From Acidimicrobiia bacterium (GTDB taxonomy: Bacteria; Actinomycetota; Acidimicrobiia; IMCC26256; PALSA-555), in assembly GCA_040881685.1 (NCBI GenBank), contig JBBECS010000047.1:3575-67574 (forward strand): DNA of 64,000 bases, in the 5' to 3' direction. This document shows positions 1 through 64,000 of this stretch, piece by piece. Every line of letters begins with the position of its first letter. The stretch's first letter is position 1. The notes under the pieces are model-generated. The model ran no database searches, had not been told where the DNA came from, and saw nothing but the letters and a program-made list of their open reading frames with translations. Made by a program: the position numbers and the translations under genes.

Positions 1-318
1 TACATCTATGGCGTCGGTCGAAACGTCGCGAAGACGGTGTGTGACCAGACCAAGCTCTCGCGTGACACCCGCGTGCGCGACCTCACCGACGAGGAAATCG
101 CCAAGCTGCGGTCATGGATCGACGCGAACCTCAAGGTCGAGGGTGACCTGCGCCGCGAGGTTGCCGCCAACATCAAGCGCAAGGTCGAGATCGGGAGCTA
201 CGAGGGCATCCGGCACCGCCGGGGCCTGCCGGTCCGTGGCCAGCGCACCCGCACGAACGCGCGCACCCGCAAGGGTCCGAAGAAGACCGTCGCCGGCCGC
301 AAGAAGGCCCGCAAGTGA
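1..318 (+). CDS. rpsM: 30S ribosomal protein S13, C-terminal part
   Basis: The reading frame is open from the first base ([13 protein letters not shown]), so the true start lies upstream of the window. It encodes the S13 H2TH-type region followed by the basic tail with [22 protein letters not shown], which contacts 16S rRNA in the head of the small subunit and the P-site tRNA. It is followed after 26 bp by rpsK, as in the conserved alpha operon. The 5' end is missing because of the window edge, not because of damage. Confidence 0.96.
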
Positions 319-344
319 CGCACGAGTCGAGGAAGTAGGGGTTC

Positions 345-743
345 GTGGCCAAGCCAGCCGCTGGTGGACGGCGACCGAAGCGCAAAGAGCGCAAGAACAT
401 CGCCTACGGCGTTGCGCACATCAAGTCGTCGTTCAACAACACGATCATCACGATCACCGACCAGCAGGGCAACGCGATCGCCTGGGCCTCGTCGGGGAAC
501 GTGGGGTTCAAGGGCTCGCGCAAGAGCACGCCGTTCGCCGCACAGCTCGCGGCCGAGACGGTTGCCCGGCGCGCCATGGAGCACGGCGTGCGCAAGGTCG
601 ACGTGGTGGTGAAGGGTCCAGGCTCCGGCCGCGAGACCGCCATCCGCACGATCCAGAACACGGGCATCGAAGTGGTCGGCATCAAGGACGTCACCCCCAT
701 CCCGCACAACGGCTGTCGCCAGCCGAAGCGGAGGCGGGTCTGA
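345..743 (+). CDS. rpsK: 30S ribosomal protein S11
   Basis: 132 residues, normal for S11, which sits on the platform of the 30S subunit. Diagnostic segments are [18 protein letters not shown] near the N-terminus and [16 protein letters not shown] at the C-terminus. The start is GTG at 345, preceded by a GAGGAAG ribosome-binding site at about 329-335. It lies between rpsM and rpsD in the alpha operon and is probably cotranscribed with both. Confidence 0.97.
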
Positions 744-774
744 TGGCTCGCTCCACCATCGCGAGGAAAGTCTG

Positions 775-1398
775 ATGGCCAGGTACACGGCTGCGGTTTG
801 CAAGCTCTGTCGACGCGAGCGGATGAAGCTGTTCCTCAAGGGCCCGAAGTGCGAGTCCATGAAGTGCCCGGTGGAGCGCAAGCCGTACCCGCCCGGCGAG
901 CACGGCCGTGGCCGCATCCGCGAGAGCGAGTACCTGATCCAGCTGCGCGAGAAGCAGAAGGCCCGGCGCATCTACGGCGTGCTCGAGAAGCAGTTCCGCC
1001 GCATGTACGCCGCCGCCAACGGTGAGGCCGGCATCACCGGCGAGATCCTGCTGCGCATGCTCGAGCAGCGCATCGACAACGTGGTGTTCCGAGCCAACTT
1101 CGCGGCGAGCCGCAACCAGGCGCGCCAGTTCGTGCGCCACGGCCACGTGCTGGTGAACGACAAGCGGGTCACGATCCCCTCGTACCAAGTGCGCAAGGAA
1201 GACGTGGTCACGCTGTCCGAGAAGGCCAGGAAGAACATCGTCGTGCGTCACAACCTCGACACGATCGACCGCGCGATCCCGCAGTGGCTCGACGTGAAGG
1301 CCGACGCGTTCCAAGCGACGGTTCGTGACCTGCCGTTGCGCGAGCAGATCGACGTGCCCGTGCGCGAGCAGCTCATCGTCGAGCTCTACTCCAAGTAA
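775..1398 (+). CDS. rpsD: 30S ribosomal protein S4, zinc-binding type
   Basis: 207 residues. S4 is a primary 16S rRNA binder and, in many bacteria, the translational regulator of the alpha operon. The N-terminal part keeps four cysteines (Cys9, Cys12, Cys26, Cys31) in a C-x2-C ... C-x4-C arrangement, the zinc-binding C+ form known from Thermus S4. The S4 RNA-binding domain follows at about residues 93-155 (RIDNVVFRANFAASRNQARQ, VNDKRVTIPSY). A GAGGAAAG site precedes the ATG. It lies between rpsK and rpoA. Confidence 0.97.
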   Translation: MARYTAAVCKLCRRERMKLFLKGPKCESMKCPVERKPYPPGEHGRGRIRESEYLIQLREKQKARRIYGVLEKQFRRMYAAANGEAGITGEILLRMLEQRIDNVVFRANFAASRNQARQFVRHGHVLVNDKRVTIPSYQVRKEDVVTLSEKARKNIVVRHNLDTIDRAIPQWLDVKADAFQATVRDLPLREQIDVPVREQLIVELYSK

Positions 1399-1428
1399 TC
1401 CCCCGCAGAGCAGAAGAGAAGGCATCTC

Positions 1429-2364
1429 ATGCTGATCATCCAGCGACCTGAGGTCGAGGCCGGCGAGGCCGAGGGCAACGTCCAGTCGTTCGTGATCTCG
1501 CCGCTCGAGCCGGGCTTCGGTCACACGCTCGGCAACAGCCTGCGCCGCACGCTGCTGTCGTCGATCCCCGGCGCGGCCGTCACGCAGGTGCGCTTCGACG
1601 AGGCGCTTCACGAGTTCGACACGATCCCCGGTGTGAAGGAAGACGTCACCGACCTCATCCTGAACATCAAGGACCTCGTGCTGCGCTGCTCCAGCGAGGA
1701 GGCGGTGTCACTGCGTCTCGACAAGCGCGGCCCGGGTGAGGTGACCGCGGGTGACATCCAGACCACCTCCGACGTGGAGGTGCTGAACCCCGCGCTGCAC
1801 ATCGCCAACGTGAACCAGCGCGGTCGCCTCGCCATCGACCTCACGGTCGAGCAGGGGCGTGGCTACCTCTCGGCCGAGCGCAACAAGCGCACGTCCACGA
1901 TCGGTGTGATCCCGGTCGACGCCATCTTCTCGCCGGTGCGCCGCGTGGCGTTCTCGGTCGAGCCGACGCGTGTCGAGCAGGCCACCAACTACGACAAGCT
2001 CACGCTCGAGATCGAGACCGACGGATCGGTCACCCCGCGCGAGGCCCTGGCCTCGGCGGGTGACACGCTGCGGAGCCTCGTGGCCCTGGTCGCCGACCTG
2101 TCCGACGAGCCCCGCGGCCTCGAGCTCGGCGAGGTGTCGCCGGCCACGTCGGCGTCGCCCGACCTCGAGCTGCCCATCGAGGAGCTCGACCTGTCGGAGC
2201 GGCCCCGCAACTGCCTCAAGCGGGCACGCGTCGACACGATCGGTCAGCTCGTGCAGAAGACCGAAGACGATCTGCTCGCGATCACCAACTTCGGCTCGAA
2301 GTCTCTCGAGGAAGTGCTCCAGAAGCTCGACGAGCGCGGCCTCGCGTTGCGCGTCAAGGAGTAA
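1429..2364 (+). CDS. rpoA: DNA-directed RNA polymerase subunit alpha
   Basis: 311 residues. The N-terminal assembly domain (about 1-230) carries the [22 protein letters not shown] signature. A Pro/Ser-rich linker follows, then the helical C-terminal domain (about 248-311; [27 protein letters not shown]) that contacts UP elements and activators. It follows rpsD by 30 bp and is followed by rplQ after only 4 bp, so it is part of the same operon. Confidence 0.98.
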
Positions 2365-2368
2365 CACC

Positions 2369-2719
2369 GTGGCCACGCCCCGCAAGGGACCGCGTTTCGG
2401 GAGGGATCCGGCGCACCAGCGCCTGATGATGGCGAACCTCGCCGCGAGCCTGTTCGAGGCCGAGCACGTCGTCACCACCGTGGCCAAGGCCAAGGCGTTG
2501 CGTCCCTACGCCGAGCAGCTCATCACCAAGGCCAAGCGCGGCGGCGTGCACGACCGGCGCATGGTCATCTCGAAGATGCACGACAAGCGCGCCACCCACA
2601 AGCTCTTCGCCGAGATCGCCCCCCGCTACGCCGAGCGCCCCGGTGGCTACCTGCGCATCCTCAAGCTCGGGCCCCGGCCGGGTGACAACGCGCCCATGGC
2701 GCGCATCGAGCTGGTCTGA
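2369..2719 (+). CDS. rplQ: 50S ribosomal protein L17
   Basis: 116 residues from a GTG at 2369. The N-terminal block [19 protein letters not shown] and the C-terminal [19 protein letters not shown] are characteristic of L17, which lies near the peptide exit tunnel. The same frame is open further upstream inside rpoA, but homology begins at the GTG, 4 bp after the rpoA stop. truA follows at a 11-bp distance. Confidence 0.96.
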
Positions 2720-2730
2720 AGCTCACTGCG

Positions 2731-3537
2731 ATGAGCGAGGCCCCGTCCGGCGTCGCCTGGCGGGCGCAACCGGAGTCGGCACCACCCACCAACACCCTGA
2801 AGCTCGTCATCGCGTACGACGGCACCGCCTTCCGCGGCTTCGCGACCCAGATCGGCCAACGCACTATCGAAGGTGAGCTCACCGCCGCGTTCGACAAGAT
2901 CCTGCCGACGTCAGCGGCGCCGCTCGGCTTGAGGTGCGCGGGGCGGACCGACGCCGGTGTGCACGCGTGGGGCCAAGTGGTGAGCGTAAAGATCCCGGCG
3001 GAGGCCGAACCGGAGCGCGTCCGCCGCGCGCTCAACGGCATCCTCGCTCCCGAGATCGTCGTGCGCCGTTGCCAGCGCGTCGATGCGTCGTTCGACGCGC
3101 GCCGGTCTGCCACATGGCGTCGCTACCAGTACACGATCGTCAACCGGCCGGAACCCGACCCGTTCCTTGCTCGGTACGCCTGGTGGCTCCCCGACCCGCT
3201 CGACGTCTCACGTCTGCGCCTCGCGGCCGATCCGTTCGTAGGCGAGCACGACTTCGCGTCGTTCTGCCGGCGAGGCCCCGAGGGCTCGACGACGGTGCGG
3301 CGGGTGCTCGACTCGCACTGGCTCGACGACGACGGCAGCGGCGTCCTCACCTACGAGATCCGGGCGACCGCGTTCTGCTGGCAGATGGTGCGAGCGATCG
3401 TCGGCACCATGATCGACGCCGCCACCGACAAGCTGCGCCCCGGCGACATCATGAACATCCTGCGAGCAAACAACCGCCAAGCCGCCGGCCGCATCGCCCC
3501 ACCCCAAGGCCTCTCGCTCCAGCAGGTGGGGTACTGA
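2731..3537 (+). CDS. truA: tRNA pseudouridine(38-40) synthase TruA
   Basis: 268 residues. TruA isomerises uridines 38-40 in the anticodon stem-loop of many tRNAs. The catalytic aspartate is Asp74 in GRTDAGVHAWGQV. Other family blocks are LVIAYDGTAFRGFATQ near the N-terminus, HDFASFCRRG in the middle and the C-terminal ATAFCWQMVRAIVGTM. The N-terminus is about 20 residues longer than in typical homologues, so a later start is possible. truA as the last gene after rplQ is common in actinobacteria. Confidence 0.95.
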   Translation: MSEAPSGVAWRAQPESAPPTNTLKLVIAYDGTAFRGFATQIGQRTIEGELTAAFDKILPTSAAPLGLRCAGRTDAGVHAWGQVVSVKIPAEAEPERVRRALNGILAPEIVVRRCQRVDASFDARRSATWRRYQYTIVNRPEPDPFLARYAWWLPDPLDVSRLRLAADPFVGEHDFASFCRRGPEGSTTVRRVLDSHWLDDDGSGVLTYEIRATAFCWQMVRAIVGTMIDAATDKLRPGDIMNILRANNRQAAGRIAPPQGLSLQQVGY

Positions 3538-3547
3538 CCGAATCCGC

Positions 3548-4471
3548 TCAACCGAGGCAGTCCTGAGCGAACTCCTCGATGGGTGGGGTGATCACCGTTT
3601 CGCCGGGGACACCGATCTGGGCGTTGACGTCGGCGTGGGTGTAACCGGGGGTGTCGACCATGGTCACGCTGCCGCCCGCCGCTTCGAGCGCATCGCCGAA
3701 GGCGGTTTGCGCGCCCTGGCGGTCGGGCGTGCCGCGGCGCACGACGAGGAAGTCGGGCGTGTCGTCGTCATCGCCGACGTGCGTCAATGGCGACGCGTCT
3801 CGCAGGGTGTCCTCATCGGCGCCGAACGCGTTGGCCACGAGCAGTTTTGCTCCGGGTCCGTCCTCACCACGAGCGAGGAGGTCGTACGACGCGGTGTCGT
3901 TGGAGATCACGCACTGGATCGCTGACACATCGCCGTCGGCCTGCTCGACGTAGGTGTCGTCGAGACCGACGAGCGCCACGAGGTGCGCACCGGCCGAGTG
4001 ACCGATGAGCGCGAGCTGCTCACTGTCGCCGCCATAGGCATCGATGTGCTGTTCCACCCACGCCACCGCGGCGCCGACGTCGTCGGCGTGCGCCGGGTGT
4101 TGAGGACGGTCGGGGTTACGGACGGGGTCGGAGAGCCGGTAGTTGACGCTCACGAACACATACCCGAGCTCGTTGAAGAACGTGGCCTTGTTGCCGACCA
4201 CGCGTTTGTCGCCCTTGCGCCAACCGCCACCGTGCACGTACACGACGACGGGAACGGAGTCGCAGCCCTTGGCGTCCTCGAATCCGTACACGTCGAGCTG
4301 TTGGAGTGGCGAGACCGGACTGTCCAGAGAGTCGATCCCGAGGACCGCCGGTGCGGTGGTGCAGTCGGCGCCTGAGGCGCTGGCGGCGCCGGCGTTCCCG
4401 GCTCCCGCCGCCCAGATCGCAACCGAGAGGCAGATGGTCAGGCAGATGGCAAGCGTCTTCATGCCCCTCAC
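3548..4471 (-). CDS. Secreted alpha/beta hydrolase (esterase/lipase, BD-FAE-like)
   Basis: 307 residues with an N-terminal signal sequence (about 1-30; hydrophobic core LAICLTICLSVAIW, Ala/Gly-rich cleavage region). The mature part has the oxyanion-loop motif HGGGW (about residues 80-84), the nucleophile elbow GHSAG with Ser159, and a late GYTHAD that would hold the catalytic His. This fits the carboxylesterase/BD-FAE type of hydrolase acting outside the membrane. It is the downstream gene of a two-gene minus-strand unit with the phosphatase-like gene at 4498-6021 and converges on truA. The substrate cannot be told. Confidence 0.85.
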   Translation of the reverse strand: MRGMKTLAICLTICLSVAIWAAGAGNAGAASASGADCTTAPAVLGIDSLDSPVSPLQQLDVYGFEDAKGCDSVPVVVYVHGGGWRKGDKRVVGNKATFFNELGYVFVSVNYRLSDPVRNPDRPQHPAHADDVGAAVAWVEQHIDAYGGDSEQLALIGHSAGAHLVALVGLDDTYVEQADGDVSAIQCVISNDTASYDLLARGEDGPGAKLLVANAFGADEDTLRDASPLTHVGDDDDTPDFLVVRRGTPDRQGAQTAFGDALEAAGGSVTMVDTPGYTHADVNAQIGVPGETVITPPIEEFAQDCLG

Positions 4472-4497
4472 GATGCCCCTCGAATGTGAGGGAAATG

Positions 4498-6021
4498 TCA
4501 GCCGGGCGTTTCGCCGAGGTACAGGAAGCCGTAGCCCTCGTCGCGGAAGGTGAGGTCGGCGTCGCGCAGTGGCACGTCCCAGTCGCCGTTCACCGCCGGG
4601 TCGGTCTCCTCCATGCCGTGGTCGGCGAGGAGCACGAACGCGGTGTCGTCGAACGCGCCGGCCCGCTCGATCGCCGCCAAGATCTCGCCCATGCGGCCGT
4701 CGCTATCGCGCACTGACGCCGCGGCCACCTCGGAGTGCGGTCCGCCCTCGTGCATCGCCGAGTCGGTGAGCGTGAAGTTGCAGAACATGAACCGGGGCAA
4801 CGGATACGACTCGTCCCGGTACGACCCGCCCCAGATGCCCACGGCCTGGTCGGTGCCCATGTGGTCGACGACCGACGACCACGAGTAGTCCTTCGACGGT
4901 CGCACGAAACGCTCTGTCGTGTGGGGCAGCCCGTCGGGCGACTTCGGGATCGGTGGCACTTCGCCGCGGCGGAAGAACTGAAAGGTGGAGTAGTCGGCGC
5001 CGATGTCGCAGGGCTCGTTCACCGATGCGGTGAACATTCCGGGCTCGACGCGGTGGATGGCGTCGTGGATCGAGTCGATGCCGTCCACGCAGCTGTTCAT
5101 CGCGGTCGGCCATGTGGCGTTGGAGTTGGTGATGATCTGTTCGCCGGTACGCCGGTCGAACCACGCGTTGTGGAGGATGCCGTGGTGCCCGGGGAGCCGA
5201 CCCGTGATCACTGACGTATGGTTGGCCAGGGTGACCGTGGGCAGCCCCGCCATCGCGCCATAGCCGTAGGCAGTGCCCATCTCGATGAGGCGGGCGACGT
5301 TCGGGGCCTCGCCCCGTCCGGCCATGTCGTACAACACGTTCGAGTTCGTGCCGTCGAACAGGAACGCCACCACGTGGCGCAGCCGGCCGGCCGAAGGATC
5401 GAGTGAGTCGTCGAGCACGACGCCGTCCTGACCGGCGAGGTGCGTGCCGTCGGCGGCTCGATCGACGCCGAGCAGCTCGAGCACGGTGGGCGCAACGTCC
5501 ACGAGGCGCGCCGAACGCGGGACCACGCCGTCCGTGCGCACGCCCTTGCCCGCAAGCACCAATGGTGCGCGGGCCTGGACGATCCCGAGCGAGCCGTGCT
5601 CGCCGCGATGGCCGCCCTGGTCCTCCCAGTTGTGATCGGCCGAGTGCAACACGCACAGGTCCGGTGCAGCCGGGTGATCGAAGAGCTGCGCAACGTGGTC
5701 GAAGGCGTGCGGGTACGAGTTCTCGCGCCGGTGCGGGTTGGTGTTGGCGAGCTCGTCGGCCAGCGGCGTGAACCGATCGACGGACTGGTCGGCGAGCGGG
5801 TCGGCGCCCTCGGTCTCCACGACCTCGTACCCACCGTCGCCATCGCGTCGGAACCGAACCATGCCCTCGGCCGAGCGGGCTTCATAGGCCTCGTCCCGGG
5901 CCAGGAGCACCATGTCGACGATCGGCTCGAGCGCGGAGTCGGTGAGGATCGCGAGGGCGGCGTCGGCGTCAGCGGCGCGCTCGGGGGCGAGCCAGGTCGG
6001 TGACCCGGTGGTCATGGCCAT
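4498..6021 (-). CDS. Alkaline phosphatase superfamily protein (phosphodiesterase-like) with permuted motif order
   Basis: 507 residues. The second half holds the catalytic signature of nucleotide pyrophosphatase/phosphodiesterases: Asp223 in FLFDGT, the Thr nucleophile Thr264 in PTVTLANH, Asp420 and His424 in LTDSAMH, and Asp467-His468 in ADHGM. The block that normally comes last in the family, with the final metal-binding His (GEHGS, His142) followed by [12 protein letters not shown] and [16 protein letters not shown], lies N-terminal instead (about 120-185). All usual ligands are therefore present but circularly rearranged. No clear signal peptide is visible. Two Met codons (6021 and 6015) could start it. 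It is transcribed divergently from rplM. Confidence 0.82.
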
Positions 6022-6068
6022 CGGCGCCAGGCTAGGCGAGCCCCGATTTCGGTCTGCCGCGGTGCCGA

Positions 6069-6098
6069 TTGCCCGAAATTGGGGCGCTTGGGTAGGAT
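6069..6098 (+). promoter_or_regulatory. Putative promoter of rplM-rpsI
   Basis: TTGCCC at 6069-6074 and TAGGAT at 6093-6098 are separated by 18 bp and each match four of six positions of the vegetative consensus. They lie about 65 bp before the likely rplM start in the divergent gap with the phosphatase gene. This is called from spacing and sequence only. Confidence 0.4.
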
Positions 6099-6164
6099 GG
6101 CTGGTCTTCGAGGCCGCTCGCGGTCACGAGCAGCCCAATCCTCCTTTCTCTGGTGAGGACCCGC

Positions 6165-6617
6165 GTGCGGACCTTTCAACCCAAGCCCGACGACATCCAG
6201 CGCGCCTGGCACGTCGTCGACGCCGACGGCGTCGTGCTCGGTCGGCTCGCGTCCGAGGTCGCCGTCGTGCTGCGCGGGAAGCACAAGCCGATCTGGGCGC
6301 CACACGTCGATGTGGGCGACCACGTCGTGGTGATCAACGCAGCCAAGCTCGACATCAACCCCCGCAAGGCCGAGGGCAAGCTCTACCGCCGCCACTCCGG
6401 CTACCCGGGTGGGTTGCGCTCCGAGACGCTCGCGCACCTGCTCGCACGCGACCCCGAGCGAGTGATTCGCCTCGCGGTCAAGGGGATGCTCCCGAAGGGC
6501 CCACTCGGTCGCCAGATGATCACCAAGCTGCGTGTGTATGCCGGCCCCACGCACCCGCACGCCGCGCAGCAGCCTCAACCCCTCGCACTCACGTCCACCA
6601 CCAAACGCGCCAGCTAA
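6165..6617 (+). CDS. rplM: 50S ribosomal protein L13
   Basis: 150 residues from GTG 6165. L13 is an early-assembly protein of the large subunit. Family blocks are [20 protein letters not shown] at the start, [18 protein letters not shown], and [13 protein letters not shown] with [11 protein letters not shown] near the end. An in-frame GTG at 6153 is also open, but a GAGGA site at 6155-6159 places the ribosome on 6165 and homology begins there. rpsI follows after 11 bp, the usual L13-S9 pair. Confidence 0.95.
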
Positions 6618-6628
6618 GAGGAGCACTG

Positions 6629-7021
6629 TTGTCCAAGCCGCTGATCCAGACGACCGGTCGTCGCAAGGAGGCGGTTGCGCGCGTGCGCCTGCGTCCTGGC
6701 AGCGGGCAGATCGTCATCAATCACAAGCCGATGGAGCAATACTTCACGATCCTCACGCACCAGCAGAGCGCGACCGAGGCGCTGCGCCTCACGCAGACGG
6801 CCGACGTGTACGACGTCGACGCGTCGCTCGACGGCGGTGGCGTGAGTGGGCAGGCCGGCGCACTGCGACTCGGGATCGCCCGCGCGCTCGTCGCTCTCGA
6901 CGACGAGCTGCGCCCGACGCTCAAGAAAGCCGGGTTGCTGGTGCGCGACGCCCGCGAGAAGGAGCGCCGAAAGTACGGCCTGAAGAAGGCCCGCAAGGCG
7001 CCCCAGTACTCGAAGCGCTGA
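6629..7021 (+). CDS. rpsI: 30S ribosomal protein S9
   Basis: 130 residues from a TTG start at 6629, placed by the strong AAGAGGAG site at about 6615-6622 and by homology from [14 protein letters not shown] onward. The C-terminal [22 protein letters not shown] is the S9 tail that reaches the P-site tRNA; it ends in the typical Lys-Arg. The frame is open upstream through rplM, but that is not S9 sequence. glmM follows 25 bp later. Confidence 0.95.
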
Positions 7022-7046
7022 CGCGCGATTCGGGGCTCACCGGCCC

Positions 7047-8399
7047 GTGACACTCGAGTTCGGCACCGACGGCATCCGAGGCCTCGCCAACCGCGAGCTC
7101 ACGCCGGAGCTCGTCACTGCCCTCGGTCGCGTGCTCGCGCACGTCATGGGCACCGATCAAGCGTTCGTCATCGGTCGTGACACGCGCCGTTCAGGTCCGA
7201 TGATCCAGGCCGCGCTCGTCGCGGGCCTGTGCGCCGAGGGCGCCGAGGTCGAGCTCGCCGGAGTGATTCCCACGCCGGGTGTCGCGCACCTTGCGAAGGT
7301 CCGTGGCGCGCCCGCCGCGATGATCTCCGCGAGCCACAACCCGTACGAAGACAACGGCATCAAGCTGTTCGCGCCCGGTGGCCGCAAGCTGTCGGCCGAG
7401 CTTGAGCGCCAGGTCGAGGCCGAGTTGCGCGAGATGGCGATGGACGCGCCTGAGCCCGGCCCCGGTGGTGCGGGTGTTGGCGTCGACCGTCAGATACAGA
7501 ACCCGATCGACGAGTACGTCGGCCACCTCGTCGGTGCACTCGAAGGCCGGCGCCTCGACGGCTTGAAGATCGTGCTCGACTGCGGCAACGGCGCCGCCTT
7601 CCGCACCGCGCCAAAGATCTTCAAGGAGCTCGGCGCCGAGATCGAGGTGCTGAACGCCTGGCCCGACGGCACCAACATCAACAAGGACTGTGGATCTACC
7701 GACACCGCCGGGTTGCAGGAGGCGGTCGTGGCGAGCGGCGCTCGCGCCGGGCTTGCGTTCGACGGCGACGGCGACCGCGTGATCGCGGTCGACGAGCGGG
7801 GCGCGATCGTGGACGGCGACCAGATCCTCGCCATCTGCTCGCTCGACATGAACGAGCGCGAGGTGCTCCGAGACCAGGCGGTAGTCGCGACCGTGATGTC
7901 CAACCTCGGGCTTCGCCGCTGCCTGTCTGCGCACGAGATCGAGTTCGTCGAGGTGGACGTGGGCGACCGCAACGTGGTGGACGAGCTCGAGCGCCGCAAC
8001 CTCTCTCTTGGCGGCGAGCAGTCGGGTCACATCATCTTCCCGGATCATGCGACCGGTGGTGACGGCGCGCTCACCGGCGCCATGCTCCTCGACGTCGTGA
8101 ACGGCACCGGCCACTCGCTCGGCCTGCTCGCCGGCGTCATGCAGAAGTTCCCCCAGGTGCTGCGCAACGTGCGCGTGCGTGACCGCGGCGCCATCGAGGC
8201 CGACACGATCTTCTGGGAGGAAGCCCGTCAGATCGACCAAGAGCTCCAGCCCGACGGCCGCGTCCTCGTCCGCCCGTCGGGCACCGAGCCCGTCGTACGC
8301 GTCATGGTCGAGGCCCCGAGCGTCGAACGCGCCGAGCTCGTCGCCGACCGCCTGGTGGACTTGGTCGAGCGCGCCAGCTTCGACCCACCCCTCGGGTAG
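7047..8399 (+). CDS. glmM: Phosphoglucosamine mutase
   Basis: 450 residues from GTG 7047. It interconverts glucosamine-6-phosphate and glucosamine-1-phosphate on the way to UDP-GlcNAc for peptidoglycan. The phosphoserine loop is ISASHNP (Ser96), the metal-binding loop is DGDGDR (about 238-243), the sugar-binding loop is GGEQSGH and the C-terminal phosphate-binding loop is RPSGTEPVVRVMVE. The gene lies between rpsI and the GlmS-like gene, the conserved actinobacterial order, and is followed by a large inverted repeat. Confidence 0.96.
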   Translation: MTLEFGTDGIRGLANRELTPELVTALGRVLAHVMGTDQAFVIGRDTRRSGPMIQAALVAGLCAEGAEVELAGVIPTPGVAHLAKVRGAPAAMISASHNPYEDNGIKLFAPGGRKLSAELERQVEAELREMAMDAPEPGPGGAGVGVDRQIQNPIDEYVGHLVGALEGRRLDGLKIVLDCGNGAAFRTAPKIFKELGAEIEVLNAWPDGTNINKDCGSTDTAGLQEAVVASGARAGLAFDGDGDRVIAVDERGAIVDGDQILAICSLDMNEREVLRDQAVVATVMSNLGLRRCLSAHEIEFVEVDVGDRNVVDELERRNLSLGGEQSGHIIFPDHATGGDGALTGAMLLDVVNGTGHSLGLLAGVMQKFPQVLRNVRVRDRGAIEADTIFWEEARQIDQELQPDGRVLVRPSGTEPVVRVMVEAPSVERAELVADRLVDLVERASFDPPLG

Positions 8400-8405
8400 T
8401 TGCTG

Positions 8406-8454
8406 GTTCTCGGCACGTTCAACGACCCCACGGGTCATCCAGCGTGCCGAGAAC
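8406..8454. repeat. 12-bp inverted repeat with nested hairpin between glmM and the GlmS-like gene
   Basis: Arms GTTCTCGGCACG (8406-8417) and CGTGCCGAGAAC (8443-8454) are perfectly complementary. Inside the 25-nt loop a second stem GACCC/GGGTC (8424-8436) can form. It starts 7 bp after the glmM stop, so it could be a terminator or processing site, but no T-run follows. The glmS ribozyme core is not recognisable here. Confidence 0.7.
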
Positions 8455-8501
8455 GGACGGGCAGTCTCGTCACCCCTCGGCTGCCGTAGGATTGGTGCTT
8501 C

Positions 8502-11500
8502 ATGTGCGGGATCATTGGCGTCGTTCGGCGTCGTTCGACGCGGCTGGCGCCGGCGCTCGCCCCATTGGTCGAAGAGCTCGAGGCGGCCGCAGTGCGCCTC
8601 GGTTCGTGGGCCGGGGATGTCGCCGATCTCAATGCCGCGGCGGCGGCCATCGAACGTGTCGACGCCGCGTTGCGCGGCGTGCCTGGCGTCACCGCGCTCC
8701 TGACTGACCGACCCGGCGCGGTCGGCATCGACCACCACTCCGAGGCGCTTACGAACCTCTTTACTGCGTCCGAGCGTCGTCTCGACCAGGACGCGGCCTC
8801 GCTCGGCGCTGCCGACCTCGAAGCGGTGAACGCCGCGATGCTGCGGGCCAAGGACGCGGTGTGGGCTGTGCGCAACGACCGGCTCCGAACGGCACGGGCC
8901 GTCGCCGACCTGGCCGGCAGCGACGCATCGCCCGCTGCGATCGAGGCGTACACCTCCATCCAGATTGCGCTGTCGGCCCTCGACCGGCTCGAGGTACGCG
9001 GTCGCGACTCCGCCGGCATCCACCTTCTTGTGCGCGGTCACGGGCTGGACTTCGCCGACGCGGCCGTGGCGGGCCTCGTCAACCGCCGCGCGTCCGACCC
9101 GCTGTTCGCGCACGGAGCGGTGCGCACGCCCGACGGGATGCTTTCGATCGTGTACAAGGCGGCGGCCGAGATCGGCGAGCTCGGTGACAATGTGCGCCAC
9201 CTGCGCACCGCCATCCGCGACGACAACCTGCTCAAGCTGGCGCTCGCGTCGGAGCACGCTGAGGTCACGCTGCTCGGACACACCCGCTGGGCGAGCGTCG
9301 GGATCATCTCTGAGCCCAACGCGCACCCGCTCAACCAGGAGGAGGTTGGCCGCGCGGACGGACCGTACGTGGCCGCCGCGCTCAACGGTGACGTCGACAA
9401 CCATGCCGATCTCACGGTGCTCGAAGGCGTGCTTCCGCCCGCCGAGATCACGACCGACGCCAAGGTCATCCCCGCACTCGTGTCACGCCGCCTCGCGGAC
9501 GGCACCGACGCAACCGAAGCGTTCCGGGCCACCGTTGCCACGCTCGAGGGTTCCGTTGCGATCGGCGCCACGTGCGCCGCTGCGCCGGACAAGCTCTTCC
9601 TCGCGCTGCGCGGGAGCGGCCAGGCGCTGTATGTGGGCGTCACCGACGATGTGTTCATCGTGGCGAGCGAGCCGTACGGGCTCGTCGAGGAGACGGACAC
9701 CTACATCCGGCTCGACGGCGAGACGCCAGCCGATGCCAAGCGCGCTGCGACCACGCGCGGCCAGATCGTCGTGATCGGCGCCGGGCGCGCGGGTGAGCTC
9801 AACGGCATCGAGCGCTTCGCGTACGACGGCACCGCGCTGCCGGTCAGCGAGAGCGATCTCAACCACGCACAGATCACGACCCGTGACATCGACCGCGGCA
9901 CCTATCCCCACTTCTTGCTCAAGGAGATCTCCGAGGCCCCCGAGTCGTTCCGCAAGACCATGCGCGGCAAGGTCATCGACGAAGGCGGCCGTCTCCACGT
10001 CGCGCTCGGGCCCGAGACCTTGCCATGGTCCGTGGTCGAGCGGCTCCGTGACGCCACGCTGCGGCGCATCACCGTCATCGGGCAGGGCACTGCGGCCGTA
10101 GCCGGTCAGAGCCTGGCTGCCGCGCTCGAGGGGCTCGCCGGCGACCAGCTCGTCGTCGAGGCGCTTCCGGCTACCGAACTGTCGGGCTTCGGGCTGCGCA
10201 CCGACATGTCCGACACGCTCGTCGTGGCCATCAGCCAGAGCGGCACCACGACCGACACGAACCGCACGGTGGACCTCGCCCGCGACCGCGGCGCGGTGGT
10301 GATCGCGATCGTGAACCGCCGCAACAGTGACCTCGTCGACAAGTCCGACGGTGTGCTCTACACGTCCGACGGGCGTGACGTCGAGATGAGCGTGGCGTCG
10401 ACCAAGGCGTTCTACGCGCAGATCGCCGCGGGCCACCTGTTGGCCGTAGCGCTTGCCGACGCCGTGGGCGTGCTCGATCCCGACGACGCGCATCAGCGGC
10501 TCAGCGCGCTGCGTGAGCTTCCCGACGCCATGCGGACGGTCGTCGATCAGCGCGAGGCGATCGCCGCGGTCGCACAGCGACATGTGTTGAGTCGTCGCTA
10601 CTGGGCGGTCGTGGGCAACGGCGTCAACGCCATCGCGGCACGCGAGCTGCGGATCAAGCTGTCGGAGCTCTGCTACAAGGCGATCGCCTGCGACATCACC
10701 GAGGACAAGAAACACATCGATCTGTCGTCGGAGCCGCTGATCCTCGTGTGCGCGGCCGGCCTCACCGGGTCCAACGCCGACGATGTGGGCAAGGAAGTCG
10801 CGATCTACCGCGCCCACCGCGCCGCGCCGATCGTGATCGCGGAGGACGGCGCTCGCTATCCGGCCGCGCTCGACACCATCTCTGTCCCCAGCGTGCATCC
10901 CGACCTGGACTTCGTGCTCGCCACCGTGGTCGGGCACCTCTTCGGCTACGAGGCCGCCCTCGCCATCGACGCATCCGGCCGGCCGCTGCGGGAGGCCCGG
11001 GCCGCCGTCGAAGCCGCCGCGCCCGGCCCGCCGGCCGCACTGCTCGACCGCCTCGGCCCGCGTCTCGACGGTCCCGCCCGTCGCTTCCACGACGGCCTGC
11101 GCGCCGGCACCTACGACGGCTCGCTCGAGGCGAGCACCGCGGCGCGCATCGGCTCGCTGTTCCGGTACGCCACCGGCGCTCTCTCCCTTGACTCGTACGA
11201 GATAGAGCACGGCAAGGTCGGCAGCCCGTCCACGGCCGTCGAGGACCTCACCGCTGCGCTCACGAAGGGCATCGAGGAGCTGACGCGGCCCGTCGACGCC
11301 ATCAAGCACCAGGCCAAGACCGTCACTGTCGGCATCTCCCGCTCCGATGAGTCGCTGCTCCAAGCGCCGCTCGTGCAGGCCGTGCTCTCCGCTGGCGCGC
11401 CGCGCGACGGCCTGAGCTATCGAGCGCTGCGCACGCTCGTCGACCTGGACCCCGCGGTCGAGGAGGTCACGGGCTACACGCGGTACCGGATCGAGGGCGA

Positions 11501-11915
11501 CCTTGCGCACGACGCGGCGACGCTGCAAGTCGTCGACCGTGGCGGCGTCGCGACGGGCCTCAAGACGCGCACCGAGACCGATCCGAGCCTGCGGGGCGCG
11601 AAGCACCGCGTGGCCACGCAGCGCGAGGTCACCGCGCTCCGAGGCGCGGGTGACGGCCGAACGATTGTGATCGTCCCCGAGGTCAAGAGCAACCAGACCG
11701 TCGGCCTCACGCTCCTGCACGTGCGCTTCGCCGACACGCTGCCGGCCGAGACGATGCGCGCCGTGCTCCAGGGCTACCAGGGTCGCTACGGCGCCCTGCG
11801 GGACGCCGTCACCGAGACCGAGCCCACCTTCGACGACGCCGTCCTCGCCACCGAGCCGGTGGTCGACCTCCTTACCGAACCGGTGTACGTGCTCGCGGCG
11901 CGCTGGCGGCGGTAG
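8502..11915 (+). CDS. glmS: Oversized glutamine-fructose-6-phosphate aminotransferase (GlmS-like)
   Basis: 1137 residues against roughly 600-630 for ordinary GlmS. The Ntn nucleophile Cys2 is present (MCGIIGV), but about 150 Ala-rich, helical-looking residues separate it from the next glutaminase motif RGRDSAG (Arg166). GHTRWASVG and NAHP follow. The isomerase half has YPHFLLKEI, SIS1 (ISQSGTTTDT) and SIS2 (VVGNGVNAIAARELRIKLSEL). About 120 extra residues precede a tail resembling the GlmS C-tail (HQAKTVTV, Lys939), and about 195 more residues follow it. It would make glucosamine-6-phosphate for glmM next door. TAGGAT at 8487-8492, 9 bp before the ATG, suggests a very short leader. The core assignment is good; the roles of the three extra segments are unknown. 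Confidence 0.85.
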   Translation: MCGIIGVVRRRSTRLAPALAPLVEELEAAAVRLGSWAGDVADLNAAAAAIERVDAALRGVPGVTALLTDRPGAVGIDHHSEALTNLFTASERRLDQDAASLGAADLEAVNAAMLRAKDAVWAVRNDRLRTARAVADLAGSDASPAAIEAYTSIQIALSALDRLEVRGRDSAGIHLLVRGHGLDFADAAVAGLVNRRASDPLFAHGAVRTPDGMLSIVYKAAAEIGELGDNVRHLRTAIRDDNLLKLALASEHAEVTLLGHTRWASVGIISEPNAHPLNQEEVGRADGPYVAAALNGDVDNHADLTVLEGVLPPAEITTDAKVIPALVSRRLADGTDATEAFRATVATLEGSVAIGATCAAAPDKLFLALRGSGQALYVGVTDDVFIVASEPYGLVEETDTYIRLDGETPADAKRAATTRGQIVVIGAGRAGELNGIERFAYDGTALPVSESDLNHAQITTRDIDRGTYPHFLLKEISEAPESFRKTMRGKVIDEGGRLHVALGPETLPWSVVERLRDATLRRITVIGQGTAAVAGQSLAAALEGLAGDQLVVEALPATELSGFGLRTDMSDTLVVAISQSGTTTDTNRTVDLARDRGAVVIAIVNRRNSDLVDKSDGVLYTSDGRDVEMSVASTKAFYAQIAAGHLLAVALADAVGVLDPDDAHQRLSALRELPDAMRTVVDQREAIAAVAQRHVLSRRYWAVVGNGVNAIAARELRIKLSELCYKAIACDITEDKKHIDLSSEPLILVCAAGLTGSNADDVGKEVAIYRAHRAAPIVIAEDGARYPAALDTISVPSVHPDLDFVLATVVGHLFGYEAALAIDASGRPLREARAAVEAAAPGPPAALLDRLGPRLDGPARRFHDGLRAGTYDGSLEASTAARIGSLFRYATGALSLDSYEIEHGKVGSPSTAVEDLTAALTKGIEELTRPVDAIKHQAKTVTVGISRSDESLLQAPLVQAVLSAGAPRDGLSYRALRTLVDLDPAVEEVTGYTRYRIEGDLAHDAATLQVVDRGGVATGLKTRTETDPSLRGAKHRVATQREVTALRGAGDGRTIVIVPEVKSNQTVGLTLLHVRFADTLPAETMRAVLQGYQGRYGALRDAVTETEPTFDDAVLATEPVVDLLTEPVYVLAARWRR

Positions 11916-12469
11916 TGGCCGGGTTCGAGGTGGAAGCCCTCGTTGCTGACTGCCAATCGGCGCTGTCCGCCGATCAGCCCCTTTCCGCGACACGTGACGT
12001 GCTCGACCGTCTGCTCGATCGACCGTCGGCGGTTGCCGACGCGCTGGGCAGGGAGGAAGGCGGCATCGAGTCCCTGCACGCGTCGCCCGAGCTCACTGTC
12101 CTGAACGTGGTCTGGGCACCCGGCATGCGTCTGTTCCCGCATGACCATCGGATGTGGGCGGCGATCGGCATCTATGGCGGCACCGAGGACAACGAGTTCT
12201 TCCGTCGCGACGACCGTGGGTTGGCACCGAGCGGAGGGAAGTCGGTCCGGGAAGGCGAGGTGCTGCTCCTCGGTGACGACGCCATCCACGCCGTCGCCAA
12301 CCCACTCTCTTCGTTCACCGGCGCGATCCACGTCTACGGCGGCGACTTCTTCAACGAGCCCCGCAGCGAGTGGGACGCGGAGTCACTCGAGGAGCGCCCC
12401 TTCGACGTCGACCGCGCCCGTCAAGTCTTCGCCGACGCCAACGACCGCGTGCGAAGCCAGCGGGCGTGA
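11915..12469 (+). CDS. Cupin, predicted metal-dependent double-stranded beta-helix protein (cysteine-dioxygenase-like)
   Basis: 184 residues from GTG 11915, overlapping the stop of the GlmS-like gene by one base, so translation is probably coupled. The segment FPHDHRMWAAIGIYGGTEDNEFF has the HxH metal site of the cysteine-dioxygenase-like cupins (COG5553 type), and LLLGDDAIHAVANP would supply the third His. The substrate is unknown. The overlap hints at a link to amino-sugar or thiol metabolism, but that is only inference. Confidence 0.7.
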   Translation: MAGFEVEALVADCQSALSADQPLSATRDVLDRLLDRPSAVADALGREEGGIESLHASPELTVLNVVWAPGMRLFPHDHRMWAAIGIYGGTEDNEFFRRDDRGLAPSGGKSVREGEVLLLGDDAIHAVANPLSSFTGAIHVYGGDFFNEPRSEWDAESLEERPFDVDRARQVFADANDRVRSQRA

Positions 12470-12484
12470 AGCTCGTCTGCCGAG

Positions 12485-12509
12485 CCAGAAAAATCTCCGA
12501 GATTTCTGG
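12485..12509 (+). terminator. Possible terminator hairpin after the cupin gene
   Basis: CCAGAAA..ATCTC and GAGATTTCTGG pair with a two-base bulge in the left arm. It lies 16 bp after the cupin stop and just before the promoter of the DUF222/HNH gene. It lacks a T-tract, so the call is weak. Confidence 0.35.
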
Positions 12510-12517
12510 GCCGGCAC

Positions 12518-12546
12518 TTGACGGGCGAACATACGTTCGCTACCGT
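12518..12546 (+). promoter_or_regulatory. Promoter of the DUF222/HNH gene with an embedded LexA (SOS) box
   Basis: TTGACG (12518-12523) and TACCGT (12541-12546) have a 17-bp spacer. Inside the spacer lies CGAACATACGTTCG (12526-12539), a CGAAC-N4-GTTCG palindrome matching the Bacillus/actinobacterial LexA box. Repressor bound here would block the polymerase directly. 13E12-type genes are reported as LexA targets in mycobacteria, so SOS induction is expected. Confidence 0.75.
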
Positions 12547-12650
12547 GCTGGGAGTGCTTCGCGGACGAGCCTGACGTCCTGCCTTCGGAATGAGCCCTTC
12601 GGGGCTCCCGGCCGGCGCTGCCGGTCTGGTGGATCACGAGGACGCAGGCC

Positions 12651-13808
12651 ATGTTCGAGTTCGAGGAGCTCCGCGGTGCCGTCGCCGTCATCGAGACGGC
12701 CGTTCGCGACTTCGAGCCGCGGCTCCTCGACGCCCGCCGCGCGGTCAGGGCCGTAGAGCTCTTCGCCCAGATCAAGCACCTCGCTGAGGCTGGCTTGGCG
12801 CTCGGCGCGCAGCGGGTTGACGAGACCGGTGCGTATCGCGAGAGCGGGGCGCGCTCGGCGGCCGATTGGCTCGCTCGGAAGACCGGGGTCGGGGTCGGCG
12901 CTGCGCACCGCGCGCTGGAGACGATCACCGGCTTGGCCGATCTGCCCGCCACGAACGAGGCATTCCGCGCCGGGAAGCTCTCTGAGGTCCAAGCCCACGA
13001 GATCGCCGGCGCGGCCCGCAAGGACCCGAGCGCCGAGTGTGAGCTGGTCGCGGCCGCGCACCGAACATCGCTCAAGGGCCTGAAGGACAGGTGCCGTCGG
13101 GTCCGCGCCGGTGCCGAGGTTGACGACGCCGCGTGGGGGCAGCGCCTTCACGACACCCGCACCGTACGCACGTGGGTCGATCCCGACAGCGCGGCGTGCG
13201 GCATGTGGCGCATGTCGCCAGACAAGGGCGCCGAAGTGAATGCGGCACTCGATGCGGAGACCGACTTGCTCTTCCGCGAGGCGCGCGCTGCTGGTAGCCG
13301 TGAAGCGCGTGAGGCCCATGCGGCCGACGCACTCCACGCGCTGATCACTCGAGGCCCGCGCAAGGCCACAGGCGCCACGCTGGTGATGAGCGCGGCGGCC
13401 GAACGCGGACACCTGCTCCCTGGAGAACGCTGTGAGATCCCGGGCATCGGACCGATCCCGGTTACGCTCGGCAAGAAGATGCTCGCCAACGCCAAAGTGC
13501 GAGCGCTTCCGAGCGACGCTGACGCGCTGCCTGAGTTCTCCGCAGCGTCCCGCCACCTTCCGGCGTGGCTCAAGGACTGGCTCGACCAGCGCTACCCGGT
13601 CTGTGGTGTCGACGGCTGCGACGCGAGCTTCCACCTCGAGTACGACCACGTCGTGCCGGTCGCCGAGGGTGGCCGCACGGAGCAAACGAACCTCTGGCGC
13701 ATCTGCTGGTACCACCACCGATTGAAGACCACCGGTCGATGGCAGGTCACCGGCACCACCAACCAGTGGAATCTCGTGCCACCGAATGCCGGGCCCGATC
13801 CGCCATGA
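12651..13808 (+). CDS. DUF222 / HNH endonuclease domain protein (13E12 repeat family)
   Basis: 385 residues. The N-terminal two thirds (about 1-290) match the helical DUF222 region of actinobacterial 13E12 proteins (ARSAADWLARKTGVGVGAAHR, LSEVQAHEIA). The C-terminal part is an HNH nuclease: zinc-type cysteines in CGVDGC, the core LEYDHVVPVAEGG, then TNLWRICWYHHRLKT. The ATG follows GAGGA at a normal distance. The promoter carries a LexA box, so the nuclease is likely made after DNA damage. These genes are often multicopy and mobile in actinobacteria, but no repeats or transposase flank this one. Confidence 0.9.
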   Translation: MFEFEELRGAVAVIETAVRDFEPRLLDARRAVRAVELFAQIKHLAEAGLALGAQRVDETGAYRESGARSAADWLARKTGVGVGAAHRALETITGLADLPATNEAFRAGKLSEVQAHEIAGAARKDPSAECELVAAAHRTSLKGLKDRCRRVRAGAEVDDAAWGQRLHDTRTVRTWVDPDSAACGMWRMSPDKGAEVNAALDAETDLLFREARAAGSREAREAHAADALHALITRGPRKATGATLVMSAAAERGHLLPGERCEIPGIGPIPVTLGKKMLANAKVRALPSDADALPEFSAASRHLPAWLKDWLDQRYPVCGVDGCDASFHLEYDHVVPVAEGGRTEQTNLWRICWYHHRLKTTGRWQVTGTTNQWNLVPPNAGPDPP

Positions 13809-13828
13809 CCGTCCGACGCGCAGCGACG

Positions 13829-14281
13829 CTACGAAGCAGCCTTCGGTGGCTTGATGAGGACCGTGCCTTGCGCGGTGCAAACCAACCGCGCCTCGTTGAT
13901 CACGTCGATGCGGACGACGGCTGTGCTCTTCGTGAGCGACACGATGCGCGCCGTGGCTTGGAGCGTGCCGGTCGTGACGGGCGCGAGGTAGTTGAGCTTG
14001 AACTCTGTGGTGGCGGCCCACGCGCCGCGGGCGATGACCGGATAGCAGACGGTGCCGAGCACGTGGTCGCAGAGCGCGGCGATCACGCCTCCGTGCAGGT
14101 TGCCGAACGGCGTGAGAAGTTCGTCGCGCACCGTGATCTCGGCGCGGAGCAATCCGGCGCCCACTTCCGCGTGGCGGATGCCCAGGTAGCCAGTGAGCCC
14201 GGGTCCGTCGTCGTGAGCACCCTCGAGGCCCTTCGCCACCCCGGAGTCGAACTGCGAGAAATCGGGTGTTGGCGTCTCCAC
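13829..14281 (-). CDS. Hotdog-fold thioesterase (PaaI-like)
   Basis: 150 residues. The block FGNLHGGVIAALCDHVLGT is the HGG-type active-site helix of PaaI/YdiI acyl-CoA thioesterases, and EFKLNYLAPVTTGTLQATARIVS is the usual following strand region. It should hydrolyse an acyl- or aryl-CoA in the cytoplasm; the substrate is not visible. It is a single minus-strand gene between the HNH gene (convergent) and acpS (divergent). Confidence 0.85.
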   Translation of the reverse strand: METPTPDFSQFDSGVAKGLEGAHDDGPGLTGYLGIRHAEVGAGLLRAEITVRDELLTPFGNLHGGVIAALCDHVLGTVCYPVIARGAWAATTEFKLNYLAPVTTGTLQATARIVSLTKSTAVVRIDVINEARLVCTAQGTVLIKPPKAAS

Positions 14282-14365
14282 GCGTGGATCATGGCATCAG
14301 CCGCACCAGCACTGTTGGTGGCGGCAAGGGCCGTGGGCGGCGATGCCGGGTCGTATCGTGGATGC

Positions 14366-14749
14366 GTGCACATCGTGGGGTTGGGAACCGACCTCGTCGA
14401 GGTCTCGCGCTTCCGGCTCGCCATGGAGCGACGCGGTGAAAGGCTCAACGAGCGGCTCTTCAGCGACGAGGAGCGCGCGTACGCAGCCAAGCAAAAGGAT
14501 CCGGCGAAGAGCCTCTCGGCCCGCTTCGGCGCCAAGGAGGCGGTCATGAAGGCGATGGGCGTCGGCTTGTGGAAGTTCAAGCTGCGTGACGTGGAGGTCG
14601 TGCGGGCCAAGAGCGGCGCTCCATCGGTCGCCTTGCACGGCCGGGCTGCGGAGATCGCCGCCGAGCGCGGCATCGTCGACTGGCAGCTCTCGCTCACCCA
14701 TACCGACACCACGGCCCTGGCCATCGCCATCGCCATCGGCCGCGACTGA
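14366..14749 (+). CDS. acpS: Holo-[acyl-carrier-protein] synthase
   Basis: 127 residues from GTG 14366. It moves the 4'-phosphopantetheine of CoA onto acyl carrier protein. The two Mg/CoA-binding signatures are present: VGLGTDLVEVSRF at the start and FGAKEAVMKAMG in the middle. The frame is open far upstream, but homology begins at this GTG. TATCGT lies 6 bp before it, suggesting little or no leader. nnr starts 2 bp after the stop. Confidence 0.92.
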   Translation: MHIVGLGTDLVEVSRFRLAMERRGERLNERLFSDEERAYAAKQKDPAKSLSARFGAKEAVMKAMGVGLWKFKLRDVEVVRAKSGAPSVALHGRAAEIAAERGIVDWQLSLTHTDTTALAIAIAIGRD

Positions 14750-14751
14750 TC

Positions 14752-16185
14752 ATGCAGCCGATCCTCACCCCCGCCGAGATGGCCGCGGCCGACGAGCGCA
14801 CGATCGCCGCCGGCACGCCTTTAGAAGTGCTGATGGAGCGGGCAGGGCACGCGGTCGCGTGGCTGGTGCGCCAGCACGTGGGGGCGGTGTACGGCAAGCG
14901 AGTCGTCGTCGTGTGTGGCAAGGGCAACAACGGTGGCGACGGGCTGGTCGCGGCGCGGGTGCTGCGGGGATGGGGTGTGCGCACCGACGTGTTCGAGCTC
15001 GCGCGCGGCGTCCCGGCTGCGGAGCTCGACCGAGGGGTGGGCCGGGCCGACGTGATGGTCGACGCCATGTTCGGCACCGGCTTCCGTGGCGCGCTCGAGG
15101 GCGATGCCGCGCTCGTCGCGCAACGCAGCCGCGACGTGCCCACGATCGCGGTCGACATCCCGTCGGGTGTCGACGGGATGACGGGTGCAGTGGAGGGCGA
15201 CGCCGTGCATGCGATCGCCACGGTCACGTTCGCGGCGCGCAAGCCCGGCCTGGTGTTCGAACCCGGGCGCGGTCTGGCGGGAGACGTTCACGTCGCCGAC
15301 ATCGGTATCCAGCTCTCTTTGGGGAATGAGACCGCACCGGGAGTGGGCTTGATCGAGCACGCTGACGTTCAGGCGTGGCTTGCTCGCGAGCCGGTGCCCG
15401 ACACGCACAAATGGCGTTCGGGTCTTCTCGTGATCGGTGGCTCCGGTGGGATGACCGGCGCGCCACTGATGGTGAGCCACGCGGCCATGCGCGCCGGCGC
15501 GGGGATCGTGTGGTGTGCGGTGCCGGGTGCCGACGCGGCTGCCAGCGCGTCCGGCAGCGAGGTGATCGCGAAAGCGTTGCCGTCGGATGAGGCCGGCGCG
15601 CTGACCGGCATCTGTGACGATGTACGCAGCGCGCTCGATCGCTTCCATGCCGTCGCCATCGGTCCTGGACTCGGAGCCGCCGATCACACCACGGCGGCGG
15701 TGCGCGACTTCGTGAGCACGATCGACGCGCCGCTCGTGCTCGACGCCGACGGCATCAACGCCTTCGCCGGCGCGGCCGATGCGCTCCGGGCGCGCCCGGC
15801 AGCGACCGTGCTCACCCCCCACGAAGGCGAGTACGAGCGCCTGCTCGGCCAGCCCGTTGGTGACGACCGCATCGCCGCGGCTCGCCACCTCGCCGACTCG
15901 ACCGGCTGCGTCGGCGTGCTCAAGGGCCCCGGCACCGTTGTCGCCGCCTCGGGAGGAAGGCTGGTCGTGAATGACCGGGATGGCCCCTGGCTCGGAACCG
16001 CGGGGAGCGGCGACGTGCTCACCGGGATCATCGGCGGATTCCTCGCCCGGGGCCTCGATGCCTTCGAGGCTGCGGCCGCCGGGGTGTTCGTGCACGGGCT
16101 CGCCGCCGATGCCGCCGGGCATACTGGACTCGTCGCCGGCGACCTCGTGGCGGCACTTCCCTCCGTATTCACGACCTTGGCCTGA
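14752..16185 (+). CDS. nnr: Bifunctional NAD(P)HX epimerase / ADP-dependent NAD(P)HX dehydratase
   Basis: 477 residues with both halves of the nicotinamide nucleotide repair enzyme. The N-terminal YjeF_N epimerase (about 1-210) has CGKGNNGGDGLVAARVLRGWG and VDIPSGVDGMTG. The C-terminal ribokinase-like dehydratase (about 220-477) has GGSGGMTGAP, DADGINAF, LTPHEGE and the catalytic loop TAGSGDVLTGIIGG. It repairs hydrated NADH/NADPH. It sits between acpS and a CBS gene, the standard actinobacterial place next to alr. Confidence 0.95.
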   Translation: MQPILTPAEMAAADERTIAAGTPLEVLMERAGHAVAWLVRQHVGAVYGKRVVVVCGKGNNGGDGLVAARVLRGWGVRTDVFELARGVPAAELDRGVGRADVMVDAMFGTGFRGALEGDAALVAQRSRDVPTIAVDIPSGVDGMTGAVEGDAVHAIATVTFAARKPGLVFEPGRGLAGDVHVADIGIQLSLGNETAPGVGLIEHADVQAWLAREPVPDTHKWRSGLLVIGGSGGMTGAPLMVSHAAMRAGAGIVWCAVPGADAAASASGSEVIAKALPSDEAGALTGICDDVRSALDRFHAVAIGPGLGAADHTTAAVRDFVSTIDAPLVLDADGINAFAGAADALRARPAATVLTPHEGEYERLLGQPVGDDRIAAARHLADSTGCVGVLKGPGTVVAASGGRLVVNDRDGPWLGTAGSGDVLTGIIGGFLARGLDAFEAAAAGVFVHGLAADAAGHTGLVAGDLVAALPSVFTTLA

Positions 16186-16220
16186 AGAATCCGTCTGCCA
16201 GAGAGAGGTTGGAAGACCTG

Positions 16221-16691
16221 ATGCCGAGCAGCGCCCTCGTCCGTGACGTCATGACCAGCCAGGTCACGACGCTCCGACCCGAACAGTCCTTCGCGGAGGC
16301 GGCAGACACGCTCGCCGACCGGAAGATCGGCGCGGCCCCCGTCGTCGACGCCGAGGGCAAGGTCGTCGGCTTGATCCGGGACGAGGACTTCCTCGTCTCC
16401 GAGAGCAACCTGCACGTCCCCGCGATGCTCAACTTCTTCGGCGTCGACTTCCCGATCCCCGGGCAGCAGAAGCACTTCGAGGAGGAGCTCAAGCGCATGG
16501 TCGCCGCGACCGTGCAGGACCTCATGGAGACCGAGTTTCCGACGGCCGGACCTGACGAGACGCTGGCCGACGTCGCCACGAAGATGCACGAAGACGACAT
16601 CACCCACATGCCGGTGGTGGATGCCGGCGGCAAGCTCGTCGGGATCATCTCCCGCGGCGACATCGTCCGCCGGGTGGCCGACACCACGTGA
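16221..16691 (+). CDS. Tandem CBS-domain protein
   Basis: 156 residues made of one CBS pair: VRDVMTSQVTTLRPEQSFAEAAD (about 5-60) and VQDLMETEFPTAGPDETLADVA (about 98-150). Such modules bind adenine nucleotides and act as energy sensors; no effector domain is attached. ATG 16221 is preferred over an in-frame TTG at 16209 because GGAAG at 16211-16215 is correctly spaced from it. The stop overlaps the alr start by 4 bp, so the two are coupled. Confidence 0.85.
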   Translation: MPSSALVRDVMTSQVTTLRPEQSFAEAADTLADRKIGAAPVVDAEGKVVGLIRDEDFLVSESNLHVPAMLNFFGVDFPIPGQQKHFEEELKRMVAATVQDLMETEFPTAGPDETLADVATKMHEDDITHMPVVDAGGKLVGIISRGDIVRRVADTT

Positions 16692-17809
16692 CTGGATACT
16701 TCAGGCCGGTCTGGGCCGAGGTCGACCTCGACGCCATCCGGCACAACGTGCGCGCGCTGGCAAAGGTTGCCGCGCCCGCGCAGCTCCTGGCGGTGGTCAA
16801 GGCCGATGCCTACGGCCACGGCGCGGTGCCCGTGGCGCGCGCCACGCTCGAGGCGGGGGCGACGTGGCTCGGGGTCGCACTCGTCGAAGAGGGCGTGCAG
16901 CTGCGCGAGGCGGGGATCGACGCTCGCATCCTGCTGCTGTCGGAGCCACCGACCGCGGCCGCCGCCACCGTCGTGGCGCGCGGGATCACGCCGGTGGTGT
17001 ACACGACCAACGGCATCGATGCGCTCGCGAAGGCCGTCGCGGATGCGGGCGTCGGACCACTTGCAGTGCACATCAAGGTGGACACGGGCATGCATCGAGT
17101 GGGCTGCTCGCCCGATGATGCCATCGCGCTCGTGGAGGTCGTCGACGCACGCCCGGAGCTCGAGCTCGAAGGCATCTGCACACACCTCGCCGTGGCTGAT
17201 GAACCTGAGAACGCGTACAACACCGAGCAGCTCGACCAGTTCGACGCGCTGCTCGCCGCGCTGCCCGAGCGCGACGTCCCGCTCATCGTGCACGCGGCGA
17301 ACTCGGCCGGGGTGCTCGCGCACCCGCGGGCGCATCACCACCTCGTGCGCTGCGGGATCGCGATCTACGGGATTCCACCTTCTCCTGCGGTCGCGGATCG
17401 CATAGATCTGCAGCCTGCGCTCTCACTCAAGGCGCGCGTGTCGCACGCGAAGCAACTTCCCGCCGGCGCGAGCGTGTCGTACGGCCGGCACTACACGATG
17501 CCCACCAAAGCCAACGCAGTGACCGTGCCGGTGGGATATGCCGATGGCGTGCCCCGTAGCCTCGGCCTCGTGGGTGGAGAGGTGCTCATCGGTGGTGCCC
17601 GGCGGCCGATTGCGGGTGCCGTCACCATGGATCAGCTGGTCGTCGACGTCGGTGCCGACACGTTCGGGGCCGACACCGAGGTGGTGCTCATCGGCTGTCA
17701 GGGTGGCGAGGAGATCACAGCCGGCGAGTGGGCCGAGCGTCTCGGCGTGATCCCTTACGAGGTGACCACTCGCCTCGGTCCGCGGGTTCCCCGGGTGTAT
17801 CTGCCATGA
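16688..17809 (+). CDS. alr: Alanine racemase
   Basis: 373 residues from GTG 16688. It makes D-alanine for peptidoglycan with PLP. The PLP lysine is Lys38 in VVKADAYGHGAV, the second catalytic base is the Tyr in SYGRHYTM, and the C-terminal beta domain has GYADGVPRSL and MDQLVVDVG. It overlaps the CBS gene at its start (GTGA) and the next hydrolase at its end (ATGA), so it is embedded in one operon. Confidence 0.96.
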   Translation: MTGYFRPVWAEVDLDAIRHNVRALAKVAAPAQLLAVVKADAYGHGAVPVARATLEAGATWLGVALVEEGVQLREAGIDARILLLSEPPTAAAATVVARGITPVVYTTNGIDALAKAVADAGVGPLAVHIKVDTGMHRVGCSPDDAIALVEVVDARPELELEGICTHLAVADEPENAYNTEQLDQFDALLAALPERDVPLIVHAANSAGVLAHPRAHHHLVRCGIAIYGIPPSPAVADRIDLQPALSLKARVSHAKQLPAGASVSYGRHYTMPTKANAVTVPVGYADGVPRSLGLVGGEVLIGGARRPIAGAVTMDQLVVDVGADTFGADTEVVLIGCQGGEEITAGEWAERLGVIPYEVTTRLGPRVPRVYLP

Positions 17810-18903
17810 GTGCAGGCAAGCGCGCACTCAAGGTCGCGGGCGTCACGGTCGGCGTCGCCGCGGGGCTCGCTGGCGCGGGGTATGCCGCGCAACGAGCGGT
17901 GCGGCGCGGGCTGAGCAACCGACCCGACCCCGACGCCGAGCTGCTCCTGCCCTTGCTGAATGGGGACGCGTTGGTCAAGGCAGGAACTTCGGAGAGGGCT
18001 GGCGTGTCGGAACGGCGGCTGCCGAGCCACGACGGCGGCAGCATCTACGTGCTCGAGACGGGCCCCGATCACGGCACACCGATCGTCCTCTCGCACGGCG
18101 TCACGATCGACTCGCGCATCTGGGTCAAACAGCTCGCGACGCTGCCGAAGCTCGGGTTTCGGTTGGTCGCGTTCGACACCCGTGGTCACGGGAGCTCGCT
18201 CTCGGGCGAGACCGGGCACTCGGTGGAGAACCTGGCCTTCGATCTGCGCACGGTCCTCGAAGCGCTCGACCTGCACGACGCCATCCTCGTGGGGCACTCG
18301 ATGGGTGGGGTTGCAGTGCAAGCGTTCGCGTCGCGGTTCCCGGCGATCGCGCGATCTCGCGTCGCCGGGATCGTGCTGATCTCGTCGTTGTCCAAGACCC
18401 ACTTGAGCACCACGCGCCGTCTGCGTTGCGCGGTCCAGGGCATGTCCGATCGCTTGGAGCTCGGAAAAGTGATGGCAAGTCCGAGCCTCGGCACGATGCT
18501 CGCTCGCTTGGGCTTCGGGCGCGACCCGCTCGCGAGCCACGTCGAGCTCGTCCGCCAGATGCTTGCTGACTGCGATGCCGACACGAGCCGGGAGGCCGTG
18601 GCGTGCCTGCTCGACATGGATCTCACACCCAGCCTTCCCGACATTGACCTGCCTACCTTGGTCATCGGTGGCACTGCTGATGTCCTTACACCGCCGATGG
18701 AGTCGCGCCGCATCGCTGGCCTGATCCCTGGCGCGCGGCTCGTGATGATCGAAGGCGCGGGCCACACGATCATGTTGGAGCGGGCCGAGGAGCTCGAAGC
18801 ACTGCTCGTGGAGTTCTCGCACGAGGTCAGGCCGGATTCACTGAGCGAGGAGTCTTCGGGGGAAGAGCCTGACCGGGCTGGAGCGGACGCGGCCGCGGGG
18901 TGA
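17806..18903 (+). CDS. Alpha/beta hydrolase with N-terminal membrane anchor
   Basis: 365 residues from ATG 17806, overlapping alr by 4 bp. Residues about 8-30 (VAGVTVGVAAGLAGAGYAA) form a hydrophobic anchor. The hydrolase core has VLSHGVTIDSRIW (oxyanion loop), FDTRGHGSS, the nucleophile elbow VGHSMGG, and a late GGTADVLTPP (Asp) and EGAGHTIMLE (His). This is the hydrolase commonly found between alr and tsaE in actinobacteria. The substrate is unknown. The next gene overlaps by 4 bp. Confidence 0.85.
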   Translation: MSAGKRALKVAGVTVGVAAGLAGAGYAAQRAVRRGLSNRPDPDAELLLPLLNGDALVKAGTSERAGVSERRLPSHDGGSIYVLETGPDHGTPIVLSHGVTIDSRIWVKQLATLPKLGFRLVAFDTRGHGSSLSGETGHSVENLAFDLRTVLEALDLHDAILVGHSMGGVAVQAFASRFPAIARSRVAGIVLISSLSKTHLSTTRRLRCAVQGMSDRLELGKVMASPSLGTMLARLGFGRDPLASHVELVRQMLADCDADTSREAVACLLDMDLTPSLPDIDLPTLVIGGTADVLTPPMESRRIAGLIPGARLVMIEGAGHTIMLERAEELEALLVEFSHEVRPDSLSEESSGEEPDRAGADAAAG

Positions 18904-19844
18904 GCACCGTCGGCAGTGCCGGCCGTAGGGGCATGACGGGAATCAGGCTGGGGCACTGGACGGGGACGGGCACCGGCGTGACCGTCGTGCTCTGTCCCGA
19001 GGGCACCGTTGGCTCGTGCGAGATCCGTGGTGGCGCGCCCGCCACCCGCGAGACCGCGCTCCTCGAGCCCGGTCGCTCCGTCGAGCAGGTGGATGCGGTC
19101 GTGCTCACCGGCGGATCGGCGTTCGGATTGGCGACGGCCGACGGCGTGATGGCGTGGCTCGCCGAGCGCGGGCGTGGGTTCCCCACGCGTGGCGGCCCCG
19201 TGCCGATCGTGCCGACCGCGGCCATCTACGACCTCAGTTCCGGGGTTGATCGACCGACCGCCGACCAGGGTCGCGCCGCGGCGGAGGCAGCCGAGCGAGC
19301 GTTGGCGGAGCCTGGCCAGTGGGAGTCAGGACGGGTGGGCGCGGGCGCCGGCGCGACCATCGGCAAGTGGCGCGGCGCCGAGCACGCGGTGCCGGGCGGG
19401 CTGGGCATCGCAAGCCATGTCGCTAGCGACCCGGGTGGGGTGGGCGCGAGCCTGGAGGCGATCGCGGTGGTGAACGCCGTCGGCGACGTCGTGCGTGCCG
19501 ACGGCGAGATGCTCGCCGGCTCCACGGCACCGGCCGACGTGCCGGCGTTCCCGGATCCCGCGCCCAACCTTTTCCAGAACACAACCCTTGTGGTCGTGGC
19601 AACCGCCGTCCGGCTCACGAAGCCCGAGTGCCACCTGGTCGCACAGAGCGGGCATGACGGGCTGGCCCAAGCGCTGCGCCCGTCGCACACCCGCCACGAC
19701 GGCGACCTCGTGATCGCGCTGGCCACCGGCGCTACGGAATCGAGCACCGCTGGAGCGGCCGGTCCGTTCAGCCTCGATCGCCTGCGCATGGCGGCAACGG
19801 AGGTGGTGGCCGAGGCGGTGCGCAACGCCGTCCGGCAGACTTGA
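18900..19844 (+). CDS. P1 family peptidase (DmpA/L-aminopeptidase-like)
   Basis: 314 residues from GTG 18900. Family blocks are [22 protein letters not shown], the [15 protein letters not shown] segment, [18 protein letters not shown] and the inner [15 protein letters not shown]1 (DmpA-type) enzymes are Ntn hydrolases that process themselves before a Ser; the exact cleavage residue is not certain here. It may hydrolyse D- or beta-amino-acid amides. Coupled to the upstream hydrolase by a GTGA overlap. Confidence 0.85.
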
Positions 19845-19847
19845 ACC

Positions 19848-20492
19848 GTGACGCTCCTCCCCGATCCGGCGCAGGATCCTGCTCCGAGCTCGCCTACCTG
19901 GAAGACCTGGAACGACCTGGAGCGCGAGGCGCTGGCGTGCACGAAGTGCCCGCTCGCGACTGCGGGCCGCACGCAGGTGGTGTTCGGGGTGGGCGCGCGC
20001 GACGCCGACCTGGTGTTCGTGGGCGAGGGACCCGGCGCCGAGGAGGACAAGCAGGGGATCCCATTCGTCGGCCGCGCCGGGCAGCTGCTGACCCGGCTGA
20101 TCGAGGGCATCGGGATGACGCGCGACGAGGTGTACATCGCCAACGTCGTGAAATGTCGCCCGCCGGGCAACCGCGATCCGCAGCCCGAAGAGATCGAGAC
20201 CTGCCGCCCGTACCTCGAGGCGCAGCTCGGTTTCCTCGACCCGAACGTGATCATGACGCTGGGCAACTTCGCGACCAAGCTTCTCCTGGATACGGCCGGA
20301 ACTCCGACAAAGCTGGGAATCACCAAGATCCGGGGCAAGGAGTTCCCGGTGCAGCTCGGGCGGGTGGGCAAGCAACAGGTGTTGGTGCCCACGCTGCACC
20401 CCTCGGCCGTTCTTCGGAATGGTGGTGCCGCACTCGCGCAGACTCGCGCCGACTTCATCGTGGCGAAGCGGGCGTTGGCGCGCCCCAAGTGA
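19848..20492 (+). CDS. Uracil-DNA glycosylase, family 4 (4Fe-4S)
   Basis: 214 residues. It removes uracil from DNA as the first step of base excision repair. Four cysteines that hold the cluster are visible: Cys31, Cys34 (CTKC), Cys103 (KCRPPGNR) and Cys119. Motif A is [20 protein letters not shown] and motif B is LHPSAVL. A homologous domain is known fused to DNA polymerase in phage SPO1. The stop overlaps the tsaE start. Confidence 0.93.
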
Positions 20493-20992
20493 CGGCAGTC
20501 GGCAGTCTGGTCACCCACGCGCCCGAGGAGACGCGCCGCATCGGTGGCGTCCTGGCCGCGCTGCTCGAACCGGGTGACGTGGTGCTGCTCGCGGGCACGC
20601 TCGGTGCCGGGAAGACGGAGTTTGCCAAGGGGATCGCCGAGGGACTCGGCATCGAGGAGACCGTCGTCAGCCCTACGTTCACGATCGCGCGTGAATACGA
20701 GGGTCGGCTTCGAATGCTGCACGTGGACGTGTATCGCCTCGACCACGCGCAAGAGCTGCTCGACCTCGGCCTCGAGGATCTCGCGGCCGATGCTGGCCTC
20801 TCTGGGTTGGAGGCCGTCACTGTTGTGGAGTGGGGCGACGCCGTGGAGGCGCTGTTCCCAGCCGATCACCTGCTGGTGGCGCTCGAGCTCGGGGAGGCCG
20901 AGCGCGCGCGCACGCTGCGCTTCGAAGCGTCTGGCCCATCTTGGGGCGAGCGAGCCGCCACCCTCGCCGTGGTGGTCGGGGGCGCGGCCTAG
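20489..20992 (+). CDS. tsaE: tRNA threonylcarbamoyladenosine biosynthesis ATPase TsaE
   Basis: 167 residues from GTG 20489. Walker A is [14 protein letters not shown], followed by [14 protein letters not shown] and [10 protein letters not shown], and the late [13 protein letters not shown]. TsaE drives the TsaB-TsaD cycle that makes t6A37 in ANN-decoding tRNAs. It overlaps the glycosylase by 4 bp and tsaB by 1 bp. Confidence 0.95.
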
Positions 20993-21684
20993 TGCTCGTG
21001 CTCGCGATGGACACGGCGACACCGCAGGTGGCGGTGGCGATCGGCGACGGCGGCGTCGTGCGGGGCGAGGTGCGCGTGGTCGGGGGGCGGCGCCATGCCG
21101 AACAGCTCGCGCCGGCGATCGAATACGTGTGCACCGAGACCGGCGTGCCGCTCGACCGGCTCGCGGCCATCGCCGTGGGCATCGGACCCGGGTTGTTCAC
21201 CGGGCTCCGCGTCGGAGTGACGACCGCCAAAGTGATGGCGCAGGCGCTGCGCATCCCGGTGGTCGCGGTGCCGAGCCTCGACCTGATCGCCTATCCACTC
21301 CGCCACGCCACCCGCCCGATCGTCACGGTCATCGATGCGCGCCGGCGCGAGGTCTTCCATGCCCGCTACCGCCCGGTGCCCGGTGGCGTGCAGCGCGAGG
21401 GGGACTACGTGGTGGGCGCGGTCGACGAGCTCATCGCCGATCTCGAAGCCACCGGCGAAGACGTGCTGCTCGCCGGTGACGGCGTCACCCGATATCGCGA
21501 GCAGTTCGCCACCATGGGCCGGGCCGAGGAGGCCGGCTCCGAGTTCGAGGCCCCCAGCGTGGCTGCGCTCGTCCGCCTCGCCACCGCCCGGGTCGAGCGC
21601 GAGGAGTTCACGAACCCGTGGGATCTGCACCCGATGTACCTGCGCGAGAGTGACGCAGAGCTTCATTGGGAGACCCCCCGGTGA
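20992..21684 (+). CDS. tsaB: TsaB, partner of TsaD in t6A synthesis
   Basis: 230 residues from GTG 20992. The ASKHA fold N-terminus [20 protein letters not shown] and the block [21 protein letters not shown] are typical for TsaB (YeaZ). It is a pseudo-ATPase that forms the heterodimer with TsaD. It sits between tsaE and rimI, as in many actinobacteria. Confidence 0.94.
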
Positions 21685-21700
21685 CGAAGAGACTGCAACC

Positions 21701-22234
21701 ATGATCACCGAGCCCCTGACGGTCGAGATCGCGCCCATGCGGCGGCGTCATGTGCGCTCGGTGCTCCGGATCGAGCAGCAGGTGTACCCGCGGCCGTGGA
21801 GCCACTCGTTGTTCCTCTCCGAGCTCGCGCTACGGGCGACCCGGTCGTACTTCGTTGCCCGAGTCGGCCGTGACGTGGTGGGGTACGCCGGATTGATGAT
21901 GACGGCCGAAGACGGCCACGTCACCACGATCGCGGTCCATCCAGAGTGGCAGCGGCACAAGATCGCCACCCGACTCATGCTCGCCCTGGCCCGCGAAGGA
22001 CTGATGCGGTTCGCGCAGAACCTCACGCTCGAGGTGCGGACCTCGAACTTGGCCGCCCAACACCTCTACCGGCGCTTCGGCTTCGCGCCCGTCGGCGTGC
22101 GCAAGAACTACTACCAGGAGACGAGCGAGGACGCGCTCGTCATGTGGGTGCACGCGGTCGACACGCCCGAGTACGCGGCACTCCTCGACAGCATCGAGCG
22201 CGTCATCCCCGGCGAGACCAGCTTCTCCCAATGA
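21701..22234 (+). CDS. rimI: Ribosomal protein S18 alanine N-acetyltransferase RimI
   Basis: 177 residues from ATG 21701. The GNAT core is complete: IEQQVYPRPWS, the acetyl-CoA loop AVHPEWQRHKIATRLM (Q/RxxGxG/A type with His-Lys in place of Arg-Gly) and LEVRTSNLAAQHLYRRFGF. It acetylates the N-terminus of S18 and perhaps other proteins. It is the usual neighbour of tsaB and tsaD. Confidence 0.9.
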   Translation: MITEPLTVEIAPMRRRHVRSVLRIEQQVYPRPWSHSLFLSELALRATRSYFVARVGRDVVGYAGLMMTAEDGHVTTIAVHPEWQRHKIATRLMLALAREGLMRFAQNLTLEVRTSNLAAQHLYRRFGFAPVGVRKNYYQETSEDALVMWVHAVDTPEYAALLDSIERVIPGETSFSQ

Positions 22235-22267
22235 CACGCGGCACCCGTAGCGACGGAGGAACGGAGG

Positions 22268-22326
22268 GTGCTCGCCAGCGAGCGAGTGCCCGCGGGGCGG
22301 GTATCCCGCCCCGCAGCGAGGGAGCG
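22268..22326 (+). repeat. Intergenic hairpin element, copy 1 (before tsaD)
   Basis: A perfect 10-bp hairpin with arms GCGGGGCGGG (22292-22301) and CCCGCCCCGC (22305-22314) and loop TAT. It is flanked by GCTCGCCAGCGAGCGAG and GCAGCGAG, matching the first module of the family found at 34.5-57.2 kb. The GAGGGAG just after it can serve as the ribosome-binding site for TTG 22333. The arm bases differ from other copies, but pairing is kept. Confidence 0.7.
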
Positions 22327-22332
22327 AATGTT

Positions 22333-23310
22333 TTGGGCGTTGAAACCTCGTGTGACGAGACCGCGGCCGCGGTCGTGGCCGGCGGCACGGAGATCCTGTC
22401 GTCGGTGGTGTCGAGCCAGGTCGACCTGCACGCGCGCTTCGGTGGTGTGGTGCCCGAGATCGCGAGCCGCGCGCACGTCGAGCTCATCGGTCCGGTGGTG
22501 GCCGACGCGCTCGGCGAGGCCCGCGTCGAGCTCAGTGACCTCAGCGCGGTCGCGGCCTGCCATGGCCCCGGTCTCGCGGGCGCGCTCCTCGTCGGCGTGA
22601 GCGCGGCGAAGGCCCTTGCGCTCGTCGCCGACGTCCCCTACGTCGGCGTCAACCATCTCGAAGCGCACTGCTACGCGGCGTGGCTCGACCAACCCGACCT
22701 CGAGCTCCCGCTCGCCGTGCTCGTCGCCTCGGGTGGCCACACGTTGGTAGTGGTCATGGAAGGACACGGCAAATACCGGGTCGTTGGCCAGACGGTCGAT
22801 GACGCCGCGGGCGAGGCGTTCGACAAGGTCGCTCGGCACCTCGGCCTTGGGTATCCCGGCGGGCCGCTCATCGACGCGCTGGCGCTCGACGGCGATCCCG
22901 AAGCGATCGCCTTCCCGCGCGCGATGCCGGGTGAGCCCGACTTCTCGTTCTCGGGACTCAAGACCGCGGTGGTGCAGCACGTTGCTCGTCACCCCGGCGG
23001 CAACGTCGCCGATGTGGCTGCGTCGTTCCAGGCTGCCGTCGTCGACCAGCTCGTCGACAAGCTCGTGCGCGCCGCGGACGAGGCCCGTGCGCCGACGCTC
23101 GTGCTCGGCGGTGGAGTAGCTGCCAACTCGGCGCTTCGGGCCCGGGTGGAGGCAGTGGCCGCCGCGACCAACCGGCGCGCCTTCCTGCCGCCGCCGGCAC
23201 TGTGCACCGACAACGCCGCCATGATCGCGGCGACGGCGTGGTGGCAGCTCCAGGCGAACGGCCCCACCCCGCTCGACGCCGGGGTAGCGCCCAGTCTCGC
23301 CCTGACCTGA
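22333..23310 (+). CDS. tsaD: tRNA N6-adenosine threonylcarbamoyltransferase TsaD
   Basis: 325 residues from TTG 22333. The ASKHA signature GVETSCDETAAAVV, the iron-binding HLEAH block (VNHLEAHCYA), VASGGHTLVVV, FSFSGLKTAV and LGGGVAANSALR are all present. It transfers threonylcarbamoyl to A37 of tRNA. The frame is open back to ATG 22231, which overlaps the rimI stop. The extra 34 residues would be encoded by a hairpin repeat that is intergenic elsewhere, so the TTG with its GAGGGAG site (22317-22323) is preferred. tsaC is not in the window. Confidence 0.93.
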   Translation: MGVETSCDETAAAVVAGGTEILSSVVSSQVDLHARFGGVVPEIASRAHVELIGPVVADALGEARVELSDLSAVAACHGPGLAGALLVGVSAAKALALVADVPYVGVNHLEAHCYAAWLDQPDLELPLAVLVASGGHTLVVVMEGHGKYRVVGQTVDDAAGEAFDKVARHLGLGYPGGPLIDALALDGDPEAIAFPRAMPGEPDFSFSGLKTAVVQHVARHPGGNVADVAASFQAAVVDQLVDKLVRAADEARAPTLVLGGGVAANSALRARVEAVAAATNRRAFLPPPALCTDNAAMIAATAWWQLQANGPTPLDAGVAPSLALT

Positions 23311-23340
23311 GTCCGGCCTTCTCCGGCCCGAGGCGCCCAT

Positions 23341-23369
23341 TTGCCGCCCTCGCACGGGGGCGGTATCGT
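23341..23369 (+). promoter_or_regulatory. groES promoter
   Basis: TTGCCG (23341-23346) and TATCGT (23364-23369) are exactly 17 bp apart. The transcription start would fall at the beginning of the CIRCE element, the usual layout for HrcA-repressed chaperonin promoters. Confidence 0.6.
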
Positions 23370-23372
23370 GCC

Positions 23373-23399
23373 TTAGCACTCGCCCGCTGCGAGTGCCAG
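23373..23399 (+). promoter_or_regulatory. CIRCE operator (HrcA-binding site) before groES
   Basis: TTAGCACTC, nine bases, then GAGTGCCAG. This matches the CIRCE consensus TTAGCACTC-N9-GAGTGCTAA at all but the last two positions. It lies about 53 bp before the groES ATG and predicts repression by HrcA and induction by heat. Confidence 0.9.
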
Positions 23400-23451
23400 A
23401 GTCGAAGCAAGGCCAAAACCCCGTACGAAGAACGCCGCAGGAGGCGAACGC

Positions 23452-23745
23452 ATGAAGTTGCAGCCGCTGGAGGACCGGATCGTTGTCCGGTCAAGCGAGC
23501 CCGAGGAGACCACGGTCAGCGGTCTCGTCATCCCCGACACCGCCAAGGAGAAGCCCCAGCAGGGCGAAGTCCTCGCGGTGGGTCCCGGCCGGCGCTCCGA
23601 GCAGACGGGCGAGCTCATCCCGATGGACGTGGCGGTGGGCGACCTCGTCGTCTACTCGAAGTACGGCGGGACCGAGATTCAGGTCGACGGCGAGGACCTC
23701 CTGATCCTCACCAGCCGCGACGTGCTTGCCAAGACAGGCAAGTAA
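23452..23745 (+). CDS. groES: Co-chaperonin GroES
   Basis: 97 residues. [19 protein letters not shown], the mobile loop [22 protein letters not shown] and the late [15 protein letters not shown] are the GroES blocks. It caps GroEL during folding. An AGGAGGCGAACG site precedes the ATG. A CIRCE operator controls it. In many actinobacteria groEL1 follows; here a terminator and a Nudix gene follow instead, so groEL must be elsewhere. Confidence 0.97.
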
Positions 23746-23772
23746 CGCCCGATCCAGTCTCGAAAGAACGAT

Positions 23773-23803
23773 GAAGAACGGCGCCTACGAGGCGCCGCTC
23801 TTC
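23773..23803 (+). terminator. Terminator hairpin after groES
   Basis: GAAGA..CGGCGCC and GGCGCCG.TCTTC form a long stem with the 5-nt loop TACGA. It begins 28 bp after the groES stop. The 3' side is TTC-rich rather than a pure T-tract. It would end a monocistronic groES transcript. Confidence 0.7.
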
Positions 23804-23817
23804 GCGTTCCCGCACGG

Positions 23818-23864
23818 TTTTGGCGTCGAGAGACGTCGCAGAGGGACAGTCAGCGACGCCAAAA
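23818..23864. repeat. 11-bp inverted repeat between groES and the Nudix gene
   Basis: TTTTGGCGTCG (23818-23828) and CGACGCCAAAA (23854-23864) are perfect complements around a 25-base loop. Its T-run precedes the stem and its A-run follows, so it is not a terminator in either direction. It could be an operator or a small insertion. The layout (11-12 bp arms, 25-base loop) resembles the repeat at 8406-8454. Confidence 0.6.
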
Positions 23865-23892
23865 CGTTTTCGGCGCGTACGCTCGATCATGC

Positions 23893-24606
23893 ATGACTGC
23901 GCGGGGAGGACGTCAGAGAATCCCGCGGCCGCCGTCCGCCCAGCCCGGTGGGCCGCCGGCGTGGGCGCGGCTCGCCCCGCATCAACGACGCTTCACGCTC
24001 GACGAGGTGCGCGCCGCGTGCGCTGACCTTCCGGAACCGCGCCGGCCCGTGGGTCCGAGCACGGCGCGCCCCGCCGCAGTGCTGCTGGCGCTGTTCGAGG
24101 ACCCGGGAGATGACGGGCGCGGACCGGACACGCACGTGTTCCTCACGAAGCGACCCGACACGATGCCGTCGCACCAAGGCGAGATCGCGTTCCCGGGCGG
24201 GAAGCTCGACGACGAGCTCGACGGATCGCTGCGCGACGCCGCGCTCCGTGAGGCCCATGAGGAGATCGGTCTCGATCCGCAGACCGTCGAGATCGTGGCT
24301 GAGCTCGACAGCTTGGTCACCGTGATGGGGCGCTTCGTGCTCACACCGTTCGTCGGGTTGTTGCCGGGCCGGCCTGTGCTCTCGCCCGATCCGACCGAGG
24401 TGGTGAGCGTGTTCGACGTCGCCCTCTCGGAGCTGCTCGACGACGCAACGTTCCGGGAGGAACGCTGGGACGTCCCAGCCGGCGTCGGCGTGACCCCCGG
24501 GCGCAACCGGCCGATCCACTTCTTCGAGCTCCCCGGCGAGACCGTGTGGGGCGCGACCGCGCACATCCTGGCCGGCTTCTTGGAGCACCTGACCGCTCGC
24601 CGCTAG
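23893..24606 (+). CDS. Nudix hydrolase, CoA pyrophosphatase-like
   Basis: 237 residues. The Nudix box is spread over [26 protein letters not shown] (about 97-122), with the upstream [19 protein letters not shown] typical of the CoA-specific NUDT7/NudL type. It would cleave CoA or acyl-CoA to phosphopantetheine and 3',5'-ADP. The first 30 residues are Pro/Arg-rich and may include a too-early start. TACGCT lies 9 bp before the ATG. The stop shares CTAG with the convergent gene. Confidence 0.88.
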
Positions 24607-25574
24607 CGCGTCGGTCCTGGCCAGCCCGAGGGGTTCGGCGTCGCGGGGCGGGTTACCAAACCGTCGCTGGCGTTGTTGTCGATGTTGAAGGTGACACCGC
24701 CCCAGGTTTCGTTGTGCCCACCCCGGTACTGATGAAGACGGTGGTGGTACCAGAGGTGGTCGGGGACCCAGGCGCTGCCGTAGGTGTTGGGGCTGTTGTT
24801 CCAGTCTGCGATCCACAGCTCATCGGGGAGGTTGTACGGGAGGTTGTTCTCCGCGACCGCCACCTGATGGACGATGCCCGAAGAGCCGCTCGAGTAGAAG
24901 CCGGCCTGATAGCCGCGCGCGTGCAGCTGCGCGACCCACGCGCTCACGAACGCGAGCACGGCGTTGATGCACGGTTGATTGCCGCTGGCGTTGTAGTGCT
25001 CGAGGTCGTAGTAGATGGGACTCCCGAGCGCCGAGACGGCTCCGCCCTGCCCGGGTTCGCGACGGATCGCGGCTGCCGGCCCGATGCCGAACGCGGCGGC
25101 GGCATCAGCGGCCGCATTGGCCTCTTGCGCGCCCTGCGTCGCCGCGACGCCCGCATTCAAGTCGATGCGATGCGTGTACCCGGTGCACGGTGCCTGGCGC
25201 CCCACCCATAACGGGAGCAGTCCCCACCCTTGGTTCCCGACCGCGGTCACCCAGGCGGCGTTGAGGTGCGGCACGCTGGAGGGCGGGCACGCCGCGCTGC
25301 TTCCACCGAGGTAGAGCCCGGCCGCGCGGTACGGGGACGCGGCCCACCACGTCGCCATCTGCGAGGTCGTGGGTGCCATGCACTTGTCGAACGCGGCCCC
25401 GATGAAGACAGCGCCGACGGTCTGGGTGGCGCCGAGGGCCTGGGTCGAGACGCCCGGTGCGATCGGCGGCGCGGGCGCGCTCGTCGGCCCGCTCGCCGTC
25501 ACCGGTCGGCACGCGACCAGCGCCACGACCAGCACCAGCGAGCCTCGGGCCAAGGCCCGACGGACACCGATCAT
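24603..25574 (-). CDS. Secreted DUF1906 (glycoside-hydrolase-like) lipoprotein
   Basis: 323 residues. The N-terminus ([18 protein letters not shown]) reads as a lipoprotein signal with the lipobox Cys at about residue 22. The rest matches the DUF1906 / Rv2525c-like glycoside-hydrolase-like fold related to GH25: [15 protein letters not shown] at the start, [11 protein letters not shown] in the middle (acidic residues on a beta strand), [11 protein letters not shown] and LWIADWNN near the end. It may act on the cell wall; activity is unproven in the family. It overlaps the next upstream minus gene by 4 bp. Confidence 0.78.
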
Positions 25575-26158
25575 GAGGAGAGGACGAACGTCGAGAGCAC
25601 CTGGGTTGCCACCGCCCCGGTCTCGCCGTAGGTGAGGAAGGCGACCAAGCCGAGATCTGGGAACACCACGATGAGGGCAGCGCTGATGTCGGGGTTCGGG
25701 TCCACCAGCACCGACATGCCGTTCAGCACCGCGGGCTTGGTCGCTCGGGCGACTGCGATCTCGGATGCCGCCGCGAGCGGCGTCATCAGGACCGTCTCGG
25801 TGTGCCCGACGAGGTGGGCGGGGCAGTCCTGCCTGGTGCCAGGCACGCCGAGGAAGACGGCGTGCTGGTCGACTCGTACACAGGTGCGAGGCTCGGCGGC
25901 GAGGTCGTACACGGGCCAGTCGGTCGGGACCGTGAGTTCCAGTCCGCCGTAGCGGACGACCTGGCCGTCGGTGGTCGGGGCCACGGCCGTCGTGGTCGAG
26001 GTCGGCGGCTCGGTGCTGGTGGAGGTGGTGGGCTCGGACGTGGTCGTCACCGGCTCGGCTCGGATGCTCGGACCATCATCACCGAAGGCGCCGAGCGCGA
26101 CCGCGCCGAGCAGCGCGACCACGACGAAGAGGGCGAGCGCGGGGATTTTGTGGCTCAT
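25571..26158 (-). CDS. Membrane-anchored exported protein of unknown function
   Basis: 195 residues. An N-terminal hydrophobic segment (about 5-26, [19 protein letters not shown]) is followed by a Thr/Ser/Pro-rich stalk (about 36-62) and a folded domain with two cysteines. I do not recognise the domain. Its stop overlaps the start of the DUF1906 gene (ATGA), so the two exported proteins are translationally coupled and probably work together at the cell envelope. It is divergent from guaB3. Confidence 0.7.
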
Positions 26159-26270
26159 GGGGGAAGAACGAGTCGCCGGGGGCGGCGGAATTCGCTGCTC
26201 GTGACACTACCCACCGCCCTGCGCACGCTGATCGCGGGTCCCGGAAGGGGCCACAAACGGCGGTATTCTC

Positions 26271-26330
26271 GACGTCCGGCACGGAACCAAGACGTCCGGC
26301 ACGGAACCAAGACGTCCGGCACGGAACCAA
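26271..26330 (+). repeat. Three exact tandem copies of a 20-bp unit before guaB3
   Basis: The unit GACGTCCGGCACGGAACCAA occurs three times without a mismatch, ending 18 bp before the guaB3 start. A fourth partial unit is replaced by GAAGAGGAG, the ribosome-binding site. TATTCT at about 26264-26269 just upstream could be a -10 box, putting the repeats in the 5' leader. Confidence 0.95.
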
Positions 26331-26348
26331 GAAGAGGAGTCTCAGGAC

Positions 26349-27515
26349 GTGGAAGTCGAGATCGGGATCGGCAAGTCCGGACGGCGTGCCTACGGGTTCG
26401 ATGACATCGCCATCGTTCCGAGTCGCCGCACGCGTGACCCCGAAGACGTCGACATCACCTGGGAGATCGACGCGTTCAAGTTCGGGCTGCCGCTCATGGC
26501 CGCGGCGATGGACGACGTCGTGTCGCCGAAGACCGCGGTCGAGATCGGCAACCTCGGCGGGCTCGCGTGCTTGAACCTCGAAGGGCTGTGGACGCGTTAC
26601 GACGATCCCGATCCGTTGTTCGAGGAGATCGCCGACCTCCCGGCTGAAAAGGCAACGCGTCGCATGCAGGAGATCTACGCGGAGCCGATGAAGGAAGAGC
26701 TCATCGGCAAGCGCATCCGCGAGATCAAGGACTCAGGCGTCACCGCGTGCGCATCGCTCACGCCGCAGCGCGTCGAGGCGCACGCGAGCGCCGTGCTCGA
26801 AGCCGAGCTCGACATTCTCGTCATTCAGGGCACGGTCGTGTCGGCCGAGCACGTGTCGAAGGACGAATCACGCCAGCCGCTCAACCTCAAGAAGTTCATC
26901 CGTGAGTTCGACCTCCCCGTGATCGTGGGCGGGTGCGCGTCGTACTCGACGGCACTCCACCTCATGCGCACGGGCGCCGTCGGGATCCTGGTGGGTGTGG
27001 GGCCTGGTCACGCGTGCACCAGTCGGGGTGTGCTGGGAATCGGCGTGCCGCAGGCCACAGCCATCGCCGACGCCGCGGGAGCGAGGATCCGGCACCTCGA
27101 CGAGACGGGTGTCTACGTGCACGTCATCGCCGACGGCGGGATGCGCACCGGTGGCGACATCGCCAAGGCGATCGCGTGCGGCGCCGACGCGGTGATGGTC
27201 GCGTCGCCGCTCGCCAGCGCGTACGAAGCGCCCGGCAAGGGCTACCACTGGGGCATGGCGACGTTCCATCCCACCCTGCCGCGTGGCGCGCGGGTGCACC
27301 AGGGCCTCAAGGGTTCGCTCAGCGAGATCCTCGTCGGGCCGGCGCACGAGAACGACGGCACGCTCAACCTGTTCGGCGCGCTACGCACGTCGATGGCGAC
27401 CACCGGCTACGAGACGCTCAAGGAGTTCCAGAAGGCCGAGGTCATGGTCGCACCCGCGCTCAAGACCGAGGGCAAGGTTCTTCAGCGCGAGCAGCACATC
27501 GGCATGGGGCGCTAG
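26349..27515 (+). CDS. guaB3: GuaB3 family IMP dehydrogenase-related protein
   Basis: 388 residues from GTG 26349. It is a TIM-barrel of the IMPDH/GMPR type without CBS domains. The catalytic cysteine loop is [10 protein letters not shown] (Cys223), with [23 protein letters not shown] as the phosphate-binding part. The length and lack of CBS domains fit GuaB3, found with GuaB2 in actinobacteria. Its precise reaction is less settled than that of GuaB2. GAAGAGGAG precedes the start. guaA follows 10 bp downstream, tying it to guanine nucleotide synthesis. Confidence 0.9.
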
Positions 27516-27525
27516 CCCCGGCCTG

Positions 27526-29067
27526 GTGACGCCACAGCACGACACGATCCTCGTCGTCGACTTTGGCGCGCAGTACGCACAGCTGATCGCCCGCCGCGTG
27601 CGCGAGGCACGCGTGTACTCCGAGATCGTGCCGCGCACGATGCCGCTTGCTGACATGCTGGCCAAGCGGCCGAAAGGGATCATCTTCTCGGGCGGCCCCG
27701 CGTCGGTGCACGTCGACGGCGCGCCCTCGATCGACCCCGCGGTGTACGCCGCGGGCGTGCCGATCCTCGGCATCTGCTACGGCGCGCAGCTCGTGGCGCT
27801 CCAGCTCGGCGGCAATGTCGAGCGCACGGGCGGCGGCGAGTACGGACGCACCCAGATGACGCGGTCGGGCTCGTCGGTGATCTTGAGCGCGCTGCCCGAG
27901 GAGCAGCAGGTGTGGATGAGCCACGGCGACGCCATCACCGGCGCGCCGCAGGGGTTCGCGGTGACCGCGAGCTCGCCGGGTGCACCGGTCGCGGCGCTCG
28001 AAGACCGGGACCGTGCCCTGTACGGCGTGCAGTTCCACCCCGAGGTGGTGCACACCGAGCGTGGCCAGGAAGTGCTGCGCGCCTTCCTGTTCGACGCATG
28101 TGACTGCCGACCCACGTGGACGAACACGAACATCATCGACGAGGCGGTCGCCGAGATCCGCGCGCAGGTGGGCGACGAACGCGTCATCTGCGGCCTGTCC
28201 GGCGGCGTGGACTCCGCCGTGGCCGCGGCGCTCGTGCACCGTGCCATCGGTGACCAGCTCACCTGCGTGTTCGTCGACACCGGCCTGCTGCGGCTCAACG
28301 AGGCCGAGCAGGTCGAGGAGACGTTCCGGCGCCAGTTCCACGTCGACCTCGAGCACGTCAAGGCCGCCGATCGGTTCCTCGAGGCGCTGACGGGTGTCTC
28401 GGAACCAGAAGACAAGCGCAAGATCATCGGCGAGACGTTCATCCGCGTGTTCGAGGAGGTTGCACGCGAGCTGTCCGATGCCCGCTTCCTCGTGCAGGGC
28501 ACGCTGTATCCCGACATCGTGGAGTCGGGTGGCGGCGACAACGCCACGATCAAGTCGCACCACAATGTCGGTGGGCTTCCCGCCGACATGAAGTTCGAGC
28601 TCGTCGAGCCGCTACGCCACCTCTTCAAGGATGAGGTGCGCGCCGTGGGTGAGGAGCTCGGCCTCCCCGAGGAGATCGTCTGGCGCCAACCGTTCCCCGG
28701 CCCGGGTCTGGCGGTGCGGATCATCGGCGAGATCACGCCCGAGCGCCTCGAAACCCTGCGCGCGGCCGACCACATCGTGGTCGAGGAGATCCAGCGCGCC
28801 GGTCTTTACCGCGAGATCTGGCAGAGCTTTGCCGTGCTCCCGGCGGAGGTGCGGACCGTCGGCGTGATGGGCGACGGCCGCACCTACGAGCACCCGGTGA
28901 TCGTGCGTGCGGTTACGTCGGAGGACGCGATGACGGCCGACTGGGCCCGCCTCCCCCACGACCTCCTCGAGCGCATCGCCTCACGGATCATCAACGAGGT
29001 CACCGGCATCAACCGTGTCGCCTACGACATCACCAGCAAGCCCCCCGGCACCATCGAGTGGGAGTAA
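27526..29067 (+). CDS. guaA: GMP synthase (glutamine-hydrolysing)
   Basis: 513 residues from GTG 27526. The class I glutaminase domain (about 1-195) has the nucleophile Cys84 in LGICYGAQ and the His/Glu pair in [10 protein letters not shown]. The ATP pyrophosphatase domain follows with the P-loop [12 protein letters not shown], and the dimerisation domain ends in [14 protein letters not shown], the nearly invariant GuaA C-terminus. It converts XMP to GMP. The open frame extends upstream inside guaB3, but homology starts at the GTG. Confidence 0.97.
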
Positions 29068-29118
29068 GGCCTCGGAGCAGCCGAGCGAGCGAGCGCGACC
29101 AGGACTTAGGATCGGGGC

Positions 29119-30144
29119 ATGGACCTTGACGCGCTGAGATCTACTGCCAACGACCTCGTTGCCCCCGGTAAGGGCATCCTTGCCGCCGACGAGTCGAGCG
29201 GCACCATCAAGAAGCGCTTCGACTCGATCAAGGTGGAGTCGACCGAGGAGAGCCGCCGCGCCTACCGAGAGCTGCTCTTCACGACGGACGGCGCCGAGGA
29301 GCACATCAGCGGCGTGATCCTCTACGACGAGACGATCCGTCAGTCGTCATCCGACGGCACCCCATTCCCGAAGCTCCTCGCCGACCGGGGGATCATCCCC
29401 GGCATCAAGGTCGACACCGGCGCCCACCCGCTCGCCTTCGCCGGTGAGGACGAGGCCATCACCGAGGGGCTCGACGGCCTGCGAGAGCGCCTCGCCGAGT
29501 ACAAGGACCTCGGTGCGCGCTTCGCCAAGTGGCGCGGCACGTACACGATCAGCGACGTGCTCCCGTCGGACTACGCGGTGCGGGTGAACGCCCACGCACT
29601 CGCCCGGTACGCGGCGCTGTGCCAAGAAGCGGGCATCGTGCCCATCGTGGAGCCCGAGGTCTTCATGGAGGGCGACCACAGCATCGAGCGGGCGTTCGTC
29701 GTCACGTCGGCGGTGCTCGACGCGGTCTACGACGAGCTGTTCCACCAGAACGTGCACTTCGAGGGCACATTGCTGAAGCCGAACATGGTGCTGCCGGGCT
29801 ACGACTCCTCGGAGCAGGTCGACGACGAGCGGGTCGAGCACTTCACGATCCACTGCTTCAAGCGCACGGTCCCGGCGGCGGTTCCCGGCATCGTGTTCCT
29901 CTCGGGCGGCCAGACCGACGAGCAAGCCACGAGTCGACTCAACGAGATGAACAAGAGCGGGCCGCACCCGTGGCAGCTCTCGTTCTCGTACGGGCGCGCG
30001 CTCCAGGCACCCGCGCTCAAGGCCTGGCTCGGCCAAGAAGCGAACGTCGGTGCCGCGCAGAAGGCGTTCTCACACCGCGCTCGCCTCAACGGCGCGGCCC
30101 GCTCCGGCAGTTACACGCCGAAGATGGAGACCGAAGCCGCCTAG
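29119..30144 (+). CDS. fba: Class I fructose-bisphosphate aldolase
   Basis: 341 residues. GKGILAADESSGTIKKRF at the N-terminus and the Schiff-base lysine Lys220 in EGTLLKPNMVLPG are the marks of the animal/plant-type class I aldolase. It cleaves fructose-1,6-bisphosphate in glycolysis and works in reverse in gluconeogenesis. Many actinobacteria use the metal-dependent class II enzyme instead. TAGGAT lies 6 bp before the ATG, suggesting a leaderless mRNA. The stop shares CTAG with a convergent small gene. Confidence 0.95.
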   Translation: MDLDALRSTANDLVAPGKGILAADESSGTIKKRFDSIKVESTEESRRAYRELLFTTDGAEEHISGVILYDETIRQSSSDGTPFPKLLADRGIIPGIKVDTGAHPLAFAGEDEAITEGLDGLRERLAEYKDLGARFAKWRGTYTISDVLPSDYAVRVNAHALARYAALCQEAGIVPIVEPEVFMEGDHSIERAFVVTSAVLDAVYDELFHQNVHFEGTLLKPNMVLPGYDSSEQVDDERVEHFTIHCFKRTVPAAVPGIVFLSGGQTDEQATSRLNEMNKSGPHPWQLSFSYGRALQAPALKAWLGQEANVGAAQKAFSHRARLNGAARSGSYTPKMETEAA

Positions 30145-30416
30145 AACTTCTGGAATTTGGGGCCTTCGGCCGCGGCCTTGGCCGCGTTGTACTTCTTGAG
30201 CGCGCGGCTGTGGCCGCGGGCACCGGGGCGGAACCATCCGCCGGTGCGAACCTTGTGGACCTTCTTCTCGAGGTTTTTGAGGCGCTCGTAGAGATCTTCT
30301 TCGGGCGTTGCGTGGGCGACGCTGTCCATGGCGTCGTGGATCTCGTCGAACCGCCGCCGTGTCTGCCCGTACTCATCGTCGAGACGCTTCTTGGCGTGCT
30401 CCAGATCGTCTGCCAT
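30141..30416 (-). CDS. Small basic coiled-coil protein, unknown function
   Basis: 91 residues, highly charged. The first 55 residues are helical and rich in Glu, Arg and Lys with heptad-like spacing ([24 protein letters not shown]), and the end is basic ([19 protein letters not shown]). No family is recognised. It converges on fba with its stop codon inside the same CTAG. Its start is followed, on the opposite strand, by the dtd leader. Confidence 0.6.
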
Positions 30417-30447
30417 GGCGGATGCTCCTTCATTGCCGCGCTCGCTC

Positions 30448-30468
30448 GGCGGCAGGCTACCTGCCGCC
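30448..30468 (-). repeat. Intergenic hairpin element, copy 2 (before dtd)
   Basis: Arms GGCGGCAGG and CCTGCCGCC with loop CTA. The surrounding CGCTCGCT and GGGCGCTCGC match the first module of the family in reverse orientation, as in the copy at 45.0 kb. Only the first hairpin module is recognisable. Confidence 0.6.
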
Positions 30469-30549
30469 GCCCTCCGGGCGCTCGCCAGCGGCTGCGAACT
30501 TCCTCCGCTCCCGAAGGTCGCTCCGGTCGCCGCCTCGTACGCTGCGGCA

Positions 30550-30987
30550 GTGCGAGCGCTCGTTCAGCGGGTGACCGAAGCGAGGGTCAGGATCGACGCC
30601 GAGGTCGTGGGTGAGATCGGTCAGGGGCTCTGCGTGCTCGTCGGCGTCACGCACGGGGACGGCAACGGCGAGGCGAACCGCCTGGCCGACAAGGTGTGGA
30701 CATTGCGGGTGTTCGACGATCCCGACGGCGTGATGAACCTCGGCTTGGCCGACGTCGGTGGCGAGGTGCTCGTTGTGAGCCAGTTCACGCTCTACGGCGA
30801 CACCCGCAAAGGCCGACGCCCGTCGTGGACCGAAGCGGCGCGCCCCGAGGAGGCGGAGCCGCTCTGCGACGCCTTCGTGACCGCGTTGCGAGGCTTGGGT
30901 GCAACCGTGGCGACTGGCGTATTCGGCGCGCACATGCTCGTCGAGCTCGTGAACGACGGTCCGGTCACGTTGATGTTGGAGGTGTGA
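30550..30987 (+). CDS. dtd: D-aminoacyl-tRNA deacylase
   Basis: 145 residues from GTG 30550. It hydrolyses D-amino acids (and glycine) mischarged on tRNA. The active-site motifs are [17 protein letters not shown] and the C-terminal NDGPVTLML (the Gly-Pro cross-subunit motif). The frame is open upstream, but homology begins at [19 protein letters not shown] lies 6 bp before the start. pcrA follows in the same direction. Confidence 0.95.
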
Positions 30988-31023
30988 CCGCTCGCCGCAA
31001 CGCGGCGTGGGACGGAAGCGTCA

Positions 31024-31039
31024 TCGAACGTCTGTACGA
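31024..31039 (+). promoter_or_regulatory. LexA-like box before the PcrA/UvrD helicase gene
   Basis: TCGAAC-GTCT-GTACGA pairs in 5 of 6 positions; only one base differs from a perfect TCGAAC-N4-GTTCGA SOS box. It overlaps a possible -10 element TACGAT (31035-31040) that is 9 bp before the ATG, so a bound repressor would block the promoter. Confidence 0.45.
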
Positions 31040-31049
31040 TGGCCGCGTC

Positions 31050-33425
31050 ATGGCTGAGCCCACCATTGCGCCTCCCGTTGAAGGTCGCGCGCGCGGCGAG
31101 GACCTCCTCGCGGGGCTGAATCCCGTTCAACGTGATGCGGTGACTGCACCCGACGGGCCGTTGCTCGTCGTTGCCGGTGCAGGCTCGGGCAAGACCCGCG
31201 TGCTCACGCACCGGATCGCCTATTTGATCGCCGAGCGCAAGGTGTCGCCGTTCGGCCTGCTCGCGATCACGTTCACGAACAAGGCCGCCGGCGAGATGAA
31301 GGAGCGGGTGGCCGCGCTCGTCGGTCCGGTCGCCCATCGAATGTGGGTCAGCACGTTCCATTCCGCCTGTGCTCGCATCCTGCGGCGCGAGGCGCAGCAC
31401 GTGGGGTTGCGCTCCTCGTTCTCGATCTACGACCAGTCCGACGCGGTCCGGCTCGTCGACTACGTGCGTCGTGACCTCAACCTCGATCCGAAGCGCTTCC
31501 CCCCGCGCCAGCTCCACGGCCGCATCTCAGCCCTGAAGAACGAGCTGATCGGCCCCGTGGAGGCGACCGACGCCGCGTTCACACCACCCGAGAGGCGACT
31601 GGCCGAGGTCTACACCGAGTACCAGCGCCGCCTCCTCGATGCGTCAGCCGTCGACTTCGACGACCTGCTCGCACTCGCCGTGCAGCTCTTCCGTGAGCAC
31701 CCTGACGTGCTCGAGCGCTGGCGCGGCCGCTTCCACCACGTGCTCGTCGACGAGTTCCAGGACACGAACCTCGCGCAATGGGAGCTCGTACGCATGCTCG
31801 GCGAAGCGCACCGCAATGTCATGGTCGTAGGCGACCACGATCAAGCGGTGTATTCCTGGAGAGGGGCAGACGTTCGTAATCTCATGAAGTTCGAAGAGGT
31901 GTTTCCCGAAGCGACGATCATCCTCCTCGAGCAGAACTACCGATCGACGAGGGCGATCCTCGACGCCGCCAACGCGGTGATTGCCAACAACGTGGCGCGC
32001 ATGCCCAAGCACCTGTGGACCGAGGAGATCGAGGGGGAGCTGCTCACGCGGTACCACGCCGAAGACGAGCACGACGAAGCCGCGTTCGTGGTCAACGAGA
32101 TCACGCGACTGACGGAGAGCGAGGGCCATCGGTTCCGCGAGTGCGCGGTCTTCTACCGCACGAATGCACAGAGCCGCGTGATCGAGGAGCGGTTGGTGCG
32201 CGCCGGCGTGCCGTACCGGGTGGTGGGTGGCGTCAAGTTCTACGACCGTCGTGAGGTCAAGGACGCCCTTTCCTACCTGCGCGCACTCGTGAACCCCGAC
32301 GACGAGGTGTCGTGGAAGCGCATCGTCAACACGCCCAAACGCGGCGTCGGCGACACCTCCATCGCCAAGGTCGATGCGTATGCCCAGGCCGGTGGCCTCA
32401 CCTTCCGTGACGCGCTCCGAGAGGCGGCGGCCGCGGGCGTGAGTGGCCGGTCGCTCGGCGGCGTTCGCGACCTGCTCGACATCATGGGCGAGTTCGAGAA
32501 GATCGCCGCCGGCGGCGTGGCGCGCACGGTCGAGGCGATGCTCGAGCACACCGGGTATCTGGCCGAGCTCGAGTCCGAGCGCACGATCGAGGCTCAGGGG
32601 CGCATCGAGAACCTCCAGGAGCTCGTGGGGGTGTGCCGAGAGTTCGACGAAGCGCTCGACAGCGGCGACGTGTCGGGCCTCCCCGGCATCGCCGGCGTCG
32701 GCGCCGCGCTCGAAGCCGACGGCTCGGCGCACGCGTCCTTCGAGGCGCCACAAGGGCTCGCCCGCCTCCAGGCGTTCCTCGAGGCCATCTCGCTCGTCAC
32801 CGACCTCGACACCGCGGAGAACGACCCGCACGTCGACGAGGGCGACACGAGCGCGGTCACGCTCATGACGCTGCACTCGGCCAAGGGCTTGGAGTTCCCC
32901 ATCGTGTTCGTGACCGGGCTCGAGGATGGTGTGTTCCCGCATATCCGCAGCCTCGGCGACCCCGAGCAGCTCGAAGAGGAGCGACGCCTCTGCTACGTGG
33001 GCATCACGCGTGCCCGCGAGCGCCTCTACCTGTGCCACGCGTGGTGCCGCACGCTCTTCGGGAACACCGACTTCTACCCGCCGAGCCGGTTCCTCGCCGA
33101 GATCCCCGAAGAGCTCGTGAACTCGATCGGGGAAGAGCGCTCACGCGGCGGGCTCGGGCAGCACCGCGACGCGATCGTGGCGGCGGCGATGCGCTCGGGC
33201 AACGCAGCGCCCGCGGGCGCATCCACCAGCGGCGGCTCGATGGTTGGCCACGGCGCCGACGCGCTCGGCCTGAAGGTGGGCGACGATGTCGTGCACGACA
33301 CGTTCGGCGAGGGCGTGATCCTCGACGTGGAGGGCCAGGGCGACCGCGCTGAGGCGACGATCAACTTCCGCGACCTCGGCGAGAAGCGTCTCCTTCTCGC
33401 GTGGGCCCCGCTCAGGAAGGGCTGA
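31050..33425 (+). CDS. pcrA: ATP-dependent DNA helicase PcrA/UvrD
   Basis: 791 residues from ATG 31050. All superfamily 1A motifs are visible: Walker A AGAGSGKTRVL (about 42-52), motif Ia ITFTNKAAGEMKER, motif II VDEFQDTN, motif III VVGDHDQAVYSWRGAD, motif IV EQNYRSTRAIL, motif V TLMTLHSAKGLEF and motif VI YVGITRARERLYL. The C-terminal VGDDVVHDTFGEGVIL is the PcrA-type tudor-like domain that binds RNA polymerase. It serves in nucleotide excision repair and clearing of stalled replication. The frame is open upstream into dtd, but the homologous part begins here. Confidence 0.96.
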   Translation: MAEPTIAPPVEGRARGEDLLAGLNPVQRDAVTAPDGPLLVVAGAGSGKTRVLTHRIAYLIAERKVSPFGLLAITFTNKAAGEMKERVAALVGPVAHRMWVSTFHSACARILRREAQHVGLRSSFSIYDQSDAVRLVDYVRRDLNLDPKRFPPRQLHGRISALKNELIGPVEATDAAFTPPERRLAEVYTEYQRRLLDASAVDFDDLLALAVQLFREHPDVLERWRGRFHHVLVDEFQDTNLAQWELVRMLGEAHRNVMVVGDHDQAVYSWRGADVRNLMKFEEVFPEATIILLEQNYRSTRAILDAANAVIANNVARMPKHLWTEEIEGELLTRYHAEDEHDEAAFVVNEITRLTESEGHRFRECAVFYRTNAQSRVIEERLVRAGVPYRVVGGVKFYDRREVKDALSYLRALVNPDDEVSWKRIVNTPKRGVGDTSIAKVDAYAQAGGLTFRDALREAAAAGVSGRSLGGVRDLLDIMGEFEKIAAGGVARTVEAMLEHTGYLAELESERTIEAQGRIENLQELVGVCREFDEALDSGDVSGLPGIAGVGAALEADGSAHASFEAPQGLARLQAFLEAISLVTDLDTAENDPHVDEGDTSAVTLMTLHSAKGLEFPIVFVTGLEDGVFPHIRSLGDPEQLEEERRLCYVGITRARERLYLCHAWCRTLFGNTDFYPPSRFLAEIPEELVNSIGEERSRGGLGQHRDAIVAAAMRSGNAAPAGASTSGGSMVGHGADALGLKVGDDVVHDTFGEGVILDVEGQGDRAEATINFRDLGEKRLLLAWAPLRKG

Positions 33426-33885
33426 GCCCACGGTTCGGCGCAGGTGAGATCTTGCGGAAGTCGACGTACACCGAGCCCTTGGGCGAACCGTCACGCGGGC
33501 CGATCGTGACCTTGTAGCGGTCGAGGTTCTCGGAGCTCAGCTCCTGATCGTTGCAGTCGACGTAGGCGTCGCGCTGAGCCTTCCACTTGACCACGCAGTC
33601 CTTCGTGCCGGGCCGATCGAGGACGAGCGCCACGAGCTCGCCGTCTTCAACATCGAGCCAGTAGCCGTCGCCGCCGCTCGGGTTGGCGAAGTAGTACGGG
33701 CTCGCCTTCAGGATCTTCCGCTCCAGCGAGCGCTCCCGTCCGATGTACTGGGGTCCGTTGTCGCTGCTCTTGCGCAGCGTTGCGACCCAGAGCACACCAC
33801 CGAAGAACACGGCCGCGATCACGAGGAAACTTCCCGTGATCAAGAGGAGCTGGCGGTCGGATCGGCTGGGCGGCACGTCTCGCAT
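33412..33885 (-). CDS. Single-pass membrane protein of unknown function
   Basis: 157 residues from ATG 33885. Residues about 13-34 ([25 protein letters not shown]) form one transmembrane helix. The external part holds two cysteines (DCVV, VDCND) and a segment [22 protein letters not shown]. No family is recognised. It converges on pcrA with a 14-bp overlap of coding ends and is divergent from the B12-binding gene. Confidence 0.65.
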
Positions 33886-33931
33886 TCTTGTCGTTGCGAG
33901 CAGCCGAGCGTCCCTCGGAGAGGGCGGGCTC

Positions 33932-33962
33932 GGGTGACGAGTGGCCTTGCCGCTCGTCACCC
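33932..33962 (+). repeat. Hairpin in the divergent gap before the B12-binding gene
   Basis: GGGTGACGAG (33932-33941) and CTCGTCACCC (33953-33962) form a perfect 10-bp stem, with a further GGC/GCC pairing possible in the loop. Upstream genes on this strand are absent, so it is not an ordinary terminator. It may be part of the leader of the gene at 34084 or an operator. Confidence 0.55.
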
Positions 33963-34083
33963 ACGAGACGGAGCCTGCGACGTCGACCATGGAGTTGGTC
34001 CCCGAGCCCGAGCGAGCGCGACCCTGATTAGGGTGACGGCCCGAGAGTCGCCGAAGGACCAAGCAAGGGGAAAGGGAAGGATC

Positions 34084-34500
34084 ATGCGCCGGCGTTACCG
34101 CGTCGTCATCGCCAAGCCTGGGCTCGACGGGCACGACCGGGGCGCCAAGGTGATCGCCCGTGCGTTGCGCGACGCTGGCTTCGAAGTGATCTACACCGGC
34201 CTCTTCCAGACACCCGAGCAGGTTGCCGAAGCGACGCTCCAGGAGGATGCCGACGCGGTCGGACTGTCCGTGTTGTCGGGCGCACACCTCACGCTCTTCC
34301 CGAAGGTGGTGGAGCTGCTCCAGGAGCGCGGACGCGGCGACGTGCTGGTGTTCGGTGGCGGCATCATCCCCGACGATGATCAGACCGCGCTCCAAGCCGC
34401 GGGAGTCGCCCGCTTGTTCACCCCGGGCACGCAGCTCGACGAGATCACCACCTGGCTCGAACAGGCACTCGATGAGCGCGAGGCGAGTCTGACTGGTTGA
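34084..34500 (+). CDS. Cobalamin-binding subunit/domain protein (methylmalonyl-CoA mutase C-terminal type)
   Basis: 138 residues, only the B12-binding Rossmann domain. The cobalamin loop DGHDRG (Asp15, His17, Gly20 of the DxHxxG motif) would supply the axial His. Later strands [14 protein letters not shown] and [11 protein letters not shown] match the mutase family. It would pair with a separate catalytic subunit of an acyl-CoA mutase not in the window. A strong AAGGGAAGG site precedes the ATG. sucC follows, which fits a path propionyl-CoA to succinyl-CoA to succinate. Confidence 0.9.
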
Positions 34501-34505
34501 TTGAA

Positions 34506-34587
34506 GGTGAGCGACCGCGGCGCAGGTACCCTGCGCCGCAGCGAGCCGGGGCCTAGCGGCCCGGCGCCATGCGCCAGGAGCGGAAAA
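34506..34587 (+). repeat. Intergenic hairpin element, copy 3 (before sucC)
   Basis: First hairpin GCGGCGCAGG (34517-34526) and CCTGCGCCGC (34530-34539) with loop TAC, a perfect 10-bp stem. It is followed by GCAGCGAGCCGG, AGCGGCCC, the second hairpin GGCGC-CAT-GCGCC and the tail AGGAGCGGAAAA. It fills the whole gap between the B12 gene and sucC, and its AGGAG (34576-34580) is the ribosome-binding site for TTG 34588. Confidence 0.85.
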
Positions 34588-35739
34588 TTGGACTTGTTCG
34601 AGTATCAAGGCAAGCAGCTGTTCGCGCGCTACGGGATCCCCGTTTCACCGGGTGAGGTGGCCCGCACGGCTGACGAGGCGGTCGCGGCCGCCGACCGCAT
34701 CGGGTATCCGGTCGTGGTCAAGGCCCAGGTGCAGGTCGGGGGGCGCGGCAAGGCTGGCGGTATCAAGCTCGCGGCCGACGCCGACGAGTGCCGCACCCAT
34801 GCGTCGAACATCCTCGGCATGGACCTCAAGGGTCACGTCGTCGAGATCGTCTGGATCGAGCAGGCGAGCGACATCAAGAGCGAGTACTACGCGTCGTTCA
34901 CGCTCGACCGAGCCGCAAAGCTCCACCTCGGAATGCTCTCTGCCCAGGGCGGCATCGACATCGAGCAAGTCGCCAAGGACAGTCCTGACGCCATCGCGCG
35001 ACTCCACGTCGACCCGGTGGACGGCCTCGACGAAGCGCGGTGTCGCGAGTGGGTGGCCGAGGCGGGGCTCGACACCGAGGCGAACGACGGCGCCGTCGAG
35101 CTCCTCCTGAAGCTGTGGCACTGCTACGTGGATGCCGACGCCGACCTTGCCGAAGTGAACCCACTCATTCTCAAGCCCGATGGGACGGTGCACGCGCTCG
35201 ACGCCAAGGTCACGCTCGACGACAACTCCGTGTTCCGCCACCCCGAGTACAAGGAGTACGACGCCACCCAGGTGCGTGACGAGCGCGAACGCGCCGCGCA
35301 CGACAAGGGCCTTCAGTACGTGGGGCTCGAGGGCTACGTCGGCATCATCGCCAACGGCGCCGGGTTGGCGATGAGCACCGTCGACATCGTGAGCCAGGTC
35401 GGTGGCAAGCCCGCCAACTTCCTGGACATCGGCGGCGGCGCCAACGCCGAGGTCATGACGGGCGCACTCGAGGTGATCAACAACGACCCCGACGTGCGCT
35501 CGATCTTCATCAACATCTTCGGCGGCATCACGAAGGGCGAAGAGGTGGCCAACGGGATCGTCGCCGCGCTCGAGCGGGTGGCCATCGATGCGCCGATCGT
35601 CATCCGCCTCGACGGCACCAACGCCGACGAGGGCAGGAAGATCCTCGAGTCACACCTGTCCGAGTCGCTCCAGATCCAGCCGACGATGGTCGACGCGGCC
35701 CGCCGGGTCGTGGAGCTGGCCCAAGCGAGGCCGAGGTGA
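34588..35739 (+). CDS. sucC: Succinyl-CoA synthetase (ADP/GDP-forming) beta subunit
   Basis: 383 residues from TTG 34588. [22 protein letters not shown] is the ATP-grasp N-terminus, with [16 protein letters not shown] as nucleotide-binding loop and the C-terminal [17 protein letters not shown]. With SucD it converts succinyl-CoA to succinate in the citric acid cycle with substrate-level phosphorylation. The TTG is fixed by AGGAG at 34576-34580 and by homology. Its stop TGA is the first part of the following hairpin element. Confidence 0.96.
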
Positions 35740-35833
35740 GCGCCAGCGGCGCAGGTACCCTGCGCCCAAAGCAGCGAGCCGGCCGCCGAGGTGGGGTGGA
35801 GCGGCCCGGCGCGTTCGCGCCGAGAGCGGGAGA
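35734..35833 (+). repeat. Intergenic hairpin element, copy 4 (between sucC and sucD)
   Basis: A full-length copy. It starts AGGTGAGCGCC, where TGA is the sucC stop. Hairpin 1 is GGCGCAGG (35748-35755) / CCTGCGCC with loop TAC. The spacer has GCAGCGAGCCGG, CGCCGAGGTG and GTGGAGCGGCCC. Hairpin 2 is GGCGC-GTTC-GCGCC, and the tail is GAGAGCGGGAGAGG. It fills the sucC-sucD gap. Confidence 0.9.
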
Positions 35834-35845
35834 GGGGAAGTAGTC

Positions 35846-36730
35846 GTGGCCATCCTTGTGGACGAGACCACGAAGGTCGTCTACCAGGGCCTCACGGGTT
35901 CACAAGGCAGTTTCTACGGACAGCTCAACCGCGACTACGGCACCCAGGTGGTCGCGGGCACCAACCCGAAGAAAGCCGGCACCGACGTCGACGGCATCCC
36001 GATCTTCGCGACCGTTGCGGAGGCGGTGAAGGCGACCGGCGCAAACGTGTCGTGCGTGTTCATCCCGGCGCCGGGCGTGAAGGACGCCGTGATGGACGCG
36101 GCCGCGGGCGGCGTCGAGCTGATCGTGGTGATCACCGAGGGCGTGCCCGCGCACGACGAAGCGTGGTTCTACAACAAGCTCCGGCGCGACCACCCGAACG
36201 TGCAGCTGCTCGGGCCCAACTGCCCAGGGATCATCAGTCCGGGCAAGTGCAACATCGGGATCACCGCCGGGCACATCGCCAAGGAGGGCGGGCCGGTCGG
36301 CATCGTGAGTCGATCGGGCACGCTCACCTACCAGGCCCTCTACGAGCTCAAGACCAACGACATCGGCGTCACCACGTGCGTCGGCATCGGCGGCGACCCG
36401 GTGCCGGGCACGAGCTTCATCGACTGCCTGCGCGCCTTCGAGGCCGATCCAGAGACGAAGGCCGTGATGATGATCGGTGAGATCGGTGGCTCGGCCGAGG
36501 AGGAAGCGGCCGCGTTCATCAAGGCCGAGATGAGCAAGCCGGTGGTCACCTACATCGCGGGCGTCACCGCGCCGCCCGGTAAGAAGATGGGCCACGCGGG
36601 CGCCATCGTGTCGGGAGGCAAGGGCACTGCGGCGGCGAAGATGGATGCGCTCGAGGACGCCGGTGCCCTGGTGGCGCTCAATCCCACCGAAGCGGGCGAG
36701 AAGATGGTCGGGGTCGTCGCCAAGCTCTAG
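35846..36730 (+). CDS. sucD: Succinyl-CoA synthetase alpha subunit
   Basis: 294 residues from GTG 35846. The CoA-binding fold starts with [15 protein letters not shown], and [17 protein letters not shown] is typical. The phosphohistidine is His250 in [16 protein letters not shown]. It forms the enzyme with SucC. The upstream element tail (GAGAGGGGAAG) acts as ribosome-binding site. It converges on an unknown membrane protein gene. Confidence 0.97.
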
Positions 36731-36768
36731 GCCGAGCGACGACCCCTCCGCATCTCCAGGTTCGGGCG

Positions 36769-37776
36769 CTAGCCGGTCGTCCCGGCGTCCACGTTCCCGT
36801 CGACGTACTCGTTCAGCCGCGGCGCGGCGTACCAGGCGAGTCCGCCCAGACCCAGCGCCATGGCCGCGAACATCCCGGCAAGGCCAAGGTTGCTGTTCGC
36901 GACGTCAGCCGAGACGATGGTGAGTCCGATCACGATGAGGATCACGCCGATCCACGTCGAGAACCGTCGATCCGTTCCCCACCCACCGACGAGGCCCACG
37001 AGTAGCCCGGCGAGCGCCAACAAGAGCCCGCCCACGATCGCGTCCTCTCTGACAGCGAGGACGACAGATCCCGAGATCGTGGCGACCAGTCCCGCGAAGA
37101 TGAATGGCGTTGCCGCACCGGCGAGCTTCTTGCGATCGAGCGCCGCTGCCGCGCCGAGGTACACGAGCCCGATGATCATCGCAGCGACACCGGTCTCGCT
37201 GGTGTTGTCACCTGCGTCCGCGGACCCGTCGATGAACGGCGTGCCCGAACCGCCGAGCGGCGACTCCGAGGACGTCACCTCTCCCTGGAAGGGGAGGGCG
37301 CCGTTGCCGTTGTCGATCTCCCAGACGATCCACGAGAACAGCAGCAGGAGCACGAGGCCCAGCAGGATGCCGCGGCCCTTCGTCCACAGGACCGTATAGA
37401 GGACCGCGTAGCTGACGATGGTGACCGCATAGAAGATGCGGAGATCGCCTTCGCCGCTGCCTCCGTCGCTGAACAACACGTAGTTCCACAGCAGCGGGAC
37501 GGCGAACACGATCAGCGTCACCGCGCCGGTGCGGACCGGTCCGGAGATCTGCGCGCCGACGACGGTGCCGATCACGAGCAGCGCAACACTGAAGAGGATG
37601 CCCGGCAAGGTCGGGTCGTCGCTCGTGACCTCCGTGATCAATGAAGCGGTAGCGAAGACGATGAACGCCCCCGCACCGGCGCCGAGCACATGCGCAAAGC
37701 CTGGCTCGGGACGACGTTGACTCCGCCAACCGAGCTTCTCGAAGAAGCCGGTCGAGGTGGAGATGACTGAGCTCAT
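36769..37776 (-). CDS. Polytopic membrane protein of unknown function
   Basis: 335 residues with about nine to ten hydrophobic helices (for example GAGAGAFIVFATASLITEV, LVLLLLFSWIVW, GGLLLALAGLLVGLVGG). A loop at about 165-200 is Ser/Gly/Asp-rich and probably extracytoplasmic. No catalytic motif is visible and no family is recognised. It lies downstream of a smaller membrane protein gene on the same strand, separated by a strong terminator. Confidence 0.7.
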   Translation of the reverse strand: MSSVISTSTGFFEKLGWRSQRRPEPGFAHVLGAGAGAFIVFATASLITEVTSDDPTLPGILFSVALLVIGTVVGAQISGPVRTGAVTLIVFAVPLLWNYVLFSDGGSGEGDLRIFYAVTIVSYAVLYTVLWTKGRGILLGLVLLLLFSWIVWEIDNGNGALPFQGEVTSSESPLGGSGTPFIDGSADAGDNTSETGVAAMIIGLVYLGAAAALDRKKLAGAATPFIFAGLVATISGSVVLAVREDAIVGGLLLALAGLLVGLVGGWGTDRRFSTWIGVILIVIGLTIVSADVANSNLGLAGMFAAMALGLGGLAWYAAPRLNEYVDGNVDAGTTG

Positions 37777-37860
37777 TCAGACCCCCTCTTGGTCGAAGCG
37801 GCAGATTGGTCCGCCGCTGACTACTTCGTCAACACGGCTGGCAACCGCGCCGTGACGCGG

Positions 37861-37888
37861 AGCGGCCCCCGCCGAAGCGGGGGCCGCT
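37861..37888 (-). terminator. Strong hairpin terminator between two minus-strand membrane protein genes
   Basis: AGCGGCCCCCGC and GCGGGGGCCGCT form a perfect 12-bp stem with the stable CGAA tetraloop. It begins 20 bp beyond the stop of the gene at 37909-38388. No T-tract follows, as is common in high-GC actinobacteria. Confidence 0.8.
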
Positions 37889-37908
37889 CGAGTGCGTGTG
37901 AAAGCTGC

Positions 37909-38388
37909 CTACGCAGCCGGCGGCCGCGGCGGCACTGCGCCACCACCAGCCTTCTCTTCTTGGAACTTCAGGTAGCCACCGAGCGCAAGACCCACCGCGG
38001 CGACGAAGCTCACGAAGAGGCCGATCGCCCGATCGAAGGCCTCGTCGAAACCAAAGGCGCCGGGTACGTCGATGAGCCGGATGGTGAGGAACAGGAGCGC
38101 AACGACGCCAAGACCCAGATGGATCTGACCCCACGTGACGCTCCCGGGCGCATCCACGTTCATGTTTCCGAACTTGGAAGCAAGGATCTGCCCCACCATC
38201 ACGATGCCGACCAGCACTGCGAGCCAGCCGAGCGTGGTGTCCCAGCCGTTAATGCCCGGGTCGAAGCCCTGAGTGTCGATGGCGTCATCGACCTTGTACC
38301 ACTTGAAGAACGAGAAGATGAGCAGGACGATCCCGCTGACGCAGATGAGCTGCTCGCCGCGGGAAAGCTTCTTGATATCTACAGCCAT
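37909..38388 (-). CDS. Small four-helix membrane protein, unknown function
   Basis: 159 residues. Four hydrophobic segments are visible: LICVSGIVLLIFSFF, TLGWLAVLVGIVMVG, IHLGLGVVALLFLTIRLI and AIGLFVSFVAAVGLALGG. The cytoplasmic tail ends KFQEEKAGGGAVPPRPPAA. The loop after helix 1 has FKWYKVDDAIDTQGFDPGINGWD. Similar small proteins are common in actinobacteria, with no known role. It is divergent from purN and has its own terminator. Confidence 0.7.
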   Translation of the reverse strand: MAVDIKKLSRGEQLICVSGIVLLIFSFFKWYKVDDAIDTQGFDPGINGWDTTLGWLAVLVGIVMVGQILASKFGNMNVDAPGSVTWGQIHLGLGVVALLFLTIRLIDVPGAFGFDEAFDRAIGLFVSFVAAVGLALGGYLKFQEEKAGGGAVPPRPPAA

Positions 38389-38549
38389 TCAGTTGCCTCC
38401 GAACGACAGTCAATTGAGGGCGCGACCGCCGTTCGGGCGCCCGGTGGCAGCCCACCACGGATTCGTCCTCGATGCAAGGACCAAGGACTGACCGCGCCCG
38501 ACTTCGCGGGCCTGAGAGTGGTTACAACCCGTCCGATATTGTCCGCTCC

Positions 38550-39110
38550 ATGCGGCGGCTCGGAGTGCTCGCGTCCGGGAGCGGGACGATCCTCCAGGCC
38601 CTGCTCGACGCCGGGCTCCCCGTGGCCGTCACCGTGGTCGACCGAGAATGCGCCGCGGTGGGGCGCGCCGAAGCGGCCGGTGTGGCCGTCGAGCTCGTAG
38701 AGCGAGAGTCGTTTGCCGCCGACTTCGACCGTGACGGCTACACCCATCGCGTGGTCGACGCGCTGAAGCGCCATGAGGTGGATCTTGTGGCGATGGCCGG
38801 CTTCGGCACGATCCTGTCGCAAGAGATTCACGACGCGTATCCGTCACGCATCCTCAACACCCACCCGTCGTTGCTCCCTGCATTCAAAGGCTGGCACGCG
38901 GTGCGCGACGCACTCTCGGCGGGTATCGACATGACCGGTTGCACGGTGCACCTTGCGACGCTCGAAGTCGACGAGGGCCCGATCCTCGCCCAGGTTGAGG
39001 TACCGGTCTTGCCCGACGACACCGAGGAGTCGCTGCACGAGCGCATCAAGGAAGTGGAGCGCACGCTGTACCCACAAGTGATCCGCGAACAGCTCGAGGC
39101 AGCGTCGTGA
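38550..39110 (+). CDS. purN: Phosphoribosylglycinamide formyltransferase
   Basis: 186 residues from ATG 38550. It adds the third-step formyl group in purine synthesis, using 10-formyl-THF. Family blocks are LGVLASGSGTILQALLDAG, MAGFGTILSQEI, NTHPSLLPAFKG (catalytic Asn-His) and VHLATLEVDEGPILAQ (catalytic Asp region). The N-terminal SGSGTI replaces the usual SGxGSN. TATTGT lies 7 bp before the ATG, suggesting a short leader. It overlaps purH by 4 bp. Confidence 0.94.
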   Translation: MRRLGVLASGSGTILQALLDAGLPVAVTVVDRECAAVGRAEAAGVAVELVERESFAADFDRDGYTHRVVDALKRHEVDLVAMAGFGTILSQEIHDAYPSRILNTHPSLLPAFKGWHAVRDALSAGIDMTGCTVHLATLEVDEGPILAQVEVPVLPDDTEESLHERIKEVERTLYPQVIREQLEAAS

Positions 39111-40615
39111 CGCGCCGGGCGCTGCTGTCGGTATACGACAAGACGGGTCTGGCCGACCTCGCGCGCGGGCTGCACGAGCTCGGGTTTGCGCTCGTGGCGT
39201 CGGGTGCCACGGGGGCCACGATCGCCGAAGCGGGAGTGCCGGTGACGGCGGTCGCTGACGTGACCAGCTCGCCCGAGATGCTCGAGCACCGGGTGGTCAC
39301 GCTGCACCCGAAGATCCACGGCGGCATCCTCGCCGACCGCGGGAAGGAGTCACACCGGGCCGATCTCGAGACGCACGGCATCGAGCCGTTCGATCTCGTG
39401 GTCTCGAACCTCTATCCGTTCGAGGAACGCCCTGACATCGAGACGATCGACATCGGCGGACCGGCGATGGTGAGGGCCGCGGCGAAGAACCACGCCTGGG
39501 TCGGCGTGGTCACGAGCCCTGAGCAGTACGACGGCGTGCTCGAGGAGCTCCGCACGAACGGAGGCGAGCTCTCGATCGACACGAGGCGGGCGCTCGCGCT
39601 CGAGGCGTTCGCCCGCACGGCCGCGTACGACGCGGCCATCGTCCATTGGCTCGAGGGCGACGATCTCCTCCCGGGTCATCTCGTGCTCTCGCTCGAACGC
39701 ACCGACGACGAGCTGCGCTACGGCGAGAACCCACACCAGCAAGGTGCGCGCTATCGCCTCACCGGCACGACTAGCTGGTGGGACGGCGTGCACCAGCACG
39801 CGGGTCTCGCGCTCTCGTACCTGAACTTCTACGACACCGACGCCGCGTGGCGGTTGGTACACGATCTCGGGGGTGAGCCGGCGTGCGCCATCATCAAGCA
39901 CGCCAATCCGTGCGGCGTCGCGGTTGCCGATGACCTCGCGACCGCGTACCAGCGCGCGCTCGAGGGCGACGAGCGCTCCGCGTTCGGTGGGATCGTGGCG
40001 CTGAACCGCCCGCTCGATGCGGCCACCGCGGAGCTCATGGTCGCCGGGCCGCAGGCCGACGTCGTGATCTTCCCTGCCCACGACCAGGGCACCGTCGAGG
40101 CGCTCGTCGCAAAGCGCAAGAACACGAGAATCCTGGAAGCGCCGGCCCCGGAGCCGCTGGAGCGAGACGTGCGCCAGATCTCCGGTGGCTTCCTCCTGCA
40201 GGAGCCGCACCGCTTCGTGGCCGGCCGCGACGACTGGCGCGTGGTCACCAAGGTCGCGCCCACCGACGCGCAGTGGCGAGACGTGGAGCTGGCCTGGCGG
40301 ATCTGCGGCCACGTGAAGTCCAACTCCATCGTGCTGGTCAAGGACGGCCAAGCCGTCGGCATCGGCGCCGGCCAGCAGAACCGGGTCGAAGCGGGGGAGA
40401 TCGCGGCGAAGAAGGCGGCGGGCCGAGCCACAGGCGGCGCGTGCGCGAGCGACGCGTTCTACCCGTTCCCCGATGGCATCGAGGCTGCGGCCGCGGCCGG
40501 CGTCGCGGTGGTCATCCAGCCCGGAGGGGCCATGCGCGACGAGCCCAACATCGAACGCGCCGACGAGCTTGGTCTCGCCATGGTCTTCACCGGCGAGCGC
40601 CACTTTCTCCACTGA
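39107..40615 (+). CDS. purH: Bifunctional AICAR formyltransferase / IMP cyclohydrolase
   Basis: 502 residues from GTG 39107. The IMP cyclohydrolase half starts [17 protein letters not shown] and has [10 protein letters not shown]. The transformylase half has [24 protein letters not shown] and the C-terminal [30 protein letters not shown]. It carries out the last two steps to IMP. It overlaps both purN (GTGA) and folD, which supplies its one-carbon cofactor. Confidence 0.97.
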
Positions 40616-41469
40616 TGGGCCGCATGCTGCCGGGTCAGCCGGTCGCCGACGCGATGTTCGAGTCGCTGGTGCCTCGGATCGAGAAGCTTGTCGACCGAGG
40701 CTTCACACCGGGGCTGGGAACGATCATCGTCGGCGACGAGTCCGCGAGCGTCCGCTACGTCGACATGAAGAACAAGAAGGCAGTCGAGCTGGGCTGTCAT
40801 TCGCGGAGCGAGCACCTTCCCGAGAGCACGAGCCAGGCCGAGCTGCTCGCGGTGATCCGCGATTTCAACGAGGATCCAGCGGTCGACGCCATGCTCGTGC
40901 AGCACCCGACGCCGCCGCAGCTCGACTACGACGCCGCGCTCCTGGCCATCGACCCCGACAAGGATGTCGACGGCATGCACCCGCTCAACATGGGGCGGCT
41001 CGCACTCGGCATGCCGGGCCCGGTGCCATGCACACCCGCCGGCATCGAGGCATTGCTCGCGCACTACGACATCCCCGTCTCGGGGCGGGGGGTCTGCATC
41101 CTCGGTCGTGGCTACACGCTCGGTCGACCACTCGCGTTGTTGTTGTCGCAGAAGCGACCGACGGCCAACGCCGCCGTCACCGTGGTCCACACCGGCGTGC
41201 CGGATTGGCCGGAGTACACGCGTCGCGCGGAGATCGTGATCGCCGCAGCGGGTGTGCCCGGGATCCTCCAGCCTGAGCACATCACGCCAGGGGTTGTGGT
41301 GGTGGGGGGCGGTGTTCGTTACGAGGGCAAGAAGCTGTTGCCCGACGTGGACGAAGCCTGCGAGGAGGTTGCCGGCGCGATCACCCCGCGCGTCGGCGGT
41401 GTCGGACCGACGACCATCGCGATGCTGTTCAAGAACGCCATCGAGGCCGCCGAGAGGCGGGCGGGATGA
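40615..41469 (+). CDS. folD: Methylenetetrahydrofolate dehydrogenase/cyclohydrolase (FolD)
   Basis: 284 residues from ATG 40615, overlapping the purH stop by one base. It makes 10-formyl-THF for purN and purH. The catalytic Tyr48/Lys52 pair in [15 protein letters not shown] is present, as are [13 protein letters not shown] and PCTPAG. Two usual motifs deviate: the Q-motif reads LVQHPTPPQ rather than LVQLPLP, and the NADP loop reads GRGYTLGRP rather than GRSxxVGxP. It is a divergent but plausible FolD. The stop overlaps the next gene (ATGA). Confidence 0.9.
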
Positions 41470-41678
41470 GCGCCCCGGCCGTCCCGCCGGTCGTCGATGC
41501 GTGCCCGCTGTGCGAGACCAGCGTTACCAGCGCCGAGTCACGCTGTCCGGTGTGCGGCTTCGACCTCGCCGGCGTCGGCGACCGGCCGGTGTTCACGAAG
41601 CCACTGTTCTGGTGGACCGCGATGGGCTTTCTCGTCGTCTACCTCGTTACGCTCGCGATCGTCGCCGCAACGCGTTAG
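41466..41678 (+). CDS. Small zinc-ribbon membrane protein
   Basis: 70 residues. Two CxxC pairs (CPLC and CPVC, spaced 12 residues apart) form a zinc ribbon, followed by one transmembrane helix ([23 protein letters not shown]). Function unknown. It is translationally coupled to folD by an ATGA overlap, so expression at least follows folate and purine synthesis. Confidence 0.7.
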
Positions 41679-41679
41679 G

Positions 41680-41717
41680 TGGGCGCGGCGAACGAGCGGA
41701 GCGAGCGAGTGCGAGGT
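41680..41717 (+). repeat. Short GAGCGAGCG-rich intergenic segment before icd
   Basis: The gap holds GAACGAGCGGAGCGAGCGAG and GCGAGGTGGG, similar in base pattern to the flanks of the intergenic hairpin elements but without a hairpin. It may be a decayed copy. GAGGTGGG could serve as ribosome-binding site for icd. Confidence 0.35.
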
Positions 41718-41723
41718 GGGTTG

Positions 41724-42917
41724 ATGTCCGAGAAGATCACCCTGGTCGACGGGGTGCTGCACGTGCCGGACGATCCGATCATCCCCTTCATCGAGGGGGA
41801 CGGCACCGGCGTCGACATCTGGCCCGCGTCGAAGCTGGTGCTCGACGCCGCCGCGAAGAAGCACGGCAAGACGATCGAATGGAAAGAGGTGCTCGCGGGC
41901 CAGAAGGCGTTCGACAACACCGGCGACTGGCTGCCCGAGGAGACGGTTCAGGCGTTCCGTGACCACCTGATCGGGATCAAGGGCCCGCTCACCACGCCAG
42001 TCGGTGGCGGGATCCGCAGCCTCAACGTCGCGCTGCGCCAGATCATGGACCTGTACGTGTGCTTGCGCCCGGTGCGCTGGTTCACCGGCGTGCCGTCGCC
42101 CGTGAAGCACCCCGAGAAGGTCGACATGGTGATCTTCCGGGAGAACACCGAAGACATCTACGCCGGACTCGAGGTCGAAGAGGGCACACGCGAGGCGAAG
42201 AAGCTGATCGGGATGCTCAAGGAAGCGTTCGGGTGGGAGATCAAGCCCGACTCCGGCGTCGGCATCAAGCCGGTCTCCGAGAGCGGCTCGAAGCGACTCA
42301 TCCGCGCCGCGATCCAGTACGCGGTCAAGCGCAACCGCAAGAGCGTCAACCTCGTGCACAAGGGCAACATCATGAAGTTCACCGAAGGCGCGTTCCGTGA
42401 ATGGGGCTACGAGCTCACGCGCGACGAGTTCTCGGATGTCGCCGTTGGGTGGGACGACTGCGGCGGTGATCCAGGCGACAAGATCCTCGTGAAGGACTCG
42501 ATCGCCGACATCACGCTCCAGCAAGTGCTCACTCGCCCCGACGAGTTCGACGTGATCGCCACCCTCAACCTGAACGGCGACTACCTCTCCGACGCGCTCG
42601 CCGCGCAGGTCGGTGGCATCGGCATCGCACCGGGCGGGAACATCAACTACGTGACCGGACACGGCGTGTTCGAGGCCACGCACGGGACCGCACCGAAGTA
42701 CGCGGGCCAGGACAAGGTGAACCCCGGTTCGGTGATCCTCTCCGGCGTCATGATGTTCGAGCACCTCGGTTGGCAAGACGCCGCCGACGACATCGTGCGC
42801 GGCATCGAAGCGACGATCGCCGACAAGATCGTCACCTACGACTTCGCCCGCCTCATGGACGGCGCCAAAGAGGTCAAGACCTCCGAGTTCGCCGCCGCCA
42901 TCGTCGAACGGCTGTGA
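41724..42917 (+). CDS. icd: NADP-dependent isocitrate dehydrogenase (E. coli type)
   Basis: 397 residues from ATG 41724. [19 protein letters not shown], the substrate loop [15 protein letters not shown] (with the Ser phosphorylated in E. coli), the metal/isocitrate blocks and the C-terminal [19 protein letters not shown] identify the short homodimeric ICDH. It makes 2-oxoglutarate and NADPH in the citric acid cycle, near sucCD and mdh. An earlier in-frame GTG at 41679 would use the intergenic repeat as code and is not preferred. Confidence 0.96.
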
Positions 42918-43066
42918 AGCGAGCGGCCGCGCTGCAGGTACCCTGCGGCGCTGCGAGCGGGGCCCGAGCGGCCCGGCGCAGGCGGCGGCTTTGCCGACCG
43001 CCGGAGCGCGGAGTCGTCGCTCGCGACGACGACCAATGGAGGCGCGAAGCGCCAAGAGCGGGAATT
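42917..43066 (+). repeat. Intergenic hairpin element, copy 5 (composite, before the J-domain gene)
   Basis: The longest copy, with two first-type modules in a row. Module A is CGCTGCAGG (42930-42938) / CCTGCGGCG with loop TAC, then CTGCGAGCGGGG and GAGCGGCCCGGCGC. Module B is GGCGGCGGCTTTGCCGACC, the hairpin GTCGTCGC/GCGACGAC and CGACCAATGGA. Then comes the shared second hairpin GGCGC-GAA-GCGCC and the tail AAGAGCGGGAATTT. It fills the icd to J-domain gap. Confidence 0.85.
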
Positions 43067-43074
43067 TAGGTGCC

Positions 43075-43860
43075 ATGCTCCTCGCCGAGCTGAACGTTCG
43101 GCATACACGGCGGCACATGCCCACTCGACGGGTTGCGCTCGACAGCATGTACCTGCCGACGAATGGTCCCGCGTACGGCGGCGTGCTGTTGGGTGCCGTG
43201 GTCGTTGAGCACGTCGGCGCGCTCGACGAAGACCAGCAGGAGATGCTCCCGCGGCTCCTGCACGACGCCCGCGCCGGGTTGCACGTGCCGCGCATCGCGA
43301 TGCGCTACCGACTCCAGATCGATACACACGGTCTCGACCGGTCGCGCCACCGGATCATCGGCGAGGAGCTCACCGGCGGTGCGCGCCAGGTTGTGATCGA
43401 GCTCGACTGCCACGGGCGTGCCGCGCCGCAGGTGATCGGCGCGGTGATGGCCGCGGCCGCCCTCCCGGAATTGACTCGCGCGGCGGCGGTGCGCGCCATC
43501 GAGGCCGCCTTGCGCTCCGGCAGTCTCCCCGAGGGCTTCGTGATTCGCCGACTCCTCGAAGGCGTGCCCGGCCTCGCACCGTTCGCTCCGGGCATGCGGC
43601 CGACTCCATCTGCCAATGGTGACGATCGGTGGCGCGGCGTACCTGCCGAGCGACGCTGGGCGATGGAGGTGCTCGGTCTCAAGGCCGACATGGTCGTGGA
43701 GCGCGACGACGTGCAGGCGCGCTTCCGCCGCCTTGCTCGCCTCGCTCACCCCGACCACGGAGCGTCGTCCGATGGCGCGGCCGAGCGGCTCGCCGAGCTG
43801 GCCGAGGCGCGTAGCTTGCTGCTCGACCTGGAAACGGTCGACTCGGCGGCGCGCCGGTAG
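43075..43860 (+). CDS. J-domain protein (DnaJ-like co-chaperone) with unknown N-terminal domain
   Basis: 261 residues from ATG 43075. The last 75 residues form a J-domain: WAMEVLGLKADMVVERDDVQ, RFRRLARLAHPDHG with the HPD tripeptide that stimulates DnaK, then a last helix. The N-terminal 190 residues (LGAVVVEHVGALDEDQQEMLPRLLHDARAGL, RYRLQIDTHGLDRSRHRIIGEEL) are not recognised. The J-domain is C-terminal, unlike DnaJ itself. The gene sits between icd and mdh. Confidence 0.8.
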   Translation: MLLAELNVRHTRRHMPTRRVALDSMYLPTNGPAYGGVLLGAVVVEHVGALDEDQQEMLPRLLHDARAGLHVPRIAMRYRLQIDTHGLDRSRHRIIGEELTGGARQVVIELDCHGRAAPQVIGAVMAAAALPELTRAAAVRAIEAALRSGSLPEGFVIRRLLEGVPGLAPFAPGMRPTPSANGDDRWRGVPAERRWAMEVLGLKADMVVERDDVQARFRRLARLAHPDHGASSDGAAERLAELAEARSLLLDLETVDSAARR

Positions 43861-43869
43861 TCCTCTTTG

Positions 43870-43953
43870 CCCGCGCTCGGCGCTAGGCGCCGGGCCGCTC
43901 CTCCCTACCTCGGCGAACGCCTCCCTGCGGCGCAGGGTACCTGCGCCGCTTCG
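43870..43953 (-). repeat. Intergenic hairpin element, copy 6 (before mdh, reversed)
   Basis: Read on the minus strand it has hairpin 1 GCGGCGCAGG / CCTGCGCCGC with a GTA/TAC loop (plus-strand 43927-43949), the spacer CGCCGAGGTAG..GAGCGGCCCGGCGCC, hairpin 2 GGCGCCTAGCGCC and the tail GAGCGCGGGCAA. It fills the gap between the J-domain gene and mdh but points against them. A -10-like TAGCCT follows at 43955-43960. Confidence 0.85.
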
Positions 43954-43969
43954 GTAGCCTCAGGCGCTC

Positions 43970-44968
43970 ATGACGAAGTCACCGGTCCACGTCACAGTGA
44001 CGGGCGCGGCGGGCCAGATCGGGTACGCGCTCGTGCACCAGGTTGCCAACGGCACGCTGCTCGGACCCGACCAGCCGGTCGTCCTGCGCCTGCTCGAGAT
44101 TGAGGCGGTCATGAAGTCGCTCGAGGGCGTCGTCATGGAGCTCGAAGATGGCGCGCACCCGTTGCTCGAGGGCATCGTGGCCACGTCCGACTTGAAACAG
44201 GCGTTCGACGGCACGTCGTGGTGCCTGCTCGTCGGTTCGATCCCTCGCAAGGCGGGCATGGAGCGCCGCGACCTGCTGTCGATCAACGGCGGCATCTTCA
44301 AGCCGCAAGGTGAGGCCATCAACGCGAACGCAGCCGAAGACGTGCGGGTGCTCGTCGTGGGCAACCCGTGCAACACGAACTGCCTGATCGCGCGCACGAA
44401 CGCGCCCGACGTGCCCGACGACCGTTGGTTCGCGATGACCCGTCTCGACGAAAACCGGGCCAAGACCCAGCTGGCGCGCAAGGCGGGCGTCAAGGTGCGC
44501 GACGTCTCGAACCTCGCGATCTGGGGCAACCACTCGAACACCCAGTTCCCCGACTTCACGCACGCAAAGATCGAAGGCAAGTCGGCGACCGACGTGATCA
44601 CCGATCGAGCGTGGCTGGAGACCGAGTTCATCGACACGATCCAAAAGCGCGGCGCCGCGGTGATCGAAGCGCGCGGCGCGTCATCGGCGGCGTCGGCCGC
44701 GCATGCCGCGGTTGAGTCGGTGCAGAGCATCTGGCAGAAGACTCCCAAGGGCGACTGGCACTCGCTCGCCGTGGTCAGCAACGGTGAGTACGGCGCGCCC
44801 GAGGGCTTGCAGTTCGGCTTCCCAGTCCGCACCGACGGCAAGACGTGGGAGATCGTCGAGGGCCTGGAGCACGACGACTTCGCCCGCGCCAAGATCGCGG
44901 TGACGACCGAAGAGCTGGTCGGCGAGCGCGAAGAGGTCAAAGACCTGCTTCCCGCTCTCGGCGCTTAG
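43970..44968 (+). CDS. mdh: Malate dehydrogenase
   Basis: 332 residues. VTVTGAAGQIGYALVHQVANG is the NAD loop of the cytosolic/type 2 MDH, with LVGSIPRKAGMERRDLL (substrate Arg residues), VGNPCNTNCLI and IWGNHSNTQFPD (catalytic His). It oxidises malate to oxaloacetate. The last residues LPALGA and the stop are encoded by the first bases of the reversed hairpin element that follows, so the C-terminus seems to have been set by that element. Confidence 0.96.
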   Translation: MTKSPVHVTVTGAAGQIGYALVHQVANGTLLGPDQPVVLRLLEIEAVMKSLEGVVMELEDGAHPLLEGIVATSDLKQAFDGTSWCLLVGSIPRKAGMERRDLLSINGGIFKPQGEAINANAAEDVRVLVVGNPCNTNCLIARTNAPDVPDDRWFAMTRLDENRAKTQLARKAGVKVRDVSNLAIWGNHSNTQFPDFTHAKIEGKSATDVITDRAWLETEFIDTIQKRGAAVIEARGASSAASAAHAAVESVQSIWQKTPKGDWHSLAVVSNGEYGAPEGLQFGFPVRTDGKTWEIVEGLEHDDFARAKIAVTTEELVGEREEVKDLLPALGA

Positions 44969-45056
44969 CGCCGGGCCGCTCCACTTCACCTCGGCGACCG
45001 CTCGCTACGCCGCAGGGTACCTGCGGCGCGGGCGCTCGCTTGCTCGGCTGGCGAGC
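44949..45056 (-). repeat. Intergenic hairpin element, copy 7 (between mdh and pspA, reversed)
   Basis: A complete copy in minus orientation: flank GGCTCGCCAGCCGAGC, hairpin 1 CGCCGCAGG / CCTGCGGCG with loop TAC (45008-45028), GTAGCGAGCGG, CGCCGAGGTGAAGTGGAGCG, hairpin 2 GGCGC-TAA-GCGCC and tail GAGAGCGGGAAG. It overlaps the last 20 bases of mdh including its stop and reaches to within 2 bp of the pspA stop. Confidence 0.9.
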
Positions 45057-45057
45057 C

Positions 45058-45840
45058 TTAGCCCTTGGCTTCTTTGGCCTCGCCCTTGGCTTCGGCCTTC
45101 GGTGCCGCTTTCTCCGGCGCGCTGAGCCCGAGCTCGGACCGCAGCTCGCTGAGCCGCGCACCCGCCTCTGCACTCATCTGTGCCTGCTCGACCTCGAGCA
45201 TCTTCGTGTCGACGGATGCGCCGGTGAGGTCGGACGTGGCTTGGGCTTTGGAGAGACGCTTCTCGATCTTGTCCCGCACCTGCTCGAAGGTCGGCACGTC
45301 TTCGCCGACCTGCTCGTTGAGCGTGGCCATCGCCTTGTTCATCTGCTCCTGCATCTTCGCCTGATCGAGCTGGCTGAGGAGCTTCTCGCGCTCGGCAAGC
45401 TTCTTCTGGAGCACCGACGAGTTCTGCGTGACCATCTGCTTGGCCTTCTCTGACGCCTGCGTGGCATCGAGGAGACCCTTCTTCAGCGTCTCGATCTCGG
45501 CTTCGAGGTTGATGATCTTGTTGGCGAACGACTCGGCCGCCGTGTTGAAGCTCACCGACTTGTCGGCGTTGCCAGCGCGCATTTCCTGATCTGAGAGCAG
45601 GAGCGCCTGGCGCGCCGACTTGTTCGCCTTCTCGTACTCCTCGATGGCGCGGTCGAGCTTGAGCTGGAGCTGCTTCTGGTTGGCGATGACGTTCGCGGCC
45701 GACTCGGTCAGCTTGCGGTGCTGATCACGTGCCTCGGTGATCGCCTGCTCGAGCTGGACCTTCGGGTCCGCTTTCTCCTCGAACGCCAAGCCCAGCTTCG
45801 CGCCCAGGTACTTCCACCACTTCTTGATCGTCTTCCACAT
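45058..45840 (-). CDS. pspA: PspA/IM30 family protein
   Basis: 260 residues from ATG 45840. The whole of about 5-225 is helical with heptads (PKVQLEQAITEARDQHRKLTESAANVIANQK; QMNKAMATLNEQVGEDVPTFEQVRDKIEKRL), as in PspA/IM30 proteins of the ESCRT-III superfamily that bind and repair membranes. The N-terminal amphipathic segment WKTIKKWWKYLGAKLG would insert into the membrane. The end is Ala/Lys/Glu-rich. It is the last gene of the minus-strand cluster 45058-51922. Confidence 0.88.
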   Translation of the reverse strand: MWKTIKKWWKYLGAKLGLAFEEKADPKVQLEQAITEARDQHRKLTESAANVIANQKQLQLKLDRAIEEYEKANKSARQALLLSDQEMRAGNADKSVSFNTAAESFANKIINLEAEIETLKKGLLDATQASEKAKQMVTQNSSVLQKKLAEREKLLSQLDQAKMQEQMNKAMATLNEQVGEDVPTFEQVRDKIEKRLSKAQATSDLTGASVDTKMLEVEQAQMSAEAGARLSELRSELGLSAPEKAAPKAEAKGEAKEAKG

Positions 45841-45880
45841 GAGGCCGCAGGCTAGTTGGGCATGGAGGGAGGTTCTACCC

Positions 45881-45948
45881 GCTCCATTGGTCGTCGTCGC
45901 AGGCGACGACTCCTGCTTCGGCGGTCGGCAAAGCCGCCGCCTACGCGC
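45881..45948 (-). repeat. Intergenic hairpin element, copy 8 (module B type, before pspA)
   Basis: On the minus strand: GGCGGCGGCTTTGCCGACCG, hairpin GTCGTCGC / GCGACGAC and CGACCAATGGAGC, matching the second half of the composite copy at 42.9-43.1 kb. Its first bases encode the last residues and the stop (GCG TAG) of the upstream minus gene at 45941-46708. Confidence 0.8.
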
Positions 45949-46708
45949 TCGCCCCTGCTGCCTGGGCGGTGCCGCCGGCCTCATCGAGCGCGACCCGCAG
46001 CGACTCCATCTCGCTCACGACCTCCTCGACCTGGTCGCCGAGGCCGCCGAGCTCGCCCACGTCCTCGGCCCGGATCGAGAGCTCGACCGCCCGGGCGACG
46101 GCCTCGTCGAGGCGCGCGTTCAGCAGCTTGATGCGGTCCTGCGCATCCTCGGCGACATCGATGAGCCGGTCGGCCGTGTCCACCTGCGCCTGGAGCGCCT
46201 TGACGGTGCTCTGCTGCACCTCGTTGCGCGACTCGCCCTGCTTGGCCTCCTCCAGGTCCTTGCGGGCGCCGAGCACGTCGAGGTTGCCGATGGCGTCGAC
46301 CAGCGCGTCGGCGCGGCGCGCGACCCGCCAGCACTCATCGACCCCGGCGTCGATGCGCTCACCGATCTCGACGAGGCGCAGACGCAACGGGCCTTCGTTG
46401 GCCGCGGCCACCGCCTTGCGGTAGCGGCGCTGCGCGTCGAGCGCGTCGCGCACGAACCCGCGCCATGGGTCGGAGATGCTCATCGGATCGATGTGCTCAC
46501 CGCCCGCCCGGCGAGGCAGGAGGGTTGCCACCCGCACGAGCCATGCTGCGGCCGCGATCCCCACGACCGGCAGCGCCGCGAGCCCGGCCAGGATGCCGGC
46601 CGCCGCTCCCGCACCTGCGAGCAGGATCGCCGACGGCGCGGTGATCGCGCCGGCGGTCCTCCGGTTCCTCCAGTGCTCAGGCATTGCGTCGACGATCCCC
46701 ATCAGCAT
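45941..46708 (-). CDS. Membrane-anchored coiled-coil protein, unknown function
   Basis: 255 residues from ATG 46708 (ATG 46702 is also possible). Residues about 18-58 form a helical hairpin of two transmembrane segments (AITAPSAILLAGAGAAAGILAG, LPVVGIAAAAWLVRVATLL). The rest is a long charged coiled coil with the pattern KALQAQVDTADRLIDVAEDAQDRIK. It lies between the VWA protein and PspA, so it could link the membrane to PspA. It is reminiscent of proteins in TelA/XpaC-type loci, but I cannot assign a family. Confidence 0.65.
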   Translation of the reverse strand: MLMGIVDAMPEHWRNRRTAGAITAPSAILLAGAGAAAGILAGLAALPVVGIAAAAWLVRVATLLPRRAGGEHIDPMSISDPWRGFVRDALDAQRRYRKAVAAANEGPLRLRLVEIGERIDAGVDECWRVARRADALVDAIGNLDVLGARKDLEEAKQGESRNEVQQSTVKALQAQVDTADRLIDVAEDAQDRIKLLNARLDEAVARAVELSIRAEDVGELGGLGDQVEEVVSEMESLRVALDEAGGTAQAAGASA

Positions 46709-46715
46709 CGACCCA

Positions 46716-48506
46716 TCAGAAGTTGCTGACCACCGCGTTGAACACGTTGATGATCGTGGCCGGGTCGACCGCCGAGTACGACGCCGCGTTCGTGGCTTCG
46801 GCGATGCGCCCGAGCGTGGCTTCGTCGGCGTCACCGCCATATGCGATCGGGAAGACCCTCACCGGGGTGCTGCTCTCGCCCTCGTTCTCGCTGCGCAGGA
46901 ATTTCAGCAAACCCTGGAGATCGTTGTTGCGATCGTCTTCGTTGCGTCCGTCGCTCAGCAAGACGACCGCGTTGATCCGGGTCTCGTCGAACTCGTCGAC
47001 CATGCGCTCGTACGAGTCGCGCGTCACCGTGTACAGCGGTGTGCCTTGTGTGGGCACGAGGCCCCGGATGTTGCGCTCGAGCGCGTCGAGGTTTTCCGAG
47101 ACGGGACCGATCGGCACCAGGTCGAGGTAGTCGGTGGGCTCCTCCTCGGAGATCTCGGTGGAGAACACCCGCAGCCCAACCTCGTCGTCCGGGTTGAACT
47201 CCTCGAGCGCCGCGATCGCCGCGCGCTTGGCGAGATCGAGCTTCGTGGCACCGGTGCGCGGGTCGGCTTCGTCCCCCATCGATCCCGACACGTCGATCAC
47301 GAGCAGCACGCGCGCCTTCTTGCGCACGTTGTTCCATTCGTCGATCACACCCGTGAGGACCGAAGGGCTCGGCACTTCGAGCGTCGTCTGGGGCTGCTCG
47401 GGGTCGAGGCCGTTCGCGGCGGTGATCGGCTTGCCGATGGCCACCGACGGGTTGCCGGGCCGGAACCCGAACTTCAGCACACGCTCCTGGTTGCGCGCCT
47501 CGGTGACGAACGACGCGAACTTGCGTGCCGCCGCGGCTTCACGACTCGAGACCCACGGGGCGTCGAGCACCATCAGTGGGTTGTCGGAGAAGAGCGTCCC
47601 TTCCTTGGGGTAGATCGCCACGAGCGGGACGCGCGGCTTGCGGGGCTTTTCGCCGGGATCGAGGATCCCGTCGGGGTCGCCGCGGTTGTAGTCGACCACC
47701 GACTTCTCCTCGACCGCGACCGCCGACGCGTAGCCGAACGGGTCGCCCCGGCGATCGGATCGGTAGAGGTTGTTGAGGAACGTGAGCGTGGTGTCGCCGT
47801 AGTGCACGACGGCTGACTCCACGGCTCGTGAGTAGGCCTCGACTTCGGGGCGCTGGAGGTCTTCGAGAGTGAGGTCGCGCGTCTTGCCGGTCGCGGCGTA
47901 ATACTGCGCGACAGTCTCGGCGAGGCCGCTGGTGGAGAAGTTGGGGTTCGTCTTGCCGAACCGGAACGGACCCCATTCGGGGTGTCCCTTCCCGGCCCAA
48001 CCGGCTGGATCTTGCGCCAATGCCAGCACGTCTTCGAAGCCGAGCGGGGTGTCGGGATACCCGAGCGCCTCGGCCATCGGCTCGGGCATCGCGATGACGA
48101 GCGGCGTGAGCATGAACGACTTGCCCGGCGTGGGTACGTACGGCTCCTTCCCGGCGTCGACGCGGCGCTGGTCGAGGACGCCGGCCCAGGTGCTCGCTGC
48201 GGGCGACCAGATCACCGGGCGCGGCCCGTTCTTCGCCGGCTTCGGCCAGTCGGCCGCGAGCAGGGTGGCGGCGGCGCCCGACGACTGGCGCTGTACGCGC
48301 ACTTCGATGCACTGCCCATCGATCTTGGCCGCGTCGGATCCGGCGAAGCGCTCGCCGAGCTCGGTGAGCAGCGTGAGCTTCTCCGGCGACGACGCGATGT
48401 CGACGGTGACGCACCCGCCCGCGGCGGCGGGTGACGCACCGAGCGCGAGCGTGCCCGCGGTCAGAGTCGCGACGAGCGCGCCGCTGGTTCGCCGCTTCGA
48501 GATCAT
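46716..48506 (-). CDS. Exported solute-binding-like and VWA domain protein
   Basis: 596 residues. The signal peptide (about 1-29; ALVATLTAGTLALGASPAAA) is followed by a periplasmic binding-protein-like domain (about 32-370; SSPEKLTLLTELGERF, PVIWSPAASTWAGVL) and a von Willebrand A domain (about 398-590). The MIDAS is complete: DVSGSMG near residue 405, Thr in TQGTPLY and LLSDGRNEDD. VWA domains bind protein ligands through a metal. The gene overlaps the upstream exported protein (ATGA) and is followed after 7 bp by the coiled-coil gene. Confidence 0.88.
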   Translation of the reverse strand: MISKRRTSGALVATLTAGTLALGASPAAAGGCVTVDIASSPEKLTLLTELGERFAGSDAAKIDGQCIEVRVQRQSSGAAATLLAADWPKPAKNGPRPVIWSPAASTWAGVLDQRRVDAGKEPYVPTPGKSFMLTPLVIAMPEPMAEALGYPDTPLGFEDVLALAQDPAGWAGKGHPEWGPFRFGKTNPNFSTSGLAETVAQYYAATGKTRDLTLEDLQRPEVEAYSRAVESAVVHYGDTTLTFLNNLYRSDRRGDPFGYASAVAVEEKSVVDYNRGDPDGILDPGEKPRKPRVPLVAIYPKEGTLFSDNPLMVLDAPWVSSREAAAARKFASFVTEARNQERVLKFGFRPGNPSVAIGKPITAANGLDPEQPQTTLEVPSPSVLTGVIDEWNNVRKKARVLLVIDVSGSMGDEADPRTGATKLDLAKRAAIAALEEFNPDDEVGLRVFSTEISEEEPTDYLDLVPIGPVSENLDALERNIRGLVPTQGTPLYTVTRDSYERMVDEFDETRINAVVLLSDGRNEDDRNNDLQGLLKFLRSENEGESSTPVRVFPIAYGGDADEATLGRIAEATNAASYSAVDPATIINVFNAVVSNF

Positions 48507-49516
48507 CCGGTCACCTCGCGCCAGGTCTGGAGGAGTGCGACGAGCGCACCCGAATCGGGAAGGTTGGACCGCCCCTGGAGTGTCGGCTTGTCGCCCTCGC
48601 TGTCGGAACGGAAACCGACGTTGGTGAGTGCGTCGTGGCCGTCGTCACCGGTGACGATGTCGGCGAGGTCGGAGCTCCCGCCGACGAACGGTGCGAACAC
48701 GACATCGACCGTAGCCACGGGGGCAGGGTAGAGCAGCCGCAGTGATTCCTGTCGGTCGCGCGACGCCGGCGTCCGCTCGACGACCGCCTCGGTGGTGGCA
48801 ACCATGTCATATCTCGCGGGCCCGAACGACAGCATGTGCTCGTACGCATCGGCGTCCAGCTCGGCGGCCCGCTCGACGCGGGCGAACCAGTCGAGGAACG
48901 CGTCCTCCTCGAAGTCGTCGCGAGAGAGATCCGAGCGATCGAAGAACTGCGCGGCGGCTTGCCCGATGATCGCGAGACCTTCGCCGGTCGCCTCGGGGTC
49001 GGCGTGCCCAGGCTTGACGTCACCCCACGCGGCTTCACCGCCGATGGACTGCCAGCGAGTCCCGGCGACATCACCGAGGCACCGCCACGTGATCTCCCCG
49101 CAATGACTCTCGAGCACCTCGGCTCGATCGTCCCAGATCGCCAGCAGCAATGGCGACCGCGCAATCGCCGGCGACGAATCTTCCAGGAGCGGCGCAAGCG
49201 ACGAACGGACTCGCGCTTCGCGCACGATCTCGGCGTTCGGCTCAAAGGTCAGCCACCCGTCATACGGAAGAGAGGAGGTGGTATCGGCACTCGTAGAGAG
49301 CGTGCCCGTCGAGACTCCGGCCGGTTCGAGCACGATCTCGACGTCCGCGTTGCGCGCCAGCTCGTCGCACGCCGCCGCGAGCTCCGTCGCACACAGCACC
49401 ACCGGCGTGCCGCTGCCGTTCGAGCCGCCGCTGTCGTCGTCGATCCACCAGGACCGCGCGCCGAGCGCGAATCCGACCATCGCCAGCGCCCCGAGCAGGG
49501 CCAGCAGTCGTCTCAC
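48503..49516 (-). CDS. Exported solute-binding-like protein without VWA domain
   Basis: 337 residues from GTG 49516. An N-terminal signal anchor (LLALLGALAMVGFALGARSWW) precedes a domain with segments like the binding-protein part of its neighbour (YDGWLTFEPNAEIVREA, LLAIWDDRAEVLES, EGLAIIGQAAAQFF). Ligand unknown. The start is placed behind the GAGCGGGAAAG tail of the hairpin element; an earlier in-frame ATG at 49576 would lie inside that element. It is translationally coupled to the VWA gene. Confidence 0.72.
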   Translation of the reverse strand: MRRLLALLGALAMVGFALGARSWWIDDDSGGSNGSGTPVVLCATELAAACDELARNADVEIVLEPAGVSTGTLSTSADTTSSLPYDGWLTFEPNAEIVREARVRSSLAPLLEDSSPAIARSPLLLAIWDDRAEVLESHCGEITWRCLGDVAGTRWQSIGGEAAWGDVKPGHADPEATGEGLAIIGQAAAQFFDRSDLSRDDFEEDAFLDWFARVERAAELDADAYEHMLSFGPARYDMVATTEAVVERTPASRDRQESLRLLYPAPVATVDVVFAPFVGGSSDLADIVTGDDGHDALTNVGFRSDSEGDKPTLQGRSNLPDSGALVALLQTWREVTG

Positions 49517-49517
49517 C

Positions 49518-49604
49518 TTTCCCGCTCTTGGCACCTGCGGCGCCGGGTCGCTTGGGCCCCGCCTCGGGCGCCGCACGATACGTGCGGCGCTGGTCCTCGC
49601 CTCA
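49518..49604 (-). repeat. Intergenic hairpin element, copy 9 (between the AAA+ gene and the exported protein gene)
   Basis: On the minus strand it begins with the stop TGA of the AAA+ gene (GAGTGAGGCG), then hairpin 1 GCGCCGCACG / CGTGCGGCGC (plus-strand 49568-49590) with an ATA/TAT loop, the spacer CCCGAGGCGGGGCCCAAGCG, and the tail CCAAGAGCGGGAAAGG that abuts the next start. The CACG/CGTG pair replaces the CAGG/CCTG of other copies. Confidence 0.85.
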
Positions 49605-50984
49605 CTCCGTGCTGGCCGGGCTGGGGACGTCGGCCGCAGTCAGGGTGGTGAGCTGCTTGTCGGTCGGGTTCTTCACGTCGACCACACGGCTCGCTTGATG
49701 CGTGACGCAGTCTTCGAACAGGTTGCGCGCCGTGCGACCGTTCCCGAACGTGGCGTCGCGCGGCTGCGCCGCGAACCAGGTTTTCACAGCGGCGCGGGCA
49801 CTCTTGTCGAGCTTGTAGTGGCTCTGCTCGCCGATCGACTCGAAGATCGCCATGAGCTCGTCGTCGCTGTAGTCGGGGAAGTCGATCTGCTTGTTGAAGC
49901 GCGATCGGATGCCGGGGTTCGACTCGACGAACTTCTTCATCGGCTCCGTGTACCCGGCCACGATGACGATGAGATCGGCGCGGTCGTCTTCCATCCGTTT
50001 TAGCAGAGTCGCGACGGCTTCGGCTCCGAAGTCCTGCTCGCTCTCGGTGACGAGCGCGTACGCCTCGTCGATGAAGAGCACGCCACCCTTGGCCTCGTCA
50101 CACGCCTTGTTGACCTTGGGCGCGGTCTGGCCCACGTAGCCGGCGACGAGACCCGAGCGATCCGTCTCGAGCAGGTGGCCCTTCGACACCACCTTGAGCA
50201 CCTTGTAGAAGCGCGCCAGCAAGCGCGCCACCGTCGTCTTGCCGGTGCCGGGGTTGCCGAGGAACACGAGGTGCAGGCTGCGGTCCACGACGGGGAGCTT
50301 GCGCTCGCGCCGCATGTTCTCGACGCGCACGAGGTTGATGAGCAGTCGCACTTCGGTCTTGACCGCTTTCAGTCCGACGAGCTTGTCGAGCTCTGCGAGA
50401 AGGTCTTCGAGCGTCTCGACTGGTTGCTCTTTGCCGGCATCACCCGGTTCGGGACCGGAGTCTGCAGGGCGCTCGATGTCGGCTGCCTTGATGCGCCGCA
50501 ACATCATCGAGCGCAACGTGTCCACGGCCAGCAGCTCCTCGCGCGTTGGCGTGGTGTCGATCGCGCAGACCGCGTGCGCGACGCGCATGGCGTTGTCGTA
50601 ATAGCGCCACGCGTAAGCCGTCTTCGCCTTGGCGTCTGCTGTCACGATCGTCTCGAACAGCGGCGACGGGGTGATCGGGAAGCCCCGGTGCTGGCGAATC
50701 GCGGGGCTGTCACGCAACGACTCGGGTGTGGCGCCGCGCAGCGACTCGAACCACGATGACAGGGCGACCGTGAACGACCGCAGCTCGGCGTCGCTCGGGT
50801 GGCCGTCGGAGGTGATGACGCTGGCCGCGATGGCCTGTACCTCGAGCGCGGCGTCTCGCTCGAGCGCGCCCCGGTCGACGGTGGTCCCCCCGCCCCGGAG
50901 GGCGGCGAGCACGTCGGTCAGCTCGGTGACGAAGGCTCTGACCGGCTCGTCGAGGAGGCCGGTACTGGGGCTGGGCTCTGGCAC
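49602..50984 (-). CDS. AAA+ ATPase of CbxX/CfxQ type with TerB-like N-terminal region
   Basis: 460 residues from GTG 50984 (start uncertain). The N-terminal 180 residues are helical and look TerB-like (EVQAIAASVITSDGHPSDAELRSF; AHAVCAIDTTPTREELLAVDTLR). The AAA+ domain has Walker A FLGNPGTGKTTVA (about 240-252), Walker B GGVLFIDEAYAL (about 298-309), sensor 1 IVIVAGYTEPM and an Arg finger in NPGIRSRFN. Such ATPases remodel protein complexes. It heads a minus-strand set with two exported binding proteins, a coiled-coil membrane protein and PspA. Confidence 0.88.
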   Translation of the reverse strand: MPEPSPSTGLLDEPVRAFVTELTDVLAALRGGGTTVDRGALERDAALEVQAIAASVITSDGHPSDAELRSFTVALSSWFESLRGATPESLRDSPAIRQHRGFPITPSPLFETIVTADAKAKTAYAWRYYDNAMRVAHAVCAIDTTPTREELLAVDTLRSMMLRRIKAADIERPADSGPEPGDAGKEQPVETLEDLLAELDKLVGLKAVKTEVRLLINLVRVENMRRERKLPVVDRSLHLVFLGNPGTGKTTVARLLARFYKVLKVVSKGHLLETDRSGLVAGYVGQTAPKVNKACDEAKGGVLFIDEAYALVTESEQDFGAEAVATLLKRMEDDRADLIVIVAGYTEPMKKFVESNPGIRSRFNKQIDFPDYSDDELMAIFESIGEQSHYKLDKSARAAVKTWFAAQPRDATFGNGRTARNLFEDCVTHQASRVVDVKNPTDKQLTTLTAADVPSPASTE

Positions 50985-51922
50985 CCCGACATCCTCGCAT
51001 TCAGCCAGCCGGAGAGGACCGCCACGAGGCGGTCGGGGTCCTCGAGCTGTGGGGCGTGGCCGACGCCGTCGAGCACGCGGAGCTCGACATGGTCGTTGCG
51101 GGTCGCGGCCTCGCGTGCGGCGACCAGGCTCACGAGGCGGTCGTGCTCGCCGTGCACGAGGAGCATCGGGCACTCCACCGCCGCGGCGAGGTCCTCGTTG
51201 ATGCCGCGGGCCAGGTACAGCAGCAAGGTTCGCGCCGCTTCGGCGTACGCACCCGCGGCCTCCGGGTAGCCGTACCGCTCGGCCGCGAGCGCGATGAGGC
51301 GGCGTCGCAGGTCGGGGTCGAGGCGACCCGTGTCGTGCAAGCTCCACGACAAGGTCGCGTCGACCAGGCGTTCCGGACCGAGCATGCGGGCGCGGGTGCG
51401 CACGACTCGACCGCCGAGCGAAGACACCATCACCGGCGCGAAGCGCGCGAGCCGGAGGAAGTCGACCACGCTGGGCCGTGGGTGTGGGAGCGCGGGATCG
51501 ACCAGCACGAGGCTGGTGACGAGATCGGGACGCCGGGCGGCGACCCCGATCGCGATCGATGCCCCCATCGAGTTGCCGACCGCGACCGATGGACCCTGGA
51601 CCTCGAGGAGCGCGGTTACAAGCTGGCGGTTGGACGCGATCGACGCCGAGCGTTCCGGCGCGCGCGTTCGTCCGAAGCCGATGAGATCGACGGCGGTGAC
51701 CGGCGCACCAAGGGCGTCGGCCAGCGGTTGACCGATCGGCTCCCACGACAACGTGTTCGCGCCGAGCCCGTGGACGAGAAGAACGCGGTGCTGGTCCTCA
51801 CGAGGCTCGATCGGTGTCCACTCCACGGCGTGCACTCGCACACCGTCGGCCTCGAGGTGGTGCGCGCGCCCGAGCGGCGCGCGACTTGACGACGCATGCT
51901 CCGATTCTTCCTGCCCGCCCAC
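50918..51922 (-). CDS. Alpha/beta hydrolase
   Basis: About 334 residues; the GTG at 51922 is one of several possible starts. The core has VLLVHGLGANTLSWEPIG (oxyanion loop), VDLIGFGRT, the nucleophile elbow VAVGNSMGASIAI (Ser in GNSMG), LLVHGEHDRLV (acid) and DGVGHAPQLEDP (His). The typical GxSxG is thus GNSMG. Substrate unknown. Its 3' end overlaps the start of the AAA+ gene by about 67 bp if the GTG at 50984 is right. It is divergent from the gene at 51941. Confidence 0.78.
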   Translation of the reverse strand: MGGQEESEHASSSRAPLGRAHHLEADGVRVHAVEWTPIEPREDQHRVLLVHGLGANTLSWEPIGQPLADALGAPVTAVDLIGFGRTRAPERSASIASNRQLVTALLEVQGPSVAVGNSMGASIAIGVAARRPDLVTSLVLVDPALPHPRPSVVDFLRLARFAPVMVSSLGGRVVRTRARMLGPERLVDATLSWSLHDTGRLDPDLRRRLIALAAERYGYPEAAGAYAEAARTLLLYLARGINEDLAAAVECPMLLVHGEHDRLVSLVAAREAATRNDHVELRVLDGVGHAPQLEDPDRLVAVLSGWLNARMSGCQSPAPVPASSTSRSEPSSPS

Positions 51923-51940
51923 GCCTGTCAATGTAGTGGG

Positions 51941-52507
51941 ATGACCTTCACGTCGAACGACGATCGACCGCATTCGGGCGTTGTCGACGAGGGATGGGTG
52001 GAGACGTGGGGCTTCGAGCTGGCTCGCGCGGACGGGTTACGAGGGTTGGCTCGGCTGACTCTCATTCCCGCCAACCGCTCGTGCTGGTGGTGGACGTACT
52101 TCGTGAGCCATGAGCTCGGCATCGTGATCGTGCGTGACGAAGAGGTGTCGCTCCCGCGGCGCGCCGAGTCGATGGAGGTGCGCGGCGACGGCTTGTGGGC
52201 CGAGCTTGTGTGCGAGGCGCCTTTCGAGCACTGGGGTATCTCGCTCGAGGCGTTCGGCTTGCGCGTCGACGAACCAGAAGACGACGTGGGTGAGCGCCTC
52301 CCTGTCGGACTGGACGTCGAGTGGGAGTTCCAAGCCGAGGCCGAATCAGTCGACGTGGCCGGCGGCACTCGATACGTGCAGAACGGCACGATGCACGGCG
52401 AGGTGCTCATCGGCGACGATCGCATCGAGTACGAGGGGTCGTGCGTTCGGGATCACGCGTGGGGTCGAATTGAGCTGCCGACGTGGCCGTCGCGTTTGAC
52501 AGACTGA
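51941..52507 (+). CDS. Lipocalin/CrtC-like (DUF7064-type) protein
   Basis: 188 residues, rich in aromatic residues and beta-strand patterns. The C-terminal EYEGSCVRDHAWGRIELP contains the RDHxWG motif seen in carotenoid-hydratase-like lipocalins and related mycobacterial proteins. No signal peptide is visible. Its reaction, if any, is unknown. It starts 19 bp from the divergent hydrolase and is followed after 4 bp by the MOSC gene. Confidence 0.5.
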   Translation: MTFTSNDDRPHSGVVDEGWVETWGFELARADGLRGLARLTLIPANRSCWWWTYFVSHELGIVIVRDEEVSLPRRAESMEVRGDGLWAELVCEAPFEHWGISLEAFGLRVDEPEDDVGERLPVGLDVEWEFQAEAESVDVAGGTRYVQNGTMHGEVLIGDDRIEYEGSCVRDHAWGRIELPTWPSRLTD

Positions 52508-52511
52508 TCCA

Positions 52512-53006
52512 ATGGCTGACGGGCGATTCGAAGGGCGGGTCGTCGGGATCTACGTGGCGCCGAGTGAAGGCGCTCCCATGGAGGCGCGCGACGAGGTGCG
52601 CGCGCTCGCCGGCAAGGGGCTCGAAGGTGACCGGTACGCGATCGAAGCCGGTACGTACTCGGGGAAGCGCATCGAGGATGCGCAACGAGCCGTCACGCTC
52701 ATCGAGCGCGAGGCTGTGCAAGGAGCCGACGCCGAGCACGGGATCGAGCTCGCCGAAGGTGAGACGCGCCGCAACATCGTCACCGAGGGTGTGCGGCTCA
52801 ATGATCTGGTTGGTCAGGAGTTCCTCGTTGGAGGCGTGCATCTCCGCGGCTTCGACCTCTCCCATCCATGTACGTACCTCGAGGAGCAGACGCGCCCGGG
52901 TGTGCGCAAGGCACTCGTCGACCGTGGTGGCCTGCGCGCTGAGATCCTCGACGACGGCCCCATCCGCGTCGGCGACACCATCACCCAAAGAGGAGGCTCC
53001 CACTAG
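52512..53006 (+). CDS. MOSC domain protein
   Basis: 164 residues, a single MOSC domain. GRVVGIYVAPSEGAPM at the start, the LEGDRYAIEAGTYS segment, TRRNIVTEGVRLNDLVG and the conserved Cys in LSHPCTYLEE fit the family related to the molybdenum-cofactor sulfurase C-terminus. These proteins are thought to handle sulfur or bind molybdopterin. The substrate is unknown. Confidence 0.85.
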   Translation: MADGRFEGRVVGIYVAPSEGAPMEARDEVRALAGKGLEGDRYAIEAGTYSGKRIEDAQRAVTLIEREAVQGADAEHGIELAEGETRRNIVTEGVRLNDLVGQEFLVGGVHLRGFDLSHPCTYLEEQTRPGVRKALVDRGGLRAEILDDGPIRVGDTITQRGGSH

Positions 53007-53056
53007 CCTGCTCGCGACGGCGACCAATGGAGGCGCGTAGCGCCGAGAGTGGGGAA
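53006..53056 (+). repeat. Intergenic hairpin element, copy 10 (module B fragment, before the DUF1214 gene)
   Basis: GCTCGCGACGGCGACCAATGG, then hairpin GGCGC-GTA-GCGCC and tail GAGAGTGGGGAAG. This equals the last part of the composite copy at 43.0 kb. It fills the gap between the MOSC and DUF1214 genes and ends directly at the ATG. Confidence 0.8.
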
Positions 53057-53057
53057 G

Positions 53058-54161
53058 ATGGATCCTGACAACTACGAGACGACTGCCGTCGTCCACGAGC
53101 TGATCGACACGCTCAAGGAGCTCGACAACAGGTTCTTCGAAGGCCCGAACGCGCTGGGCGACGACCAGCAGGTCCTCGAGGGCTACAAGTGGATCTTCTC
53201 GATCCTCCAGGTGGCGCTCGACACTCAGGTGTGGGGCGACCCGGCAAACCCCCGCTTCGTCGAGATCGTCGGTCCGTACAAGAAGTGGGGTGGCGACAAC
53301 GCCGATGCCTTCTACCAGTTCGCCCCCGTCGATCCCGACGTCGTGTACCGCGTCACCGGCGTGAGGGGCGACGCGGCGTACCTCTCGCTCACCGTGTACG
53401 GCGGGCCGCGCGACGGTCACTATTCCGAGCGCATCGTCGGCACCGTCAACGACCGCGACCACCTGAAGATCCGTAAGAACGGCAAGTTCGAGCTGATGAT
53501 GGCGAGGGAGCGGCCGAAAGGTTGGAAGGGCCCGTTCCTCCAGCTCGAGGACGACGCCGTCGCTGCGATCACGCGCGACTACCTCGAGGATCCGGTGCGC
53601 GGGAAGCGGTGCCAATGGCATATCGAGTCGGTCGATCCACCGACCACGTACCGCGAGGATGACGCCGACCTGGCTCGGCGATTCCGCGCCGCGCTCACCT
53701 GGGTGCGCGACCAGGCGCAGATGGTGCCGCTCGGCCTCGGCGCGGCCAACCAGATCGACGAGCCGTACCCGGTGCAGAAGGTCACGTTCGGCTGGGCAGC
53801 CGGCGACGCCGCGTACGCGATGGGCAGCTTCGACCTCGCGCCGGACGAAGCGCTCGTCATCACGGGGCGCTCACCCGAGTGTGCGTTCTGGAACTGCTGC
53901 CTCTGGAACCAGTTCATGCACACCTACAACTATGAGTACGAGCGCGTGACGATCAACGGCACACAGACCCACTACGAAGACGACGGCTCCTGGACGCTGG
54001 TCGTCGCGCACGAGGACCCTGGCCACCCGAACTGGCTCTCGACCGCTGGCCACCCACGCGGCCGCATGTGGTTCCGCTGGTTCTACCCGTCCGACACGCC
54101 CGATCGACCGGAGACCAAGGTCGTCAAGCTCGCCGACGTCCCCGCGGTGCGGGGGTTCTGA
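53058..54161 (+). CDS. DUF1214 domain protein
   Basis: 367 residues from ATG 53058 (an in-frame GTG at 53049 is also possible). The segments NADAFYQFAPVDPDVVYRVTG, YLSLTVYGGPRDG and the C-terminal RMWFRWFYPSDTPDRPETKVVKL fit the DUF1214 family, found with DUF1254 or alone in actinobacteria and proteobacteria. The function is unknown. Its 3' end meets the convergent sulfotransferase gene with only 3 bp between. Confidence 0.8.
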   Translation: MDPDNYETTAVVHELIDTLKELDNRFFEGPNALGDDQQVLEGYKWIFSILQVALDTQVWGDPANPRFVEIVGPYKKWGGDNADAFYQFAPVDPDVVYRVTGVRGDAAYLSLTVYGGPRDGHYSERIVGTVNDRDHLKIRKNGKFELMMARERPKGWKGPFLQLEDDAVAAITRDYLEDPVRGKRCQWHIESVDPPTTYREDDADLARRFRAALTWVRDQAQMVPLGLGAANQIDEPYPVQKVTFGWAAGDAAYAMGSFDLAPDEALVITGRSPECAFWNCCLWNQFMHTYNYEYERVTINGTQTHYEDDGSWTLVVAHEDPGHPNWLSTAGHPRGRMWFRWFYPSDTPDRPETKVVKLADVPAVRGF

Positions 54162-54164
54162 GCC

Positions 54165-55439
54165 TTAATCCTCCAGCGTGACGTTGAAGCGGTCGGTGTA
54201 AGTGCGCATGGCTTCGCGGCGCTCGGTCGGGTCGATGCCGAAGTCGCCTTGGAGGTCGTAGGTCAGTCCGCCGTGGCGGCCGCGGGGGTGGTCGGCCATG
54301 AACGATTCCATCGCGGCCCGCACGTCCGGTGTGAACGGCTGGTCGGCTACTCGGTAGATGCGCTCGACCATGGCCACGTCGTCGGCCATGAACTCGTCGA
54401 AGGCGACGTCGATGGTGTGGTCCGGCGGCAGCAGCTGGTGGTCGCGCATCCCGGCGTTGAGCATTTCCTCGATGCGGTCGGACCAGTACTGCCCGATGTG
54501 CTTCGGGTCAACGACGTCGTGGCTGAGGCGCGCGGTGTACGCCAGCATCGTGGCGTTCGATGCGATGACGGCGACGGGGTCGCGGTGCGTGACGACGAGC
54601 GTGGCGTCGGGAAACACGCGCAGCAACGGTTGGAATTGCTCGAGATGTTGCGGCGACTTGAGCACCCAGCGCGCGCCTGAAGGCCGCTGCCACTGGAGCA
54701 CCTGGAGCACTTTGCGCAGGTACTCGTAGTGAGGTGTCTGGTCGTGCGTGACGTACCACTGCTTCCACGCAGGCAGCACCCCCATCGTCTCGAAGAGCAT
54801 CGTCGAGAAGTCGATGGCGAGCAGCTGGATCTCCTCGTGCACGTGGTCGACCGTCATCTCGTGCATGCGCTTGAAGTGCGGCATCGCCTCGTCGAGGATC
54901 CGGAGCCCGGCGCCGGTTCGCTCGCGGCGGGGGTCTTCGCTACCCGCGGCGACCGCGGCGCGCTCGTCGGCTGGAAGCACCGGTTCGAGGCTCTCCCAGT
55001 ACGGAAGCGAGCGGACGGCCGGGTCGGCGGCGATCAGGTTGTGCAGGTGGGTCGTGCCCGTGCGGGGCTGGCCCACGATGAAGATCGACCGCTCGATCGC
55101 AACGTCGAGGATCTCAGGGTGGGCCAGCACGAGGTCTTCGACGAGGAGACGGTTCTTCAGGAGCTGGAGCACCTGCGCGTGCGCGCTGACGCGCCCCATC
55201 GCCGAGCGCTCGCGCTGGGAGTCGAGCGCGCCGACCAGCACACTCAGCGGCTCCCAGAAGCTCTCGTCACCGAAGTCGTGCAGGCCGGTCTCGGCCTGCG
55301 CCTGCGCGACGAGTGCGTCGGGTGTGAGCTCGAGCTCGGCGGCGATGGGCTCGACGGCCTGCATCATCTCGGCGACGTGCGGCGCGAACTGCGGGGCGGC
55401 GAGGTCGTCGATGTGGATCGAAGCGGGGCGCGCGCTCAC
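54165..55439 (-). CDS. Sulfotransferase family protein
   Basis: 424 residues from GTG 55439. The 5'-phosphosulfate loop is IFIVGQPRTGTTHLHNLIAADP and the 3'-phosphate motif is VVTHRDPVAVIASNATM, giving PAPS binding. The family (Sulfotransfer_3 type) is frequent in mycobacteria and acidimicrobia, often near DUF1214 proteins as here. The acceptor is unknown. The frame is open further upstream, but that part is low-complexity and Arg/Pro-rich. Confidence 0.88.
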   Translation of the reverse strand: MSARPASIHIDDLAAPQFAPHVAEMMQAVEPIAAELELTPDALVAQAQAETGLHDFGDESFWEPLSVLVGALDSQRERSAMGRVSAHAQVLQLLKNRLLVEDLVLAHPEILDVAIERSIFIVGQPRTGTTHLHNLIAADPAVRSLPYWESLEPVLPADERAAVAAGSEDPRRERTGAGLRILDEAMPHFKRMHEMTVDHVHEEIQLLAIDFSTMLFETMGVLPAWKQWYVTHDQTPHYEYLRKVLQVLQWQRPSGARWVLKSPQHLEQFQPLLRVFPDATLVVTHRDPVAVIASNATMLAYTARLSHDVVDPKHIGQYWSDRIEEMLNAGMRDHQLLPPDHTIDVAFDEFMADDVAMVERIYRVADQPFTPDVRAAMESFMADHPRGRHGGLTYDLQGDFGIDPTERREAMRTYTDRFNVTLED

Positions 55440-55646
55440 GGGCGGGGAGCGTACCGGGGTCCATCCGATCGGCTTCGGGAGAGAGAGAGGGCCGCGGCGG
55501 CGCGGCACGGGAGGCGCCGCCGCAGCCCAGCCGTCCCAGCCGCGCGACGAGAGCTCGAGGGGATCAGAGTCGCCGCGTGACCGGGCCGGACACGATGTCC
55601 GTGACACGGCGCCGAGTGACGGGTGACGCCGGCGTGCGTCCTCGAC

Positions 55647-57086
55647 TCAAAACTCGATCGCGGACAGGTCGGGTTGCCACGCTTCGGCACGCGTGACCGC
55701 TTCGCGCCAACGGTCGCGATCGAGCACTCGCTCTGGCTCGACGCGAGCGCCGGGCTTCCACGTGCTCGCGATGTCGTCGTCGTGCGTCCACCACCCGATC
55801 GCGGCTCCGGCGGCGAACGCCGCGCCGATCGCCGTGGCTTCGCGCACCGGCGCAACCTCGACCGGCCGTTGCGTCGCGTCGGCCAGCGCCTGGACGAACG
55901 TGAGGTTGGCGGCCATGCCCCCATCGATCCGCACGATCTCGATGGTGCAGGCGCTGTCGGCTTCGGCGGCCTCGACGAGGTCGGCGCCCCGGTGGGCGAC
56001 GCCTTCGAGCACGGCGCGCACAATGTGTGCCCGCTCGGTGCCGCGCGTCAGCCCCACGAGCGTCCCGCGCGCGCCAAAGTCCCACTGGGGCGTGCCGAGT
56101 CCGAGCAGCGCGGGCACGAACCACACGTCGCCGGTGTCGGCGCAGGTTGCCGCGACGGCGTCGGTCTCCTCGGCCGATGCCACGAGTCCGAGGTCGTCGC
56201 GCAACCACTCCACGTTGGTGCCGGCCGAGAGCATCACCGCTTCGAGTCCCCAAGTGTCGGCGTTGCCGACCCGCCGCGTCACGATCGGGTACGTCCCCGC
56301 GTGGCCACGCAGGTCGATCGGTGGGCGTTGTGGCCCGAGCACGAGATCGAGCATTCCGCCGGTGCCGAAGGTGATCTTGGCGTCGCCCGGTCGCACGCAG
56401 CCCTGACCGAGCAGCGATGCCTGTTGGTCACCGAGCAGGCCGGTGATCGGCGGTGCGCCGGGCAACGCCGACGCGGTTGCGAGTGCGCCAGACGAGTCGA
56501 CGACCGTGGGGAGCGTGCGCTCGGGGATGCGCAGTGCTTCGAGGACGGTGGTGTCCCACGCGTCGTTCGCCGCGGTGCGCGTCCCGGTGATCGGCGCGTT
56601 GGTTCCGTCGGTGGCGTGGACCGAGCCGCCCGTGAGCGTCCACACGATCCACGCGTCCACGGTGCCGATACAGAGGTCGCGGGCGCGGTCGGGATCCGCT
56701 GCGTCGAGCAGCGCTTCGAACTTCGTCGCCGAGTGGTTCGGGCCGAGCCGCACTCCCGATGGCGCGAGCTCGAGGCACCGCACGACCGTGCGCAGGTCCT
56801 GCCAGCCGATGCCCGGCCCGACCGGCGCGCCCGTGTGCCGGTCCCACACGATCGCCGAGCCGCGCTGGTTGGCGATGCCGACGGCCGAGACCTCGCCCAC
56901 CTCGTCGATCGCCATGCGTGCGAGCTGGAGCGCTGCGTCTGCCATCGCGGCGGCGTCAAACTCGACCAACCCGGGCGCGGGCGACGACGGCAGGAGTGGC
57001 GTGCGGTGCTCGGCGACCACGTGCGCATCGCCGTCGACCACCACCGCCCGCACCGACGACGTCCCCACGTCGACGACGAGGATCAT
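55647..57086 (-). CDS. glpK: Glycerol kinase-like FGGY carbohydrate kinase
   Basis: 479 residues from ATG 57086. MILVVDVGTSSVRAVVVDGDAHV is the ATP-binding start of the FGGY/ASKHA kinases. GIANQRGSAIVWDRHTGAPVGPGIGWQD and GLLGDQQASLLGQGC match glycerol kinases, and the late RIDGGMAANLTFVQALAD the second signature. With glpD upstream it fits glycerol use by phosphorylation to glycerol-3-phosphate. Some glycerol-kinase residues differ, so another polyol is possible. It is the last gene of the glpD operon. Confidence 0.85.
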   Translation of the reverse strand: MILVVDVGTSSVRAVVVDGDAHVVAEHRTPLLPSSPAPGLVEFDAAAMADAALQLARMAIDEVGEVSAVGIANQRGSAIVWDRHTGAPVGPGIGWQDLRTVVRCLELAPSGVRLGPNHSATKFEALLDAADPDRARDLCIGTVDAWIVWTLTGGSVHATDGTNAPITGTRTAANDAWDTTVLEALRIPERTLPTVVDSSGALATASALPGAPPITGLLGDQQASLLGQGCVRPGDAKITFGTGGMLDLVLGPQRPPIDLRGHAGTYPIVTRRVGNADTWGLEAVMLSAGTNVEWLRDDLGLVASAEETDAVAATCADTGDVWFVPALLGLGTPQWDFGARGTLVGLTRGTERAHIVRAVLEGVAHRGADLVEAAEADSACTIEIVRIDGGMAANLTFVQALADATQRPVEVAPVREATAIGAAFAAGAAIGWWTHDDDIASTWKPGARVEPERVLDRDRWREAVTRAEAWQPDLSAIEF

Positions 57087-57097
57087 GTGACGACCAG

Positions 57098-57196
57098 AGG
57101 TGAGCGCCCGCGCCGCAGGTACCAGGCGGCATTCGCAGCGAGCCGGTCGCCGAAGTGAAGTGGAGCGGCCCGGCCCACGGGGCCGAAAGCGGGGAA
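57098..57196 (+). repeat. Intergenic hairpin element, copy 11 (glpK region, reversed to the operon)
   Basis: Plus-strand: AGGTGAGCGCCCGCG, a degenerate hairpin 1 (GCCGCAGG-TAC-CAGGCGGC), GCAGCGAGCCGG, CGCCGAAGTGAAGTGGAGCG, hairpin 2 GGCCC-AC-GGGGCC and tail CGAAAGCGGGGAA. Hairpin 2 has exchanged its bases against the usual GGCGC/GCGCC while keeping pairing. It lies between the oxidase and glpK genes of a minus-strand operon but points the other way. Confidence 0.85.
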
Positions 57197-57201
57197 TCGG
57201 G

Positions 57202-58695
57202 TCACGGCCAGGCGGGGGAGGGGCCGAACGGGCTCGGGAGGCCGAGCTTGCCGGGGTTGAGGATGCCGTTGGGGTCGAGCGCGTCCTTCGTTGCGACGAG
57301 CACGTCGAAGGCATCGCCGAGCGCTTCACGCACGAAGCGGGCCCGGTTCAGACCGACGCCGTGGTGATGGCTGAGCGCGCCACCGTGGCCGAGGACGGCC
57401 CGGGTGCCGGCGTCCCAGGCAGCGCGGTAGTACGCCTCGCGTCCGTCGGCGGGTGGTTGGCCCGCGAACGTGAAGTAGAGGCACGCGCCGTCACCGTACG
57501 AATGTGATTGATGTGCCGACGCGACCAGCGTGTGCTCGACGCCGGCGATCGCGGCGGTCGTCGCGTCGTAGATCGCCGGGAGGTCTCGCCAGCTCGCAGC
57601 GATCTCCATCGTGTCCACGACGTACCCGCGCGAGATGAGTGCCTCGAGCGCGCTGACGTCGTTGCGGTGCTCGAGCCATCGGTCGACGAGCTCGGCGTCG
57701 AGCGCCGAAGCGTCCGCGCACTCTTCGCGCACGATCGCCATCGTGCCTGCGATCAACAGGGGATCCCCCTCGTCGAGCCCTAGCAGCGGGTGGTGCTCAC
57801 CGGTCTGAAAGTTGCGCTCGCCTTCGATCGCGTCGTAGAGGCGCAGCACCGCCGGAGTGGCGCCGCGATGCAGGATCCGTCGACAGGCGTCGAGGCCGTC
57901 GGCGAACGATTCGAAGCCGAACGCGGCGCGCACTGTGGCCGGCGGCGCTGGGTGCAGCCGCAACCGCGCGCTCGTGATGATGCCGAGGGTCCCTTCGCTG
58001 CCGACGAACAGCTGGGTGAGGTCGGGGCCGACCGCGGCGCGTGGCGCGCCACCCGTCGTGATGCGTTGCCCGTCGGCGAGCACCACGTCGAGTCCGACGA
58101 CGATGTCCTCGATCTTGCCGTACCGGGTGGAGTGCTGACCCGCGCCGCGACACGCAAGCCAACCGCCCACGGTGGACAGGTCCATCGATTGGGGCCAGTG
58201 CCCGATCGTCACACCGTGTGTGGACTGCAGCTCGTCCTCGAGTGGCGTGCCGAACGTGCCCGCGCGCACATCGAGGATCATCGAGTTGCGGTCGATGTCG
58301 ACGATGCCGGACACCCCGCACAGGTCGAGCACGACACCGCCATGCAGGGGAACGCTCGCGCCGCACACGCCGGAGCGCCCGGCCGCGGCTGTCACCGGCA
58401 GCCGCGCCTCGTTGGCCACCCGCAGCAGAGCCGAGATCTCGTCGACCGTGGTTGGCCGGGCAACTGCAGCCGCGCGCGCCGCCACCTGGCCGTCGAGTGC
58501 CCACACCATGGCGAGCGGCCACCAGTCGCGGCTCGCCTCGGCGAGCGCGCTGGGCTCGACGGTGACGTCGGCGCACGCACCGCGCAGGCGTTCGAGCAGC
58601 GCGTCGTTGACGTCGACGAAGGCGGCATCGAGCCGGGCCGTCACCTCGGCCGCGTCCCGACCGAACTCGATCGGCGGTGTCGGCGCTCCGGTCAC
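57202..58695 (-). CDS. FAD-binding oxidase, alkyldihydroxyacetonephosphate synthase-like
   Basis: 497 residues from GTG 58695. The PCMH-type FAD domain has AAAGRSGVCGASVPLHGG, STVGGWLACRGAGQHSTRYGKIED and LFVGSEGTLGIITSARLR. The C-terminal half has YGDGACLYFTF and the triple-His HHHGVGLNRARF, both typical of alkyl-DHAP synthase (AGPS) and related oxidases. In eukaryotes AGPS makes ether lipids. Its place between glpD and glpK suggests a glycerol-phosphate or DHAP-derived substrate; the product is not known. Confidence 0.82.
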   Translation of the reverse strand: MTGAPTPPIEFGRDAAEVTARLDAAFVDVNDALLERLRGACADVTVEPSALAEASRDWWPLAMVWALDGQVAARAAAVARPTTVDEISALLRVANEARLPVTAAAGRSGVCGASVPLHGGVVLDLCGVSGIVDIDRNSMILDVRAGTFGTPLEDELQSTHGVTIGHWPQSMDLSTVGGWLACRGAGQHSTRYGKIEDIVVGLDVVLADGQRITTGGAPRAAVGPDLTQLFVGSEGTLGIITSARLRLHPAPPATVRAAFGFESFADGLDACRRILHRGATPAVLRLYDAIEGERNFQTGEHHPLLGLDEGDPLLIAGTMAIVREECADASALDAELVDRWLEHRNDVSALEALISRGYVVDTMEIAASWRDLPAIYDATTAAIAGVEHTLVASAHQSHSYGDGACLYFTFAGQPPADGREAYYRAAWDAGTRAVLGHGGALSHHHGVGLNRARFVREALGDAFDVLVATKDALDPNGILNPGKLGLPSPFGPSPAWP

Positions 58696-60344
58696 GCCCC
58701 GAGTGTCGCGTCGAGGGCGGTGTCGGGGAGGCCGGCCGACTCTCGCTCGTGCGCCACGGAGGCGCGGTAGGCGTCGGCTTGACGCGCCGCCTCGTCGGCC
58801 GTCCAGCCCAGCTCGGGTGCGAGCAGCTCCGCGACCGCACCCGCGGCCGCCGCCGAAGCGTCTCGGGCGAGCAGGCGGGCACGGGTCCGGCGCGAGAGCA
58901 CGTCGTCGACGGTGGTCGCCATCTCGTGGCGTACGGCATGAATCGCTTCGGCGCGGAGATAGGGGAGGCCGGGCACGAGCGCCTCGCCGAGGCTCGGATC
59001 CGTGTGCACCAGCCCGTGGATCGCGTCACCTTCGGTTCCGTAGCGCCCGGCGAGGTGATCATGCAGGCTCGGCTCGGGCGTGTCGGGCGGCGACTCGAAG
59101 CCGTCGGCTCCGAGCAGCTTCAAGTGCTTGGTCTTGGACTTGGCGCGTCGGCGATCGAGGATGCGCGCCGCTTGATCCACCGTGTCGGCGGCCATGCGGC
59201 GATACGTCGTGAGCTTCCCGCCGGTGATCGTGATCACACCGCTCTCCGACACGCGAACGGCATGGCGACGCGAGAGGTCGGCGGTGCGCGTGCTCCCTGC
59301 CTCACGCAGGAGCGGGCGCAACCCGGCCCACGTGCTCAACACGTCGCTCGGAGCAAGTGGTTCGACGATCGCGCGATTGAGCGCGCTGAGCAGGTAGTCG
59401 ACGTCGTCTGGCGTGCACTGCGGGTCGTCGAGCGAACCTTCGTAGTCCGTGTCGGTTGTACCGATGTAGGTGAAGTCCCCCCACGGCACCACGAACACCG
59501 ACCGTCGGTCCTTGGGCACCGGCACGATCGCGGCGATGTCGTTGCGCACCTTTTCCCACGGCACGGTGACGTGGATGCCCTTCGCCGGTCGGATCGACTC
59601 GGGATCCGCGCCCTCGTCGAAGGCGCGCACGTCGTCAGCCCACACCCCGGCCGCATTGATCACGACGCGTGCCCGTACCTCGATCTCGGAGTCACCCATG
59701 ACGACGCGCGCACCGCGCACCTCGCCGGCCTCGTTCTTCAGCAGCGCTGTGACGCGCGCGTGGTTGGCGATCGCGGCGCCGTGGCTCGCGGCCGTTCGGG
59801 CGATGCAGAGCGTGAGCCTGGCGTCATCGGTCCTGGCGTCCCAATACAGGTAGGCCGAGGCAACGTTGTCGCGCCGCAGCGTGGGCATGTGTGCCATCGC
59901 CTCGTCGCGATTGATGCGCTGGTGCTTCTTGCGGATTCGGAAGCCCCCGGCCAGGTCGTACATCCACATCGCGACGCCGAGGGCGCGGGCGATCCGCCGA
60001 TCGATCAGCCCGTCACGGGCGAAGATCGGAATGAGGAAAGGCAGCAGTCGAACGAGGTGGGGCGCGTTCTCCAAGGCGAGGTGGCGCTCGCGCAGGCCCT
60101 CGTACACGAGTCCGAACTCACGCTGCTGGAGATAGCGGATCCCGCCGTGCACGAGCTTGGAGGACTTCGACGACGTCCCCGACGCGAAGTCGTCACGTTC
60201 CACGAGGGCCGTGCGCAGCCCGCGGCTGGCCGCGTCGAGCGCGCACCCAGCGCCGGTGATCCCCCCGCCGACGACCAGCACGTCGAACTCCTCGTCGGCC
60301 AGCCGCCGCAGCATCGAAGCGCGGTCGAACTCGAGGAGGCCCAT
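58692..60344 (-). CDS. glpD: Glycerol-3-phosphate dehydrogenase (FAD-dependent)
   Basis: 550 residues. The FAD-binding start FDVLVVGGGITGAGCALDAASRGL and the GlpD signature TSSKSSKLVHGGIRYLQ are clear, as are TWAGLRPLLRE and GGKLTTYRRMAADTVDQA. The C-terminal helical domain follows. It oxidises glycerol-3-phosphate to DHAP and feeds electrons to quinones at the membrane. It overlaps the AGPS-like gene by 4 bp and is the first gene of the glp operon. Confidence 0.95.
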   Translation of the reverse strand: MGLLEFDRASMLRRLADEEFDVLVVGGGITGAGCALDAASRGLRTALVERDDFASGTSSKSSKLVHGGIRYLQQREFGLVYEGLRERHLALENAPHLVRLLPFLIPIFARDGLIDRRIARALGVAMWMYDLAGGFRIRKKHQRINRDEAMAHMPTLRRDNVASAYLYWDARTDDARLTLCIARTAASHGAAIANHARVTALLKNEAGEVRGARVVMGDSEIEVRARVVINAAGVWADDVRAFDEGADPESIRPAKGIHVTVPWEKVRNDIAAIVPVPKDRRSVFVVPWGDFTYIGTTDTDYEGSLDDPQCTPDDVDYLLSALNRAIVEPLAPSDVLSTWAGLRPLLREAGSTRTADLSRRHAVRVSESGVITITGGKLTTYRRMAADTVDQAARILDRRRAKSKTKHLKLLGADGFESPPDTPEPSLHDHLAGRYGTEGDAIHGLVHTDPSLGEALVPGLPYLRAEAIHAVRHEMATTVDDVLSRRTRARLLARDASAAAAGAVAELLAPELGWTADEAARQADAYRASVAHERESAGLPDTALDATLGA

Positions 60345-60367
60345 GCGACGAGGTTACTGGTGAGTAT

Positions 60368-62467
60368 TCAATACGCCAGCAGCGAGCGCAGGTCGCGTTC
60401 GATGTCGCTCACCTGCGGGAGGATCGCGTCCTCGAGCGACGGCTCGTACCCCACGAGCGTGTCGAGCGCGCCGCGCCGCATCACCGGGGCGTCGAGGTCC
60501 TCGAAGCACTCGTCGGCGATCCACGAGGCGATCTCGCCACCGAACCCGGCCGTGATGGTGTCTTCGTGGAGCACGAGCACGCGTCCGGTCTTGGCCACCG
60601 ACTCGGCCACGATGTCGTGGTCCCAGGGCACGATCGTGCGCAGATCGATCACCTCGATGCGCCCGCCATCGGGGTCGAGCTCGTGTGCGGCCTGGAGCGC
60701 GCGGTGCACGGTCGCTCCCCACGTGACCACCGTGACGGCGTCGCCCGAAGCGACAACCGTCCCGCGACCGAATGGCAGCAGCCAGTCCGCGGGTGGATAC
60801 GGGTCGCGGTTGTAGCCCTGGCGGTACAAGTGCTTGTGCTCGAGGAAGAGCACCGGGTCTTCGCAACGGAACGCGGTGCGTAACAGCCCGGCCGCGTCGC
60901 GGGCGCGAGACGGGAACACCACATGGATCCCGGGGATGTGGGCGAAGATCGACTCGCCGCATTGCGAGTGCCAGATCGCGCCACCGGTGAGGTAGCCACC
61001 GATTGGCACGCGCAGCACCATCGGAACCGAGAAAGCGCCGTTGCTGCGCCAGCGGATCGTGGTGGCTTCGGTCTTGATCTGCTGCATCGCGGTCCAGATG
61101 TAATCGAAGAACTGGATCTCCGGACACGGCCGCAGTCCGCGTATCGCCTGACCGATCGCCCGACCCACGATGTTCGCCTCGGCGAGGGGCGTGTTGTAGC
61201 AGCGCGCGACGCCGTGCTCGCGTTGGAGCCCGAAGGTGATCCCGAACACACCGCCCTTGCCCGGCACCTCTTCGAGCGCGGTCGGGTCACCGTCGGCCAC
61301 GTCTTCACCGAACACGCGGATGCGCTCGTCGCGGGCCATCTGCTCGAGCAGCGTGAGGCGGATTGCCTCGCCGAACGTAACCACCTCGCCTTGCTCACCG
61401 ACCTCAACGGGCTCGGGCGGGAGCTCGGTGACCGTTGCGGGCGCGACGACGTGGTCTCGCACGGTCGCCGGATCGGGCCGCGGTGATGCGAGCGCGGTCT
61501 TCGCCGCCTCAGCGACGAGCGCGACCGCGCCATCGTGGATCTCCTTGGCCTGTACTCGGGTCAGAGCGCCGCAACCGACGAGCTCCTCCTCGAGCACCTT
61601 GATCGGGTCGTGCTCGGCTTCGTCCTCGAGCTCGGCGTGGGGGCGGTATTTCTTCTGATCGTCGGAAAGGGAATGCGAGTACGGCCGCGTCACGATGGCG
61701 TGAATGAGGCACGGACCGGCGCCAGCGCGGACGCGATCCACCGCGTGAGCGCCCTTGTCGCGCGTCTCGAAGTAGTCCCGACCGTCGAGCTTGGTCACGT
61801 GCAGGCCACGGAATCCGGCCACGAGCTCGGAGATCGGTGCTGGCGCACCGTCGGCGGCGCGCGTGGAAATGGCATATCCGTTGTCCGCGACCACGTAGAG
61901 CACAGGGAGCGCGAGCCGGCACGCCGTGTTGAGGCTTTCCCAGAACTCTCCTTGCGAGGTCGCGCCCTCGCCGAGCGACACATAGGTGAGCTCGTCGCCG
62001 TATGCACGGCACCCGGGGAGGTCGCGGCGCACGATGTAGCGCGACGCCTCGGCGCACCCCACTGCCGACAGGCACTGACTGCCGGTGGCGCTCGACTGCG
62101 TGACGATGTTCTTGGCCGCGTCGCCCCAATGGCACGGCATCTGGCGCCCGCCTGATGCCGGATCGTCGGCGGACCCCACTGCCTGGAGCAGGATCTCCAA
62201 GGGCGTCACACCCAGACCGAGCACGAGCGCGCGATCCCGGTAGTAGGGGAAGAACCAGTCATACCCGGGGCGCAGCACGCGCGCGAGGGCGAGGAGCAGG
62301 GCCTCATGACCAGCACCAGAGATCTGGAAGAACGCGCGGCTCTGCTGGCGCAGCGCGATCTCACGGTCGTCGAGGGCACGGGACACGCACGCGAGTCGAA
62401 AGTCGTCAACGGCCTCGGAGATCGCGACGCCTCGGTGGTGCCCGGTGAGCCATTCGTGGAGCTTCAC
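60368..62467 (-). CDS. Fused E1 alpha-beta 2-oxoacid dehydrogenase (thiamine diphosphate)
   Basis: 699 residues from GTG 62467 (ATG 62506 is also open). The alpha part (about 1-330) has SQCLSAVGCAEASRY, the ThDP motif GEGATSQGEFWES ... VADNGYAIS and THDP-loop SHSLSDDQKKYR. The beta part (about 345-699) has VFGEDVADGDPTALEEVPGKGGVFG, FDYIWTAMQQIKTEA and EVIDLRTIVPWDHD. This is the E1 of branched-chain or acetoin-type complexes as one chain. E2 is divergent and close by. Confidence 0.9.
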   Translation of the reverse strand: MKLHEWLTGHHRGVAISEAVDDFRLACVSRALDDREIALRQQSRAFFQISGAGHEALLLALARVLRPGYDWFFPYYRDRALVLGLGVTPLEILLQAVGSADDPASGGRQMPCHWGDAAKNIVTQSSATGSQCLSAVGCAEASRYIVRRDLPGCRAYGDELTYVSLGEGATSQGEFWESLNTACRLALPVLYVVADNGYAISTRAADGAPAPISELVAGFRGLHVTKLDGRDYFETRDKGAHAVDRVRAGAGPCLIHAIVTRPYSHSLSDDQKKYRPHAELEDEAEHDPIKVLEEELVGCGALTRVQAKEIHDGAVALVAEAAKTALASPRPDPATVRDHVVAPATVTELPPEPVEVGEQGEVVTFGEAIRLTLLEQMARDERIRVFGEDVADGDPTALEEVPGKGGVFGITFGLQREHGVARCYNTPLAEANIVGRAIGQAIRGLRPCPEIQFFDYIWTAMQQIKTEATTIRWRSNGAFSVPMVLRVPIGGYLTGGAIWHSQCGESIFAHIPGIHVVFPSRARDAAGLLRTAFRCEDPVLFLEHKHLYRQGYNRDPYPPADWLLPFGRGTVVASGDAVTVVTWGATVHRALQAAHELDPDGGRIEVIDLRTIVPWDHDIVAESVAKTGRVLVLHEDTITAGFGGEIASWIADECFEDLDAPVMRRGALDTLVGYEPSLEDAILPQVSDIERDLRSLLAY

Positions 62468-62522
62468 CGGCCGGGACACTACCGGCCGCACCGATCGACC
62501 CAGCATGGATACGGTGAGCGCG

Positions 62523-63575
62523 ATGCGCAAGTCCCGAGGCGGCTTCCTCTCCCCCGTCGTGCGCCGGCTCCTCGCGGAGCACGGTCTCGACGCGTCGGAG
62601 GTCGAGGGCACCGGCACGGGTGGGCGCATCACGCGCGGCGATGTGGAAGCCGTCGTCGCGGCCCGAGGTGGCGATGCCTCACCGCAGGCCTCGGTCCCGG
62701 CCCAGCCCGCGGCCGAGCCGCCGCCTCCCCCGATCCGGGTCACGAGCCCGCGGGACAGCGACGAGGTTGACAGCGCCGAGGAGGCAGAGGACCAGGCCAC
62801 ACCACCCGCGCGGGAGCCTGCAGCCGCGAGCTCAGCCGCAGCGGGCGAGCCGCACGAGACGCTCGTGCCGTTCACGGCCATCCGGCGGCGCATCGCCATG
62901 AACCTGCGCGAGTCGGTGGCCACAGCTGCGCACGCGTTCTGCGCGGTCGAGGCCGACTTCGAACGAGTCGACCGGGTCCGCCGCGCGCACGCCGACGCAT
63001 GGCGCGAGCGCGAGGGCTTCTCGCTCACGTATCTCCCGTTCGTCGCCCGTGCGGTCTGCGAGGCGTTGGTGGAGTTCCCGCACGTGAATGCGTCGGTCGT
63101 GGAGGACGGGCTCCTTGTTCGCCATGACGTGCACCTGGGCTTCGCGGTCGACCTCGACCACGAAGGGCTGATCGTGCCGGTCGTGCGCGAAGCTGGCAGC
63201 CTTCGACTCGTAGAGATCGCCCGGGCGATCGCTGATCTCGCGGTACGCGCTCGCGCCGGGAAGCTGGGGCCCGACGACGTCACGGGTGGCACCTTCACGA
63301 TCACCAACCCGGGTCCGAGCGGCACGCTGCTCTCGGTGCCGATCATCAATCAGCCACAGATCGGGATCCTGGCGACCGACACCGTGCGCCGTCGCCCGGT
63401 GATGGTTCCCACGGGCGACGGCGGTGAGGGGGTGGCTGTCCACGCGGTGGGGATGCTCGGGTTGTCGTTCGACCACCGGGCGATCGACGGCGCCTATGCG
63501 GCGTCGTTCGTGAGCCGGGTGGCAGCGATTGTCGAGGCCCACGATTGGGAGCCTGAGGTCAAACCGGTCACCTGA
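62523..63575 (+). CDS. Dihydrolipoamide acyltransferase (E2) lacking the lipoyl domain
   Basis: 350 residues from ATG 62523, chosen because GGTGAG precedes it (ATG 62505 is also open). It starts directly with a peripheral-subunit-binding domain (LSPVVRRLLAEHGLDASEVEGTGTGGRITRGDV, about 9-41), then a Pro/Ala/Glu-rich linker (about 45-110) and the catalytic domain (about 118-345) with LSFDHRAIDGAYA (HxxxDG). No lipoyl domain with its DKA-type Lys is encoded before it. It would need a lipoyl domain from another protein. Confidence 0.85.
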   Translation: MRKSRGGFLSPVVRRLLAEHGLDASEVEGTGTGGRITRGDVEAVVAARGGDASPQASVPAQPAAEPPPPPIRVTSPRDSDEVDSAEEAEDQATPPAREPAAASSAAAGEPHETLVPFTAIRRRIAMNLRESVATAAHAFCAVEADFERVDRVRRAHADAWREREGFSLTYLPFVARAVCEALVEFPHVNASVVEDGLLVRHDVHLGFAVDLDHEGLIVPVVREAGSLRLVEIARAIADLAVRARAGKLGPDDVTGGTFTITNPGPSGTLLSVPIINQPQIGILATDTVRRRPVMVPTGDGGEGVAVHAVGMLGLSFDHRAIDGAYAASFVSRVAAIVEAHDWEPEVKPVT

Positions 63576-63972
63576 GCTGCGGAGAACGCCCGAACGCGGC
63601 TCGGGTCCGGGCTCGGGGCTGCCGAAACATTCTCCGGACTGGGGCGTGGCGGCTCATCGGAGGCAGACATGCTGGTACGCGGCGCGCCGGCAGGCCGACG
63701 CTCGCGAGCGCGCCGACGCGTCGCGCCGAACGCAATCCCTGCAGCCACCGCCAATCCCTGCGCTTCCTCCACTCGCACGCGCGCCCTCGGTCCGGCGGTG
63801 TTCCTCGCGCTCGAGTCGGCCCTTGGCCGGCGGAACCCGCGGCTGACGGCCGTCCCGTCGACCGCGCGGCTCGCCGACTCGCGGTCAGCAATCCTTTACC
63901 CTGCGCGAACCTTGATCCGGTTCGTCCCGCTCAAGTTTCCGGTGAGAAGCCGCCGACACCGAAAGAGGCGGG
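63576..63972. other. Gap without a supported gene
   Basis: No reading frame here has a recognisable domain or good start. Short Arg/Pro/Ser-rich frames on both strands look like chance frames of GC-rich sequence. The last 45 bases hold a possible promoter for a gene beyond the window. Confidence 0.6.
63931..63959 (+). promoter_or_regulatory. Possible sigma28 (FliA/WhiG-like) promoter
   Basis: TCAAGTTT at 63931-63938 and GCCGACAC at 63952-63959 resemble the TAAAGTTT and GCCGATAA boxes, but the 13-base spacer is 2 longer than the E. coli form. It lies just before an ATG at 63973. The call is weak. Confidence 0.25.
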
Positions 63973-64000
63973 ATGCACGGAAAGGATCTGGGACTGCGCC
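63973..64000 (+). CDS. Possible start of a gene cut by the window end
   Basis: ATG at 63973 with AAAGAGGCGG before it begins MHGKDLGLR, and then the window ends. Too short for any assignment. Confidence 0.3.

Follow-up and report, generated by a model that had tools for sequence, protein, structure and literature searches.

PspA and Vipp1 have been placed in the ESCRT-III superfamily (PMC8281802), and the same work left open whether any ATPase acts as their Vps4. How assembly is controlled in PspA homologues that lack an AAA ATPase is described as unknown in passages of Ravi et al. 2024 (PMC11237479). A 64,000-nucleotide stretch of an Acidimicrobiia genome (assembly GCA_040881685.1), referred to here as the window, raises this question in a concrete form, as it encodes PspA on one strand with an AAA+ ATPase, two proteins of substrate-binding type and a coiled-coil membrane protein. 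Do these genes form a functional module, and would the ATPase act on PspA?

Results

Layout of the locus

The earlier note on this DNA described six minus-strand genes in series between positions 45058 and 51922, and all six were found there. The features of the run are as follows.

51930-51935, minus strand: TACATT, read from the sequence as a possible -10 box of leaderless type for the run, 7 nt ahead of the hydrolase GTG
50918-51922, minus strand: alpha/beta hydrolase; heads the run; GTG start; outside the cassette core
49602-50984, minus strand: AAA, CbbX-clade AAA+ ATPase; GTG start; PF00004 and PF17866; predicted cytosolic
48503-49576, minus strand: SBP, 357 aa, paralogue of the binding domain of the VWA protein; predicted single-span anchor
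46716-48506, minus strand: SBP-VWA, an SBP_bac_11 plus VWA protein of 596 aa; predicted exported; MIDAS complete
45941-46708, minus strand: CC, 255 aa; predicted membrane hairpin and cytoplasmic coiled coil; no accepted family
45849-45877, minus strand: probable pspA promoter, TAGAAC-17 nt-TAGCCT, leaderless type, read from the sequence
45058-45840, minus strand: pspA, 260 aa PspA/IM30; PF04012

From the hydrolase to PspA, the intergenic gaps are -67, 25, -4, 7 and 100 bp. A weak sigma-70-like match overlaps TACATT at 51930-51935. Scans for sigma-70 promoters and terminators gave background-level results, and an Rfam search of the window returned no match. The hydrolase had been counted within the set, a view that we do not retain: it lies beside the cassette only among relatives from the window's own order and was rejected as a component for this reason.

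PspA and its promoter

The PspA gene was confirmed by its match to PF04012 (E 8.6e-28, 97.9 bits against a cut-off of 33.9). It was the single PspA match detected in a search of its own genome, and nearly all of the cassette genomes tested likewise have no PspA besides that of the cassette. Its sequence relatives include proteins whose polymers have been solved. A TANNNT sequence stands at the leaderless -10 position in 44 of 54 pspA genes, compared with 1.3 in shuffles, and in the window the -10 TAGCCT ends 8 nt 5' of the ATG. These sequences suggest that pspA usually has a leaderless-type promoter of its own. This separate promoter signal is one of the details in which the earlier proposal is not supported. 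Our 78 non-redundant PspA loci came from query searches, and some of their genomes were picked on purpose for having no cassette; proportions among them are not population frequencies. A special C-terminal tail of PspA as a handle for AAA was also considered and went unsupported, as tail lengths overlap between genomes with and without AAA.

The ATPase and its N-terminal domain

AAA matched the Pfam families AAA (PF00004) and AAA_lid_6 (PF17866) of the CbbX/SpoVK/EccA group, and its Walker A motif (residue 243), aromatic pore loop (282) and Walker B motif (303) are all intact, in agreement with the CbbX-type ATPase predicted earlier. CbbX is also the best PDB match, with 41% identity in the structure alignment, and the AlphaFold2 model has a pLDDT of 92. 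Scores fell below all NCBIfam cut-offs (SpoVK 274.5 vs 423, EccA 245 vs 467, CbbX 242.8 vs 459). Neither a signal sequence nor a membrane span was predicted.

The N-terminal domain comprises 175 residues and is all-helical. The earlier note had read a TerB-like region in this protein. The N-terminus of the window AAA has no Pfam match to TerB (PF05099), sub-threshold matches occur in 2 of 48 relatives (best E 0.043), hhalign against a genuine TerB profile gave a probability of 1%, and Foldseek found no significant PDB match for the N-terminal model. TerB membership was rejected on these results together with the PDB profile comparison. The N-terminus and TerB have a short ADG..D..EL motif in common; from sequence, a very remote kinship is possible. 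No MIT domain was seen in AAA because its N-terminal domain fits no solved structure.

Exported binding proteins and the coiled-coil protein

Both domains of the SBP-VWA protein scored above their Pfam cut-offs, at 46 vs 25 bits for SBP_bac_11 and 34 vs 27 for VWA. The MIDAS (DxSxS...T...D) is complete, with D405, S407 and S409 (codons 47280-47294), T489 and D519, so the protein is as the earlier note had described it. By eye, its relatives are lipoprotein-like, often with a lipobox, and the window genus has a plain signal sequence. SBP, the second solute-binding-like protein of the earlier note, lacks a Pfam match; it is related over its full length to the binding domain of the SBP-VWA protein (hhalign 97.2%). 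Its true start may lie about 20 codons downstream. Proteins of identical two-domain architecture and ~42% identity to SBP-VWA occur in Streptomyces and Miltoncostaea (RefSeq: substrate-binding and VWA domain-containing protein), where the neighbour is a short hairpin/coiled-coil-like protein and neither PspA nor AAA adjoins.

The predicted topology of CC is a short membrane hairpin with the coiled coil in the cytoplasm, where PspA and AAA also lie. Its start codon is either ATG 46708 or one two codons later. CC had been proposed to tie outside sensors together; its coiled coil is predicted to be cytoplasmic, and therefore the protein would offer little outside surface for this role. CC was also rejected as a PspM homologue, with no match to PF25587 and 4.5% in an hhalign comparison of profiles.

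Conservation and sub-modules of the cassette

The order AAA-SBP-VWA-CC-PspA, on one strand, was complete in 47 of 80 sampled VWA loci; these loci were gathered by query, come mostly from MAGs and include some genomes chosen as cassette-free, and their proportions are not population frequencies, with counts that ignore kinship. Where at least 4.5 kb of sequence flanked the locus in each direction (36 loci), AAA and PspA were both present in 28, both missing in seven and PspA alone present in one; AAA without PspA was found in none. The cassette occurs in Acidimicrobiia and in families of other Actinomycetota, and its flanks vary between relatives (mdh-icd, CDF/fumarase, proA/proB-obgE and others). 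Thus the conservation check suggested by the earlier note came out in favor of the five genes, which are kept together in several differing neighborhoods.

A gene for MurJ, the lipid II flippase, lies between CC and PspA in 30 of the 47 complete cassettes. For two of these MurJ proteins (L093 and L060) the scores were 278.8 and 275.3 bits against 27.4 for PF03023, and 304.9 and 295.1 against 235.6 for TIGR01695; MurJ in the remaining relatives was called with a profile made from the set's own sequences. The window copy of the cassette lacks MurJ, and the single MurJ of its genome is on another contig. MurJ is the strongest extra clue to the cassette and is invisible from the window alone.

Runs without VWA were also found: AAA-CC-MurJ-PspA in family f20, AAA-MurJ-PspA in L294-L296, and AAA-CC-PspA, with no MurJ, in L297. 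Additionally, MurJ adjoins PspA without AAA in L245, L246 and L251, and PspA stands with CC or MurJ without AAA in G115, G121, G170, G335 and G482. The culturable carrier Desertimonas flava (L107) keeps SBP-VWA-CC-MurJ in one run, with PspA in inverted orientation and AAA at another place. The cassette behaves as two sub-modules, an outward SBP-VWA-CC unit and an AAA-(CC)-(MurJ)-PspA unit, the latter kept where the VWA unit was relocated or lost.

Discussion

A proposed function for the cassette

We propose, with a probability of about 0.5, that the cassette encodes a PspA-centred module for cell-envelope maintenance in which AAA remodels PspA and/or CC, tied to lipid II traffic. Inside the cell, PspA would coat or remodel the membrane, with the CC hairpin protein as its membrane anchor or adaptor. 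AAA would use ATP to extract subunits from assemblies of PspA and/or CC for recycling or reshaping, comparable to Vps4 on ESCRT-III. On the outside, SBP-VWA and its SBP paralogue would bind a cell-wall or membrane ligand, the VWA domain through its metal-dependent adhesion site, and would pass signals to the inner part or set its place. The proteins may form a physical complex with a role in envelope stress. The module probably acts where peptidoglycan precursors are trafficked, given that MurJ belongs to the cassette in many relatives.

Linkage leaves the client of AAA unnamed, and MurJ or CC could be candidates too. Three observations count against the module reading: several genomes pair PspA with CC or MurJ but lack AAA, the window copy is without MurJ, and PspA tail lengths show no difference between genomes with and without AAA. 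A more specific version, which we consider doubtful, is that the cassette is an independently arisen functional counterpart of ESCRT-III/Vps4, with a CbbX-clade motor dedicated to the PspA polymers that form where lipid II is flipped and the outside SBP-VWA unit reporting the state of the wall.

Alternative explanations

The alternative that survives best, although we consider it doubtful, is control of lipid II or cell-wall assembly, where MurJ or the machinery of wall synthesis would be the target of AAA and CC, and PspA would have an accessory, protective part without being the substrate of AAA. The AAA-MurJ-PspA runs and the adjacency of MurJ to PspA even without AAA are consistent with this, and the outside binding proteins would fit a wall ligand. 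In contrast, many complete cassettes, including that of the window, are without MurJ, and AAA-CC-PspA can stand without it. It is less likely that the adjacency is neutral and reflects common ancestry of the neighborhood alone. All loci do come from a single phylum, in a sample that is MAG-rich and query-biased; however, the five genes hold together while their flanks change, regrouping into sub-modules keeps AAA with PspA, and spacing is tight, with one 4-bp overlap.

AAA and VWA proteins are frequently paired, as in passages on RavA-ViaA (PMC9489729, PMC10585395), and here their genes lie in one run, so that the two might share a client as in a MoxR/RavA-ViaA- or chelatase-like pair, with PspA a mere neighbor. 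This is quite improbable. The VWA protein carries an export signal, often with a lipobox, and AAA has neither signal nor span; therefore the membrane is predicted to separate the two. Furthermore, AAA remains beside PspA or MurJ with no VWA nearby. A RavA-ViaA pair would call for a MoxR-type AAA that shares its side of the membrane with the VWA protein; the cassette AAA is of CbbX type. Solute uptake, with the SBPs delivering a solute and the other genes incidental, is more improbable still: two proteins are of substrate-binding type, but one of them carries a VWA domain as well, and an SBP feeding an ABC permease was rejected, since neither the window run nor the listed runs of relatives contained a recognisable permease or ABC ATPase.

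Finally, a CbbX-type Rubisco activase placed in the cassette by accident, the kind of unrelated client that the earlier note had named as its refuting case, can be practically set aside: CbbX is the best PDB match of AAA and the window genome has a gene for the large subunit of Rubisco on a different contig, but AAA stays far below the CbbX cut-off (242.8 bits vs 459), no gene of its family lies within the 15 kb read around that Rubisco locus, 12 of 18 cassette genomes tested had no Rubisco match, and AAA accompanies PspA in many families.

Comparison with known systems

The carriers of the cassette are little-studied actinobacteria, and the cassette supplies named candidates: an AAA+ ATPase for PspA, CC as a membrane adaptor and MurJ as the likely place of action. 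It also gives a context to a surface protein, SBP-VWA, whose usual annotation consists of its domain names alone.

In the mycobacterial ClgR-PspA-PspM (Rv2743c) system, an actinomycetotal PspA similarly adjoins a small membrane protein, part of which resembles a coiled coil. In contrast, CC has no detectable homology to PspM and no ClgR gene was recognised next to the cassette of the window. The CbbX/SpoVK/EccA group is closest to AAA by sequence and structure, and the cassette AAA differs from it in N-terminal domain and neighbors.

Our literature search found no paper describing this arrangement, although other PspA-AAA+ associations have been published. Passages of Ravi et al. (PMC11237479) report PspA encoded with an AAA+ ATPase, sometimes together with solute- and peptidoglycan-binding proteins, and propose ESCRT-like remodelling for such associations. 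The ATPases described there have two AAA domains, the N-terminal copy inactive, or are beta-propeller fusions, whereas the cassette ATPase has one AAA domain, of the CbbX clade, behind a helical N-terminal domain, and its neighbors are SBP-VWA, CC and MurJ; the terms VWA, MurJ, CbbX and SpoVK do not occur in the main text of that paper. As in ESCRT-III/Vps4, an ESCRT-III-superfamily protein is encoded beside an AAA+ ATPase with a pore loop and active-site motifs. The cassette AAA differs in belonging to the CbbX clade, with no MIT domain seen; it is a specific candidate for the motor, long sought, that might work on bacterial PspA.

Gene content of the cassette

The earlier note described six minus-strand genes in series at 45058-51922, all of which are present in the window.

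50918-51922, minus strand: hydrolase, first gene of the run
49602-50984, minus strand: AAA, with a CbbX/SpoVK/EccA-type AAA+ core (Pfam, NCBIfam)
48503-49576, minus strand: SBP, substrate-binding-like, matching no family in Pfam or NCBIfam
46716-48506, minus strand: VWA protein, SBP_bac_11 plus VWA (Pfam, NCBIfam)
45941-46708, minus strand: CC, putative membrane coiled-coil protein, without an accepted family (Pfam, NCBIfam)
45058-45840, minus strand: PspA (Pfam and NCBIfam)

The intergenic gaps from the hydrolase to PspA are, in order, -67, 25, -4, 7 and 100 bp. Domain assignments are secure for PspA, for SBP_bac_11 plus VWA and for the AAA+ core. Walker A, Walker B and the aromatic pore loop (GYVGQTA) of AAA are all intact and conserved, as is the MIDAS of the VWA protein, which had been called complete. 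SBP is related over its full length to the binding domain that the VWA protein itself carries (hhalign 97%). CC carries a single hydrophobic stretch of 42-46 residues close to its N-terminus, with mostly positive flanks, and is read as a membrane hairpin whose coiled coil would lie on the cytoplasmic side. No PspA besides that of the cassette was detected in the window's genome, and that genome's one MurJ, the lipid II flippase, sits on another contig, away from the cassette.

The N-terminal domain of AAA, previously described as TerB-like, is all-helical in a structure model (pLDDT 92) and is not demonstrably TerB. A Pfam search with the window protein's domain returned no match, comparison with a real TerB profile gave 1%, Foldseek against the PDB found nothing below E 0.4, and TerB matches were seen in 2 of 48 AAA relatives, both sub-threshold.

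A TANNNT signal ending 7-10 nt upstream of the ATG is found at 44 of 54 pspA genes, with 1.3 expected from shuffles. The same signal is rare for CC (1/69) and VWA (2/78) and occurs in about a third of AAA (15/50) and SBP (18/49) genes; most pspA genes without it have an AGGAG-like ribosome site, as judged by eye. In the window, TAGAAC-17-TAGCCT stands ahead of pspA, and 7 nt separate a TACATT from the hydrolase GTG downstream of it. The signal upstream of pspA suggests that this gene is likely transcribed alone and also together with the run.

Conservation and linkage

The order AAA-SBP-VWA-CC-PspA is kept in relatives of the window's order (some split by contig ends), with identity falling to about 48-63% for AAA, VWA, CC and PspA; SBP identities are lower. 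Conservation across actinobacteria, raised earlier as a check, was found: the set is kept in Acidimicrobiia and in families f79, f86 and f93, of the same phylum and outside the class. The hydrolase belongs to the window's run, but its place next to the cassette is confined to members of the window's own order.

A scan of genome contigs yielded 245 VWA-protein relatives, of which the best 80 loci were analysed; these were gathered by query, mostly from MAGs, and the counts are raw, ignoring kinship among genomes. A complete same-strand cassette is present in 47 of these best 80 loci, and in 30 of the 47 CC and PspA are separated by a gene of 1.6-2 kb. Two of the 30 were tested and both are MurJ, above curated cut-offs; the remainder match a profile built from that same set. 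Thirty-six loci have 4.5 kb or more of sequence on each side; 28 of them carry AAA and PspA, seven neither, one PspA only and none AAA only. What flanks the cassette varies. The window's relatives have the hydrolase and mdh-icd there, family f10 has CDF/fumarase, most of the remaining Acidimicrobiia loci have proA and proB-obgE, and f79, f86 and f93 show none of these genes. This variation among groups argues that the linkage is more than an inherited neighbourhood.

Three records hold a full Acidimicrobiia-type cassette (L105, CAMDCC010000015.1; L085, CAMDLX010000070.1; L057, QEUP01000004.1); their MAG titles, Bifidobacterium breve (two) and Acidobacteria (one), are probably wrong. At locus L178 a protein-kinase-like gene (5354-7666, minus) was seen by eye on the opposite strand between AAA and SBP.

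Partial and rearranged loci

Family f20 retains AAA-CC-MurJ-PspA and has lost VWA. In genomes where the VWA unit sits at another site, AAA and PspA are still close and on one strand, as AAA-MurJ-PspA (L294-L296), AAA-CC-PspA (L297) or with AAA about 4 kb from PspA (L293). In a set of 78 non-redundant PspA loci, each with 7.5 kb of upstream sequence, AAA and VWA are both present at 48, AAA but not VWA at nine, VWA but not AAA at six, and neither at 15, a group that includes genomes picked for lacking the cassette. VWA-CC-PspA stands without AAA at L191 and L197 (the L197 CC recognised from position and topology only), PspA occurs with CC and/or MurJ but without AAA in some genomes, and genus g27 keeps the VWA gene in three genomes in which PspA was not detected.

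Lone, diverged SBP-VWA genes without AAA, CC or PspA occur at L030-L033 (genomes G045, G053, G049 and G056); the surroundings in L030 and L032 resemble those of L026/L028, and PspA was not detected anywhere in three of the four genomes. In genome G023, PspA has its own CC gene (L267:8462-10188), and a different contig carries a second run, VWA-CC-SBP (L029); CC is apparently duplicated, with one copy for each half. At L110, L111 and L190 a diverged SBP-VWA gene is followed by a weak CC match (32-37 bits), with AAA and PspA not nearby, possibly a further branch of the surface unit.

Proposed mechanism and relation to known systems

The AAA-PspA and MurJ-PspA linkages are established at the level of gene order. 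The earlier note proposed a membrane-stress sensing and repair device. In the mechanism we propose, PspA and CC would lie at the inner face of the membrane, where AAA may physically remodel them, and this PspA-CC-AAA part would be tied to lipid II traffic through MurJ and also to the outside binding proteins. The strongest rival holds that AAA acts on MurJ or the wall-synthesis machinery instead of PspA. An AAA/VWA pair of the RavA-ViaA type is unlikely, because the VWA protein carries an export signal and AAA remains with PspA in loci without VWA. A role for AAA as Rubisco activase is also unlikely; the window's genome does encode a Rubisco large subunit (G000:C24:18769-19662, locus L266), and no relative of the cassette AAA was found in the 15 kb around that gene.

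Full-text literature searches for PspA with MurJ/MviN or Acidimicrobiia, which covered a minority of subscription journals and were judged by titles and abstracts, returned no description of the cassette. Within the literature searched, the association of PspA with AAA+ proteins is already known, and the AAA-SBP-VWA-CC-(MurJ)-PspA arrangement was found in no account. A 2022 survey (PMC9239133) reports that pspA in actinobacteria occurs together with histidine kinase genes. Ravi et al. 2024 (PMC11237479), in whose main text a term search found no VWA, MurJ, CbbX or SpoVK, describe PspA adjoining AAA+ proteins of other types; as far as that text goes, their systems differ from the cassette in the type of AAA+ protein with which PspA is paired.
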